64,000 nucleotides of DNA from Asterias amurensis (taxonomy: Eukaryota; Echinodermata; Asteroidea; Forcipulatida; Asteriidae). Each line of letters starts with the position of its first letter. Within the stretch, counting starts at the first letter, position 1. A program made the position numbers and the translations under genes. The stretch spans positions 1,550,001-1,614,000 of the forward strand of contig NC_092654.1 of NCBI RefSeq assembly GCF_032118995.1, in the 5' to 3' direction. This document shows positions 1 through 64,000 of this stretch, piece by piece. The notes under the pieces were generated by a model that saw only the letters and a program-made list of their open reading frames with translations, was not told the DNA's origin and did not search any database.

Positions 1-3000
1 TCGTCTGCATAAAACAAACTGCTGAAGATATCCCCCGGATCGAAATCTGTAAACACAGTCACAACAAAAAGTGTTCTTTTATGGAATTGTTCTTTCAGTC
101 TTCAATGGTTTCTGTTACTTTCAGAGTCTGGCTTTCATTTCGTTTCATTTCATTTAATAATCTGGTTGTGAAACGGAGGATTCTTAGAAAAAGGAGCTTA
201 ATCACTGTACTAGCCAAGAACCCAATGGAGAGAAGACGAGGAAGGAAGTTTCAGTTTTAGATGTGGGAGAAAAACCCCAGAGTATTATTCCAGGGAAAAC
301 CCATGGGTTACCTGACTGCATGGACGTAGTCAGTAGGGCCTGAAAACCCAATCCACATGGTGGAATTTGAATGCTGCCAGCGGCCAGTATTCTCTGTACT
401 CTTTACACTGGCCTCAGTCTTTACTCCCAGCAGTACATTCCAATACTTCAAGCATTCGCTACAAACTCTGGCACGAAAACTACAAATCAACTTCAGGCCT
501 TGGAACTTTGCTCTTGAAGGGGCACAGGAATTTTCCTCTAGTGAAGGGCACCATGTAATGAGGAAAATGTAAAAAAGACGTGGAACTTTGCAGAGGGCAC
601 CACAGCAGCAGAGGGCACCACAGCACCACAGGGCACCATGATGATTTCTGTGGGTGCCGAATGTTATTTTAAGGCCTGCCAACTTACCACTAAAGCCACC
701 GTCCATGTCCTCCAAGTCTTGTCCGCTATCGTATCGCATCTTCTTCTTGGCGTCCGATAGAACGGAATACGCCTCGCCGACTTCCTTGAACTTCACTTCC
801 TCAGCTTTCTTGTCTTCCTCCGACTTGCTGGAATGGCGGTCTGTAAACAACAGGGATGAGAACAGATGAAAATGAAAAATCCAATAAATCCCCCCCAAAA
901 ATTGGATCTTTGCAGAGGGCCCCACAGCAAAAGCACAGAGACATCACAATTGCTGTGGGCGCCGTGGATTATTACGAGGCCTGCGACAGGGATCCACTAT
1001 TCACGAACATAGAAAGCGTCTTCTCGGCTTACCTGGATGATGGAGCAGCGCATGTTTCTTATACGCCTTCTTGATTTCATCTTCGGTGGCGTTCTTGGTG
1101 ACCTTCAGGAGCTTGTAGTAATCTTTCCTCTTGCTTTTCTTCAGTTCAAGTTTGGCTTCTTTGAGGAGACTCTGGTTTTCTGGATGGAGTGTGACAACGA
1201 TAATAGTAAATAAGGCTAGAAGATTTGCATGGTGGAAAGACAACAAACACAAATAGTTTGCGGTGCGATTTTACAGTGTATACTATCCGAAATGTTGAGT
1301 CCCTGTTGAATGCTGCAATTATAACCAATGGAAGCAAAAATTCTGTAATCTTTTCTTAAGACAAATACAATATATATCTATCTATCTTGTATTCTTGGAT
1401 GCAAGAATCTTTGTACGCTTGGAGGCAAGCTTCTCAAGATGTATCATAGTGCTTGATTTTAGCCAATAGCCTGGCACACACAAACACTAGAAAACAGTAC
1501 TGTTGGCAAGTTAACCTTCCTTCTTAGGTAGCATTGCAGAGTCAAAAATCAAAGAGATTTAGAACTTTTTAAAGTATCACTTCAGCACAGAAGAAAAGAC
1601 ACACAAAGCAGGCTTGATTACCGTGTACATTCGCAGACCACTTCCACGACAAGTCTACCTGACTCGTCTGCACGACTCGTCTCCACGACTCGTCTGCAAG
1701 ACACCTCTTACTTTCATCATTTCACTCACCTCTTGTTCTATCCATCTGGCTTATCTTCTCATAGTCACGTACTGCATCCTCGTACTGCTCTGTCTCCATG
1801 TAACTGGAAGGATTCAAACCAAAATATTGTTTGTTTATTTCTTTGTTAAGATGATCTTCCTGTCAAGGGAACGCGGCAAACTCCCACAAGGGGATATAAA
1901 CGCCAAGCTGGCAACAGCCAATCTCTCTCATATAAACGTCAATGATTATGAAGTGCACAAATCAAGATCTTGTGATAGAAGACAATACTTAATAATAATA
2001 ATAATAAAAAACCATTCTTATAAAGCACATTAAACACAGAGTCCCAATGCGCTGTACAAAGTCAAAACAGATAAACAAACAAAACTAGATAGACTTTAAC
2101 AAGTGAGTTTTGAGATGGCGTTTGAATAAATCCAGAGTTTGTGCGTCTTTGATGTTACGGGGGAGTTTGTTCCAAAGAGTAGAAGACGTGGAAAATGCAC
2201 ATTGGCCGTAAGACTTCGTTGAGGCCGATGAACATCTAGTTATTGTAAAATAAGTAGTTAACTTGTTATATTCGAACCCATAACTTTGTAATTTGCACGT
2301 ACTATGACTTATCAGGCATCCTTGGTTTCACTACCACAAATATACAATAATTTAAAAAGCGCTCATAGTTTTGTTCTACAAGGTATGCGGAGCTATTCCC
2401 AGAGTATCAGACCCATTCACAAGGTGTCGTTGGTTTCAAACTCACCATTTTGCTCGCCTCATAAATGCTTTGAGATACTCTGGGTCTAATTCTAGTGCCT
2501 TAGTGCAGTCCTCGATAGCCTGATCCAACTTTTTGAGCTGCAAGTGAAGATCAAATAACCAATATTAACAAATGAATCAAAATCATTTAAATTAAACAAT
2601 ACATGCTGTTGGATTTTGATGGGTTCATGCTGGTTTGGGGTTCAGTCCTCAGTCCGAATCAAACAAAACATGCTATTGGATTCTGAAAGAATATTGCATG
2701 GTTTTTTTACCCTAACACCGACGTGCATAAGCACTGTATACTCAATACTTTATCCCTGAACTTTTCTTCTTTATCCCCGATGCAATATTTCACATCTATA
2801 GACCGTATTGGATAATCCCTTTTTTGCTATGAAAGTCGCCATCTTTCAAACCGTATGTACGCATACTCGCACGCATACTCGCACGCACACCCGCACAGAC
2901 GCCATGTTGTAGGGCAGATGATTGAACAGTGACGTCTTTTTCAATACGGTCTATTGGATTCTAAAAGTTTGAGGGTAACTAGGGTCCGCTGAGTTTCAGA

Positions 3001-6000
3001 GCTGAACATTCTTACCTTTGCGCAGACCGTTGCCCGATTGCAGTAGATTTTAGCGTTTGTGTTGACGTTGAGGGGGTCCACTGCCAGGGCTTGTGTGTAA
3101 AGTTCATACGCCTCTTGGTATTTCCCGCCTTTAAATGTTTCGTTACCTTCCTCCTTTTTAGATTTTAATAGTTTACATTTCTGTAGATAGAGAGAGAGAA
3201 TTTGAACAAAAAAAAGGAAAGAGTTAATAACTGATTCTGCACACAAATATCTTTATGTACAGACAAAATTTAGCATTCAAGAAAGACCTTTTTTAAACAA
3301 CTTGTAAGGTTTGGAAACTTATTTTACCATTCACTCAAATCAAAATAACTATTGGAACAACTTGTGAACAACTTGTCCCTGTATATTAAACTCACATAAT
3401 TTCTAATGTCCATATAGGCATGGAATTTTCGATCTTAAAAAGGGCACAGCGATTTCCCTTTGATAAGGGGCACTTCTATGAGGAAAATGTAAGTTTGTAA
3501 TGGAACTTTTTAAAGGGCACCACAGCAAAAGCACAGGGCATCATGGCAATCGCTGTGGGTGCTGTGGGTAGGTTGTTGCGCAACCTGTCTTAAGATCACA
3601 GACCTGTGGTAGGGAAGGGGGTCAGGGTGGGTTAGTTCGAGGACTGTCTCTACCCCCTCACCTTGAGAGCGACTCGAGCATCGGAATGATCGGGGGCAAG
3701 TCTGAGCGTCTGCTGGAAGTGTTGTATCGCTTTGTCCATGATGTCCTGGTAGTACAAGCAAAGCCCCCTCACAAAAATAGCGTCCGCGTTCAGAGATTCT
3801 CGCACTAAAATGGCACTGGGTTCAAATCAAGTAGATGATATTGAATGGTTAGACAGTAGGAGGGTTAATGGTAAACATTGAGTCTTTAGCAAGGAGGATG
3901 TTCTCCAGCCCAAATTTGCTTGCAATTACACAGCTAACCGTGAAAGTTGGTTCTAAAGCTCCTAAGCACACAAAGTCGGTGAAATCAGATTAAATAACAT
4001 TTTTAAAAAGAGTCTTCAAGATAAACAAAAAGAAGGCAAGCCCAAAGCTTACTTGATAGATTGCGATGCTTCTGAAAACCTCCTCATCTTGGCTAGAGCC
4101 TCGGCTCTCTTGACCTTGAACTTGGTACTCGCCGGGGAGTGTTCTATGGCTCGGTCCATGAGATAAACGACCTTTCGGAAATCTCCAGATTCAAAGGCTT
4201 TATCACTATCCTTGTCGTGGTGCTGTACCAATTTAGCCGCCCGTAACTGCGGCAGAAAACACACCAGACAAATAAAGTTACGTTAGATTCACAAATTTCC
4301 TCAAATCAAGCAAAATCTTGTTTTTATTTGAGAGTGTCTTTGCAATCCAAGGATTAAATTAAGAAGCACAGACCAATCTACTGCAGATGTCCTGTACCTA
4401 AGTTTCCCTCCGTTACTGGGGCACTATAATAAAGTTGGGGCGCAATACTAGGGCTGCGCTTATAGCGGCACATTAGTTTTTCTGTTCGCATCACAGCCAT
4501 CTCTAACCAATCATATCAGTTCAGCTAAAACCTGCGCACTTTTGAGAGAATAAATGCGTTAAAGCCCCGGCACAAATGCGTTATCAACCCATACAGGGCA
4601 TATGAAATTGACCTACAGAGGTCAAGGCCTCCATTGCCCCCGGTCTTTGCCTTGGTGCCCCTTCAAAAGTTTCCCAATGACTTTTAGATCTTCAAATGGA
4701 AGAGCCCTTTGCAAATTCCTGGCCTATTACAATTAAATACAGTTCAGTTCACCTCAACAGAACTTGATTTTTTTAATTTTATTTAACTGTGACAATACAC
4801 AAACACGTATGCATCTCTGAATTTTACTTTTCCCAGTAAGAGATAACCCAATTATTGTTGGTTAAACAAAATGAATAATTGTAATATCAAAATGATAGTT
4901 ACAGTGTAAAGAAACATATTTACCTCTGATTGCGCTTGTTTATTATGTGGATCTAACTCTATGACTCTGTTGAGTGAACGAACAGACGCATCCGCAAAAC
5001 CCAACGCTAAGTGACATTTTGCCTCTCTCAGATATGCCTGCAAAAAAAGAGAACAAGAACTTAGACATGTAAGAGAATATTTATCTCATTTGTCTGAATG
5101 TTATCAAGTATACTTGATTACTCATAGAATTGAAAGGTAGTTTTACAAGTCAATATCTAAACGTTTTGTTTGTGTTAAAGGGAAGGTATACGTTTGGCAA
5201 TCGCACTTAAAATTAATGTCAATAAAAACCTTTCGAGAAACGTTTCACTTGGAAGTAATATGGTTGTAAAAAGATATCAGTATTTATGCCCCTAAATTTG
5301 AATCGGAGAATCAGTAACATTTCTCAGATTGTATATTCTTATTAGGGATTATTTTTTCACATGCTACATTTATTGTCATACAATTACATTTATTAAAGGA
5401 TTAAAACAATCCAACGGTTCCATAAACCAAAGGTGTACTTTACCTTTAAAGCCATTGGACACTTTCGGTAAACAGTATTATCCAAGGCCCACATTTCGTG
5501 TATCACAACTTGTATGTAAAATAACAAACCTGTGAAAATTTAGGCTCAATCGGTCATCGGAGTCGGGAGAAAATAACGGGGAAAACCCACCCTTGTATCT
5601 GCATGTTTCGCCGTGTCATGACATGTGTTTAAAATAACTCCGTAATTCTCGATATCGAGAATTGATATTGTTTAACTGTTTTCTCAAAAAGTAAATAATT
5701 TCATGGAATTTCAAGAGAAGTCTTTCACCACTACCTTCTGTAAACCCTGTATTTGTAAATCTGTGAACTTTTGTTTTTTTCTGTACCGAAAGGGTCCAAC
5801 GGCTTTAAGGTATTACACAATCAGGAATAGCCGTTTGTAGAAAAAAACAACAAGACCACCAATTTTGTCAGGTCATGCGCGACTCTAGTATACTCTGGCC
5901 TGTAGTCTAGTGTTACTACTTAGTGTATTTGTATGTTTAAGAAACTTTTATCTTCACCTTTCAAAGCCTCATACTATTTTCAAAACTTAATATTTAACTC

Positions 6001-7987
6001 TTATACGTTGGTATACCTTTACGAGTGTACTGTCGATTCCTATTGCTCGCTGGACGTCTTCAAGACCCTTCTGGTATTTATCAAGCATTATAAAAGCGGC
6101 TGCTCGGTTGTTGTAATAATTCGGTGAAGTCGGACACATGTCTAGAGGGACGAAAATGCGTAAAACAACATTGGTTAATAATTTGGAAAGAAGAACAGAG
6201 ATGGTGACACCGACAGACAAAAGCACAGACGAGGTGTGTGAAATTAATACAATCAACATTGTTGCTAACCAGCGACAAAAATAATTAAAAGAAACAAGAA
6301 TTTTGCTTATTCAAGCTCTGCAGTCGTCCTCTCCGTGCATTAAATCAAAGACGATGATACATCAATGCACTTTTTTTTAAATTATTTTAAATTTGTGATT
6401 TAGTCCAAAAGTTTGTAATAACTTTCTAGCACATGCTTTTGAATTTTCATCTCGATGATAACACATTCAGTTTCCTCTGTGGGTAATAACTTGAGCTTAG
6501 AAACTGTTTTTACGGGATTTGTTTCAACATGTTCAGAACAACAATGAGTCTCTTGAAGATGGAGGATCCAGTAGGATTGAGGACTGGAAACCCACATAAA
6601 AATTACTTCTCACTGAACCAGGCACTCCAATCTAAAGCCTGGTTCAAGATTCCTACGAATGCTAAGCGATTTTTGACGTCACATGATAATTTTCACAGCG
6701 AATGTTTCACAGGAGTTGAACACAGTTCAACTGTTGTGAGATATTCATTGCGAATTGTGTCGCCAAATTGTGTTACAAATTCGCTGGAAGTATGAACAGG
6801 GCTTAATCCAAATCCAAACATATTGGTGTAAAGAGACATTAGAAGTGAGGATAGTGGAGGATTGAGGTACTAAGCAAGTAGGCTTAGGGAATAACTGGTT
6901 AATGCAACATGCAGAACCATTAATTTCACACAACAATTGACATAAACTACGAACCAATTGCTTCTGTGTATAGTTGGATGGCTTTTGTGTAGTCTTTGTT
7001 TTTATAGCAAATATTGCCTTCATTTTTCTTCGCCTCTGCAACGCTGAAAGGTAAATAAATATTACAAACAATCAATCACTTATTAATCATCTCTATAAGT
7101 TGGGAGGATGTAGACCCAGGGTAGGCAGTAACTGGGGCGCTGTACTCAACATTTTGAAAAACAGACAATGTCCAACTTACTGGGTCTACTGTTTTGGTAG
7201 GTTGACAACAAATCCCAAATATTTAGAAAATAGAATTCTGGATTCCCTTACCCATGGACACCACAGTCTCTGTTTGGACTGAAAGTATAACGAGTGAAGG
7301 CATGGGATGGCATGAATGGGAGAGGGGTTGCTTATAGTTTCGATAAGTAACCCTCCTCCTGGCCCAGCAGACAGCGAAGACGATTAATCGCAACCTAGGC
7401 TAGGAAATATATTACTAAGTTGCGTAGAGCTTAACAAATTACTGTCCCCCACGCCATATGCCCAGCAGAGATTTTGTCCCCCCCCCCTCTCCCCCAACCC
7501 CACCCCCACACAATACCGCAAGTACCATATTGATGTATTGTATTGATAATAATGGCAAACTGAAACTCTTTTTTGACAGCAGGTCCTCTTTTAAAAAAAC
7601 CTCCTTCCTTTCTCAACTCAATCCCAACTTAAGTTCATTTCCCATGAGACAGATTTCTCAGTGGTACCGGCCGATATTGCATATAATTATCAAAGTTTAT
7701 TCTTTGAATATGATGAATAAACTTGTGACTCGCACATAATCACATGCTGCTTGCTTTTATAAATCACACACAGAGGCAGTACCGAGTACGTAGACACACA
7801 GGTAAAGTAATGGATGAAACAAATTTACGAAAACAGGCCCATGTTTCATCAAAAATCCCTACGAATTTCTTAAATAGTTTCCACTGAAAAACATGACAAA
7901 TGAATCTACACTAATAATGGTAAAATTTTACAGTGATTGAACTTACTCTTCATTTGTCTCCATGTTATTATCGGCAGAATTTTCCAT
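1..7987 (-). CDS. DNAJC7: DNAJC7 (TPR2) co-chaperone, 12 exons, 3' end cut by window edge
   Basis: An HSP70/HSP90 co-chaperone of the cytosol with TPR repeats followed by a J domain that stimulates HSP70 ATPase. Exons (minus, 5' to 3'): 7947-7987, 6955-7043, 6017-6141, 4924-5037, 4053-4246, 3662-3815, 3016-3180, 2446-2537, 1730-1803, 1033-1179, 688-840, 1-46 (partial). All have GT/AG borders and phases join without a break, giving 464 codons to the edge; the human protein is 494 aa. The start is a short acidic N-terminus, [17 protein letters not shown] helices run from about residue 14 to 345, including [19 protein letters not shown] and [17 protein letters not shown]. The J domain (about 368-438) has KDYYKLL and the HPD motif at 397-399, its Asp codon split by an intron. 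[10 protein letters not shown] and FDPGDIF match the family C-terminus. The donor after exon 2 (GTTCGT) is weak. Family membership is very sure. Confidence 0.96.
245..362 (-). mobile_element. SINE-4 fragment, reverse
   Basis: CCTGAAAACCCAATCCACAT and AAAACCCATGGGTTACC match the SINE-4 body in reverse. DNAJC7 last intron. Confidence 0.55.
2797..2957. mobile_element. Palindromic-ended MITE
   Basis: ATAGACCGTATTGGA at the left and CAATACGGTCTATTG at the right, with CGCACGCATACTCGCACG repeats inside. DNAJC7 intron 7. Confidence 0.7.
5450..5804 (+). mobile_element. Family C MITE, TTAA on both sides
   Basis: Ends AGCCATTGGACACTTTCGG / CCGAAAGGGTCCAACGGCT. The middle has a CTCGATATCGAGAA palindrome. 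DNAJC7 intron 3. Confidence 0.88.
6638..6806. mobile_element. Family I MITE
   Basis: AAGCCTGGTTCAAGATTCC to GGAAGTATGAACAGGGCTT. DNAJC7 intron 2. Confidence 0.7.
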
Positions 7988-9351
7988 GTTTTATTCGTCA
8001 CGTTTTGTCGCAGCAACGGGTACAAACCTTCGGGGAAAATTTATTACTCATTCATTTAACTGGGTCAGACTACATACTAAACAAAAAAGTGATTTAAAAA
8101 GATGGGGTTACTTTTTGTTTTTCTATATTTTATAATATCTACTCAAATTTTACATTTCTATATACTACCTCATCTTAAAATATATATGAAAAATTGAAAA
8201 TGGTAAAATTTGGTTTTAAATTATAATATAAAAATATGTTTACCATATATGGAAAGAGTAACACCCCTTATTACAACTTGGTATCAACCTAAGTTCTAGA
8301 AATTTCTAAGCGTGTCACATTGTACAGCGCCGCCACGCGCCTACCTGTGTAATTTGGGGATTTTTTAGACGGAAGCTGACAGTTATTATTCGTCTTTCAA
8401 ATAACAAATAAATTATTATTATTGACAGAGTATTAAACTTTTACTTCTTTGTAAAAATTGCGCATACGACTTGGGCAGTCTCTGGTCCAATATTGCAAAT
8501 GCAATATTATTTTAACGCCGGGGGGATTTACCGCGACCGGAACCCGATGAGGGCGCGCTCAACCCTTTTTCACCACTTTTGGGGGTGTGGTTATGAGGGG
8601 GGGGGGGCGTACTTGCAAGCAACCACACACAATACGAAGATTACTTGTCTCTTCATTCATGCTTGAAACAATTGTGGCTTCGAACTCCGGCAACTGTGAA
8701 CAAAATTGAAAACCGAAGGTCTGCCACAGGTAGTATGGAACAATAACCAACTGAAGGACGACAGACTCCGAGGGCCCACCGTTTTTCACAAGGCCGTCTT
8801 TACTCAAGATGGTCCTTGACCAACGTCCCCTTTTCAGTTATTTACGCAGCTTTTCTGAGACACGTCAGCTCCTTTTGTCTGCTGGGCCTAATTGGTGAAA
8901 ACAACACAAAGAACACTCACCTTCTTCAACTCGTTCACCAAGTTACTCTAGTAGGCCTAATGCACTGAGTTTATAGGCCCATCAAAAAAAAAAAAAAACA
9001 TTATATATACAATGTCGGCCTCTAATGTAATAAAAGTTTAAAGATGTGCACGCATCACATTTAACTTTCCCGCCAACCCAAGTTGCTGTACATTCTTTTT
9101 TGTCCACTTAAAGCCCCTGCTTCTGATAGAAATAAACTATAGTTGCTGACAACTGAACTTCCATTGTGTATTATAAAAGTTTGGTCCGACTCCTTTATTG
9201 TAAGAAAACATTTTTTCGAGGACAATGTTGGCTACCCAAAGTTCTAAAGTCAACGACCCCATCACGATATTAGACAACTTTTTTTAGCAACCTTTAAAAA
9301 CCATGACCTTCAAATCTTGGATCGACAGAAAAAGTTATCAGAATGATTCTC

Positions 9352-9381
9352 CTGAAGACGAGCAGAGTATACTGTTCGAAA
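9352..9381 (+). other. Hairpin with hammerhead-ribozyme-like core
   Basis: CTGAAGA, then a 7-bp stem CGAGCAG/CTGTTCG with a 6-base loop, then GAAA. This matches the CUGAnGA / stem II / GAAA core. Stems I and III are unclear, so activity is not claimed. Confidence 0.4.
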
Positions 9382-9877
9382 CGTCGAGACCAAACCGGCT
9401 CTTTTCAGAGCCAACACTCCTTCAAAAGAGATTTTACTCATGGTTGTACCCGCAAGTTTACTATTCATATTTATATTTATAGTTACTCTTAGAAAATTTG
9501 AAGTAACCCTGATTGGTAATAAAAAATATGGATAGAGTACAAACATATGACAACCATAAGCAATCATTTATTTCAAAGCCTGGAAATATTCCTTTATTTA
9601 AAACAATGCATTTCATAACAGCATCATGTACTTGGCACAGCAGTTTATTACAAAATGGATATAAAAATAATTATAACAACTGTTTAAAAAACTGTCTTAC
9701 AAAACTGTATCAAAAATAGTACCTTGTGACAAACTGTATTATTTCAAAATTTATTTGGCAGAATACTTTGTTGCAAAAGAAGTTATAGTTATAGCATTCT
9801 CTCGAATTTAAATTACAGTGGATTTAAAGTCTTGACTAAAAACACGACGATGGTATATAAATCAGCAACCATCTTTA

Positions 9878-10165
9878 TAAAGGCATGGTATACTTTTTTT
9901 AATTGTCCCCATTGGTGTATCTCAACATTCATAAAATAACAAACCTGTGAAAAATTTTGCTCAATATTTGGTCATCGAATTTTGAAGGAAAAAAAATAAA
10001 GCCCTTGTTGCATATAATTGATTGCTTGGTTTTGGACTGCTGAGAAAGGCTTCATGCTTGAAGTCTTTCTCAGATTAATATTTTTGGGAAATTACCTCTT
10101 TTTCTAAAACGTCATTACTTCAAATGGTGCCGTTTCTAACAATGCTTTATAACCTGTGCCTAGCA
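9878..10165 (+). mobile_element. Family A MITE, eroded
   Basis: Motifs GTGTATCTCAACATTCATAA and AACAAACCTGTGAAAA are kept; the rest is diverged. Confidence 0.5.
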
Positions 10166-10734
10166 GCGATGGCTACAACTAATAGTTTTGAAAGTTTTAA
10201 CAATTTTTAGTTACAATTATCCCATTAGTGTCTTAGCCAAGTAAAAAGTGTTTTCGCTAAAAGTGGTAAGACAGTTTTGAGTTGTTGTTGTTGTGGAGAT
10301 ACCCTGCTATCAAAAGTACAATGTATTGCGGAAATTATATTAAAAAGTGGCATGCATTCCTTATATTTGTCTTAATCTTTATACAGTAACTGAAGTGCTA
10401 TTAAGCTTTTAGACTATTTGTAGTTTCCAATGATACTCAAGTACATCTATAAACTTTTTCTGCAGTTAGCTTAGGCTATCTTTAAATGTTAATGGATTCA
10501 AATAGAAGCAATCGTTCGAGACATCATTTCTACCCAAACATTTTTTTTCAGCTGTACTTAACAAAGTAAATTTATTTTGTGGAACTAATGTAATTTTCTT
10601 TCAACTTCTTCTATAATTTAACTGTAATAAACTCATGTGGTTTATTGCTTTTAAAATAAAAGTTATAACAATGAAAATCTCAATAGCCTAAGTACGCCGT
10701 CAGTCAAAAACTCTGACACTATTTTATTTAGAGA

Positions 10735-10865
10735 ACATGAATACAAAGGTCGTGGGTTTGAATCCCATCTGAGGTGATTTGCCAGTGGGTTTTCACAAAA
10801 CTCGGGAGAGTACTGCAGAGTATCCATTGTTTAAAACACATTGGTGTAATAAAGGGTAAAAACAA
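10735..10865 (+). mobile_element. SINE-2 fragment
   Basis: CGTGGGTTTGAATCCCATC B-box, ending AAAGGGTAAAAACAAATG; the head is missing. Confidence 0.65.
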
Positions 10866-11237
10866 ATGAACATCTTTATCACTGATTCAAAACTAACATC
10901 TATTAAAACGTCAATTGGAATTTAAAGTTATTGGAAAACTAAATTGCTGTTTATCATGTATGCCTTCTTGGAGAAGCCATTTCTTGGCATATCTAGGGTG
11001 TAGCAGAGGTCATCTTTCATGCTGCAATATCTGCAGTTTCCCAACATCTTGAACCTGTACAATATACTCAGGGATGGGAGTTTTGGGGAAAACTGAAGGA
11101 AACCCGGAATGAGAACCGCAGAAGAAAAATGCACCAGGAACAAACCCCGGCGAGACCCATCACCAAGAACTAGAAGCACGCTCACAACAAACTTCATGGA
11201 GTTATTTTTTCTTTTGCAAAGCTAACCTTCCTCATCA

Positions 11238-11243
11238 TTTAAT
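11238..11243 (-). terminator. Poly(A) signal ATTAAA for FKBP exon 4B
   Basis: ATTAAA on the minus strand, 56 bp past the exon 4B stop. It is the nearest plausible cleavage signal for the distal form. Confidence 0.5.
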
Positions 11244-11298
11244 TTTTTTTTTGTAGTAAATGTTTCTTAATAGCTGTTTGAGATGACTGAAGAGCACT

Positions 11299-11460
11299 TT
11301 AGAGTTCTGAATGTCTGTAAGCATATTGTGGATATTCATGTTTTGCAAGAATGTTATCCATGTTTTTGTCATGGTCTTGCAAGATGTCTTGGACCACTTT
11401 TTCAATTTCAACTGCATCTGCCATTTTACCAACTGCAGTCTTAGAGAGGAATGACCTGAT
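11299..11460 (-). CDS. Alternative last exon 4B of the FKBP gene: EF-hand 2 plus HSEL end
   Basis: The acceptor after ctgggttcag follows a pyrimidine-rich tract and joins exon 3 in phase 0. It encodes IRSFLSKTAVGKMADAVEIE, then KVVQDILQDH and an EF loop DKNMDNILAKHE (Asp 1, Asn 3, Asp 5, Glu 12), ending YRHSEL and stop. The layout matches exon 4A helix by helix but the sequence is far diverged, so this looks like an old exon duplication used as an alternative last exon. It has its own ATTAAA signal 56 bp downstream of the stop. Confidence 0.82.
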   Translation of the reverse strand: MRSFLSKTAVGKMADAVEIEKVVQDILQDHDKNMDNILAKHEYPQYAYRHSEL

Positions 11461-14400
11461 CTGAACCCAGGACCCGCAGATAAATGAAAAGATGAATTTC
11501 AACGATGCCGAAAAGCGATTTGCAGAGAAAGTGAGAGAAGTTCATGTTTAGCCCAGATTGATAATGTGCAGGGATGATTAAAGACCAGGAAACACCAAGA
11601 TTTGGGTTTAACGGGAAAAAGGGTAAGGAAAGGAGTCAAGAGAGACAAAGACAGATTTTACTAAAAGAAGATATTATTAGAACTCATCGTGGAAATGTTT
11701 TGGCCCTCTAAATTCGTCAAAAGTTATCACATCATCCGTATCCATATCTTGGGCCTCAAACATCTTATCAAGCATGTCGTCAGCTTTATCCTCTTCAGCA
11801 TAGCCTTGGTTTATGAAGAAACCCCTAACCTACTCGATCAAGGAAGATGGCGTTGGGAATTGAGTGAACCGCATTAGGATAAGCAGAGAGAGTTTGTGAG
11901 TTGGAAATGCAGGGATTAATCAAAGTTGATTTACGTTTACAAAGAAGCCAATGTTATTCCAGAGGTTAAGAGTAGTGCAAATGGTATTGTTAAAGGTTTA
12001 AAAAGCAGTTGAATATTAATAATTAAAACAGAATAAGCATCAACAAAAGAGAAAATGTCACATTAAGAAAGTAAAAAGGGTTCAACACAGACAGTAAAAG
12101 TAAAGTGGGAGAATGGGGGGAAAACGGGAAAACAAAGTTATTGATTAAAAACTGTTGTTCCTTGGGGTTAGTTTTGGTTACAAATACACATGCATGGTAC
12201 TTTGTTTTACATTTGACACACAAAAAACATTCATAATTTCCTGTTTTCACCTCTTGGTCTCTTAATTTGGAACCTTTATGGACTGATATTCTTGCAGCAA
12301 GAAGAAGACTCAAGTCAGGATAAAACTCTTCCACACATTGGGATAATTTTGATTAAACCAATCCTTGTGTATCCGCACAAATAAAACTGGCCTGATGTTG
12401 TGAGGGTTTTCAAAAAGGCTCTGCTACGGCTTAAATGTCAGGCCATTAAATATATTTTGCATTTATTTATTTATTGTTAACCCTGGGCAAACCTTTCAGT
12501 AAGAACACTGATTTTCAAAGGTTCCCAGCCTCAAAACATCCATTATAGCTTGTTTGATACCATATAGGTTCTTTTGGTCGATAAGCAGTTTGCATAAGCT
12601 AGTTCCATTTTCTCAGAATACTAATAAATAAATCAGGGTAAATAACATATATACATATCCCAAATAGGGTAGTTTTTGTGGCAAGGACATTGTGAGAGCA
12701 TTTTTGTTAGCCGCTTTACAACATAAAAGGTTAAGACTCATGCAAGGTGACTCTTATAGGAAGGTCATTTTAACAGGTGACTGAACATAGTCGATTGCAG
12801 CAGGGAAAATGAAAAGCACAATAGAAATTTAACAGGTCATGGCATTATTGTGGTTTTGCACAACAATGGGAGAATTCCGCAGTTTTAGAAAACTGGCATA
12901 GACCTGACTAGAGAGTTTTTACATAGATATGTACACGTGTATCTGTTTTGTACACGTGTACTAACTGATGAACTGTGACACACAAAGTTAGCCCTCTTAT
13001 TTCACTGATGAAGCTTGCTCTATCACTAATGGGAGGGTGGGATGAGAGAACTTGCTTGATTTCTTCATTGTCTCCTCTCTTCTCGTTTGGCTCTAATAAT
13101 AACAATAAATTTAGAGATAATTGACCTCAAAATTTGGTAATTACTACCTAATTTTAATATGCAAATTAGGTCACTTCTGGGCTGAAGCTCTTGTCCCATT
13201 TTGGATATGCCACCAATAACCATCCAACAAACAAAAATCAACAGTAAAACAAACTTTTGCAATTTGTTTGAGAATATAATACCCAAATCCAAAACTGGGG
13301 CGGGGGGGGGGGGGGGGGTGCAGAGTTAGCTACTTTACCTCATCTTTTGTCAGCTGATCATCTTTATCAGCGTCCATCATGTTAAAGATATTTGTTGGTT
13401 CCATATCTTGAATAGATCGGATTGTTATGGTGTACACAGCTTCCCTGTCAGTTTTGGGCTGTTTAAGACCTTTGGGAGTCAAGAAGATAACAATAAGAAA
13501 CTGAATTCTGTTACTAGGTTTAGAATGGTTTGAATGTCGACTGTTATTCAGAATCAGGGCAGTGGCGTTCTGAAAGCCTTTATTATCTTATTAATGTATT
13601 CAACATCTGTATACAGTGGGCCATCTTTGATTTCAAGTTTTGACTTGCATTGGACCACACCTCTGGTTGCTTCTAGTTCGATTGTGTCAATTAAAATAAA
13701 ACAAAATTGTGTCAAAGTGCACTGAGTTCATTACACAACAATAGCTTGAAGTTCTGTACCATATTTAGTATCTACTTCCAACATTGGTCCAGGCTGTATG
13801 GTAATCTCTCGCTGTTCACCGACACAAACGTCTTTCAGGCCCTCGTACAATCCTGGTAGTTTATGATCCCCACCAACTTCGATCATCAAAGATCTTTTTC
13901 TTGATTTACTTGGGGGATAAAAATGAAACAAGTTTGGTTAAGAAACTAATTTTAACAATCATGATAAATAAGTGTGATCTTGTTCAAGGTGATTGTTTAT
14001 TTGTGAACACTTGTTGCCACTTGCAACATGCTTGCAACGACCCAGCACTTTAAACTTTCATCTTTCAAGTGTTGCTTGTCAACAAATCTGCCCCTTTAAC
14101 ATTATGGTGCGTGATCATACAGTAGAAAAGAAAGTATATGATGTATTTTAAGTTAACCATTGCACTAAAAAATGGAGGTAATTATAAAATTCAAAGTTTC
14201 AAACTTTGTGTTCAAAAGAAAACAACTATATATGACAGTCAGATCACAGAAATAATAGCCCGAACAATTAAATACTTACGTGGAATCAAATCTTTCAAGA
14301 ATAGTTCCGTCATCTTTCATTTGTTGTGCGAAGAATTCAACTTCCAACCAGTTTCCTTTTACTGCAATTCTTTTACATTCACCGAGTGTGGCCAATCTTT

Positions 14401-14566
14401 TGACGGTAACACCCTCCGCGAATTCTGGCATGTTCACTTCGAATGGCAGCGCCGTCTCCTCGCTCTGGACCACGGCATCGTCAGACTCCTCCGCTGATGA
14501 TACCGAAGCAATAAACAGACACAAGAGCACCGCACAATTAACAACGAAAATACACCGTCCCTTCAT
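11299..14566 (-). CDS. ER-resident FKBP-fold/EF-hand protein, FKBP7/14-like, two alternative last exons
   Basis: Exons (minus): 14280-14566, 13737-13908, 13339-13458, then either 4A 11677-11829 or 4B 11299-11460. Both last exons join exon 3 in phase 0, giving 243 or 246 aa. A signal peptide (MKGRCIFVVNCAVLLCLFIA) is followed by one FKBP-like domain (about 45-168): ERFDST, then GLYEGLKDVCVGEQREI. EF-hand 1 has loop DADKDDQLTKDE in exon 3, and EF-hand 2 lies in the alternative exon. The protein ends in HDEF (4A) or HSEL (4B), both KDEL-like, so it should be retained in the ER lumen. FKBP7/14 relatives are ER prolyl isomerases acting on secreted proteins such as collagen. Here the FKBP pocket looks degenerate: Leu replaces the pocket Trp and the YG of the 80s loop is missing. 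Catalysis is therefore doubtful and a calcium-binding chaperone role is inferred. The exon 2 donor (GTGTAA) is weak and could shift by one codon. Confidence 0.88.
11677..11829 (-). CDS. Alternative last exon 4A of the FKBP gene: EF-hand 2 plus HDEF end
   Basis: The acceptor after gatcgagtag joins exon 3 in phase 0. It encodes VRGFFINQGYAEEDKADDML, then an EF loop DMDTDDVITFDE with Asp at 1, 3 and 5 and Glu at 12, then RGPKHFHDEF and stop. Calcium ligands are intact. HDEF is an acceptable variant of the KDEL/HDEL retrieval signal. No canonical AATAAA lies between this stop and exon 4B; only a weak AGTAAA follows closely. Confidence 0.85.
   Translation of the reverse strand, partial: VRGFFINQGYAEEDKADDMLDKMFEAQDMDTDDVITFDEFRGPKHFHDEF
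12023..12334 (-). other. Unassigned open frame in FKBP intron 3
   Basis: 103 codons including CFLCVKCKTKYHACVF, a cysteine-rich stretch. I recognise no family. It may be a transposon fragment or chance. It sits between FKBP exon 3 and exon 4A on the sense strand and has no clear splice borders. Confidence 0.2.
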
Positions 14567-15417
14567 TTTGAGTTTGGATTCAGTGCAATTTAATATTTGT
14601 CAGAAATGTAGACGAAGGGAAAATAATTACAAGAGTTGTTCAATTCTTACAACGGCGACCAAAAAGCTAGGACAACCTTTATGAGCACACCTACTACTTC
14701 TAGCTAGTCTAGTCAGCAACGTGTCACTATGTTATTATAAACAACAATACTATTTTTTATTTAATCTAACGGATAGTTCGTGATTTTAACAATTTGAGTT
14801 AAATGTGTAGTTTTTCAGCAAATAAAAGATTGACTTGACGTTATTTAACTGTTATAACTAAATCTGTGTCTTTTCGAGTCGCTTTTAATTGTGTCTAATT
14901 AAATTAATTTATTGCACCAAGTACACCAAATTAATTAAAAACTTTACACAAAATGCATAGTCTGGTGTAAAATGTAACTGTGAATATAGTATTCAACAGT
15001 ACAGAGATAAAAAGGGTTGAAGAGTAGCCACTGTTGATTATTAAAGGAGGGTGAACTTTAATTGTAATGATTCCAAAGTAGATCCCTAGAAAATATTGAA
15101 TATACAAAATTATTTAAACGAAACATTTAAAAAGTAATAAGTAAAATGTTAATTTTCAAAATTGTACAAAACAAGAGTAGAATGACAAATTATAATTTAC
15201 ATTGAAAAAGTGGTTAGAAAAATACCCCTCAAAATTAAATGGAATGAATCAAATACACCAACTACAGGTTAAAATGGGGTTTCGATTTAGCGCTAAGTGC
15301 ACGTTGTAAATAACTACGTTGCTGACTTGGCCGATTGCGGATGTAAAAAGTGCCCGATTTTGGGACTAAATGTTTGCTGTTTATGGTTAAAAGCTACGAG
15401 GGAAAATAATGCCTGAA
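14567..15417. promoter_or_regulatory. Shared 5' region between divergent FKBP and PLEKHA8 genes
   Basis: The two start codons lie 851 bp apart in head-to-head orientation. The stretch is AT-rich and unique, with no recognised repeat copy and no obvious TATA box beside either start. It must hold both 5' UTRs and both promoters, so a bidirectional promoter is likely but not shown. Confidence 0.45.
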
Positions 15418-18400
15418 ATGGAAGGAGTGCTGTTCAAGTGGACAAATTATTTGGCTGGTTAGTATTATGGTGTTATGTATCAAAAACGGCTTCAAAATGG
15501 AATCAATAACGGGAATGTAATGTTGATTGAATGAACGAATCATCGAATGACATTGACTGACGGACTGACTGACACTCGACCTCCTCAACTCACGTCGTCA
15601 ACCCCCCCCCCCCGGCCATCCCCGCTCAACTAAAATTGTAACTCATTGTCAAACACGCCACCACGTGGTCCAGTGGGTTACTTAAATCATAGTGCAGGAC
15701 TTGAATCACAAGGTTGTGGGTTTTGAATCTAACTGCTGATTTCACACTACAAAAATTGACATCTCCTTTTGTCTGAATCATGGACATGGTCCTTATGTAT
15801 GGAGGTAAACATGGTAAAGAACACATGTTCAACCTATGTTTGCATGAGAGAGTTTGGGAGAGGGCTGGCTGGCAAACTTGGTGTTTTCCCCTTGTGTGGG
15901 AGGTTGCCGAGTTCCTTTTTGGATTTTTGGAGGGGAAAGTCATGACTGTTGTTTATAAACTGATTTACTTAAGTGCATTCTGAAAGCTTCTTCCATCCTA
16001 AAATGCGCAGTTCCTATTATAAATAAGGAATTATTATTATTGTTTACAAACAAACTAACAAACAAATGTCAAAAGGTAGACCCAGCAGTAACTGCAGCGC
16101 CTTATAACTCCCCCTTTTCAATAGTTGAACGTCTCTGAAATTTAACTTGTTATTGAATGTTTTCTTTTTGTGCGTGCCTCAAAGAGGGTGTTGTACAATT
16201 TGCCAGCTTAATTAGTAAAAATTAACCCATATATAGGCAATATATCCGCTATCTGCATTTTATAGTCAATTTTTTTGTCTTGCAGGCTGGCAGCTAAGAT
16301 GGTTTGTTCTCGATAAAGGCATCCTGGCATACTACAAATCCCAAGACGAAGTTCATCTCGGAAGTAAAGGATCAGTCAAAATAGCATGCTGTGAAATAAT
16401 CGGTAAATCTATTACGTCTCTGTGTATCTTTCTCCATAGGCCCTCGTGTGTTAAACTTTGACCCAAGGAGTAAAGCCCTGTTCATACTTCCTGCGATACA
16501 AACTTTGACGTCACAAATTTGCAACAAATTATTCGCGTCAGTTAACTTGTGCTCAATTCCTGCGAAAGTATCGCTGTGAAAACAGTCCTGTAACAGCAAA
16601 ATTTGTTTCGCATTCGCATTTGCAGAAAGTAACGTGTGAGAAGTTGAAGACTCTAGCCATGTTCGAAATGGCGGCTATGACTTTGTCCGGATTCCGGCAT
16701 CATCATGTGTTTAAGTATAGGATGTCCTTGGCAAGACACTTGGCAACCATCATAGCTGATCTGTAGCCTCCATTTCAGATACAGCCTCAGTCTTTGCTGA
16801 GTTAAATGGCTTGGTTGGGGGCTGGGGGCTGTCAGTCTACCTCTTTCAATGTTGTTTTTACGTTCGTTTAACCTTTACTCTCTTGTTCTTTTGCAAGAAA
16901 CCCTTAAAATTCTGGCTGGTCTGTTTCATTCATGAGCAATTTTTATTTAGATCTGGGCCCAATCTCATAGCACTGCTTTTGAGCAGATAATGTTTATTAA
17001 GAAGTTTGCTTTTAAAGAAGTCATTCCTTAAACCATCTAAGCTCCCAGGGGAGTATACAGCCTGTGCAACAAATGTGCTACTAAGCTAACTCAATCACAA
17101 AATTCATCTCTCTCTTCACAGGTACCCATTTACCCCTGGGTGGAGAGAAGCAATTATAGTTGAGTGTGTTGCTCAGGGACACTAAAGTCACGACCGGGAC
17201 TCTAACCCACACTCTGCTGGACAGAAACTCCAGAGCTTGAGTTTGATGTTCTTACGCTTCGGTGTGACACACCTATGCCTTCTCCTTTAAGTAGAGTTTT
17301 CTTTTATTGTTTCCTCAGTTCATCCGTCCGACATGTGTCGTCTTGATCTAATCATTCCTAATGAGCAGCATTTCTACGTCCGAGGAACGTCTCCCGCAGA
17401 GAGGCAGCAGTGGTTGGTTGCGTTAGGCTCGGCTAAGGCCTGCCTCACCGATGCCAAGCAGCAACTGAAAGGTAGTTTGAACTGCACTTCTTGTAAAGGT
17501 CAGGGGAAACAAAGATACCAGGGCTCAGAATACTTCTACTTCTTGTTTGGTAGAATCCATAAGACTGGATGTAATGCCAAGAACTTCTTGTCCATGAGCG
17601 GTGCAGTAGTGCGTACGTAAACTGGACCACAGGCTCAACGCCTGTGATTTTAGTGTTAGGCCAGTTAACTTACAAGACCTGGCTCACAAATGTCAAGCAG
17701 CAACCGAAAGGTACTTTGCACAACACTTCTCGAAAAGTTTGCCAGTGGTCAAAATTAACACTGGACCTCATGCCTGGGGCCTGTGATTTTAAGTTCGGGT
17801 CTGTCAATGTATACGTATAACGCACAAGTTTTTAACTTCTGCAGGCAACTTTTAGTTCTACTTGTAATTCGGGAAAACGAACCTTTCCTTGGGCACACGC
17901 CTGCAATCCGTTGGACCTCCAGAATGTTTCGTTGAACCACATTCTGGTGAAGTAGGGGAGCAAGCCTGCATTCAAGTCAAGATGTTTGTCATAAAAACAA
18001 CCCACAAATGAACTTAACAATATGTTTTTTTTACAGATAAGACAGAAGAGACATTGAAAGCCAAGATGTCTGAACTGCGCCTGTACTGTGATACGTTGAT
18101 GCAGAGTGTCGCTGCAGTCAAGTTGTCTGCCAAGGCAGATGATACTCCAGATATTGAGGTACGGAAGGTTAGGGAGAGACAAAAATATACAGGCCTAAAA
18201 ATCACCCACGCCACCCACAGCAATAGTAATATCCAGTAGGCTCCGCCCACGACGCACGTGTCAGCAAGAACACATGGGGCTCTCCAATGCCTTTCTGCAC
18301 AACTCTGCCGCGTGCGCCAAGATACGCGCACTGATGACGGACCTTATTTGTCGGACCTTCATTGCGCTGTGATTGGTCAATACGCAATGGGGCGGAGCTT

Positions 18401-21400
18401 AGTGGATCAGTCTATTGCTGTGGTGACCTGTGGTTTTGCTGTGGTGCCCTTTGCAAAGTTGCAATACAGTTTTTATTCATAAAAAATGCCTCTTACCAGG
18501 GAAAAATCTGTGTGCCGCTTTAAGAGCAAAGTTGCCGACCTGTAATGTACTATCTTTGTGTATAAATATTGTTAATGAGCAAACTCGATGCTTTATACTT
18601 CCATTTCTGACTAATTTTGACACCTCGTTTTAAGTTCTTGCAAAAAACCCTGTCTCAGAGTTCTGATTTTGTTCATTGGTGGATTTTTTATTTAGTTAAC
18701 ATTTTTGAGTATTGTTCTGTTACAAAAGAGCATTCTTATATTATTTCTAAATAACTATTTTTCATTTCTGTGTGTATTTGTAATATTTTGCTTGTGTTTA
18801 TAATACATTTTAATGACTGTTTTTGTAAACTGTACATTTTGCCTTTTAGCCGCTGTATTGCAGTGTGTTTAATAAACCTTTATTAATAATATTAATAATA
18901 ATTTTTCACCTTCTAGAAACTCAATGAGTCAACATCGTTACTCTCCGAGACATGCGACACCTTCATTTACACGTTACAAGACTGTATGAAATTAGTCAAT
19001 AGCTCCTATAAGGTACCATTCGGCAACAGTACACTAACGGAAACGGTAGTTCCGCCTTCACTACAGCAACAGGTAAATATCATTTCAGAGAAGTTATTTA
19101 AACAAGGAATGTAGTAGTAGCACCTAAAGACCAACTTATTCATCAGATTAAGCCTGGTTCATACTTCCTGCGTATGCGAATGCGATACAAATTTTGTCGT
19201 CACAAATTCGAAACAAATAATTCGCGTCAGTTGACATGTGCCGAACTCCTGCGAAACATTCGCTGCAAAAACAGCCATGTGATGGGATACAATTCCCCTT
19301 CGCATTCACATTCACATGAAGTATGAACCGGGCTTAAAGGCAATGGACACTATTGGTAATTACTCAAAATAATTATTAGCATAAAATCTTCTTTGGTAAC
19401 GAATAATGGGGAGAGGTTGATGGTATAAAACCTTGTGAGAAACAGCTCCCTCTGAAGTGAGGTTGTTTTTGAGAAAGAAGTAATTTTTTATGAATTTGAT
19501 TTTGAGACCTCAAATTTAGAATTGAGGTCTCGAAATCAAGCATCTGAAAGCACACAACTACGTGTGACAAGGGTGTTTTTTCTTTCATAGTTATCTCACA
19601 ACTACGATGACCAATTGAGCTCAAATTTTCACAGGTTTGTTGTTCTATGCATATGTTGAGATACACCAAGTGACAAGGCTGGTCTTTGACAGTTACCAAT
19701 AGTGTCCATTGTTTTTAACTAGTTACATAAAAACTGCATAAGCTTTGATAGCAGCAACTACTTTATCAGACTAGTTTTGCATAGTAATCAGGGAAGTTTA
19801 GAGTAACAGTACACATCGGTGTATTGGGTATTAAATCAGATTAGTTGTTATCTATTGTTATCTTTTCTTATTTGTTCCTCCCATTTTTTGTGTGGTTTTG
19901 ATTTTACCCATACACCAATGAGTACACCATTGTATACTCGGAACTTCTCTGAGTACCATGCAACACATCTACAGGTATATTACTTGAATGGGATTAAGCT
20001 TGGGCAATATCACAATATTATGGAATATCGCAATATTAATTTGGAAACGATTTGGATATCGGTTCGATTTGGTTTTAATCGAAATATCGATACATCGCGA
20101 TATATCTAACGTGATATATCGTGATATATCGTGATATCGATTTAGTATCGCAATATCGCTATGTATTTCCATGCTTAGACATCTTGCACCCCATAGGTTT
20201 GGAGTAAAACCAGAAGAATAGGTCATTATAACACCTCTCTTATGCTATGATTGTCTCTTCTACAACTTTCACTGGGAGTTTGAAGACTGATGATGTCAAA
20301 TTTAATTAATCGCGATTATATCGAATATCGCGATATATTATCGGCGATATATCGTGAATAAAATAATTCAATATCGCCCAAGCTTAAATGGGATTTGAAC
20401 CCATGACTTTGCTATTCTAGAGCAGATGTTTGCCACTAAACCACCTGGCTTGATTACTGCAAAGATTTTATAAATGTTAAGTTTGCATTTGGGAATGAAG
20501 AATATTATTCATGTTTTTTTTTACTCATACAGGTAAACTGATGTGTTAAGCACTGTTCACTAAGTACATTCCTGAGTCCTGTGAACAAATCTATAGAAAT
20601 TACTCTTGGATTCAAGCAGATGTCTTGCCACTAGACCACCTGGCTTGATTACTGCAAAGATTTTATAAATGTTAAGTTTGCATTTGGGAATGAAGAATAT
20701 TATTCATGTTTTTTTTTACTCATACAGGTAAACTGATGTATGTTAAAGGAACACGTTGCCTTGGATTGGTCGAGTTGGTCTTTGAAATGCGTTTTGTGAC
20801 CGTTTGTTATAAAATGCATATGTTAGAGAGATGATGTAAAAGTAGAATACAAGGATCTACACAAATATGCCTCGAAATTGCGTGGTTTTCTTTTTACCTC
20901 GTTGTATATCACGGTCGGCCATTTATGGGAGTCAAAATTTTGACTCCCATAAATGGCCGACCGTGATAGTTCGCGACGTAAAAAGAAAACCGTGCAATTT
21001 TGAGTGATACTTGTGTGGATCATTATATTCTACTTTTAAAACATCTTTCTTACCATATACATTTCATAACAAACGGTTTCAAACGCTTTTTATAGACCAA
21101 CTCGTCCGATCCAAGGCAACGTGTTCCTTTAAGCACTGTTCACTCAGTACTTTCCTGAGTCAAGTGAACAAATCCACAGAAATTACTCTTGGATTCAAAC
21201 CCATGACCTTTGCAATTTGTTCCTATCGGTATCTTGCTTATTTATTTGAATTTATATTTTGTCATGTTTTGTTTATTTGTGTGTAACTATTTTGTGTATT
21301 GCATGTTTGCAAAGATATTTTTCCTCCATGGTAGGACCATTAACTGAGTTAAATTTTATTGTTTTTCGATTGATTTGTTGATTTTAATTGTTATGAGTAA

Positions 21401-24400
21401 AGTGAACTTTGTTTTAAAATTAATTATTTTGAAAACAATCTGTTGAATTTGTGTTTTCACTTTGCCTTAATTTTTCTACTTAATTATGTATTGCAATGAA
21501 ATTTTCCTCCATGGCAGGACCATTTAACTGAATTGTATTGAATTCAATTCAATTCAATTGAATTGAATTGAATTGAATTGAATTATTGTATTGTTTTTTG
21601 ATTGATTTTGTTTATTTTGATTGATAGAAGTAGAGTGGGAAACAAAATCTAACTAATATTTTTGAATGAGCTGTTGAAAAGTATTGAATTTATTTGTTTT
21701 CATTTTCCCTGTAGCCTAAAAAATCCGCTTCCCGATCTCATTCAGTTGAAGACAGGTGAGAAAATATGTTTTTAAATCCAAAATAATCCACTTGCATGGT
21801 TTTACTTGAGTTTGATGGATTTGGTTCTGTACCCCAGCCAGTCAACAAGACCGGGCATTCTTATATTAATGTCCACACAGTTTGCATGCTGAGTTCCCTA
21901 GGAAAAAATAGGTACGTTCGATTAGCTTCCCAGGGTCGACCTCGCGGTGCTCATTCGAGTGAGCCCCTGACAAGAGCTAATCGAACGATCACTCCCCATC
22001 TTGTGGTGACGTCATGCACCTTGGGCCAGCCCCAAGTGACCCGTTCCTCAAGCAGGGCACTTGGGGCTGACCCGGGTGAGCCCCTGGAATGACCTCAAAG
22101 CTATTTGATCGTACTGGGGGCAGATTGGGGTCGACGCGGGGAAGCTAATCAAACGCACCCAAATTAAAGCATGGTTCATACTTCTTGCCAATACTAGTGC
22201 CAAGCGAAGTTTGGTGACGCAATAACAGGTAGGCACTAACTTTCCAATTGTGACGCAAGGAAATTCAAAGCATTCACAAGGAGGTATGAACTGGGCTTAA
22301 CTTGGTAGATTTGAGACAGCTTCTGGTCAGTAGATAGTTTGGCTTTAACCTTAGGAACAAGTTTTGGTTCCTTTGTAAAGATGGGTCTTTGTGAAAGAAA
22401 AAAGAAAGTAACTTTGAAATTCTGTTTAAACCTTTTTGTGTTTCCGTCCGACTTCTAGATACACCCCTCCTCAAAATAAAAGTGGAGTTCAAACAAAATA
22501 TAAGAACCTTGAAGACATAGCATCCCGACCGAGGCCCCACAGAACACGTGCCCCGCCCAACCGACCCCTATCCGCCCCAAACACGCCTACTTCCAACACG
22601 CCCCCAACAATGAATAGCGAGCCTGAGGACAACGATGTGACAAATGGAGGAGAAAATGGCCAGTTAAATCACAGTGTCGGAGATGACGAAGGGACGGAGA
22701 CGATTCTGAACGTCGCAATGCAACATCCCTCGATGCAAGAGAAACCGACAGTTCCGACGTTCTTCTCAAGATGCAGTCCGACGTAAGATCAAACTCAAAT
22801 ACTTCAGTTTATTTTATTTGGGAGACCCTTCTTTCTGTGGGTCTTATGTTTTGTACAGACCATCGGGGTTCTGGTCAGAACCTACCTGCATATGATTCTT
22901 ACCAAAAAGTTGCTGTTTATTATAGTCGTCTTTTAGACCCATTTTCGTGGCTCTGCCTTAACTGTAAGCAAAGAATCAGTTTTACGGAAGCAGGGAATAT
23001 GCGCTTACGACAAGCGTATTTTATGGGTTAGCTGGGACATTTGGCTTGTTTGGAAGTTTGGATTGATCACTCTGTATTTAAACGAGTCCCTCGGAATGTT
23101 TTTTATTTTGCGTTGATTTTTTAAAAAGCCCTACTTTGCCAATCATGGGCACTCTCATTGGTTTTATTGTTGTGGTGTTTGTAACTTTGATCTGATCTGA
23201 ATTTGTTTTGATTAGTATTTTGTATGTGTATCGGTCCCAATTCACGCATATCAGCCCACAGTTTGTGCATATCTACCAACAATTCATGGATATCAGTCTG
23301 TAATTTGCACGTATCGACTCACAATCCATGGGCATCTGCCTGCAATTTGCGCATATCGATTCACAATTCGCACGCATCAGCACAAAACGCTAATTTGTAC
23401 TTAAGGTCAACTCTGGACCACATAACCACATAACATGTTTTCAAGACAGTTATTAATTTAACCATAAATTATGATTTCTTTATTCTAGGTTTGATTCAGT
23501 TTGTGATTCTTCTGACGGCAGTTTTAAAACAGACGTATTTCTTGATGCCTGTGCTCAAGTCGTAGATATATTCGGTAAGTTGCCAAGCTTTTCAAGAATT
23601 CCCCGTATATGTGAACCAAATTCACCAGATGCAAAAGAAGTAAGACTGTTTAACATAACTGCTTCATTCTTTGGATGGGACATAAAGCTGTACAGCCGCA
23701 TTACACATGTGTACTTAGTCGTTTAAGACATTGGACACTATCGGTAATTGTCAAAGACCTGTCTTCTCACTCGGTGTATCTCAACATTTGCATAAAATAA
23801 CAAACCTGCGAAAACTTGAGCTGGATTGGTCATCGAAGTTACGAGATAATAATGAAAGAAAAAAAACCCTTGTCACACGAAGTCAAGTGCTTTGAGATCA
23901 TTGATTCTCAAAATTCTGAATTTGAGGTCTCGAAATCAAATTCGTTGAAAACTACATTACTTCAGAGGGAGCCGTTTCTCACAATGTTTTATACTATCAA
24001 CAGCTCTCGATTACTCGCTACCAAGTAAGGTTTTATGCTAATAATTATTTTGAGTAATTACCAATAGTGTCCACTGCCTGTAAAAGAAGAGGTTTACTCT
24101 AGGCCTCGTCAGGACTCTTCCTCTGTGCAGCACACAGATACAGAGTCCTAAATATTACAGCCCGTTTCTGGGGCGGAAAGTTTTCAGAGTTCGAATCCCC
24201 AGTTAATCGCTGATTTCACAATGACTAGAATCAATATTGCCGTCTAGTTAATGAATCACAATTTCTTGATTTGTGCAATTCATAATCATAGGCGTTAAAC
24301 CCAAGGTTTGTATGAGAGAGATTGGTTGTTGCCAGCTGGGTGTTTATATCCCCTTGGTGGAGTTTGCCGAGTTCCCTTGATGGGAAGATCATCTAAACAA

Positions 24401-27400
24401 ACAAACAAACCTCAAACCTTACCTGCAAGAAGCCACAAACAGATTCACATTCACACTTTCCCCTTCTTGGTGACATTTCTCTGTAGATATGATGGGCTCC
24501 TCCGCATTCACACCAGTCAAGATGGACATGAATGGTAACATTAAGGTAAGCACCTACTGCCTTCATTTGCCAGGCAAGTTCTTTTCACTGTTTGAAGTCT
24601 CTGTTAAAACTCTTTTTTTTAGAGCTGCTTATTTGTAATCTGCTTACTTGTAATCTGCTTACTTGTGATCTATCGTTCACTCTTTGTATATTTGTACAAT
24701 TATGTACAATTTAATTTTTTAATTTTTTTATTCTTGTTTGTCTTTTAAAACTTAGCCCTTGGGCTGCGATGTTTGAACTTTTAATAATAATAATATTGTA
24801 AAAATAAATTGAAGTAAATGTAGTTTATTTAAAAGGTCTATTGAAATATAGCTTACAATTGTTACAAAATAGTGGATTTTATGAATGGATTGTAAATTGT
24901 TTTTTTCTCTTAATGGTAATAATAATAACCAGTTATTATATGTTGCGCTCTTCACACCGGAAGGGCATCACAAAGCGCTTCCAACATCATTACCAGTGGT
25001 CCCTGGGCCTTAATTCATTCCTAAAACCATCTCAGTTGTGCGTTGGTTCTCTGCTGTGCCAAGAGAGTTTTCGAGACCATTTCAGAGGGTTTTCATCCCT
25101 CGGGAAAAATCAAACACTTTCGATCTTGGCTGTGCTCCGTGGTCATAATGGGTTGATGTGGCTGGCAGTCAGAGGCGCACTTGCATGCCTGCTTCTTGAA
25201 CACGTTGTAGCCGTGTCCTTCGCGAGTTAGGATGATTAGCCCCCCAAATTATTAAATTATTAGCTCCCTGGGGAGTATACAGCCCTCTGTTTTTTCTTTT
25301 CGTCACCTGTTCCAATAACTCCTCTTGGGGAATTCCAGATTCAAGAGCACTAAATTATTGACAAATTACACCCTTTTTCACTTTTTTTCATGAAGAAATT
25401 AAGACAGAAGTATTCCACGGATCCATCGGCTTTCTCATCTCTCCAAACCATTGTCCAACAAGAAGTACGGAGTAACGCTCATCAACTCAGGAACTCTGCA
25501 ACAGACGCTCTTATGTGGCTCCGAAGGTAATTGCTTTCAAAAAGTTCAGTTTGTATGCATTAAACTTTGCTTCACAAAGTGAAATAGACTAGGAGGCCAA
25601 GGGTTTGTGCGGTACTTTATAGGGGCAACATAGACAATTGCCTCCATGCCCGTGGTCATTGCCTTGATGGCCTCTTGCATGCCTGATACTTCATGGAGGC
25701 AGCAAAGGCAATTGCCTCCATGAGGCCGGTGGATTTTGTGCGATACTTCATGGGGCAACAAAGACATTTACCTCCACACCCCTGGTCATTGCCTTGGTGC
25801 CCCATGCAGGCCTGGTACTTCATGGAGGCAACAGAGGTATTTGTTGCCCTTGGTAATTGCCTTGGTGCCCTTTGATATAATCCAAGAGAAGGTTTTCAAA
25901 GTTCTGGCCTGTATCCTTCGTTTTTGAAAGGGCAAGGGCACCAAGGCATTTTCTCACTATGAGGAAATTGTACATATTTTACTAAAACGTTTCAAGTGCA
26001 CCAAGGCAAGGACTAGGGGGCATGGAGGTAATCGCCCGTGAAGTATCAGGCCTGAATGTTGCAAAACAAATTTTCTCAAATTGATTTTTCAAACTTGATT
26101 TCAGGGCCCTGGAGTTTATCCGAGAATTTCTTGTGGAGATTGAGAAAGGGGAGAAGAATCTGACAACGGCGGCGACGTCTGCTTACAAACGATCATTGCA
26201 TAAGTACCATGGCTGGGTCGTGCAGGGCGTGTTTTCGGTAAGTAGACCCCCCTCGTAGAATCATCTCACTGGTTCTCATAGCGACAGATTTATGAGCTCT
26301 AAGCCTGGGCGACTAGTGTCGTAGTCGTGAGTATTTGAGTTGCGACTAGTCGAGTAGTAAATTTCTCTAGTCGCCCAGGCCTAAAGAGAACCCACTCTAT
26401 TTTTGTGTAAAAAATAAAGTATAGATCCCTTGTACCAATAGACCCTTCCCATGAAATATGTAAATTGCACGTATCGCGTGCGCACTAACGTTTTGGTTGG
26501 CTGTTTTGTACACGGCTAATGGGTGCATGACGCAGACGCGATTGCGCGTCTGCTTAGTGCACAACTCTATGGCGTTTGGCAACAAACAGGGTCTGTACGC
26601 ATGCGTGAATGTAATCAGCATATTTCATGGGAAGGGTCCATTGCTGATGTCAAATAACGGTAATGACAGTTTTTGGTTTTACCCGTACACCAATGTGTGT
26701 TAGCATTGTATACCCTGTACTTTCCCCCGAGTGCTGTGAAAACAGGCATTTTACTCAGGTGGGATTCGAACCAGCAACCTTTGCAATGCTAGAGTGCTCA
26801 GTTATGTCTGTGTTTGCATGTCAAGCACAACTCATTGTTAGTTGTTGTCATCGACCTTTATCAAAATGCAGCCAATAAATGTCTTTTATTATTTCTGCTT
26901 TGTATATGAATGGGTGTTGAACTTTCAAACATAGCTCCACGTATCATGTAGAAGAATGCTTTTATCATTGGTTGTATTTCACATATCACTGTTTTTTTTT
27001 AGAAAGTTGTAATTCTTCAATATAGTTTTATTTTGCAGTGTGTATTTTTAACTTCTTACTTTAATTGATTGTGTGAGGCGCCTTTTTAGTCGGATTCTGC
27101 GCTCTATAAGATTCTGTATTATTATTATTATTATAATAGCTTGTAAATCTCAACTAAAAACTTGATATCTTGCAATTTCTCTCTCGTTGTATTGCATTTT
27201 TGTTGTATTTTGATTTGTTGTTGTTGATATTTTGTACTGTATTGTCTTAGGTGCTTTTAGCACTCTAAGGGTGGAAATGTGCACATTATAAGTTTAATTA
27301 TTATTATCATGAATATTGTTAATTTTAATCCTGATAATCAACAGGCTATATATTTTGCCTACTTTAGTCTGTTTTCAAATTACTATTTTCTATAAAAAAA

Positions 27401-28467
27401 GTGATTAAATAGCCTGAAATTTATATTAAAGACACTGGACACTATAGGTAATTGTCAAAGACCAGTATTCTCACTTGGTGTATCTCAACATATGCATAAA
27501 ATGACAAACCTGTGCAAGTTTGAACTTGACCGATCGTCGAAGTTGCGAGATAATAATGAAAGAAAAAAACACCCTTGTCACACGAAGTTGTGTGCTTTCA
27601 GATGCTTGATTTCGAGACGTCAACTTCTAAATCTAAGGTCTCGAAATTAAATTTACAAAAAATTACTTTGTTCTCGAAAACTACGTTACTTTAGAGGGAG
27701 CCGTTTCTCACAATGTTTTATACTATCAACCTCTCCCCATCTTACCAAGTGAGGTTTTATGCTAATAATTATTTGGACAATTACCAAGCGTGTACCGTGC
27801 CTTTTAAGCTTACACCATGTGTACATGCAGGTCGGTTCTTGTACTCAGTAAAACATTCTTCTTGTTTCCAAGGATTCAATATCATGCCTGCTCCCTGTTT
27901 AATTCCATCTCCCAAACCAACCCTTCCATTGACATATTCCACCAATCCATCTCTGCCTTCAAAGTCCAAGTCAAGCAAGTGATCCAGCCCTCCCCCTCAC
28001 TCATCTTGCCACCCCAGTTCATTATGGGTCTTGCATGTTTTCTGTCTGTTCTATTTTTGGGTTTTGCCCCCTCTTGTCATGTATGTGTTTTGTTAACTTC
28101 CTATAATTTATTGTTAGATTTTACTGTTTTATAATGTTAAGTATTTTTGGATATTGTATAGGCCTAAAATATTGTATAGGCCTAAAATAAAATAAAATAA
28201 AATAAAAATAAGAAAATCATCACATACTATTTGCAATTGCATTATCTCACACGTATTTATTATTATCACCAGCTGGCCGTCCGAGCAGCACCATTCTACG
28301 AGGATTTCATCAAATGTCTCTTGATCAATCCTGAGGACATGGACGCCGGGGGAGAAGAACAGGTCCTGGCCGACCTCAGGGTGAGTGTCAAACCCATGGG
28401 CATGGTGGTCGACGATCTTAGACAATATTACTACACTGAGAATCTGGAGAGCCAAGCACAGGTATGA
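15418..28467 (+). CDS. PLEKHA8: PLEKHA8/FAPP2: PH plus glycolipid-transfer protein, 12 exons, complete
   Basis: Carries glucosylceramide from early Golgi to the trans-Golgi. Its PH domain binds PI4P and Arf1 and its GLTP domain holds the lipid. Exons: 15418-15457, 16286-16402, 17319-17471, 18037-18158, 18917-19072, 21715-21755, 22459-22782, 23489-23574, 24487-24545, 25396-25526, 26105-26237, 28273-28467; 518 aa (human 519). [12 protein letters not shown] matches the family start; an in-frame ATG three codons upstream is possible. PH (1-93) keeps the K7 and R18 phosphoinositide residues, the W8/Y11 membrane wedge, and the Arf-contact E50 and H54. A Pro/Ser-rich linker covers about 210-300. GLTP (about 310-518) keeps D360 and N364 (KMDMNGNIK), W407 (LMWLRR) and H445 (KYHGWVV), the glycolipid headgroup site. 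Residue numbering equals human at W407. The C-terminus is ENLESQAQV. Introns hold SINEs and MITEs. Confidence 0.96.
15655..15960 (+). mobile_element. SINE-3, tRNA-like
   Basis: CACGTGGTCCAGTGGGTTAC head and AGGTTGTGGGTTTTGAATC B-box, then a body with GAGAGTTTGGGAGAGG. Fragments lie at 47905-47980 and 51170-51345. PLEKHA8 intron 1. Confidence 0.7.
16471..16636. mobile_element. Family I MITE, right end eroded
   Basis: AAAGCCCTGTTCATACTTCC left end and the TGACGTCACAAATTTGCAAC core. PLEKHA8 intron 2. Confidence 0.65.
17010..17275 (-). mobile_element. SINE-1, reverse
   Basis: GGGAGTATACAGCCTGTGC and the reverse B-box GGGACTCTAACCCACACTC. Ends 44 bp before PLEKHA8 exon 3. Confidence 0.75.
18213..18423. 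mobile_element. Foldback MITE in PLEKHA8 intron 4
   Basis: CCACAGCAATAGTAATATCC at the left and the inverse of CCACAGCAATAGACTGATCC at the right, bordered by CTCCGCCC blocks. Confidence 0.65.
19148..19337. mobile_element. Family I MITE
   Basis: TAAGCCTGGTTCATACTTCC to GAAGTATGAACCGGGCTTAA; abuts a family A copy at its TTAA. Confidence 0.75.
19338..19714 (-). mobile_element. Family A MITE (TTAA type), full length
   Basis: Inverted termini GGCAATGGACACTATTGG / CCAATAGTGTCCATTG lie beside TTAA on both sides. The core carries the short family palindrome around the GAGGTCTCGAAATCA motif. It sits immediately after a family I element in PLEKHA8 intron 5. Confidence 0.85.
19898..20455 (-). mobile_element. 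SINE-2, reverse, split by the hAT MITE
   Basis: Body TTTACCCATACACCAATG and head GCCACTAAACCACCTGGC. The B-box GGGATTTGAACCCATGAC is cut by the 392-bp hAT element. Confidence 0.75.
19995..20386. mobile_element. hAT-type MITE with 8-bp target duplication
   Basis: Ends TAAGCTTGGGCAATAT / ATATCGCCCAAGCTTA and AATGGGAT on both sides (19987-19994 and 20387-20394). The interior is rich in ATATCGCGATAT palindromes. It lies inside a tRNA-like SINE, next to its B-box. Confidence 0.9.
20411..20746. repeat. Tandem duplication of about 198 bp
   Basis: CACCTGGCTTGATTACTGCA and the next 95 bases occur at 20441 and again near 20638. Copy 2 continues past the family J insertion at 21133. Confidence 0.85.
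20747..21128. mobile_element. Family J palindromic MITE at TTAA with an empty-site paralogue beside it
   Basis: Ends AGGAACACGTTGCCTTGG / CCAAGGCAACGTGTTCCT; centre GGGAGTCAAAATTTTGACTC. TTAA at 20743-20746 and 21129-21132. The uninterrupted flank occurs at about 20532-20540. Confidence 0.92.
21531..21585. repeat. AATTG/CAATT pentanucleotide microsatellite
   Basis: Runs of AATTC/AATTG repeats switch orientation once, making a short foldback in PLEKHA8 intron 5. Confidence 0.8.
21909..22161. mobile_element. Family H foldback element, diverged
   Basis: GTACGTTCGATTAGCTTCCC at the left pairs with GGGGAAGCTAATCAAACGCA at the right. PLEKHA8 intron 6. Confidence 0.65.
22166..22303. mobile_element. 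Family I MITE, diverged
   Basis: TAAAGCATGGTTCATACTTC to GAGGTATGAACTGGGCTTAA. PLEKHA8 intron 6. Confidence 0.65.
23233..23395. repeat. Third 21-bp tandem array, PLEKHA8 intron 7
   Basis: Seven to eight degenerate units of the form CACAATTCGCGCATATCAGCC. Alternate units are more alike, hinting at a 42-bp higher-order period. Confidence 0.75.
23727..24082 (+). mobile_element. Family A MITE
   Basis: Starts after TTAA with GACATTGGACACTATCGG and ends CCAATAGTGTCCACTGCC. The right TTAA is degraded. PLEKHA8 intron 8. Confidence 0.85.
24130..24395 (+). mobile_element. SINE-3
   Basis: GAGTTCGAATCCCCAGTTAA B-box and GTTTATATCCCCTTGGTGGA 3' part, ending in an AAACAAACAAAC tail. PLEKHA8 intron 8. 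Confidence 0.65.
24944..25290 (-). mobile_element. SINE-1, reverse, interrupted
   Basis: CAAAGCGCTTCCAACATCAT and CTCCCTGGGGAGTATACAGC are separated by about 200 bp of other sequence. PLEKHA8 intron 9. Confidence 0.6.
25572..26055. repeat. Family N repeat cluster with internal tandem units, PLEKHA8 intron 10
   Basis: Roughly 80-100-bp units built on CTTCATGGAGGCAACA and GTCATTGCCTTGGTGCCC recur at least three times. A reverse-oriented partner (GGGCACCAAGGCA) ends the block. Related single copies lie near 480-650, 905-985, 3420-3590, 4595-4730, 32730-32800, 35795-35915 and 37370-37440. Confidence 0.7.
26302..26384. mobile_element. Short foldback element
   Basis: AAGCCTGGGCGACTAG to CTAGTCGCCCAGGCCT. 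A longer relative appears at 28507-28802. Confidence 0.65.
26432..26641. mobile_element. Family K MITE
   Basis: CAATAGACCCTTCCCATGAA at the left and TTCATGGGAAGGGTCCATTG at the right. PLEKHA8 intron 11. Confidence 0.8.
26672..26800 (-). mobile_element. SINE-2, reverse
   Basis: TTTACCCGTACACCAATG and the reverse B-box GGTGGGATTCGAACC. PLEKHA8 intron 11. Confidence 0.7.
27430..27803 (+). mobile_element. Family A MITE, TTAA on both sides
   Basis: Termini AGACACTGGACACTATAGG and CGTGTACCGTGCCT flank the usual core. PLEKHA8 intron 11. Confidence 0.85.
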
Positions 28468-30570
28468 GTTGCATCAACTTAGGTCAAAGGTCACATTGCC
28501 TAAAGTAAGCCTTAGTGCGACTAGACTTCTACAAAAATAGTTGCAACTACTACAAAAAATTTTTCGCGACTACCTGTTTGGTGAAACAATTGTGTCTCTC
28601 ATGACTATTCACAACAATATAATTTACTTACAAAACACAATCAGACATCAGTGACACAATCCTTCAATCCTTTTAGAGTGAATTTTATTATATTGCCCCT
28701 GCTGCAAACATGGCGCAATCCATCATGCAAAATAGAAACACGTCATGACTAGTGTCCAGGCTTGCTACTAGAGTGGCAAATTTCACTAGTTGCCTAGGCC
28801 TATTCTCAAGGTCACAGAAAGGTCACATCGTTCAAAGGTCAGTTACTCTTTTGAGTTGCCTGCTTGTTTTAATGTTTAATGAATAGGGTGTATAAAGATA
28901 TTAAATATATAAATTATAATATATTTTATGGTAATGTGGAGGGATTTGAATTTTGTTTGTTTGATTTGTGGGATCTTTGAAAACGAATAGTATGTACAGA
29001 CTTACTCTATGAGTAGAATTCTTGGGAATTTTCTCTGAATTAGGCCCCTACAGGTAAAATTTAACTGCTGGTCACATGTTCAAATTAAACTCGATGGATA
29101 GGGCAATTCGTTTTGGTCCATCCTAGCCTGAACATCTGATGTTACACTTTGAGGCTCTTGAACTACGCCAGAGATCTGCCTTGAGCCTCCATTCATAATC
29201 ACCTTTGACCTCCCATTCATTTCACATGGCCTTTATGGTCCTGGAGATTCACAGCTAAATCTGATGTACATGTGTATACGTATAAAGTCAATACCTTGCG
29301 GATGAAGACAGGGGGCTAGTCTAGGTCCAACCTACCCTGGCAAATATTTATGAAAGCGCCCTCTGGGTGGCCGGCACCACTCACAACAGATACGGTGCAG
29401 CTAGCCTGAATATCTGACGTCACATATCGAGACTCGTTAATAACGCAAGAGAGTTGCCCCAGCCTAGGTCAATCCCCGCCCATATGCATATTTAACCTAC
29501 ATTAAGTACAGAGTATACGTCTGTGCTAAACACACACCGGTGTATGGGTAAAAACCCAAAATTAATAACCTACATTCGTTTCACGACGCTGCACAATCAG
29601 ACAACCAAATTTAAGCTGTTTTTTTATTGGTCCGAGGTGACGTTTGTCAGCTGCACACTCGCATCACCCCTGGACCAATCAAACACAGATATGTAAAGCT
29701 ATGTCACTGCACGTTTATCGTTGACATCATTGTGTCCAATGAAATCACTGTTTGTGAAAACTGGTAACTGTCTTTATCCTTACGGATAAAGAGATAGGGG
29801 CCTAGTGTACTGTGCAGCAAGCCAGATGCTATGATGTAATTGGTCAATGCATGAAGGAGCGGTCTATTAGGCCAACCAAAATAAATAACATGTTGCGCGT
29901 CCCCACCTGCTCAAATTTTGGACGCCATGCCGATTTTTTTTTTGTAATTTGTGATTAAAGTTTTTTCTTTGTTTGACGAATTTGAGTTATCGAAGTGAGT
30001 CCAGAAAATCCACTCCACAAAAAGTATTTATAAAAAGTCAACATTGTGTATTAAACTTTGCTATAAACTATTACCGGTACCATCTGTTTTAGATTGCATT
30101 TATGGCTCTCCATAGTTTTCCAACCTCCGATGTCAAAAACCTGGGGCTGTGATGTTGCAATAGCAAGGTCTATCAATCTCGTTAAAAAGAAATTTCACAA
30201 ATTCAAAAAAAAACCAAGTCCGAACGAGCAACATGGTATTTATTTTACTTTGCATAACATGTATGTGGTGCTCTTGCAGGACACCTTTTCGGTCAATCTC
30301 AACTACTTAATATTACTACTTACTTTTGCAAACATTTTCATAGACATGTTTTTACTTTGTGTGTTTTTTTCTGTATGAAATATTGTTTCTGTAGACATTA
30401 AGACAAAATCTCAACATGTTGTTTTACAAACTGGTTTTGTTGCAACTGCTGAGGGGACCTTTTTCGGTCACTGACATTGACTGGAAAACCCAAAGTATAA
30501 TGCACTTTTCTCAGGTTTTAAGGTCACATTTCGCTGCACAACTTATTGAAGTATTAACTGTAGGCATTAA

Positions 30571-30937
30571 AGGCGCCGGACATTATTGGTTATTACTCAA
30601 AATAATTGTTAGCATAAAAACTTACTTGGTAACGAGTAATGGAGGGGTCTGTTGATAGTATAAAACATTGTGAGAAAACGGCTCCCTCTGAAGTAACGTA
30701 GTTTTTGAGGAAGAAGTAATTTCTCACTAAAATTGTTGACTTTAAACAAGACCTGAATTCAAGCATCTGAAAGCACACAACTTGTGCGACAAGGGTGTTT
30801 TTTCTTCCATTATTCCCTCACAACTTCGATGACCAATTGATTTCAAATTTTCACAGGTTTGTTATTTTGTGCATTATGTTGAGATACACCAAGTTAGAAG
30901 ACTGGTCTTTGACAATTACCAAAGGTGTCCAGTGCCT
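30571..30937 (-). mobile_element. Family A MITE, TTAA on both sides
   Basis: GGCGCCGGACATTATTGG at the left and GGTGTCCAGTGCCT at the right. It lies between two copies of a roughly 125-bp direct repeat (30416-30545 and 30962-31075). Confidence 0.85.
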
Positions 30938-32112
30938 TTAAGAAAAAACTCAGCGTGATGTATTATAAACTTTGATAACAGCTGAGGGAACTATTTTGGT
31001 CACTGACTTTGACTGAAAAACCCAAAATAATGTGCATTTTTCTCAGACTTCGAGGTCACATTTGGCTGCACAAATGGAGAGAAGTTTAATTTGATTGTCA
31101 CACGGTATCTGAAATGCAATCAGTGGATCGTTTCTCCAAACAAGGACTTACAAAAAATAATTCTTCCTTGAAAAACTTTCAATACAAAACTAACGATCCG
31201 TCGCAGAAACTGGGTCCACCAACCAAACCACCCCAAGCCCCCTTTCCCACACAAATACACATAATAGAGATTTCACCAAGCCCCTAATCTGTGTGTTTTG
31301 AAATGCTAGCAATTCCATTCAAAACTAATGATCCGTTGCGTAGGTCTCAGATGTAGGCTGCTTCTGTGAACCCTCCCTCACCAGCGCCCCCCCCCCCTCA
31401 CCAGCGCCCCCCCCCCCCCGACCATTTACAAACAGTGGTCACGGAAGTTTCACTGCATTTGGCTGAATAGAAACAGTATTGGGCTTTGAGCTGTGGAACT
31501 GATCCATTATTTTCTAGTGAAATTTTGTTGCTGATGAGGTCAATCTTTTATCTAACTTTGTGACCACTTGTGACATAAGATCGTCTTAAATTTGGAAAAA
31601 CTCAAATTTTACGTTTGAAAATGTTCAAATATTAAAATTCAGGTTTGTTCTTTCTTTTTTAAGGTGTCTTGTACCTCTGTGAATTGAGTTATCTTTTTTT
31701 TTTTTTGCTGTATTTTTTTTATATATTTTTTTAGAGACATAGGAGGTTTAACACCTAAAATGGGTGTTAGACTGGGTGGGTATTTTGTTGTATACCCGTT
31801 TAGGTTCAGTACCATGTGGGTATGTACTGCATGATATCACGTGAAGTTTCCATGATACTATTAATTGATACACATTCCATAGGCTTAACAAGTACATTTT
31901 GTTTATATAGAAGTGTCTGAAAACATACCCCCCCCAAAAAAAAACCACAAAAAAAAACACTGGGCCGAATTTCATGGCTCTGCTTACTCTAAGCAAAGAA
32001 TCTGCACTTACAGAAACAGGGAATTCGTCAAGCGAATTTGGGACTGAATATGTTAAATAACCAGGGATGAGATTGTTCAGACTTTTGGCTGAATTCAGAC
32101 TTTTTATGTCGG

Positions 32113-32283
32113 CCTACAGCCGATTTCACGAAATGCTAGGATAAATCCTATCTCGAGTTAAGACGAGTAACCTCGTCCTAACTTAATCTCAAGGTCTGCA
32201 TGCTACAGTGCAGGGTGGGGACTCGTAATAAGTCCTAAGATTAATCTTAAGTTAGGAAGAGTTTGGTGAAATCAACGGCTGGT
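32113..32283. mobile_element. Family F palindromic element
   Basis: GATTTCACGAAATGC start and GTTTGGTGAAATCAAC end, with the AGGACGAGTAACTCGTCCTA palindrome within. Confidence 0.75.
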
Positions 32284-33424
32284 GAAGAAACTCAGACAAT
32301 ATTTTTCCCACAAATAAAGAAATCCTGGTCATTGGTCTACCTCTCTGGTGCTTTGGATACTGTTTTCAAAAGCTCATTGAAATCTATAACCCCAGGGGTT
32401 ACCAAACGGTAGAAATGGCATCATTTCAACATACCTTTGAATTTGTATCCAAGTTTTAGACTTTTTCGTTAGTAATGACTCTCACCCCTGAATAATCTAC
32501 TACCACTAAAAACTCATCTTTATTTCACAGCTATAATGATCTGTTTGTTTTAATGTTCTTTTCTTTCTTTTTACTTAATTCTGTTTTTGATTTTGAGGTG
32601 CTGCGTACTTATTTTTTTAAACTACCATTTCCGGTGGAAATAATAATAATAAGAACACATATAGTGCACCGGTATCCACCACAAGTGATGCTCATGGCGC
32701 AAGGGAGAAACACAACAAATAATTTATATCTTGAAGGAAAATTTTGAAGGGGCACCAAGGCCTAAAAGGCCATGTTAGCTTCCATATAATTTCAGGCCTC
32801 GGTTTATAAAATTCTGAAAAACCCTATTTTCAGTTTCTGTTTTCATTGTAACGTGATTACCATAGAATTATTTTGTCTTGACATGTCTGATATTTTGAAA
32901 TATATTGTGTTATAAATGAAATATAATTTTTACACTTTGTTTTCCGTTACCTTTTCTCGGTCACAAGGGTGTTAATTAATTATTATGAGGTCACATTTAT
33001 GATGTAAATGGTCAGCGTTTTAGTAGAGGTAAAATAGCATAGAAAAAAGAACCTAATATTTCAAAAAATTACGAAGTATAAATGTTAATATTAAAATTGC
33101 AATATGAAACTTTGTAATAAACTATTGTTTAAGATGATTATGGGCATACATCATAAACTGTAACTATATATAAATAGTGTTAGTACTTGCATGGAAATGT
33201 GACGGTTAGAAAAATTAAAGAAAGAACAAAAATGAAAAACAAATGTATTAAAATAAAAACTTGTCGTGAATTAAGCTTATGGTCGACTTATAAATGAGAG
33301 ACAATGGGTTTCCACATCGAAAGTGAACAGTTTAAAAAAATGCATGTAAATATTTTATTTTCAGGGTCATTACGCTTGCTATACACGCACTGTATATTAT
33401 ATTGGTATTTTACAGACCCTTTAA

Positions 33425-33790
33425 AGCAATCGCACAACATCGGTAAACAGTTTTGTCCAACGGCCCACACTTCGTTTATCACAACTTGTATATAAAATAA
33501 CAAACCTGTGAAAATTTAGGCTCAATTGGTCATCGGAGTCGGGAGAAAATAACGGGAAAACCCACCCTTGTTTCCGCATGTTTTGCCGTGTCATGACATG
33601 TGTTTCAAATAAATTCGTAATTCTCGCTATCGAGAACTGATATTGTTTTAATGTTTTCTCAAAATGTGAAGCATTTCATGGAATAATATTTCAAGGGAAG
33701 TCTTTCACCATTACCTTCTATAAACCCGTAAGTAATTTTTAAATCTGTGAACTTTTAATTTTTTTTCTGTTCAGAAAGTGTCCAATGGCT
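33425..33790 (+). mobile_element. Family C MITE, TTAA on both sides
   Basis: Same ends and middle as the copy at 5450; 366 bp, no coding capacity. Confidence 0.88.
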
Positions 33791-35217
33791 TTAAAAATAA
33801 AAAGATAGGTAATCATTTTGTTTATAAAATATGAATAATTGTACATTTTTAACACTTTCTTCAGAAGCATTTTCCCCAAAATATTTCTTCAGAGTAAAAA
33901 TACAATGTTCCTTAAACATTTCACAATGAAAGAAGCTTGCTACATAAAAACAAAAATGACCACTATCATAATCATTATTATTGTTAAAATTATTTACTCG
34001 GCATTTTAATATGAAAAATACAAAATACAAAAAGAACAATAAACAATAAGCCAATGTCACCTGCCTGGAATTAAAAAAGTTCACTAAATAACTGCGACTC
34101 AAAAGTCTACGGCCTCAATTCTACTGGTTACATAAAATTAAATTAAATTCCCCCCAAATGACAAGAATACAAACGGCAGCATGCTCTAAAAATATACATA
34201 TAAAAAATGCACTAAATACAAAATTCCAAATAGTGCACACAATCAATTTCCTTGACACAATCCAATCTGCTAGGTGATGTTTTTCAGTTCCTTACTTCAT
34301 GATATTTTCACATGTGGATTAGACTTGTAGCAAGTCATCCAATTGCTGTCGCGATGCATGGTCTCACAAAACTTTAGTACTGCTCTCGCGCTTTTACTGC
34401 TCTTGCGGTATTACTGCTCTCCCGACTACTGACCCGTTTAAACGGGCCAAAGTCGCGGCCGCGAGACCAGTAGCGCAGCAGTCTCCCACGCTATACTCGT
34501 GACAAGCTTTGAATGACTTCTCTACAAGTCTTTTGATTGGATAGTGTCTGTAGGCATGAATGAACTCTTCAAAAAATTCTTGTTATGCTTGTAATAAGAA
34601 AACAACAAGTCATTTTGTTTGCTCCGAATATTTTTCCTGGGAGGGTGGAAGGGGGCGGTGAGATCGGATTTGTTAAGCGTGTATAATTTTCATCTTAAAA
34701 AACAACTTTAGTATGCTTTGAAATTTGTTGTTATTTGTTTTTGTTTTTCAGGGGGGAGGGTGTGAAGATGCGGGGGCCGGCGGGATGTGGTTTCAGGAAC
34801 GAATGCGGGGGCGAGGGACGCTATTTAAGCGTATACGTGTGATTTTTTACTTGTGCGTGCAAGCAAATATTTTTGGGGTACATGTATATCAAGATAAAAG
34901 CAAATCAGTGTGGTGGCTTTACTTATATTGTGCGCTTTACTATGGTCTAGTAGTTTCAAGAAAAAAACACACAGTTGACAAAAGTGTACTGCGACCCTTG
35001 TGGTACTTTCGCTCTAGGCATGTTTTGGGGTTGACTTGTTCGCAATCATTTTACAAACTTTTGATCTGCTCCCTTAAATGCACCCGGGGGGGGGGGGGGG
35101 GGGGAATACATTCACAACTCACAATTGAAATTCATTTCTAGAATAATGTGTGAACTACAAATCTTTGGAACAATTTGGAACAGACTGTCATTATAACAAG
35201 ATTGCTAGGACTGGCAA

Positions 35218-35455
35218 GGGCCCAATTTCATAGAGCTGCTAAGCACAAAAAGAAATTACTCAGCATGAAATTTCTTCCTTGATAAAAACAGGATTACCAA
35301 ACAAATTTCCATTTGTTGCATATGTCTTGATACTGGTAATTCAGCTATTGTTTGCTTATCCTGAAAATAAAGTGGAAATGTGGTCGGTAATTCTGTTTTC
35401 AAAATTTGTATGCTAAGCAAATTTTTGTGCTTAGCAGCTCTATGTTATTGGGCCC
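35218..35455. mobile_element. Family E MITE
   Basis: GGGCCCAATTTCATAGAGC at the left and the inverse at the right; foldback structure without coding capacity. Confidence 0.85.
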
Positions 35456-35949
35456 TGGTTACCTCATTAAGGGGAAAGCAAAACAAACAAACACAAAGCG
35501 GAAATGAGATTCTGGATATCATAATGACTCTTTATAAGTAGAACCTCTTAGCAGTGTTCTTTATGAAGAGGGTTGATTGTATAAAGTAGCTGTTCAAAGA
35601 GTCGTAAACACTAATATAGTGTTTACGAGAAAACTATGAGCAACTTGTGAAGTATAGTTTATGAACAAATCCTAGGAAGTTGAATGGGCTGGTGAGGCTT
35701 GTGTTTCCTTGAGAAGATAATTGTAGTGATTGTCACTATAAATAATGTATGTATGGGAGTTCAACAGGTCTGTGGTCTGTAAGGCAGACGCAAGGCACCG
35801 AGGCATTTTCTCCTTGGTAAAGGAAATTGTAAATTTATACTAGAGCACCTAGGCAATGACCAGGGGGCATGGAGGCAACCGCCTTCATTCCCTCCATGAA
35901 GTATCGGGCCTGGTTAGAAGTTGTCACTTATCTCCCTTCCACTTTAATA

Positions 35950-36345
35950 TCTCTTAATAAAGGTTCAAGATGCGCAACAGGCAAGAGAGAGTAACTTGGC
36001 CCTAGTCTTGGTTCAAAGTCATTTCAGTTGTGTAATCACAAATCCATTGAGCTTGTTCAGCAGAGAGTTGATTCGAATCCCCGAACTGACACTTGTGTCT
36101 TTGAGCAAGACACTTAACCAAAAAGCAATCTCTCCACCCAGGGGTAAATCTGTACCTGTGAGGGCAGAGATGGTTCTGGTGATTGATTAGCTTAGTGCGT
36201 TACATATTTGGCAGCACAGGCTGTATACTCCCCCAGGGAGCTGAGATGGTGTAAGGAATGATTCAAGGCCAAGTGACGAGGGGTAATAATGTTGAAGTGC
36301 CATGAGCGTCACAACCTGAGCGCTATATAAGAAGCCACTATTATT
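35950..36345 (+). mobile_element. SINE-1
   Basis: B-box region TGATTCGAATCCCCGAAC, body GGCTGTATACTCCCCCAGGG, ending in a TTATTA tail. The 5' tRNA part is diverged. Confidence 0.75.
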
Positions 36346-36642
36346 ATAGGGAAATCTTCCCGCCGTAGATTCTGGCCCCTAATGGGAAATTAACATGGGC
36401 TGGAGGAGATTTCAAAAGAGGGCGCTATCAGAAGAAGTTTGTACACAGTTCGCCATGCTTTATGATATCATGCTTTATGATATCATGATTGTGCGCTTTG
36501 CCCCGAATGCAGTACATTGACAGCCGTTTCCATCATGCATCACTACATTCTGAACAAGAATTTCTACCATTATCAATTTTTTCCTTTTTTTTTTAGTCCA
36601 AATATTATTTCAACTTCATCCTGGACATCACTATAAATTTCT

Positions 36643-39600
36643 TCATCGAGGAACAGCACAAATTTTGAATTCGTGCGGAGCATGGTTTATCCCCGGGTGA
36701 CCGTCCAGGTCTGGGAGTGGCGTGCCATTGGGAAACTTCAACGTGAAGTGCTTCAAGACGTTGGTGATGTAGAGATAAATTAAAGAACGGGTCCACTTCT
36801 CTCCTGGGCATGCCCTTTGACCTTTTGAATAAATAATGGCATAAGCATTGTCAATAATTGTACCATCAACAAACAAACAAACACCTCAACAAACAACCTA
36901 ACAGATGCTACAAAAAAACAGTAACAAAAATAAACACTCTAACAAATAAACAAATAGAATAGACAATTAATATTTACCAGTTGAGAATGTCATGATTTTA
37001 TTCGGCACTGTGAACTTCCCCTCCGGGTTCAGGAACCGTTTCGGGTTAAAACGGTCCGGTTCCTCCCACAAAGCGCCATCAGTATTTGCTGCGTAAATGT
37101 TGGTAATGAGCGTAGTGCCTCCGGGTATGAAGTACCCACCAAGAGTAGTGTCTTCCGTCACTCGGTGAGGGGCTCCGAGAGAAGTCACCGGACGGAATCG
37201 TAAAACTTCGGTAATTGTCGCCATTGTGACGTGCATTTTGCTCTTGTGCGTAAGAGATGGTGCATCGCTACCTGTGGAAAAATTTGCAAGACGATACTTC
37301 AGGTCATAGAAGAAGAAGACAAAATCACTATGAATTTATAAAGTATTTATAAAAACGCTCAGGCCTCTGTGTGCTTCGTTTTTGAAAGGGCAAGGGCACC
37401 AAGGCATTTTCTCCTTGGTAAAGGGCACAATATATGAGGAAATAAAACTAAAACTTCCTTCTGTGTCTTCTCTCCATGGGGTTCTTGGCTTATAGTAAAG
37501 TAATTAAGATCGTATAATTCCGAGAACCCTTGGCTTCACGACCAGAATTATAAGTAAAGGATAGCGTGTCGTGGCCGAGTGGGTCAGAGCACCAAACTCA
37601 AATTCTGGTGCTTCTGTTCAGCAGAGTGTGGGTTCGAATCCTGTCGTGACACTTGTGTCCCTGACCAAGACACTTATTTACAATTGCTTCTCTCCAACTC
37701 AGGGTAAATGGGTACCTGTGAGGACAGAGATGGTTATTGTGATTGGTTTAGTTTAGTAGCGCTTTTATTGTTGCAAAGGCTGTATACTGTCCAGGGAGCT
37801 GAGATGGTTTAAGGAATGACTTAAGGCCCAGTGACTGGGGGTAATAATGTTGGAAGCGCTTTGAGCTGCCTTCGTATGTGAAAAGCGCTTACTGTTATAA
37901 GTAAACAAATGAATAAATAAGTAAATCACCAACTCCAACCACGTGATCAATCTCTTCCTGGATTCTCCTCTGCCATTCTGGATAAACCATCAGAATCTGA
38001 AGAACCCACTTCAGTCCAATTAAAGACGTCTCAGTCCCTATCACGAAGAAATCGAACAAGACGAGGGTGTAATGTTCGTCCGGTGCTAAGAAGGCCTGTG
38101 CTCTCTCCCTCAATGCAGCATCATTGCTCTTAGCAAGCTGCCTCTTGGCTTGTTCTTGAATCTTTATAATGCCATCTACGTAAGAATCAAACTCATCTTC
38201 CACTGTGTCCGGGTTTTCCTCGGCCCGGCGCCGGGTGTTCTGAAGCAAAGATCGCAACGCCTTCTCCAGTTTGTATTTTCGCGGCATGATGTTTCTAACT
38301 ATGAAATTGGGGAAGAACTGCGAGGCCAGGATCATTGCTGGGTTCATTTTCAATATTTCAGAGGGGGATTCTCGGAGATCTGTAAGTGACTTGTTCACCT
38401 CCCAGTCCGGTCCAAACGTAAATCTGAATTTCATTTTGTCAAAAGAAAAAGGGGGAAAAAACATCATAAAACTAAAACAACAACATTAAAAGCACTGGAA
38501 ACCTTTGGTAATTGTCAAAGACCTTTTTCACTAGTTTTATCCCAATATAATGCTTAAAATAACAAATCTGAAATTTTGACTCAATTGGTCGTCGAAGTTG
38601 AAAGAGAATTATGAAAGAAAACACACCTGTTGCACAAAACTGTGTGTGCTTTCAGATGCATAATAACAAGCTTTAGGCCTGAAGTCTTTGATTATGAAGT
38701 TCTGAAAGGAACTGGCTTCTCTGCTGAAGACCCCTAGAACGAAACGTCAAAGTATTATTGATTTTAGTTTCCAAGATTGAACTGTTTTATTTGTTTTCAC
38801 AGAGCTCGGGAAAGTACTGAGTATACATTGCTAACACACATTGGTGTGTATGGGTAAAACAAAAATGATTATTCTTTATTCCTGATGCAAATTTCCATCT
38901 ATTAAAGGCACTGGACATCTTTGGTAATTGACAAAGACCAGTCTTCTCACTTGGTGTTCTCAAAATGCATAAAATAATAAACCTGTAAAAATTTGAGCTC
39001 ATTTGGTCGTCTAAAATTGCAAAAGAATAATGAAATCGCACAAGTTGTGTGCTTTCAGATGCCTTGAATACAAGACCTCAGTTGAGGTTTTTGTTAAAGT
39101 CACCTGGAAGTGGTATTTTTTCAAAATAAAGCTTTTGTCACTAATATATGTGTTTTGATGAGTGGAATGTGAATAAACAGTTAACTAAGGTTTTAAAAAA
39201 TCAGTTCTTATGTTATTAACAAATTTAAGAGTAGACCCCGACCCGAGAGGGGGCGCTGTTCGTAACGTCAATCGAGGCAGACTTTGCCTGTAATGCGTAG
39301 AGTAAACACAATTGCAAAGTACATGTACGGACCAAGTCGTGAGTTTGTACATTTCAATTTTTTTTTTTTTTTTTTTCCCCGGCAATGCCGACCAGGTGTA
39401 TTGCTGCTGAATGCAGAAAAACACTTTTTGAAATGTACCAACTCACGACTTGGACATACATGTACTTTGCACGTGTGTTTGCTATACGCATTGCAGGCAA
39501 AGTCTCGATTGACGTCACAAAAGGGGTAGGCGGAGTCAGCCCCCCAAACGACTTTATGTATTTTTTAAACATATAAATCGTGACAAACAAATACTAAAAA

Positions 39601-42600
39601 AAGTTTGTTTTATTGTTCGTAAGCATATACTCTTATGTTTGAAAGAAAAAAAATTCTATTTCCAGGTGACTTTAAGTTCAAATATTTATAGTGAGAAATT
39701 ACTTCTTTCTCAAAAACTATGTTACTTCAGAGGGAGCCCTTTTGCTTGTAACCAAGTAAGTTTGTATGCTAACAACTATTTTGGAGTAATTACCAATAGT
39801 GTCCAGCGCCTTCAAATTGTTGTGGTACCTGCAGAAAAAAATTGTTGCTATAATAATTACGATGTAAATGCGTCAAATACGAATTTGTTGATCTGTATGG
39901 AGTCGATGGGACACTGGTCACTCGCTGTCAGATAGTTGCAGAGAGTGGTCACACTTTGGCTGAAAAACACTTCCCCTTTGGTGCGTCCAATACCCAGACT
40001 ACGGAGTATGTCGGCCATGAGAAGTCGTTGGTTCCGGTGGAATGGCCCACTGCTCAGAGACACCATTCCTGAGTAAGAATTGGTTCAAGACGTAGACATC
40101 GTCTTAAGATTAGTGTATATAATCATCTATAGGCTAGTCAGAATAATCTGAAGTTGCTGTAAAGGTTGCTCTATTTGTTGACCCCAGTTTGCTTGGCCCC
40201 ATTTTGAAATGTGTGAATTATACCTTTCAGACTTTTGTCCGAATTCAGACTTGTTATGGCTTACTTGTAGAACAAAGGTAGCTGCTATTTTTTTCAGATA
40301 TGGAGATGTATCTTTCCATATGCTTTTTGAGATATTTCTCTAGCACTGATGACACTGTTCCCAAAGTTCCTTGGAATAGATTGTGCCAAACAGGTAGAAT
40401 GCCGACATTGAAGTCGAAATAAGCACCTTTCACATGAGAGCTTTTTAGCAAGGGCCCCTTGCTAAACTGAAGCATGGTTGTAATATTTTACAAAATGTAC
40501 GCCATGTGAAAGGACAACAATATTGTCTAATTACCAAGTTCTCTTGCCAAATCTTCACAAACTGTACTTTACAACCATGCTAAAATAAAGCAAGGGACCC
40601 CAGTTGAATTGCTGTCGTGTGTACAGCACGATTGTCACCACAACGCGAAAGAGCAACACTCTTTTTTCAACGAAACTGAAACACTACCTTATGGAAGAGA
40701 AACAATACCATTATGAAGAAGAAACACTACCATCTGAAAGAGAAACACTACCATCTGAAAGAGAAACACTACCATCTGAGAGAGAAACACTACCATCTGA
40801 GAGAGAAACACTACCATCTGAAAGAGAAACACTACCATCTGAGAGAGAAACACTACCATCTGAAAGAGAAACACTACCATCTGAGAGAGAAACACTACCA
40901 TCTGAGAGAGAAACACTACCATCTGAGAGAGAAACACTTCCATCTGAAAGAGAAACACTACCATCTGAAAGAGAAACACTACCATCTGAAAGAGAAACCC
41001 TACCATCTGAAAGAGAAACACTACCATCTGAGAGAGAAACACTATCATCTGAAAGAGAGACACTACCATCTGAAAGAGAACACTACCATCTGAAAGAGAA
41101 CACTACCATCTGAAAGACACTACCATGTTAAAGAGAACACTACCATCTGAAAGAGAACACTACCATCTGAAAGAGAAATACAACCATATGATAGAGAAAC
41201 ACTACCATCTGAAAGAGAACACTACCATCTGAAAGAGAACACTACCATCTGAAAGAGAAATACAACCATGTGAAAGAGAAACACTACCAGCTGAAAGAGA
41301 ACACTACCATCTGAAAGAGAACCACTACCATGTGAAAGAGAAACACTACCACCTGAAAGAATAACACTACCATCTGAAAGAGAACACTACCATGTGAAAG
41401 AGAAACACTACCACCTGAATGAATAACACTACCATCTGAAAGAGAAACACTACCATCTGAAAGAGAACACTACCATCTGAAAGAGAACACTACCATCTGA
41501 AAGACACTACCATGTTAAAGAGAAACACCACCATGTGAAAGAGAAACACTACCATCTGAAAGAGAACACTACCATCTGAAAGAGAAATACAACCATATGA
41601 AAGAGAAACACTACCATCTGAAAGAGAACACTACAATCTGAAAGAGAAATACAACCATATGAAAGAGAAAAACTACCATCTGAAAGAGAACACTACCATC
41701 TGAAAGAGAAACACTACCATCTGAGAGAGAAACACTACCATCTGAAAGAGAACACAACCATGTGAAAGAGAAACACTACCATCTGAAAGAGAACACTACC
41801 ATCTGAAAGAGAACCACTACCATGTGAAAGAGAAACACTACCACCTGAAAGAATAACACTACCATCTGAAAGAGAAACACTACCATCTGAAAGAGAACAC
41901 TACCATCTGAAAGAGAACACTACCATCTGAAAGACACTACCATGTTAAAGAGAAACACTACCATGTGAAAGAGAAACACTACCATCTGAAAGAGAACACT
42001 ACCATCTGAAAGAGAAATACAACCATATGAAAGAGAAACACTACCATCTGAAAGAGAACACTACAATCTGAAAGAGAAATACAACCATATGAAAGAGAAA
42101 AACTACCATCTGAAAGAGAACACTACCATCTGAAAGAGAAACACTACCATCTGAGAGAGAAACACTAACCATCTGAAAGAGAAACACTACAATATGAAAG
42201 AGAGACACTACCATCTGAAAGAGAAACACAACCATCTGAAAGAGAAACACAACCATCTGAAAGAGGAACACTACGACGGGAAAGAGAAACACTACCATCT
42301 GAGAGAGAAACACTACCATCTGAAAGAAAACATTGCCATCTGAAAGAGAAACACTACCATCTGAAAGAGAGACAATACCATCTGAAAGAGAACACTACCA
42401 TGTGAAAGAGAAACACTACTATCTGAAAGAGGAACACTACCATGTGAAAGAGAACACTACTATCTGCAAGAGAAACACTACAAGAAGAATGTCACTACCT
42501 TTTGTTGTCCCTGAACCAGTAAGAACGCCAAGGAATGTCGGTCTGTCGTTGAAAATGGTCGAGTTGTTCACAAAAGCCTCCTGGATGGTCGGCACGTCAT

Positions 42601-45600
42601 TCAACATTACAACCTTCAGCATCCCGAACTGCAAGAAAAACCATACGTCATCATCACCACCCATGACCAAATATGGGCATCTACATTGCTTGCGCTAAAT
42701 GTCGCACTTTTGCCGTGTTGAATTCAAATAATTAGAAAATGATGAATTTAGTTCGACATAAGAGCGACGTTTAGCGCAAACGTTTTATTTGAGTTGGACA
42801 TTACTGTATAGCACGCCAAGCCCTGCCTTGCTACATGGCAGTTGCACGCCCTGGTGATGACAGACGTCGCGCTCTTGCCGTGTCGAATCGAATTAAGTTC
42901 TCAGTTGGGAAATTTTTGGTGTCACAGAAAATCATTTGAGTTCGACACGGCAAAAAAAGCGGCGACTCTAAAGCCGGCCGCAGGCGAAAAAAAAAGGCGA
43001 TAACCTTTTATAAGGTGCGTTATACACGAGAGCGTTCGATTGGCAATCATTGTAATACTCGAGACGCAAGTTTATCATTCAGCATGCAACGTTATTTCTT
43101 ATTCTTCACACCATGCAAAGCTTCAAACATTTATAACTTTCGATGTTAAAAAACAGCTTGCTAGAAGAAAAGGTAGTGTACGAAAAAAATGTGTAAAAAA
43201 GGGTAAATGGTCCGACGTTTCGACACTAGCAGGAGTCTTTCTCTAAATGACCAGAAGCCTTCGAGAAAAGACTGTTACATTTAAACCATGAGGAGAGACG
43301 CACTTCCTTGCTGCAGGGGAAGAGTCAGAGGAGGAAACTGAGAGTAGCAGCCCCCATGCCACCCCTGTGTCAGCCCCCTCCCCGTATGTCTGCAACAGCT
43401 GTGGCAGAGACTGCCTTGCAAGAATCGGACTTCTCAGCCACAGCCGCAAGAGAGAGGGCAACTCCACGGGCGCAGTCCATCATCAGTATTGACGGACGGA
43501 GGTCTACTATAGGTCCTTTTGGTTGGTAAGCAGTTAGCAACAGCTGATTGTATTTTCTCAAAACAAGAAAAAAAGGTGGCAGAGTTTGTGCCCTCTAACA
43601 GGCTGATCCCCGGAGAGAGCGCAATATAAATTCAATTTGTTTTCTAAACACTTGGCCCAACATTCTAAGTATTATATAACTTTTGTTCCAGCCTTCGAAA
43701 AAAACATAAACATTCGGGCCAGTGCTCCCCATTGCTTTTTTTAACGGGTGTCCCCACCCCCCCACCCCCCCTAAAAAAGTTGAAGAATAAGATCACATTG
43801 TATATTGATTCACAACGCATGGAACAATATCGTTGCGTGCGTACTTTAACCCAATACTCGTTGCGTGCGGACTTTCGCCTTGTGCCAGCAAAGGGGGGTC
43901 TAGTGAACAACAATGCTCTATTGTGTCTTCTTGTCAACAAAACAAGCTACATATTTCTTAAGGGTAAATAATACCGACTCAACGGTCGGTTTAAGCTCTT
44001 TGCTTTGCGGTCTTTTTTGTTAGGTATTAGTAGGTTTTCAACCAACCCAGATCATTGCAGTGGAGCCGTGCTCAGGAAACTAATAAAGGTCTCTAACCTT
44101 GTTGTCAAACTCGCGGTTCCGTGGATACCTGCACATAGTCAAATCAGCCATGCAAACTGCCATCAAAGTGCCTGATTTGACTAGAACCGCCCCTTAAAAG
44201 GGCTTACACACCAATTGAAAAGACTGGTCTTTGACACTTACCAATAGTGTTCAGTGTCCTTAATAAAGGTCTTTGACATGTTTGTCAAACTCGCGGTGCG
44301 TGGGTGCTATGCATATACAAACCACCCATGCAAATGTCATCAAAATAACTGATTTGACTTTTAAAGTCACCTGGAAATAGAATTTTTATTTTTTCAAACA
44401 TAAAAGTAGATGTTTAGTAACAATAAAACAATTTTTTTAGTAATTGTTTGTCACGATTTATATGTTTAAAAAATAGTTAAAGTTGTTTGGGGGTTGACTC
44501 CGCCTACCCCTTTTGTGACGTCAATCGAGGCAGACTTTGCCTTGATGCGTAGAGTAAACACACGTGCAAATAACATGCAAGTCCAAGTCAATGAGTTCGT
44601 ACGTTTTGAAAAAGTTGTTTTCTTGCATTTGTATTGCTGCTGGATGCAGCAAAACAACTACAGATGGGGTCAGTCTGCATGGTTGGTCAGACTCACAAGA
44701 GCAATAGTGCCTAGTGGTTCGGTCCGACGTCTTTTTCAGCACTGTGCAGCATTTTCTCTTCAATATCGCGCCTCGATTGACGTCACGAACAGCGCCCTCT
44801 CGGGTCGGGGCCTACTCTTAAATTTGTAAATAAGAGAAGAACTAATTTTTTAGAACCTTAGTTAACTGTTTATTCACATTCCACTCATCAAAACACATAT
44901 ATTAGTGACAAAAGCTTTATTTCGACAAAATACCACTTCCAGGTGACTTTAAAGACAGTGGACACGAAACACTGGTGTTTTTTCGTTCTCTCGCAACTTC
45001 GACGTCCAATTGAACTTAAATTTTCACAGGTTTGATACTTTATGCATAAGTTGAGATTCACCAAGTGAGAGAAAACTGGTCTTTGACAATGCATTCGGGT
45101 CATCGAGTTGACTTGGATACGAGTTGACTTGGGTACAATATTTTTGGTACGAGTTGACTTGGGTACGAGTTGGCTTGGGTACGATTTGACCCGTTTCGTT
45201 TGACAATTACCAAAAGTGTTCAGTGGGTGCGTTTGTTTAGCTTCCCTGGGTCGACCCCGTTGTGTGGCGGGTTTTTTACAGGACGAACGTGGGTAATTAT
45301 CTGCACACGTTCGTCCTGGAAAAAAAAACCGCCACACACCGGGGTCGACCCAGGGAAGCTAAACGCACCCAGTGTCTTTAAAGGTATTTGACATTGTTGT
45401 CAAACTCGCGGGCCGTGGGTGCTTTTACATGAAAATCAGCCATACAAAATGTCATAAAAACAAATTGACTATAACAGCTTTTTAACCAGAAAATATACAT
45501 TGACAAAACTGAACCGCAGGATTTCGGGGTGTGCATGCACAATAAACGAATTCTTTTAGGGTCATGATTGGTGATAACTCTAAAATATGTGTGATCATAA

Positions 45601-46733
45601 AAACTTGTTTGGCGAAAAGCACTGCAGCCAGGGATAGTATAGAATATTTTGAGAAAGGATTCAATTCGAAGTAATACAATTTGGACAATATATTGTTCAC
45701 ACTAAAAAACATTTGAATTTCAGAAACGGATTCGTTCATGAATCGTGTTTGTGATTTCTGAGGGTTGGTGTCCGTTGGCGGTGTTCAGACAACTCGTCCG
45801 TCTGGCAACTTGATTGAGACAACTCGACCAGTATGACACTTTTCTTAGTCAGCGTGACACTTTTTGAGTCAATTGACACTTTTCTTAGTATGTGTGACAC
45901 TTTTCTTAGTCAATGTGACACTTTCTCAGTCAGTTTATTGCTTTTCCTGGTTAGTATGACACTTTTTTTTGGTCAGTTTGACACTTTTCTTAATCATTGT
46001 GACACCTTTTCAGTCAGTATAGTACTTTTCTTGGTCAGTGTGACACTTTTCTTGGTCCGTATATGACACTTTTCTTAGTCAGCTTGACAGTTTTCGTAGA
46101 CAGTATTACACTTTTCTTAGTCAGTATGACACTTTTCTTCGTCAGTATGGGACTTTTTAATCAGTATGAAACTTTTCTTGGTCATTATGACCCATTTCTT
46201 GGTCATTATGACCCATTTCTTGGTCAGTGTGACCCATTTCTTGGTCAGTGTGACCCGGAATATTTAAAAAACAAAACAAAAAAAAGAACAAAAGTTTATT
46301 TATTTCAAACACGCTGATCCGATTTTTTTTTTTTTTTTTTTTTTTACCGGGTCCCCATTTCGGCCCGGGAATCGGGTCAATTATGACAAGGAAGTTAAGT
46401 TCGGAGTTTGGCCTTGATAAAAAAAAACTTTACCTTGATTGAAACTATTGGTCCGTACTGTCGAGCGATGTCACGAAGGCGCAATATCGGATTTCCGCGT
46501 AGCTCCAGAAGCGATCCGATAATCGGAATCCCCTTGGGGCCCGGAGGTTCTGCTCCCCTCTGCATCATACGGCGGCGATTATCCCTCCATAGTAGATACA
46601 TGAAGCAAGCATTCACCAGAACCAGAATCGATGTATGCGTCGGTGGTGGGGCCCACAACCAGGAGTCCGCTAGGGGGTCGTACTCACCTCCCAGGTCGTG
46701 GGGAGATGAGACGTTCTGTCGGGGTGCAGACAT
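36643..46733 (-). CDS. Cytochrome P450, CYP2 clan, 6 exons, complete, divergent core
   Basis: A microsomal haem-thiolate monooxygenase; substrate unknown. Exons (minus): 46434-46733, 42499-42628, 39861-40068, 37930-38423, 36978-37271, 36643-36821. All phases fit, giving 534 aa. In order: an N-terminal membrane anchor (about 35-50, SILVLVNACFMYLLW); the proline hinge PPGPKGIPIIG; ExxR in the K helix (E399-R402, TEVLRFRP); DRFNPKRF; and the haem loop FSTGQRACPG with ligand C480, split by the last intron. Two oddities stand out. The C-helix W-x-x-x-R Trp is His154 (GPFHRNQRL). The I-helix A-G-x-D/E-T is I341-G-T-E-T, with Ile in place of the small residue next to the oxygen-binding kink. The frame is open and splice sites are good, so it does not look like a pseudogene. 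Intron 2 is largely a minisatellite, and intron 1 has a second array and a LINE fragment. The CYP family number cannot be given from sequence alone. Confidence 0.93.
37565..37900 (+). mobile_element. SINE-1, tRNA-derived, nearly full length
   Basis: GTGTCGTGGCCGAGTGG is an A-box-like start and GTGGGTTCGAATCCTG a B-box. The 3' body has GCTGTATACTGTCCAGGGAG and the tail AAAGCGCTTACTGTTATA. P450 intron 4. Confidence 0.85.
38490..38720 (+). mobile_element. Family A MITE, truncated
   Basis: Starts at TTAA with AAGCACTGGAAACCTTTGG and ends where a hammerhead-like hairpin unit (38722-38755) begins. P450 intron 3, close to exon 4. Confidence 0.7.
38906..39812 (+). mobile_element. Family A MITE interrupted by family B
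   Basis: The left part (38906-39093) and right part (39676-39812) are one family A copy. The interruption is exactly a family B element at a duplicated TTAA. Confidence 0.85.
39098..39671 (-). mobile_element. Family B MITE nested in family A, TTAA target duplication
   Basis: 574 bp with inverted ends AGTCACCTGGAAGTGG and CCAGGTGACT, flanked by TTAA at 39094-39097 and 39672-39675. No coding capacity. Non-autonomous piggyBac-type element by target site. Confidence 0.9.
40686..42485. repeat. 21-bp minisatellite array filling most of P450 intron 2
   Basis: About 85-90 units of GAAACACTACCATCTGAAAGA (plus strand), with 20-bp and diverged units towards the right. On the P450 sense strand the unit reads as TTTCTCTTTCAG followed by ATG and GTAGTG, so it looks like a 3' splice site plus a 5' splice site. 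The array starts a few bases inside the real exon 2 donor. Plus-strand frames stay open as a heptad ETLPSER because the period is 21; this is a by-product of the repeat. Confidence 0.95.
43300..43495 (+). mobile_element. 3' fragment of a non-LTR retrotransposon (LINE)
   Basis: One plus-strand frame ends VCNSCGRDCLARIGLLSHSR followed by a short tail and stop. A CxxC zinc-finger-like motif with RIGLLSH is typical of the extreme C-terminus of some LINE ORF2 proteins. No reverse transcriptase part is present, so it is a 5'-truncated fragment in P450 intron 1, antisense to the gene. Confidence 0.6.
44365..44948 (+). mobile_element. Family B MITE, TTAA on both sides
   Basis: 584 bp, inverted relative to the 39098 copy, with the same ends (AGTCACCTGGAAATAG / TTCCAGGTGACT). 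It contains paired inner repeats around TGACGTCAATCGAGGC. Its right TTAA is shared with the adjoining family A fragment. Confidence 0.9.
44953..45380 (-). mobile_element. Family A MITE, internally deleted and interrupted
   Basis: Begins TTAAAGACAGTGGACAC, lacks its middle, carries a local repeat of GGTACGAGTTGACTTGG (45110-45200), and is split at 45226-45369 by a palindromic element before its end AGTGTCTTTAA. Confidence 0.7.
45226..45369. mobile_element. Near-perfect 144-bp palindromic element (family H) with 5-bp target duplication
   Basis: Ends GGTGCGTTTGTTTAGC and GCTAAACGCACC, flanked by CAGTG on both sides. It is almost entirely self-complementary. A diverged relative lies at 21909-22161. 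Confidence 0.8.
45826..46258. repeat. Second 21-bp minisatellite, P450 intron 1
   Basis: About 20 diverged units of TATGACACTTTTCTTAGTCAG with loss or gain of a few bases. The last four units change to GACCCATTTCTTGGTCA. It lies 175 bp from the exon 1 donor. Confidence 0.88.
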
Positions 46734-46815
46734 TGTGATGATGATGATGATGAAAGATGATCCTTCTACAACACAGTGCGTTTAGCAGAGTGTATCCGAC
46801 CGAGTTCAGCCGTAG

Positions 46816-46824
46816 TTTTATATA
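46816..46824 (-). promoter_or_regulatory. TATA box of the P450 gene
   Basis: TATATAAAA on the minus strand, 83 bp upstream of the P450 ATG. This spacing would give a 5' UTR of about 50 bases, which includes a short CAT/ATC run just before the ATG. A TATA promoter suits an inducible metabolic gene; the inducer is unknown. Confidence 0.55.
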
Positions 46825-47216
46825 GTCTCCCAAACTCTGTGGGTGGATCGATCTCTGTTACCAGCTCTTATTATATACAGAGACGAGCAACTCTTACATA
46901 GAATTCTAAAGTGGTGAAAGAAATGGGTGGGTGTACATGACATCACGATAAACCAGTAATCGTTGTTCAAACATACGAGGGGCAAGGACGGCAGCATAGC
47001 GGCCCAAAACGAAAGGGCAAGGTACTTTGAAACACACATCAGAGGTTCTGAAGTGAAATAATAACTGGTTGGGTATGACATCACGAGTAATCACTATCTT
47101 GGTTGTTGTTAATAGAAAGAAAAAAAAAGGCAACGATAAGGGCAGGGTACATGACTGTGTGGAGTAGAGGAGTGTATAGGCCTATGCGTTTTTATTACTT
47201 CGCCAACCGAAACTTA

Positions 47217-47573
47217 GCCACACTTTTGGTAATTACTCAAAACAAGTATTAACTTAAAAACTGACTTGGTAACGAGCATTTGAGAGCTATTGATAGTATA
47301 AAACATTGTGAGAAATTACTCCCTTTGAAGAAACGAAGTTTTTGAGAATTCTCACTAAAATAATAAAAGACTTATAGCTAGAAGTATTTTATTCCTATCT
47401 GAAAGCACACAAATTCGTCCAACAAGGGTGTTTTTTTCCTTCATCATTTTCTCGCAACTTCGATGACCAATTGAGCCCAAATTTTCACAGGCTTGTTATT
47501 TTTATGGTTATGATGGGATACACCAAGAGAGAACACTGGTCTTTGACAATTACCAAACGTGTACCTTCCCTTT
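47217..47573 (-). mobile_element. Family A MITE
   Basis: TTTTGGTAATTACTCAAAAC to CCAAACGTGTACCTTCCC, with the usual core. The left end has diverged from the TTAAAGGCA form. Confidence 0.75.
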
Positions 47574-47984
47574 AAATCAGACGTCCCGACCCGGTTATTT
47601 GTAGCTGTAAGCTTCTTGATAAAGAGTCCGAGATTTCATAAGTTGTAGATTAATTTATACATTTTTTTTGCGTCTAAGATTTAGTGAGCAGTGAAATGTG
47701 AAAGTGGGGCATATTATAGATAGGGAACGGGATTAGTTTGTTGTGTGTATAGATGCACGGGTTACGGTGTGGCTGTGACAAAACAAATAAATGGAATTTT
47801 TCTTCAATTCTTTGAAAAATTAAGTGAGAACGTGGACAGGAATTACCTGAGACTACTATATTAAACAGGAGAATTTTTTTAGGGCCTTATAACAATATGG
47901 CGTGTAAAACCATGGTATGAGAGAGTTTGGGAGAGGTTGGCAAATTCCCATCAGGAGAGAAACTAGCCAAGTTTGGCACTTAAA

Positions 47985-48706
47985 AGCAGTTGACACTATT
48001 GGTAATTACTCAAAATAATTATTAGCATAAAACCTTACTTGGTGACGAGTAATGAGGAGAGGTTGGTGGTATAAAACATTGTGAGAAACGGCTCACACAG
48101 AAAGTGAATTAGTTTTCGAGAAAGAAGTCATTTTCCACGAATTTGATTTCGAGACCAAAGTGAAGTAGTTTTCGAGAAAGAAGTAATTTTCCACGAATTT
48201 GATTTCGAGACCTCAGATTTAGAATTTGAGGTCTCGAAATCAACCATCTAAACTCACACAACTTCGTGTGACAAGGGTGCTTTTTCTTTCTTTATTTTCT
48301 CGCAACTTCGACTACCAAATGAGCTCAAATTTTCACAGGTTTCTAGTTTGTGCATATTATGTTGATATACACCAAGTGAGAAGATTGGTCTTTGACTCGA
48401 CAATCTCTTCGTGTTTGAGTGCGATGTCCGTTTTATGTATGCGATATATTCGCCATTGTTATTTGCGCTTTTCAAATATTGATTTGCGATAACCCTAGTA
48501 TTTGTGTGCGATTTTCGTTTTTATGTATGCGATATTTGTCATTATAATGTGCGACTTTCAAATATTGTATGCGGTCATCTACGTATTTCTATGTGTAGAT
48601 ACTCAATATTTAAACGTTTGACACGTCATACCCTAAAGCGGCATGAAACCCACGCGAAAAGGGTTTTAATAATTATTTTGAGTAATTACCAATAGTGTCC
48701 ACTGCC
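47985..48706 (-). mobile_element. Family A MITE with internal duplication and an extra insert
   Basis: Left end AGCAGTTGACACTATTGG; a 70-bp piece around TTCGAGAAAGAAGT is tandemly doubled at about 48105-48220. After CTTTGACTCGA about 260 bp of unrelated DNA (GTATGCGATAT motifs) precedes a second terminus, CCAATAGTGTCCACTGCC. Confidence 0.7.
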
Positions 48707-48749
48707 TTTAAGGATCCTGTCGAGTAATCAACTTTATAAATAACGTAAA

Positions 48750-49625
48750 CGTAAACGGAGAGCTGTTGATAAAACATTGTGAGAAACGGCTCCCTCAGGG
48801 GCCAATTTCATAGAGCTGCTTAAGCGAAAAATTTGCTTAAGCACGAAAATAGCTTGCTTATTTTACACATGTTACTGGATAAAATTTCATGACATATACA
48901 TTGCTTGTGACTGGCAGTAAGCTGTTGTTTACTTAGCATAACAATTGAGTGGAGTCTTGGTTGGTAATCTGATTTACTAAGCATGATTTTTTTTTTGCTT
49001 AAGCATAATTTTGTGCTTAAGCAGCTCTATGAAATTGGGCCCTGAAGTAAAAACGTTTTGAGAAAGCGGTCATTTCTGAAAATCAAATATTATTTTCTAG
49101 GCATCTGAAAGCACACAAATTTGTACAACAATAGTGTTCTAGTATATTTGGTTTGCGGTAAGACCATGTGTGTATCTACTTGCCAGGTAGAGTTTGTTCT
49201 TAAAGAACTGTCTTGCTTTCTACTAAACGCGGAGTAGATTGTTCGGGGGTTCGGGGGGACTTCTCAGTTCTGATACCCAGGCGGGTGGTCTTGAAAATAG
49301 GCTGGGACAACTACTCTAGCTTATAGGACCGTGATTAACTGTACTACCGCGGAGTCAATTCTTAAATTGGTGTTGATTCGACTAGCTCCCCCTAGTCATC
49401 ATCATCGAAAGGGTGTTCTTTCTTTAATTATTCTCTCGCAACTATAGTGATGGCCAAATGAGTCAAAATGGGATGTAATAACCCCTTTCTCAAAAACTAC
49501 TATACTCCAGAGGGAGCCGTTTTTCACAGTGTTTTATACTATCAACAGCTCTTTTGCTCGTTACCGAGTAGGTTTTATACTAAAATACTTTTAGTACTTC
49601 TTTAGTGTTCAGTGTCTCTAATTGG
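48750..49625 (-). mobile_element. Family A MITE split by family E and another insert
   Basis: Family A segments at 48750-48797, 49043-49140 and 49411-49620 are in order. The gaps are a complete family E element and about 270 bp of another sequence. Confidence 0.65.
48798..49042. mobile_element. Family E MITE nested in family A
   Basis: GGGGCCAATTTCATAGAGC to GAAATTGGGCCC; interrupts family A at its CTCCCTCTGAAGT motif. Confidence 0.85.
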
Positions 49626-49910
49626 TTTTCTTCCGTGCATTTTTGAATTTGAATCCTTTTGGCACTACCACTCGCGAGTAAAATCTGGTCTTGTGTTTAA
49701 TATTCTATTTTCAAAGATATTTTAGGTTACCAGTTATTTCACTTGATAGAGAAAATTAAGTTCATGTGTTGAGGCAATGCATGGTGAGAAATTGGGCAAA
49801 CCGTTAAAACTATTGATATGACATATCTACTCTTCGGTTTTGGCTAGAACTGTCTGGCTATTTATCTACTGCCGCTAAGCAGACTAGGAAAATCTAAAAA
49901 ATTATTTTAA

Positions 49911-51696
49911 AGAAACATTACAGAATTGGTAAGACAAATCTCGTCCAAGAAGATCACATATTTACATAAAACTTACACGATCTAATGATTGTGGTGATAT
50001 AGTAGAAAACATCTCTTGAAATCTGTCTGAAATATCTTCTTTTTTTGTGGATGAGAAATACATAAAACTAATTTCCCGTTTGGAGTTTATCACTTAGTGA
50101 GCGTTTTACTAATTTGTTTGATCAATGTCATGCAAAACGTGTAATCAGTTTTTTACTATTCTCTCGTGATCCAGCACCGATCGATCTCAAACATCTACAT
50201 GTTTGTCAGTTTATATGGTGGATTACGCAGTGCTGACATTGCTAGCAACTGTGTTGTTTGTAAAACCAATTTCGTAATATTCCTTTAAAGTTCTGATAAG
50301 AACTTGTTCTGAATCTCGTAGAAACGGAAACAAAAGGCTATCGAGTTGTGAGTTTACACAATAAGTATTTCCCTGCAACCATGGTGGATATAAATAGGAC
50401 TCTCTGGCAAAGAGAGTTGGTAAACCATTGACTAAGATAAGTTTAAAGGCACTGAACACTATTGGTAATTACTCAACATAATTGTAGCATAAAAACTTAT
50501 TTGGGAGCGAGCAATGGAGAGCTGTTAATAATTTAAACCATTGTGACAAACAGCTCCCTCTGAACTGAAGTAAAGTAGTTTTTGAGAAAGACTTAGCTTC
50601 CCACTCAAATATTTGAATGTGATCAAAGACTTCAGACCTGAAGCCTGTTGAAGAGATCTGATAACACACAAAATTTGTCCAACAAGGGTGTTTTTTTTCT
50701 CTCTTTCAATTCTCTTCAACTTCGATGACCAATTGAGCCCAAATTTTCACAGGTTTGTTATTTTATGAATAATGTTGGGATACACCAAGTAAGAATACTG
50801 GTCTTTGACAATTACCAAAGGTGTCCAGTAAGTCCCAGTTTATCAGGGTTTATACTTTGTGAACTACAGACGCCGATGTACGTAGTTTCTCCTTCAGATT
50901 GGCTTGTTACTCATTATATGCGCATAATATTGGCGCATTTTTACACAATTGTCGGCGGGGTCGTTGTTCTATTTGTGTTCTAAGAATTTCAAGTTCAAGT
51001 TGAACAAATAAAAACTTGTCGAGGTATTTATAGTTCCATTGTGAAAAAGGTCTCGCAAGGTCGACTACCAAAATGGTGAGGGTGGCACAGTCGCCGCGTG
51101 TGAGCTGTGCGTGTAAGTAAAGGGGTCAATACAGAAATAGAACAAAATATTTATAATCATTTACAAAAAAATGCAATGACTAGAATAAGTATTGTTGTCT
51201 CGTTACTGAATCACAATTATTTCTTGATTTGTGCAAATCATAATCATAGACGTTGAGATAGATTGGCTGTTGCCAGCTTTGTGTTTATATCCCCTTGTGG
51301 GAGTTTGCCTAGTTCCTTTAACAGCAATGTAATCTAAACAGACAAACACATAAACAAACAAACAAATAGTTTACAATGATACTTCTTTTAATATTTATTG
51401 CAATCTCTTACTCAGACATTCAAATTATTTGACATGATTGTTTTATAAAATTAGTCATTGACAAAGTTAAACCTAAATACAAATACAATTATTGGTATCT
51501 TCCACAGCCACTAAAAAGAACTTCACAGAATTGGTAAGAAACAAAAATCATGAAGATCACAAATTTACATAAAACTTACATGGTCTAATGATGATGATAG
51601 TAGAAAACATCCCTTGAAATATTTCTGTCTGAAATGTCATATTTGATGAGAAATAAATAATCTAATTTCGCGTTTTGAGTTTATCGCTCAGTGGTT
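49911..51696. repeat. Dispersed 190-bp duplication
   Basis: 49911-50098 and 51513-51696 share CAGAATTGGTAAGA, TTTACATAAAACTTACA and GATGAGAAATA. On the minus strand each has an exon-like piece between an AG and a GTAAGTTTT. Confidence 0.55.
50447..50829 (-). mobile_element. Family A MITE
   Basis: TTAA followed by AGGCACTGAACACTATTGG; right end CCAAAGGTGTCCAG. Full internal core. Confidence 0.85.
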
Positions 51697-52019
51697 TGGG
51701 ATAAGTACTCATTCCTCTTCAGACTGACAATCTTTAATTTCAAAAGTCTCAACATGATCATCAAAAATGTTTGGAACATAAAAGAAAAATAGTGCTAGGT
51801 AGTGATTCTGTGAATTTATTTGCATTATTGAGAAAACGCTGACTCTGGAAAATTGTATGTTGCTAGTGCTACCCTTTCAGTTGTACTTAAAGTGTCGGCT
51901 CTCACCATCTTGTTAAGTTTGTGTAAACACAAGTCTTTTTTTTATATACTATATTTGTTAAAGGTGGAGTTTAAAAGGTCTGGACAGGTTTGGTCATTAT
52001 TTTATTAAAAATATATACA

Positions 52020-52150
52020 GAGAGCTGATGAGGTCTTGAATTTAATTCAAATATATTACACTATAAACAGCTCTCCATTGCTTGTTACCAAGTAAGTTTT
52101 TATGGCAACATTTATTTTGAGTAATTACCAATAGTGTCCAGTGCTTTTAT
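52020..52150 (+). mobile_element. Family A MITE, 3' fragment
   Basis: Ends CCAATAGTGTCCAGTGC. Only the last third is present, in the probable 3' UTR region of TPGS1. Confidence 0.65.
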
Positions 52151-52262
52151 GGGAAAAGCCTTTTAAAGCTCCTGAAACTGATAGTTTATAATAAAGCACG
52201 AGAACAAGAAATTATTCCCTAACACATAGAATACATCGGTACATTTTAATGTACACAATATT

Positions 52263-52590
52263 GCCTGGGGTCGATTTCACAAAGAGTCCGCCGGCGATTT
52301 CACAAAGAGTTAGGACTCGTCTTATCTCGAGTTAGGACGAGTAACTCGTCCTAACTTAGGATTAATCTTAAGGTCTGCATGCTACAGTGCAGGGTTGGGA
52401 CTCGTCCTAAGTCCTAAGATTAGTCTTAAGTTAAGAAGAGTTTTGTAAAATCGACGGCAGAACTAGTCCTAACTTAGGACTAGTCCTAGGAATTATAAAA
52501 AACGCATGGCTAGTCCTAAGTTAGGACGACGAGTAGCTCGTCCTAACTCGAGATAAGACTAGTCCTAACTCTTTGTGAAATCCACCCCCG
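52263..52590. mobile_element. Family F palindromic element, two units
   Basis: GATTTCACAAAGAGT to ACTCTTTGTGAAATC, with repeated TAGGACTAGTCCTA blocks in the TPGS1 3' flank. Confidence 0.8.
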
Positions 52591-52683
52591 GTCTGTAAGT
52601 GCTTCTGAAGGTTATGAGACCCTTAAAACAGTCTTCCATTTTCATTGGGGATTCGGTTATGTAGGCCATTCTTGTAGACATGT

Positions 52684-52701
52684 TCACTTCAATGGTTTAA
52701 C
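52684..52701 (-). CDS. TPGS1: TPGS1 terminal micro-exon (VKPLK, stop)
   Basis: A pyrimidine-rich acceptor ending ttttgtgtag is followed by five codons and TGA in the phase required by exon 8, about 2.6 kb upstream. The residues match the conserved C-terminus of the family. Reading on from exon 8 without splicing would give an unrelated 11-residue tail. Confidence 0.8.
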   Translation of the reverse strand, partial: VKPLK

Positions 52702-55700
52702 CTACACAAAAGGAAAATAAGAGTACAAAGCGTTGTCTAGATATGGTGTCGGAGTGTCACACTACACAATGCTTAGTGTGACCTTGTTCATACCAGGGCC
52801 CAATCGCATAGAGCTACCCAGCACAACAATATACTTAGCATGAAATTTCTTCCTTGATATAAACGGGATTTCCAACCGAATTTCAGTTTGTTGCATATTG
52901 CTTGTTACTGGTATTCAGCTGTTGTTTGCTGATCCTGAAAACCATGTGGAGATTTGGTTGGTAATCCTGTCTTTATCAAGTAAGAAATTTCATGCTAAGC
53001 AAATTTTCGTGCTTAGCAGCTCTATGAAACTGGGCCCAGGTCATTTCTGTATGGCTACTGGCTAGTAACACCCTTAACAACAGAACCTGTGCCCTTCGAT
53101 TCTATAATTGGCATCTCTATTTCAAAGAAGATTAGAAAATATTTATTGACCTTTCGAGATCTGGCACAATGGAAACCTCACTCAGTGTGAAAGCAAAACT
53201 TTTCTTTTGGGTAAAAAAAACACAACTAACAAAAACCTTTCTCAGAAAAAGGAGAAAGAAGCTATCAGGGAATAATGTTAGAATGTAGAGTAAATAAATA
53301 CCAGTAACGTCCTGTTTTACGGCATTTCTGATTGCAGTGTGATGCTAGTTGTTGTGTCTCTTATCACTTTCTAGTGAGTGAGGCATAGTCCAATAACCAT
53401 TATTTCCTTTCTTTTCTTTTTGATTTTTATCGTAGGATGGTCTGTGAAATAAGCACTTAGCTATCCCTAAGGGATATTATGCTTGTTTTTTCATAGGATA
53501 CTCCTTAAAAAAAAAAATAAAAAAAAAATGTACAATGTGTTTTACTTAGTTGGATTTTGCAATAAATAGTAAATGGCCCGATGTTTTGACCCTCGCAGAG
53601 TCTTTCTCAAAGGCTAAATGACAACTCAACCAAATTGGATGTTTTGTGTTTTTACCCTCTTGAAGTTAACCCAGTCACTTCTCTCCAACACCCTTATTCA
53701 TTGTTTATCCATTACTTTACCAAGGGATATAAAATAATGGATACCTGTTAGGGTAGAGGTTGATATTGTGTATGAAAAAAGCCTTTGGAGAGCTACGGGT
53801 GCCCAGGTTGTATACTACCCAGGGAGCTGAGAAAGATTAAAGGAATGTTGTTGGTCCAATGACCAAGGATACTTAAAGGCAGTGGACACTATTGGTAATT
53901 ACTCAAAATATTTATTAGCATAACAACTTTCTTGGTGACGAGTAATGGGGAGAGGTTGATGGTATAAAACATTGTGAGAAACGGCTCCCTCTGAAGTGCC
54001 ATAGTTTTGGAGAAAGAAGTAATTTTCCACGAATTTGATTTCGAGACCTCAAGTTTAGAACTTGAGGTCTCAAAATCAACCATCTAAACGCACACAACTT
54101 CGAGTGACAATGGTGTTTTTTTTCTTTCATTATTATCTCACAAGTTCGATGACCGAGTGAGCTCAAATTTTCGCAGGTTTGTTATTTTATGCATATGTTG
54201 AGATACACCAACTGTGAAGGCTAGTCTTTGACAATTACCAATAGTGTCCACTGCCTTTAATGTAAAGCACATTTGTATAATCGTTGTAAAAGGAGCTATA
54301 AGTAAGCACTGGAATTATTGGTAATTACTCAAAATAGTTGCTGGCATAAAAGCTTACTTGGTAATGAGCAATGGAGAGTCGTTGATAGTATAAAAAATTC
54401 TGAGAAACTGCTCCCTCTGAAGTAACGTAGTTTTTGAGAAAGAGGTAATTTCTCACTCAAATATCAAAAGACTTCAGACCTCAAGCCTTTTATTAGGCAT
54501 CTGAAAGCACACTAGTTTGTGGGACAAGGGTGTTTTTTCTTTCATAATTCTCTTGCAACTTTGATCACCAACTGAGTCCAAATTTTCACAGCTTTTGTTT
54601 ATTTATGTTTATGTTGGGACACACCATGGAGCAATACACCAAGTGAGAATAATGGTCTTTGACAATTACTAAACGTGTCCAGTGCCTTTAAAGACACTGG
54701 ACACTATTGGTAATTGTCAAAGGCTAGTCTTCACAGTTGGTGTATCTCAACAAATGCATAAAATAACAAGCCTGTGAAAACTTTCAGCTCAATCCGTCGT
54801 CGAAGTTGCGAGATAATAATAAGTAGGATTTGAAACTTTGCATGGTGGAAATAAGATATAGAAGAGTTTGCGGTAACACCATGTAATGACTATCTCTAAA
54901 TGAGTTGGGGTGGTTCTGAAAAGAACCGTTGGATTAACTCGACGTTTCGATCAGTATGCTCTGATCGTCTTCTGGAGAATGCTGATAATAATGAAAGAAA
55001 AACACCCTTGTCATACAAAGTTGTGTGCTTTCTGATGCTTGATTTGGAGACCTCAAATTCTAAACTTGAGGTCTCAAAATCAAATTCGTGGAAAATTACT
55101 TCTTTCTTATAAACTACGTCACTTCAGAGGGAGCTGTTTCTCACAAAGTTTTATACTATCAACCTCTCCCCGTTACTCGTAATCAAGAAAGGTTTTATGA
55201 TAATAATTATTTTGAGTAATTACCAATAGTGTCCAGTGCCTTTAAAGAGAATGTCTTGAGTTGACTTCACTCACCTCCTTCAAGTAGATATTAAAAGAAG
55301 TCAAGAGAAACTCCTCTTTGGTCATCATTTTCCTGTGCTCTCTTTGACTTGCGACCAAAATCTAAAATGAAAGTGCGTTTTGAATTCAATTATTATTATT
55401 TTGAATATGACTTTGTATGTATTTTTTTAGGTATCTATCTATTTATTTATTTATTTATATATATATTTTTTTTCTTGGGGGAGGGGGGGGGGCAGCTCTA
55501 AAAAAGAAAATATACAAACATACTAACATAGAAGGTTTTAAAGATATGAACAAAACAAAAACCTTAATAGTACTTTAAAAACACATAAGCACCCATTTGT
55601 GATAAAATTTCTGGAAACTGGAATAACTCAACTCTACCTCCCAAGTTGAGTTGTACAAACCAAAAACAGACTTGGAAAAAAAAAACTATTGTTGTTCAAT

Positions 55701-58700
55701 ACGCATAAAATTTCAGTTGTCGCTTGGTTTATTTTGAAGAGAGAAAAAAGAAAAGAAAAGAAACGAAAAAAAAAAACCCACAGACTTTTTTTTCACCCCT
55801 TCTGGATTATCCTTAAAGCCATTATACGCTTTCGGTAAACAGTATTGTCCAAGTCCCACACTTCGTGTATCACAACTTATATCACAACTATTATCGGAGT
55901 CGGGAGAAAATAATGGGAAAACCCACTCCTGTTTTCGCGCATTTGGCCGTGTCATGACATGTGTTCATAACAAATCCGTAATGAATTTATATTGTTTTAC
56001 CGTTTTCTCAAAAAGTAAAGCATTTCATGGACTAATATTTCAAGAGAAGTCTTTCACCTTTACCTTCTGTAAACCCTGAAAATTATTTGTAAATCTGTGA
56101 ACCCTTTTTTTTTTTTCTGTACCGAAAGGGTCCAATGGCTTTAAAGTAATTGACTCTTCCGGTTGACAATAGAATGCAGCGAGCACTGGTTATTTGTAGC
56201 ACAAAGAAAACAAATCGTTTGTGAATTGTTCACCTTGCTTGCTTGCACGCAATCCTTGCAATCCTTTGTGTTCTTGCTACAATCTTGGGTGGGGGGGGGG
56301 GGGTGATTTAAATGAGAGTTTTTTTTTTTAAAGGTGTTGCATCAGTGTTCTTTTTGGAAGGACAATTTCAACTTTCAATTTTCAACACACATCTGTGTAT
56401 GAGGGTAAAAACCAAAATGAATATTTGTAATCCCCGATGCTAATTTAACTTTATTAAATCGTTTGCAGTACCTGCTGCTAAAAGATAGACTTTGAACTTC
56501 CTGTAGCTACCGGGCAACCTCGGTAGTCTAGTTGGTAAGACACTGCTCTAGAATCGCAATAGTTGTGGGTTCAAATCCCACCCAAGTAATATGCCTGTGA
56601 TTTTTAAAGTACTAAGTATACAGTGCCAACAAACATCAGTGAAAATGGGTAAAAACAAAATGAATATAATTTCATCTTCATTGAATAATCAGCCAGTGGG
56701 AAAATGTCTTGAAATCGTGTGATCTTGTTATCGCAAACAATGCAGGAAGACTAATCCCCAATGGGAATACACAATCTGCCTCAGATTTACATTTTTTTGG
56801 GGGGAGCATAAAAACTAATATCCTTTTAAATAACCACATTACTTCAAAGTAAAATATTTCTCAAAATGTATTTTTTTTTTCTTCTATCAAAAACCTGCTG
56901 TAGGCTTCTGACCAAAGGTTTGTTATAGAGAGGGTTGCGGTAACACCATGTAATGACTATCTCTAATGAATTGGGGTGGTTCTGAAAAGAACTGTTGGTT
57001 TCAACTCAACGTTTCGATCAGTATGCTCTGATCGAGAAAAGTTCTGTTCTCCAGAAGACGATCAGAGCATACTGATCGAAACATCGAGTTGAAACCAACG
57101 GTTCTTTTCAGAACCACCCCAACTCATTAAGAGATAGTCATTACATGGTGTTACCGCAAACCTTTCTATATCGTATTTCCACCATGCAAAGTTTCAAATC
57201 CTACAAAAGTTTGTTATTGCCAATAATTTCACGAGTCATTACCAAATGGATACCTTCCCTTTAAGCCGCTTTCCAGTCGAAGTGAATGCTCAAGAAAGAC
57301 TGCGTGGGAGGTCGGGGCCCCTCCACGTTTACAATAAAATGTAAAGTGCATAATTCTATGGGCCCCTTGGCTTAGAGAGCCATGAAATTGGGCCCAGGGC
57401 AATGTGTTTTGTTCAACATTGCTGTCACCTGTACCTCATTATTAATGTTCACAACGTGACCAATCTTCACAAAGCTGTTAGGCACAAAATATATGATTTG
57501 GGCGCCAGCTGCAACAATGTAAACTTTATGGAATTTTGGCTGGTAAACCAGTTTCTGTGCTTAGCACGTACTTATGCTTACAGGCTTTATGAAATTTGGC
57601 CCTGGTGTCACAACACCTTATTACAGTGCCTAGCTGCCGTAACAAGGTACTATACACGTGGGTTTTTATCAGTAATTATTTCGAAAAGCTCTTTTTTAGT
57701 TGAACTATAATTTGGAAGTCATGGGTTCAAATTTTATTGAGAATACCGACCATCATGACCATGCCAACAGAATGTAGATCCCACAAAGCTTATCCCCCAG
57801 CAAAACCCAAATCATTTGACACTAGTATTCCTGAATGGTATGGATGACAAAGTAATTTCTTGGTTGGGGAGAATTTAGCATGCATCAATAAGACAATCAG
57901 TAGGATTTGAAACTTTGCTTATAAGGTGCTACATAATTGGGTCTCAGAATTCATAACTGCGTGTCATGGCCGAGCGGTTTAGAGCACCGAATTCAAGCTC
58001 TGGTGTTTGATCAGCAGAGTGTGGGTTTGAATCTCGGTCGTGACACATGCTACATAAAATTGGGGAGGTAGTGCTTTCTGCTCTACCGGCCAGGCTTCGA
58101 ATTGATGATACCCAAGCCTACATCCGTATATGGACTGTAAAAGGGGGTAACCCTGTTTCAGCCCTAGAAGTAGGTGGCAACGGCCTCTGACAAAAAAATA
58201 GTAGCCAACACTTTGAAGTGGCCTTCAGGCCTTGTGTGTCTGGCGATTTGCATTAAAAATAAATTAACAAAAAAACTTTCTTAAAGTTTGTATAAACTAA
58301 GCGCCTTGAGAACCTTGTTGGTAGATACGTGCGCGTTATAAGACTTCAATATTATTTGATTATTAGGTGAGGTTTGTGGTGACACCATGTGAAAATCAAT
58401 CTACTCAACATTTCGATCAGTACGCTTTGTATAGTAAGGTTTGCGGTAACACCATATAATGATAATCTCTAAATGAGTTGGGGTGGTTCTGAAAAGAACT
58501 GTTGGTTTCAACTCAACGCTTCGATCAGTATGCTCTGATTGTTTCCTGGAGAAAAAAAGAAAAAAAAGAAAAAAAAGTATGCTCTGATCGCCTCCTGAAG
58601 ACAATCAGAGCTTGCTGATCGAAACATTGAGTTATCAACCACCATTTCTTTTCAAAACCAACACTACCCCAAAGAGATTTTCACATGGTTTCGTCGCAAA

Positions 58701-61700
58701 CTTCACCTAATGAGACACTCGATAATTGGTATTTGAAGCTTGATGTTTTTTTTTTATACCTCCATTAATGTTTCTGTAATGGTATCATTTGTGAGCCTGG
58801 ATCCTGCCTTGAGAATTCTATAAAAGAAACAAAAACAAAACCACCATATCAATAACACTTTAAAACTTTGATTGCTTAATGGCACTGGACACTATTGCTA
58901 ATTACTAAAAATAATTGCCAGCAAAAAAAGTAACTTGGTAACGAGCAATGAAGAGCTGTTGGTAGTATAAATCATTGTGAGAAACAGCTCCCTCTGAACT
59001 GAAGTAAAGAGCGGATATAAGAGCACCGCCACCAAACTCAAGCTCTGACCTGGTCAAGAGAGTGTGGGTTCGGGAGTTAAATGACAACTCAAATGCAAGA
59101 AACTTGACCACTGCTTCTTCCTTCAAATGGGATGTAAAGCTGTAGGTCCCATGTGTTGTTATAGCCACTATCAATGCATGTAAAAGACCCCAGTACACAC
59201 TTACGGCAAAGAGAAGGGGTTTACCTCGGTGTGTCTGGCAGTGCGACTATCTTCAATTATGTAGGCTGCACTAGAAAGGAAGAAGAACAGTGTAACAAAA
59301 CAAATTGATCGAGCAACTCACGAGATTGGTTCGGAACTCTTGACAGCAAGAGCTTCTTGAAGCTCTTCTAGCATGGTGCTGGCTAATTCATCGTCAACTC
59401 TGTCTGTATCCGACTGGCTGATCAGTAAGTGGAATAGATCGTCCGTCTGTTTTAAATACTCTTTTAGAAAAAGAAAACAAATATTATGATTCATTGGAGT
59501 GTTTCGTTGTACCTAATAATAATGATAATAACCAGTTATACAGCCTGTGCAACAAATAATGTGCTACTCGGCTAAATCAATCACAAGAACCATCTCTGCC
59601 CTCACAGGTGCCCATTTACCCCTGGATGGAAAGAAGCAATTAAAGTCAAGTGTCTTGCTCGGGGACGCAAGTGTCTTGACTGGGATTCGAACCCACACTC
59701 TTGAGTTCGGTGGTCTTATCCGCTCGGCCACAATACAGGGGAGTGTCTTATTATGTCCACCTCTTTATGGTAGGACTTGCAGTGAGTGACCTAACACAAG
59801 CAAAGGCGCTCCTTTTGGTTACAAGTTATCTTCTTAATGACGAGGCCCATAGAACTGCTTCAGCAGAAAATAATGCTTAACAATTTTCTGCTAATTAGAA
59901 ATGAGCAGGATACCAGTCGCAAATTGTACTTGTGACGTGGTAGTTAAGCTGGTAACATTATTCTGGTAAGCATAAATTTGTTGTGTTTACCTTCTTTTTG
60001 CGCTGAAGCAGCTCTATCAAATTGGACCCAGAAAAAGAAACCGATGAATTCTGATAATAATTTTTTATTTTTTTTGTACAAGCTGAAGTAGTTAAAACCA
60101 TCTTTCGTAGAGAATATTTTGGTATAGAAAACTCTTGTTCATCCAGACTCACCAATAAGTACAAATGCTGCCATCACACCAGAGTGAAAAACACGGGGAT
60201 AAATCACCTCATCATCCCTCGGACCAATCTTACTCAAAAACTTCTCAAGAAGTGGCGGTGGAATGTTTCTGTACGAAAATATTTTCAAATATAGAGTGTT
60301 AACTTTTGTGGCATTTAAAAAGTAGGGAACACTTTGTAGGTGTTTTTGAGCTTCAGCAATTTTCAATAAGCCATTTGAGAGTTAGATTTGAATAATGTCT
60401 GGTGCAAAGATTTACTTGAACAAAAGCTACCACTTAAATTTGAATTCCTCAGACACCCAGAACACTTATTGAGAAAAATAGAAGGAGCAGCAGACGATCT
60501 CACAAAAAGCTAGGATTCTACCTCGAGTTATGACGAGTAACTCGTCCTAACTTAGAGGATGGATTCGATGCATCCTAACCTCTATGGATCTGTTACTTAG
60601 TTCGTCCTAAGTCCTAAGATTAATCCTAAGTTAGGAAGAGTTTGGTGAAATCAACGGCTGGTCCCGTTGTTTCTGGACTGGCTTCATAATGCGCCCTCTC
60701 TGTGCAAGGTTTGAGTTTGATTGAATGCCCATTTGAACATATTGATATGGAATTTGGGAAAATCCAAACAAATAAATTTATTTATTTACAGCATCACATG
60801 GCATGTCGGTAATGCAATTCTGCTGAGCAATTTATGGTTCACTGGTCCCCAGATTACCTGCATATTAGATTCAACAGATCCCGGTACATGATACCAGTGA
60901 GCCCAGCTGGAGTCCTAGACCCTGTGAGAAGTTAAAAAGAAAACAAAAAATCATAGTTTTGTTAAAAGACGAGCAGAGTATACTGTTTGAACTGTCAAGA
61001 CCATACAGCCCCTTTTCAGAGCCAACACTCCCACAAAAGAGATTTACACATGGTTGTACCCGCAAGTTTACTTTTTATGAATAGTTTCTTCCTATTTATC
61101 CACACCATGCAAAGCTATAAAAAGTACCCAATGGAGAGCTGTTGATAGTATAAAACAATGTGAGAAACGGCTCCCTTTGAAGTAAAGTAGTTTTTGAAAA
61201 AGTAATTTCTCACTCAAAGACTTCAGACCTGAAGCCTTCTATTAGGTATCTGAAAGCACACAAATTTGTGCAGGAAGGGTGTTTTTTCTTTCATTGATTT
61301 CTTGACCAATTGAGCTCAAATTTTCACAGGTTTGTTATTTTATGCATATGTTGAGATACACCAAGTGAGAAGACTGGTCTCTGGCAGTTACCAATAGTGT
61401 ACAGTTTCTCCAAAGCATTGTAGATTGTTAGACAGCAGTGTTCCTCTCTTTGTGTTTTGTTTGTTTTTCACTCGAGCACGGACCTTATTTCATTTTGCAC
61501 ACAAATATAAAGAATTCTTCACGAAACATCAGCTTTATTTTGAGGCTTTGCAAGTTGATATGTTTGCTGACCAATTGAGCCAAAATTTTCACAGTTGTTA
61601 TTTTATGCTTAGGTTGGGAGTCACCAAGTGAGAAAACTAGTCTTTGACATTAACCAAACATGTCCAGGGGTGGATTTCACAAAGGTAGTCTTAACTTAGG

Positions 61701-64000
61701 ACTAGTCCTAGGCAATGCTAAGAGATAGGACCAGTCCTAAGTTGGGTGAGTCACTGGTCCTAACTTAGAACCAGTCCTATCTCTTAGCATTGCTTAGGAC
61801 TAGTCCTAACTTAGGACTACCTTTGTGAAATCCACCCCAGTACCTTTAAGTAAGTAGCAGGCCTATACTAAGTAAAAGACGCTCCAGCTGAGGGGCACTT
61901 ACCAGACGATGTACTGAGTACCTCATATGCTACAGCAACATTACTGGCGAACATGGGCTGGTAGTAATCGGTCAGTGTGAGATGGTGGTATGCACGATGT
62001 AAACGGTTGGACTTTTCCCCTAAGCTGCTGAAGCTACAAAAAAGAGCAAGACGGTAAATATCTCGAATTTAACAAAAATGTTTTTTTTTTAATTTTTTTA
62101 AACGAGTCGCCAGACACACAAGGCATGAAGATCACTTCAAGGTGTGGGCAACAACTGTTTTTCTAGAGGCTATTGCCACCTACTCCTGGTGCTGAAACAG
62201 GGTTACCCACTCTACAGTCCATACAGATGTAGACTTGGGTAACATCCATCAGAAGCCTGACTGGTAGAGCTGAAAGCACTACCTCCAAAACTTTTAAGAA
62301 CCAATCATGGTTAAGTGTCTTGCTTTAGGATGTCACGACTGGGACTCGAACCCACACTCTACTGATCAAACTTCAGAGCTTGAATCCGGTGCTCTTAACT
62401 GCTAGGTCATGACAAGCCAAAATATATATTATATATGTTAATACTCTTCAGTATCAATTCGTCTCTAAACTTGAAACATCTACATAGGTGAATGATCAAT
62501 CAAATTAACAAAAAGAAACGGTAACATCACAGCATGTCAGTTTGATAATTAAAAAAATTACACAGTCAGACTTGTGTTTTTCATTCATTACAACTCACTA
62601 CTGAGCAAGGAAGTCCACAGCATCCTTCGGTCGATTGGATAGAATCTTAGACAGAGCATCTCTCATCCAGTTTCCAACGCCGCTTCTCTCTACAACAAAA
62701 ACGAGGCAGGACACACGAGTGATTAGTTATTATAATTCTTCGTTATTAACTCCTCAAAAAAGAAAAAACAGTAAAAGATTAATCAAAACTTTAGGGTTAT
62801 CGCGATTCAGAACCGCAAGGCGTTGTGTGTAGGCATATGGGGCAGTTTGCTATGTGGTGTTTGTTGTCATGCACGACTCACGCACGCATCGCCCTCTATT
62901 GATATTTCGCTATTCGCGATAAACCTTATGGCCGTCAGGTTGGCTCAGCTCAGTGGTTTCTTTCCCTGCCTTTCACCTCTCTGTGGACCCCGGTTCGAAT
63001 CCCACCTCAGACAGGAGCCATGGATTGGGTTTTCAGTCCCAACACTTGATTGCATGGGTTTCCCTACTTCTATGAACTATAGTTTCTAGAAGTAGGGTTT
63101 CCCTTCTCCTTGAAATAGAGGTTCGTTCCACTATCGTCTCCGAACTATGAGGTTGACGAACCATAGTTTCCCTAGCTCCATTTGGGTCCAATCTTTGCGC
63201 CCCATTAACTTGGTCTACTGGATTTGACCCAAATGGGGCTAGGCCCGGTTGTCTCATTTGGCCCTAGGTAGGGGTTTTCCTCCAGTCCCACCCACATCAA
63301 TAAAAAAAAAGCAGAACATTTCTTTTATCTGCTATCTATCTATCTATATCATGGATGGTGAAGTACATGTAGGCTACTTCTACTTCTACTTCGGTACTTG
63401 GCATAGTCCTTCAGTCAGGATATAAACGCCAAGGATAGCTGCTTGTGTGCGGTGCCAAGTGTTGCAGGTGCGTTTTATTGTACAAGGTGCGAGTAAAAAG
63501 TTGGGAGGTAGCTAAATGATTGCTCCAACCGCCCCCTTAAAAGCCCCAATGGATTGGAGCTCGAGGATCTGGCTATACATGCTATATTCATCCTTTTATT
63601 TGCACTATGCTGTTGGATGTGTAACTGTAATGAAATAAATAAATAATGTACTTACTCTTATTCTAAAAACAATTAAACTTACTATTTAAGAAAAAGATAA
63701 GATTAACGACTACATTTTAAAGGACGTTGGTAAAACGCGGAACGATTGCGGAACGACGGAATGGCGGAACGCTTTTATATACGATGTAACAGATTGTATT
63801 GCACGTATGTACATATGTACATACATACGTACGTGTATCCATGAAGCATGGAGGTAGAAATATGGAGGTAGCTAGATGGCAAGACGACTGTAGAATTTGC
63901 TGCATATATTCCAGTGTATAGAAAGTCTTTGGAATGATACTTTGTACTTACCAGTGCGTTCTTTCATTGGACAACTTGGCATTTCAAGATTATTTTTTAG
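52684..64000 (-). CDS. TPGS1: TPGS1, tubulin polyglutamylase complex subunit 1, 9 exons in window
   Basis: A non-catalytic subunit of the TTLL1 complex that adds glutamate chains to tubulin in axonemes, centrioles and neurites. Exons (minus): 63952 to at least 63982, 62602-62689, 61903-62033, 60858-60921, 60153-60268, 59322-59460, 58760-58817, 55275-55361, 52684-52701. Phases join cleanly, giving 214 aa from the ATG at 63982. Human TPGS1 is 290 aa with a longer N-terminus. Exon 1 stays open to the window edge, so an earlier start is possible. Family marks: WMRDALSKILSNRP, DFLAHF, ASNVAVAYEVLS, YRDLLNLICR, VFHSGVMAAFVLIEYL, MTKEEFLLTSFNIYLKE. The last exon adds only VKPLK and stop, matching the human KVKPVG end. 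Introns hold family A, C, F and G repeats, SINEs and foldbacks. The C-terminal five codons were found by homology plus a strong acceptor. Confidence 0.93.
52796..53037. mobile_element. Family E MITE
   Basis: GGGCCCAATCGCATAGAGC to the inverse form; just upstream of the TPGS1 micro-exon, in intron 8. Confidence 0.85.
53660..53872 (+). mobile_element. SINE-1, 5' truncated
   Basis: Keeps the ATGGATACCTGTTAGGG and GTATACTACCCAGGGAGCTG body; a family A copy begins right after it. Confidence 0.65.
53877..54256 (-). mobile_element. Family A MITE, 380 bp, TTAA on both sides
   Basis: AGGCAGTGGACACTATTGG and CCAATAGTGTCCACTGCCT between TTAA 53873-53876 and 54257-54260. Best-preserved ends in the window. 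TPGS1 intron 8. Confidence 0.9.
54304..54685 (-). mobile_element. Family A MITE, back-to-back with the next copy
   Basis: Ends GTGTCCAGTGCCTTTAA, and the same TTAA starts the next copy. The left terminus is slightly shortened. Confidence 0.8.
54690..55244 (+). mobile_element. Family A MITE carrying a family G insert
   Basis: AGACACTGGACACTATTGG to CCAATAGTGTCCAGTGCC, with 54829-54986 occupied by a family G foldback unit. Lies 30 bp from TPGS1 exon 8. Confidence 0.8.
54829..54986. mobile_element. Family G unit inserted in family A
   Basis: GTAGGATTTGAAACTTTGC to CTTCTGGAGAATGCTGA; interrupts the AGATAATAATGAAAG motif of family A. Confidence 0.75.
55817..56140 (+). mobile_element. Family C MITE, TTAA on both sides
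   Basis: Third copy, with a short internal loss. TPGS1 intron 7. Confidence 0.85.
56515..56665 (+). mobile_element. SINE-2, tRNA-derived, best copy
   Basis: CTCGGTAGTCTAGTTGGTAA is an A-box and GTGGGTTCAAATCCCACC a B-box; the body ends in ATGGGTAAAAAC. TPGS1 intron 7. Confidence 0.82.
56917..57212. mobile_element. Family G foldback, two hairpin units head-to-head
   Basis: GCGGTAACACCATGTAATG at the left is mirrored at the right. CAGTATGCTCTGATCG and its complement form the centre. TPGS1 intron 7. Confidence 0.8.
57957..58365 (+). mobile_element. SINE-1b: same tRNA head, different body
   Basis: GCGTGTCATGGCCGAGCGG head and GTGGGTTTGAATCTCGG B-box, then a body with CTACATCCGTATATGGACTG and AAGCGCCTTGAGAACC, ending in a TTATT tail. 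Confidence 0.82.
58370..58712. mobile_element. Family G foldback cluster
   Basis: Three diverged units around CGATCAGTATGCTCTGAT. The right unit keeps CTGAAGA and GAAAC around a hairpin. Confidence 0.7.
58876..59010 (-). mobile_element. Family A MITE fragment cut by a SINE
   Basis: GGCACTGGACACTATTGC start; stops in the CTCCCTCTGAA region where a tRNA-like SINE begins. Confidence 0.65.
59012..59260 (+). mobile_element. SINE-1 relative with a third body
   Basis: Damaged head (GCGGATATAAGAGCACCG) and GAGTGTGGGTTCGGG, then a body ending GTGTGTCTGGCAGTGCG. Inserted in family A. Confidence 0.6.
59535..59738 (-). mobile_element. SINE-1, reverse
   Basis: ATACAGCCTGTGCAACAAAT, reverse B-box GGGATTCGAACCCACACTC and reverse A-box CCGCTCGGCCACAATAC. 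TPGS1 intron 5. Confidence 0.8.
59842..60030. mobile_element. Family E MITE, diverged
   Basis: GAGGCCCATAGAACTGCT to AGCAGCTCTATCAAATTGG. TPGS1 intron 5. Confidence 0.65.
60494..60662. mobile_element. Family F element
   Basis: GATCTCACAAAAAGC to TGGTGAAATCAACGG with the GAGTAACTCGTCCTAAC core. TPGS1 intron 4. Confidence 0.75.
61125..61410 (-). mobile_element. Family A MITE fragment
   Basis: Lacks its left terminus; right end CCAATAGTGTACAGTT. TPGS1 intron 3. Confidence 0.65.
61562..61855 (-). mobile_element. Family A 3' end interrupted by a palindrome
   Basis: Terminus AACATGTCCAG is followed by a family F palindrome, then CAGTACCTTTAA, the remaining tip of family A. Confidence 0.65.
61667..61838. 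mobile_element. Family F element, near-perfect 172-bp palindrome
   Basis: GGGGTGGATTTCACAAAGG at one end and its complement at the other; almost fully self-complementary. CAG borders both sides, suggesting a 3-bp target duplication inside a family A terminus. Confidence 0.82.
62100..62420 (-). mobile_element. SINE-1b, reverse
   Basis: CGCCAGACACACAAGGCAT body, reverse B-box GGGACTCGAACCCACACTC and reverse head CTGCTAGGTCATGACA. TPGS1 intron 2. Confidence 0.8.
62925..63300 (+). mobile_element. SINE-4, tRNA-like head with long body
   Basis: CGTCAGGTTGGCTCAGCTCA head and CGGTTCGAATCCCACCTC B-box, ending in an A run. Inside, TAGAAGTAGGG and CCATTTGGGTCCAA are inverted repeats. TPGS1 intron 1. 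Confidence 0.68.

Follow-up and report, generated by a model that had tools for sequence, protein, structure and literature searches.

The genes closest to the one described here are vertebrate FKBP7 and FKBP14 (FKBP23 and FKBP22). Their products have a signal-peptide-like start, one FKBP domain with two cysteines in FKBP14, two EF-hands and a C-terminal retrieval-like tail, and the genes have PLEKHA3/8 neighbours. The human FKBP7 and FKBP14 proteins end in HDEL. Human FKBPs are described as carrying HDEL or HEEL (PMC8248988), and vertebrate FKBP14 is reported to bind collagens (PMC10607241). A synteny study describes Plekha3-Plekha8 as paired with Fkbp7-Fkbp14, and a single Plekha3/8 gene in invertebrates (PMC8983885).

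Alternative C-termini from homologous tandem 3' exons are known as tandem duplicated exon substitutions, for example in tropomyosin. Such events are C-terminal in 77 of 236 cases annotated in human, in a paper whose main text does not mention FKBP (PMC9741552). Splicing near the 3' end can also set an ER retrieval tail. The collagen-modifying ER protein P3H1 is described with alternative isoforms that lose KDEL by frameshift or intron retention (PMC9956579). In a published table Drosophila FKBP14 has two transcripts with a single CDS length, and an arrangement with two last exons is not seen there (PMC5870485). Among the matches listed from open-licence PMC, screened by their titles and the opening of their abstracts, we found no report of an FKBP7/14 gene with two last exons.

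Here we describe a gene of the sea star Asterias amurensis that shares the signal-peptide-like start, the FKBP domain, the retrieval-like tail and the PLEKHA3/8 neighbour of vertebrate FKBP7 and FKBP14, with a putative pair of EF-hands, but has two last exons and the tails HDEF and HSEL in place of HDEL. In its homologous tandem 3' exons, which would give alternative C-termini, it resembles the tropomyosin type of exon substitution. It also resembles the P3H1 isoforms with and without KDEL, except that here another tail would come from a homologous second exon. The two-exon feature is real, and it is of a kind already known, the C-terminal exon swap.

Structure and identity of the gene

The window, the whole 64,000-nucleotide stretch of DNA that was analysed (C7:1550001-1614000, from a genome with 23 contigs), contains on its minus strand a four-exon FKBP7/14 gene in which every exon junction keeps the frame (Table 1). 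The hydrophobic N-terminus encoded by exon 1 looks like a signal peptide. The phases of exon 2, read by eye, are those of an FKBP14-like paralogue on contig C11. Ends of exon 2 at 13740, 13737 or 13735 were dropped in favour of 13760, which is consistent with the phases and with the FKBP14 alignment. Exon 3 ends immediately 3' of position 12 of EF loop 1, and the exon 3/4 junction falls directly past this loop. The earlier note had placed two last exons, 4A and 4B, in this gene, each in phase 0 with exon 3, and we find both at those places. These homologous, phase-compatible coding exons would exchange the C-terminal 50-53 residues, giving an isoform A of 239 residues (4A) or an isoform B of 242 residues (4B). 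A run of 17 C residues lies on the gene strand at window 13302-13318, about 20 bases past the exon 3 donor, and is a possible splicing element or unstable homopolymer.

Table 1. Features of the FKBP7/14 locus in window coordinates; a slash marks the exon/intron boundary.
Feature	Position	Strand	Description
Exon 1	14566-14280	-	start codon, hydrophobic N-terminus, FKBP domain start; phase 2 end; donor CAC/GTAAGT
Exon 2	13908-13760	-	FKBP domain core (GLKDVCVGEQRE); phase 1 end at TATG/gtacag, donor weak
Exon 3	13469-13339	-	FKBP domain end and EF-hand 1 loop DADKDDQLTKDE; phase 0 end; donor GAG/GTAAAG
Exon 4A	11829-11677, including stop	-	VRGFF...DMDTDDVITFDEFRGPKHFHDEF; tail HDEF; acceptor after ...GAGTAG
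Exon 4B	11460-11299, including stop	-	IRSFL...DKNMDNILAKHEYPQYAYRHSEL; tail HSEL; acceptor after ...GGTTCAG
AGTAAA, candidate variant poly(A) hexamer	11662-11657	-	just 3' of 4A stop; overlaps weak candidate donor GT 11661
ATTAAA, candidate poly(A) hexamer	11243-11238	-	3' of 4B stop
PLEKHA3/8 first coding exon	15409..15457 (end approximate)	+	head-to-head with FKBP7/14 gene

The FKBP domain of the gene product is recognised by FKBP_C with 30.8 bits (cut-off 21.1), and the best PDB match is FKBP14 (4msp, E 8.7e-9), with the two FKBP14 cysteines kept in the alignment. The EF-hand_7 model, whose cut-off is 30, matches residues 173-230 of isoform A with 27.4 bits, slightly below that cut-off, and residues 173-222 of isoform B with 21.9 bits. 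EF-hand_1 finds two stretches in isoform A and one in isoform B. Compared with FKBP12, the pocket is altered at several sites (Y26 to F; W59 to L, as in FKBP7; Y82 to L; and F99 to Y, the alignment in the Y82 region being uncertain), which makes isomerase activity uncertain.

The neighbouring PLEKHA3/8 gene can be recognised from its PH domain, which was assembled from later exons and matches PLEKHA3 2mdx with an E-value of 3.2e-37; the GLTP part that marks PLEKHA8 was not confirmed in this gene (5kdi match, E 0.012). Because its head-to-head position agrees with the published synteny, we consider the sea star gene a likely orthologue of both vertebrate genes, FKBP7 and FKBP14. The start codons of the two neighbours are 843 bases apart, or 852 with a second ATG at 15418. 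This gap of about 850 bases between starts on opposite strands (window 14566 to 15409) suggests that the genes share a promoter region and have long been paired. Elsewhere in the window, at 36605-38485 on the minus strand, open frames look like those of a candidate cytochrome P450.

Homology and age of the two last exons

Each last exon opens at the residue homologous to VKAYL of human FKBP14 (VRGFF in 4A; IRSFL in 4B, when read from 11460). Against the human FKBP14 exon-4 residues, which agree with the PDB alignment in all except the last six, 4B reaches a z-score of 6.7 and 4A of 5.3, with neither score attained in 1000 shuffles. Compared with each other they give a z-score of 4.4, a value reached by none of 1000 shuffles and none of 2000 codon shuffles, and the neighbouring exons encode homologous residues, as in tandem duplicated exon substitution. 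4B resembles the last exon of the C11 paralogue less closely, with a z-score of 2.7 that 10 of 1000 shuffles attain. A profile from which 4B was left out gives it 10.0 bits (E 0.13) and places it fourth of 2898 frames, below two members of the training set and one frame from an EF-hand protein at locus L027, where EF-hand_7 gives 44.2 bits. A PDB search with exon 3 plus 4B, a query that includes exon 3, puts five EF-hand proteins ahead of FKBP14 4msp, which comes sixth with E 0.0013, and its alignment covers residues 116-200 of this 200-residue chain, reaching the end of both sequences.

The duplication looks old, since third codon positions of 4A and 4B match at chance (0.28, against a codon shuffle mean of 0.31) and the longest DNA word common to their surroundings has only 9 bases. 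The exons may have parted long ago, or evolved fast. Despite this, both frames are open and a retrieval-like tail is kept in each. Second codon positions match more often (0.62) than third positions do (0.28), but this difference is largely reproduced by codon shuffles, whose means are 0.56 and 0.31, and we therefore dropped the pattern as evidence; in neither direction do codon positions point to selection on 4B.

How rare such an exon is can be gauged with a pattern of AG, open frame, EF-like loop, KDEL-like tail and stop. On the minus strand of the window it finds only the 4A and 4B stops and on the plus strand nothing; it is likewise absent from 257,606 strand-bases taken from 13 further loci in the genome, as well as from 9.0 Mb of first-order Markov sequence, counts that measure rarity and are no blind test, as the pattern was drawn up with both exons already known. 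An open frame of 53 codons by itself follows 3.4% of AG sites in simulated sequence.

Splice sites, EF-hands and tails

We ranked the 141 AGs between 13300 and 10500 with an approximate acceptor matrix, in which the 4A acceptor takes rank 2 and the 4B acceptor at 11460 rank 30, with a score of -0.97. An alternative phase-0 acceptor of 4B at 11439 scores better than 11460 (0.44, rank 17). A start there would remove the first seven residues of 4B, IRSFLSK, which align with VKAYLKK of human FKBP14. Homology hence favours 11460 whereas the splice score favours 11439, and the 4B boundary is less certain.

The earlier note had read a canonical EF loop in each exon, and the 4B half of this claim is not supported. 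On its own 4A gives a weak EF-hand_1 match of 17.7 bits, below the cut-off of 25.4, and 4B alone matches none of the EF-hand Pfam models. In the 4B loop, DKNMDNILAKHE, positions 1, 3, 5 and 12 carry residues of ligand type, but position 6 is not a glycine. The predicted structure of 4B (pLDDT 70.1) has one helix at 15-40 running through the loop, which is mild evidence as it comes from a single sequence; the prediction for 4A is poor (pLDDT 59.5, helices 13-25 and 37-40). A second EF-hand therefore seems plausible in 4A and degenerate in 4B.

KDEL-like tails are present in both exons as had been proposed, but neither is a standard K/HDEL. This weakens the description as a standard ER resident and leaves the orthology claim intact. 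In one study HDEF is retained less well than HDEL and better than HDEA in a cell assay, and binds the KDEL receptor at 23 uM compared with 18 uM for HDEL (PMC7617889). HSEL ends Drosophila CG2918 (PMC1462989) and is required for the activity of a fungal lectin, for which the authors infer use of the KDEL receptor (PMC13324453). No affinity for HSEL was found in the literature searched.

Other copies in the genome

Beyond the exons of the gene itself, no third copy of exon 4 and no remnant of exon 2 or 3 was found in the window at E < 0.2, in a search for exons 2, 3 and 4 over 2472 frames of at least 18 codons. Three queries were run against the genome, namely isoform A, the C11 protein and exon 3 plus 4B. 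Each found itself, and in all there were three further weak matches, with E-values from 2.6 to 5.5, two of them (E 2.6 and 4.2) for exon 3 plus 4B; these searches are insensitive, as the window gene and the C11 gene each missed the other. We also scanned for EF loops in 12 stretches of 9.9 kb that cover the 16 FKBP_C matches in the genome, among which the window gene does not appear; EF exons outside these stretches would escape the scan. It found the C11 gene, in two exons, and single frames at L016, L017, L021 and L029, which we judged to be noise. Prokaryote genomes yielded 20 pattern matches, none of them a relative.

The C11 paralogue (L024, G000:C11:1777000-1786900, minus strand) has four coding exons with the same phases, as far as can be read by eye, an FKBP domain of 60.7 bits and two EF loops, like the window gene. 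Unlike the window gene it has a single last exon as found, which ends in WDDM without a KDEL-like tail, and downstream of it neither an EF loop nor a tail pattern that could belong to another last exon was found.

Discussion

On balance we lean towards the explanation that this gene is an FKBP7/FKBP14 orthologue with an old tandem duplication of its last coding exon, making two C-terminal forms by splicing with 4A as the default. The protein would be an FKBP of the ER lumen with two C-terminal EF-hands, and its last coding exon would have been duplicated in tandem, probably long ago. Each last exon would act as a cassette comprising the exit helix of EF-hand 1, the whole of EF-hand 2 and the retrieval tail. 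Splicing of exon 3 to 4A would add a plausible second EF-hand and HDEF, and skipping of 4A, with exon 3 joined to 4B, would add a degenerate second EF-hand and HSEL. The two exons could not be translated from one message because 4A has its own stop. Since the 4A acceptor is much stronger, 4A is probably the default, and use of 4B would require 4A to be skipped. What the sequence establishes is the gene structure with its phases, the homology and the synteny. 4A and 4B are probably alternatively spliced; that both transcripts exist, that the proteins are retrieved to the ER and that they differ at all in calcium binding is what we infer from the locus.

Several observations speak against this two-form reading, namely the weak 4B acceptors, the lack of an EF-hand Pfam match in 4B, the 10.0 bits of the leave-one-out profile, the lower similarity of 4B to the C11 last exon, the five EF-hand proteins that outscore FKBP14 in the PDB search, the single last exon in C11 and the one CDS length listed for Drosophila FKBP14. 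The weak acceptors, the degenerate EF loop that lacks a Pfam match and the single C11 exon also favour the view that 4B is a relic, a duplicated last exon formerly used and now rarely or never spliced, so that only the HDEF protein is made. We consider this unlikely, but a possibility to be reckoned with. 4B keeps 53 open codons although its DNA similarity to 4A is gone. It still begins in phase 0 at the homologous residue, its loop retains residues of ligand type, and its end remains retrieval-like. The modest profile score would rather suit a 4B that is foreign to this gene, either an open frame that arose by chance or what is left of another gene nearby. This is very improbable, given that the search of the window found no more copies of FKBP exons 2, 3 or 4, that exon 3 plus 4B retrieves only itself and two weak matches from the genome, that it aligns right through to the end of FKBP14, and that the exon pattern has no chance occurrence in 9.0 Mb.

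How the two forms would be produced is a further question. The earlier note had proposed a choice between two 3' ends, which is not supported as written; no AATAAA or ATTAAA was found between 4A and 4B, where the one candidate signal is the variant AGTAAA. Both exons might instead be used with one shared poly(A) site beyond 4B, such that 4A is either included, with 4B in the 3' UTR or spliced as part of it, or skipped. This is a tentative possibility that alters only the mechanism and predicts the same two proteins, and its probability overlaps that of the preferred explanation. The ATTAAA past 4B and the weak candidate donors at 11661 and 11595, past the 4A stop, are in its favour. However, both donors score below zero (-2.85 and -2.05), and the AGTAAA variant would be a plausible signal for a 4A end. 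The candidate poly(A) signals are compatible with either a 3'-end choice or a shared end.

We regard as rather improbable the stronger claim of a regulated pair, in which 4A/HDEF would be calcium-responsive and weakly retained, and 4B/HSEL calcium-insensitive with another retrieval strength. If true, a single splicing choice would set the calcium coupling of this collagen-related chaperone as well as its residence, and would do so in an animal with connective tissue of variable stiffness. With 4A alone in use, the locus would show a duplicate exon that is dying out. With both exons in use, the calcium module and the retrieval tail of an ER chaperone would change together through one splicing choice, and the gene would offer a natural test of non-canonical tails as retrieval signals.
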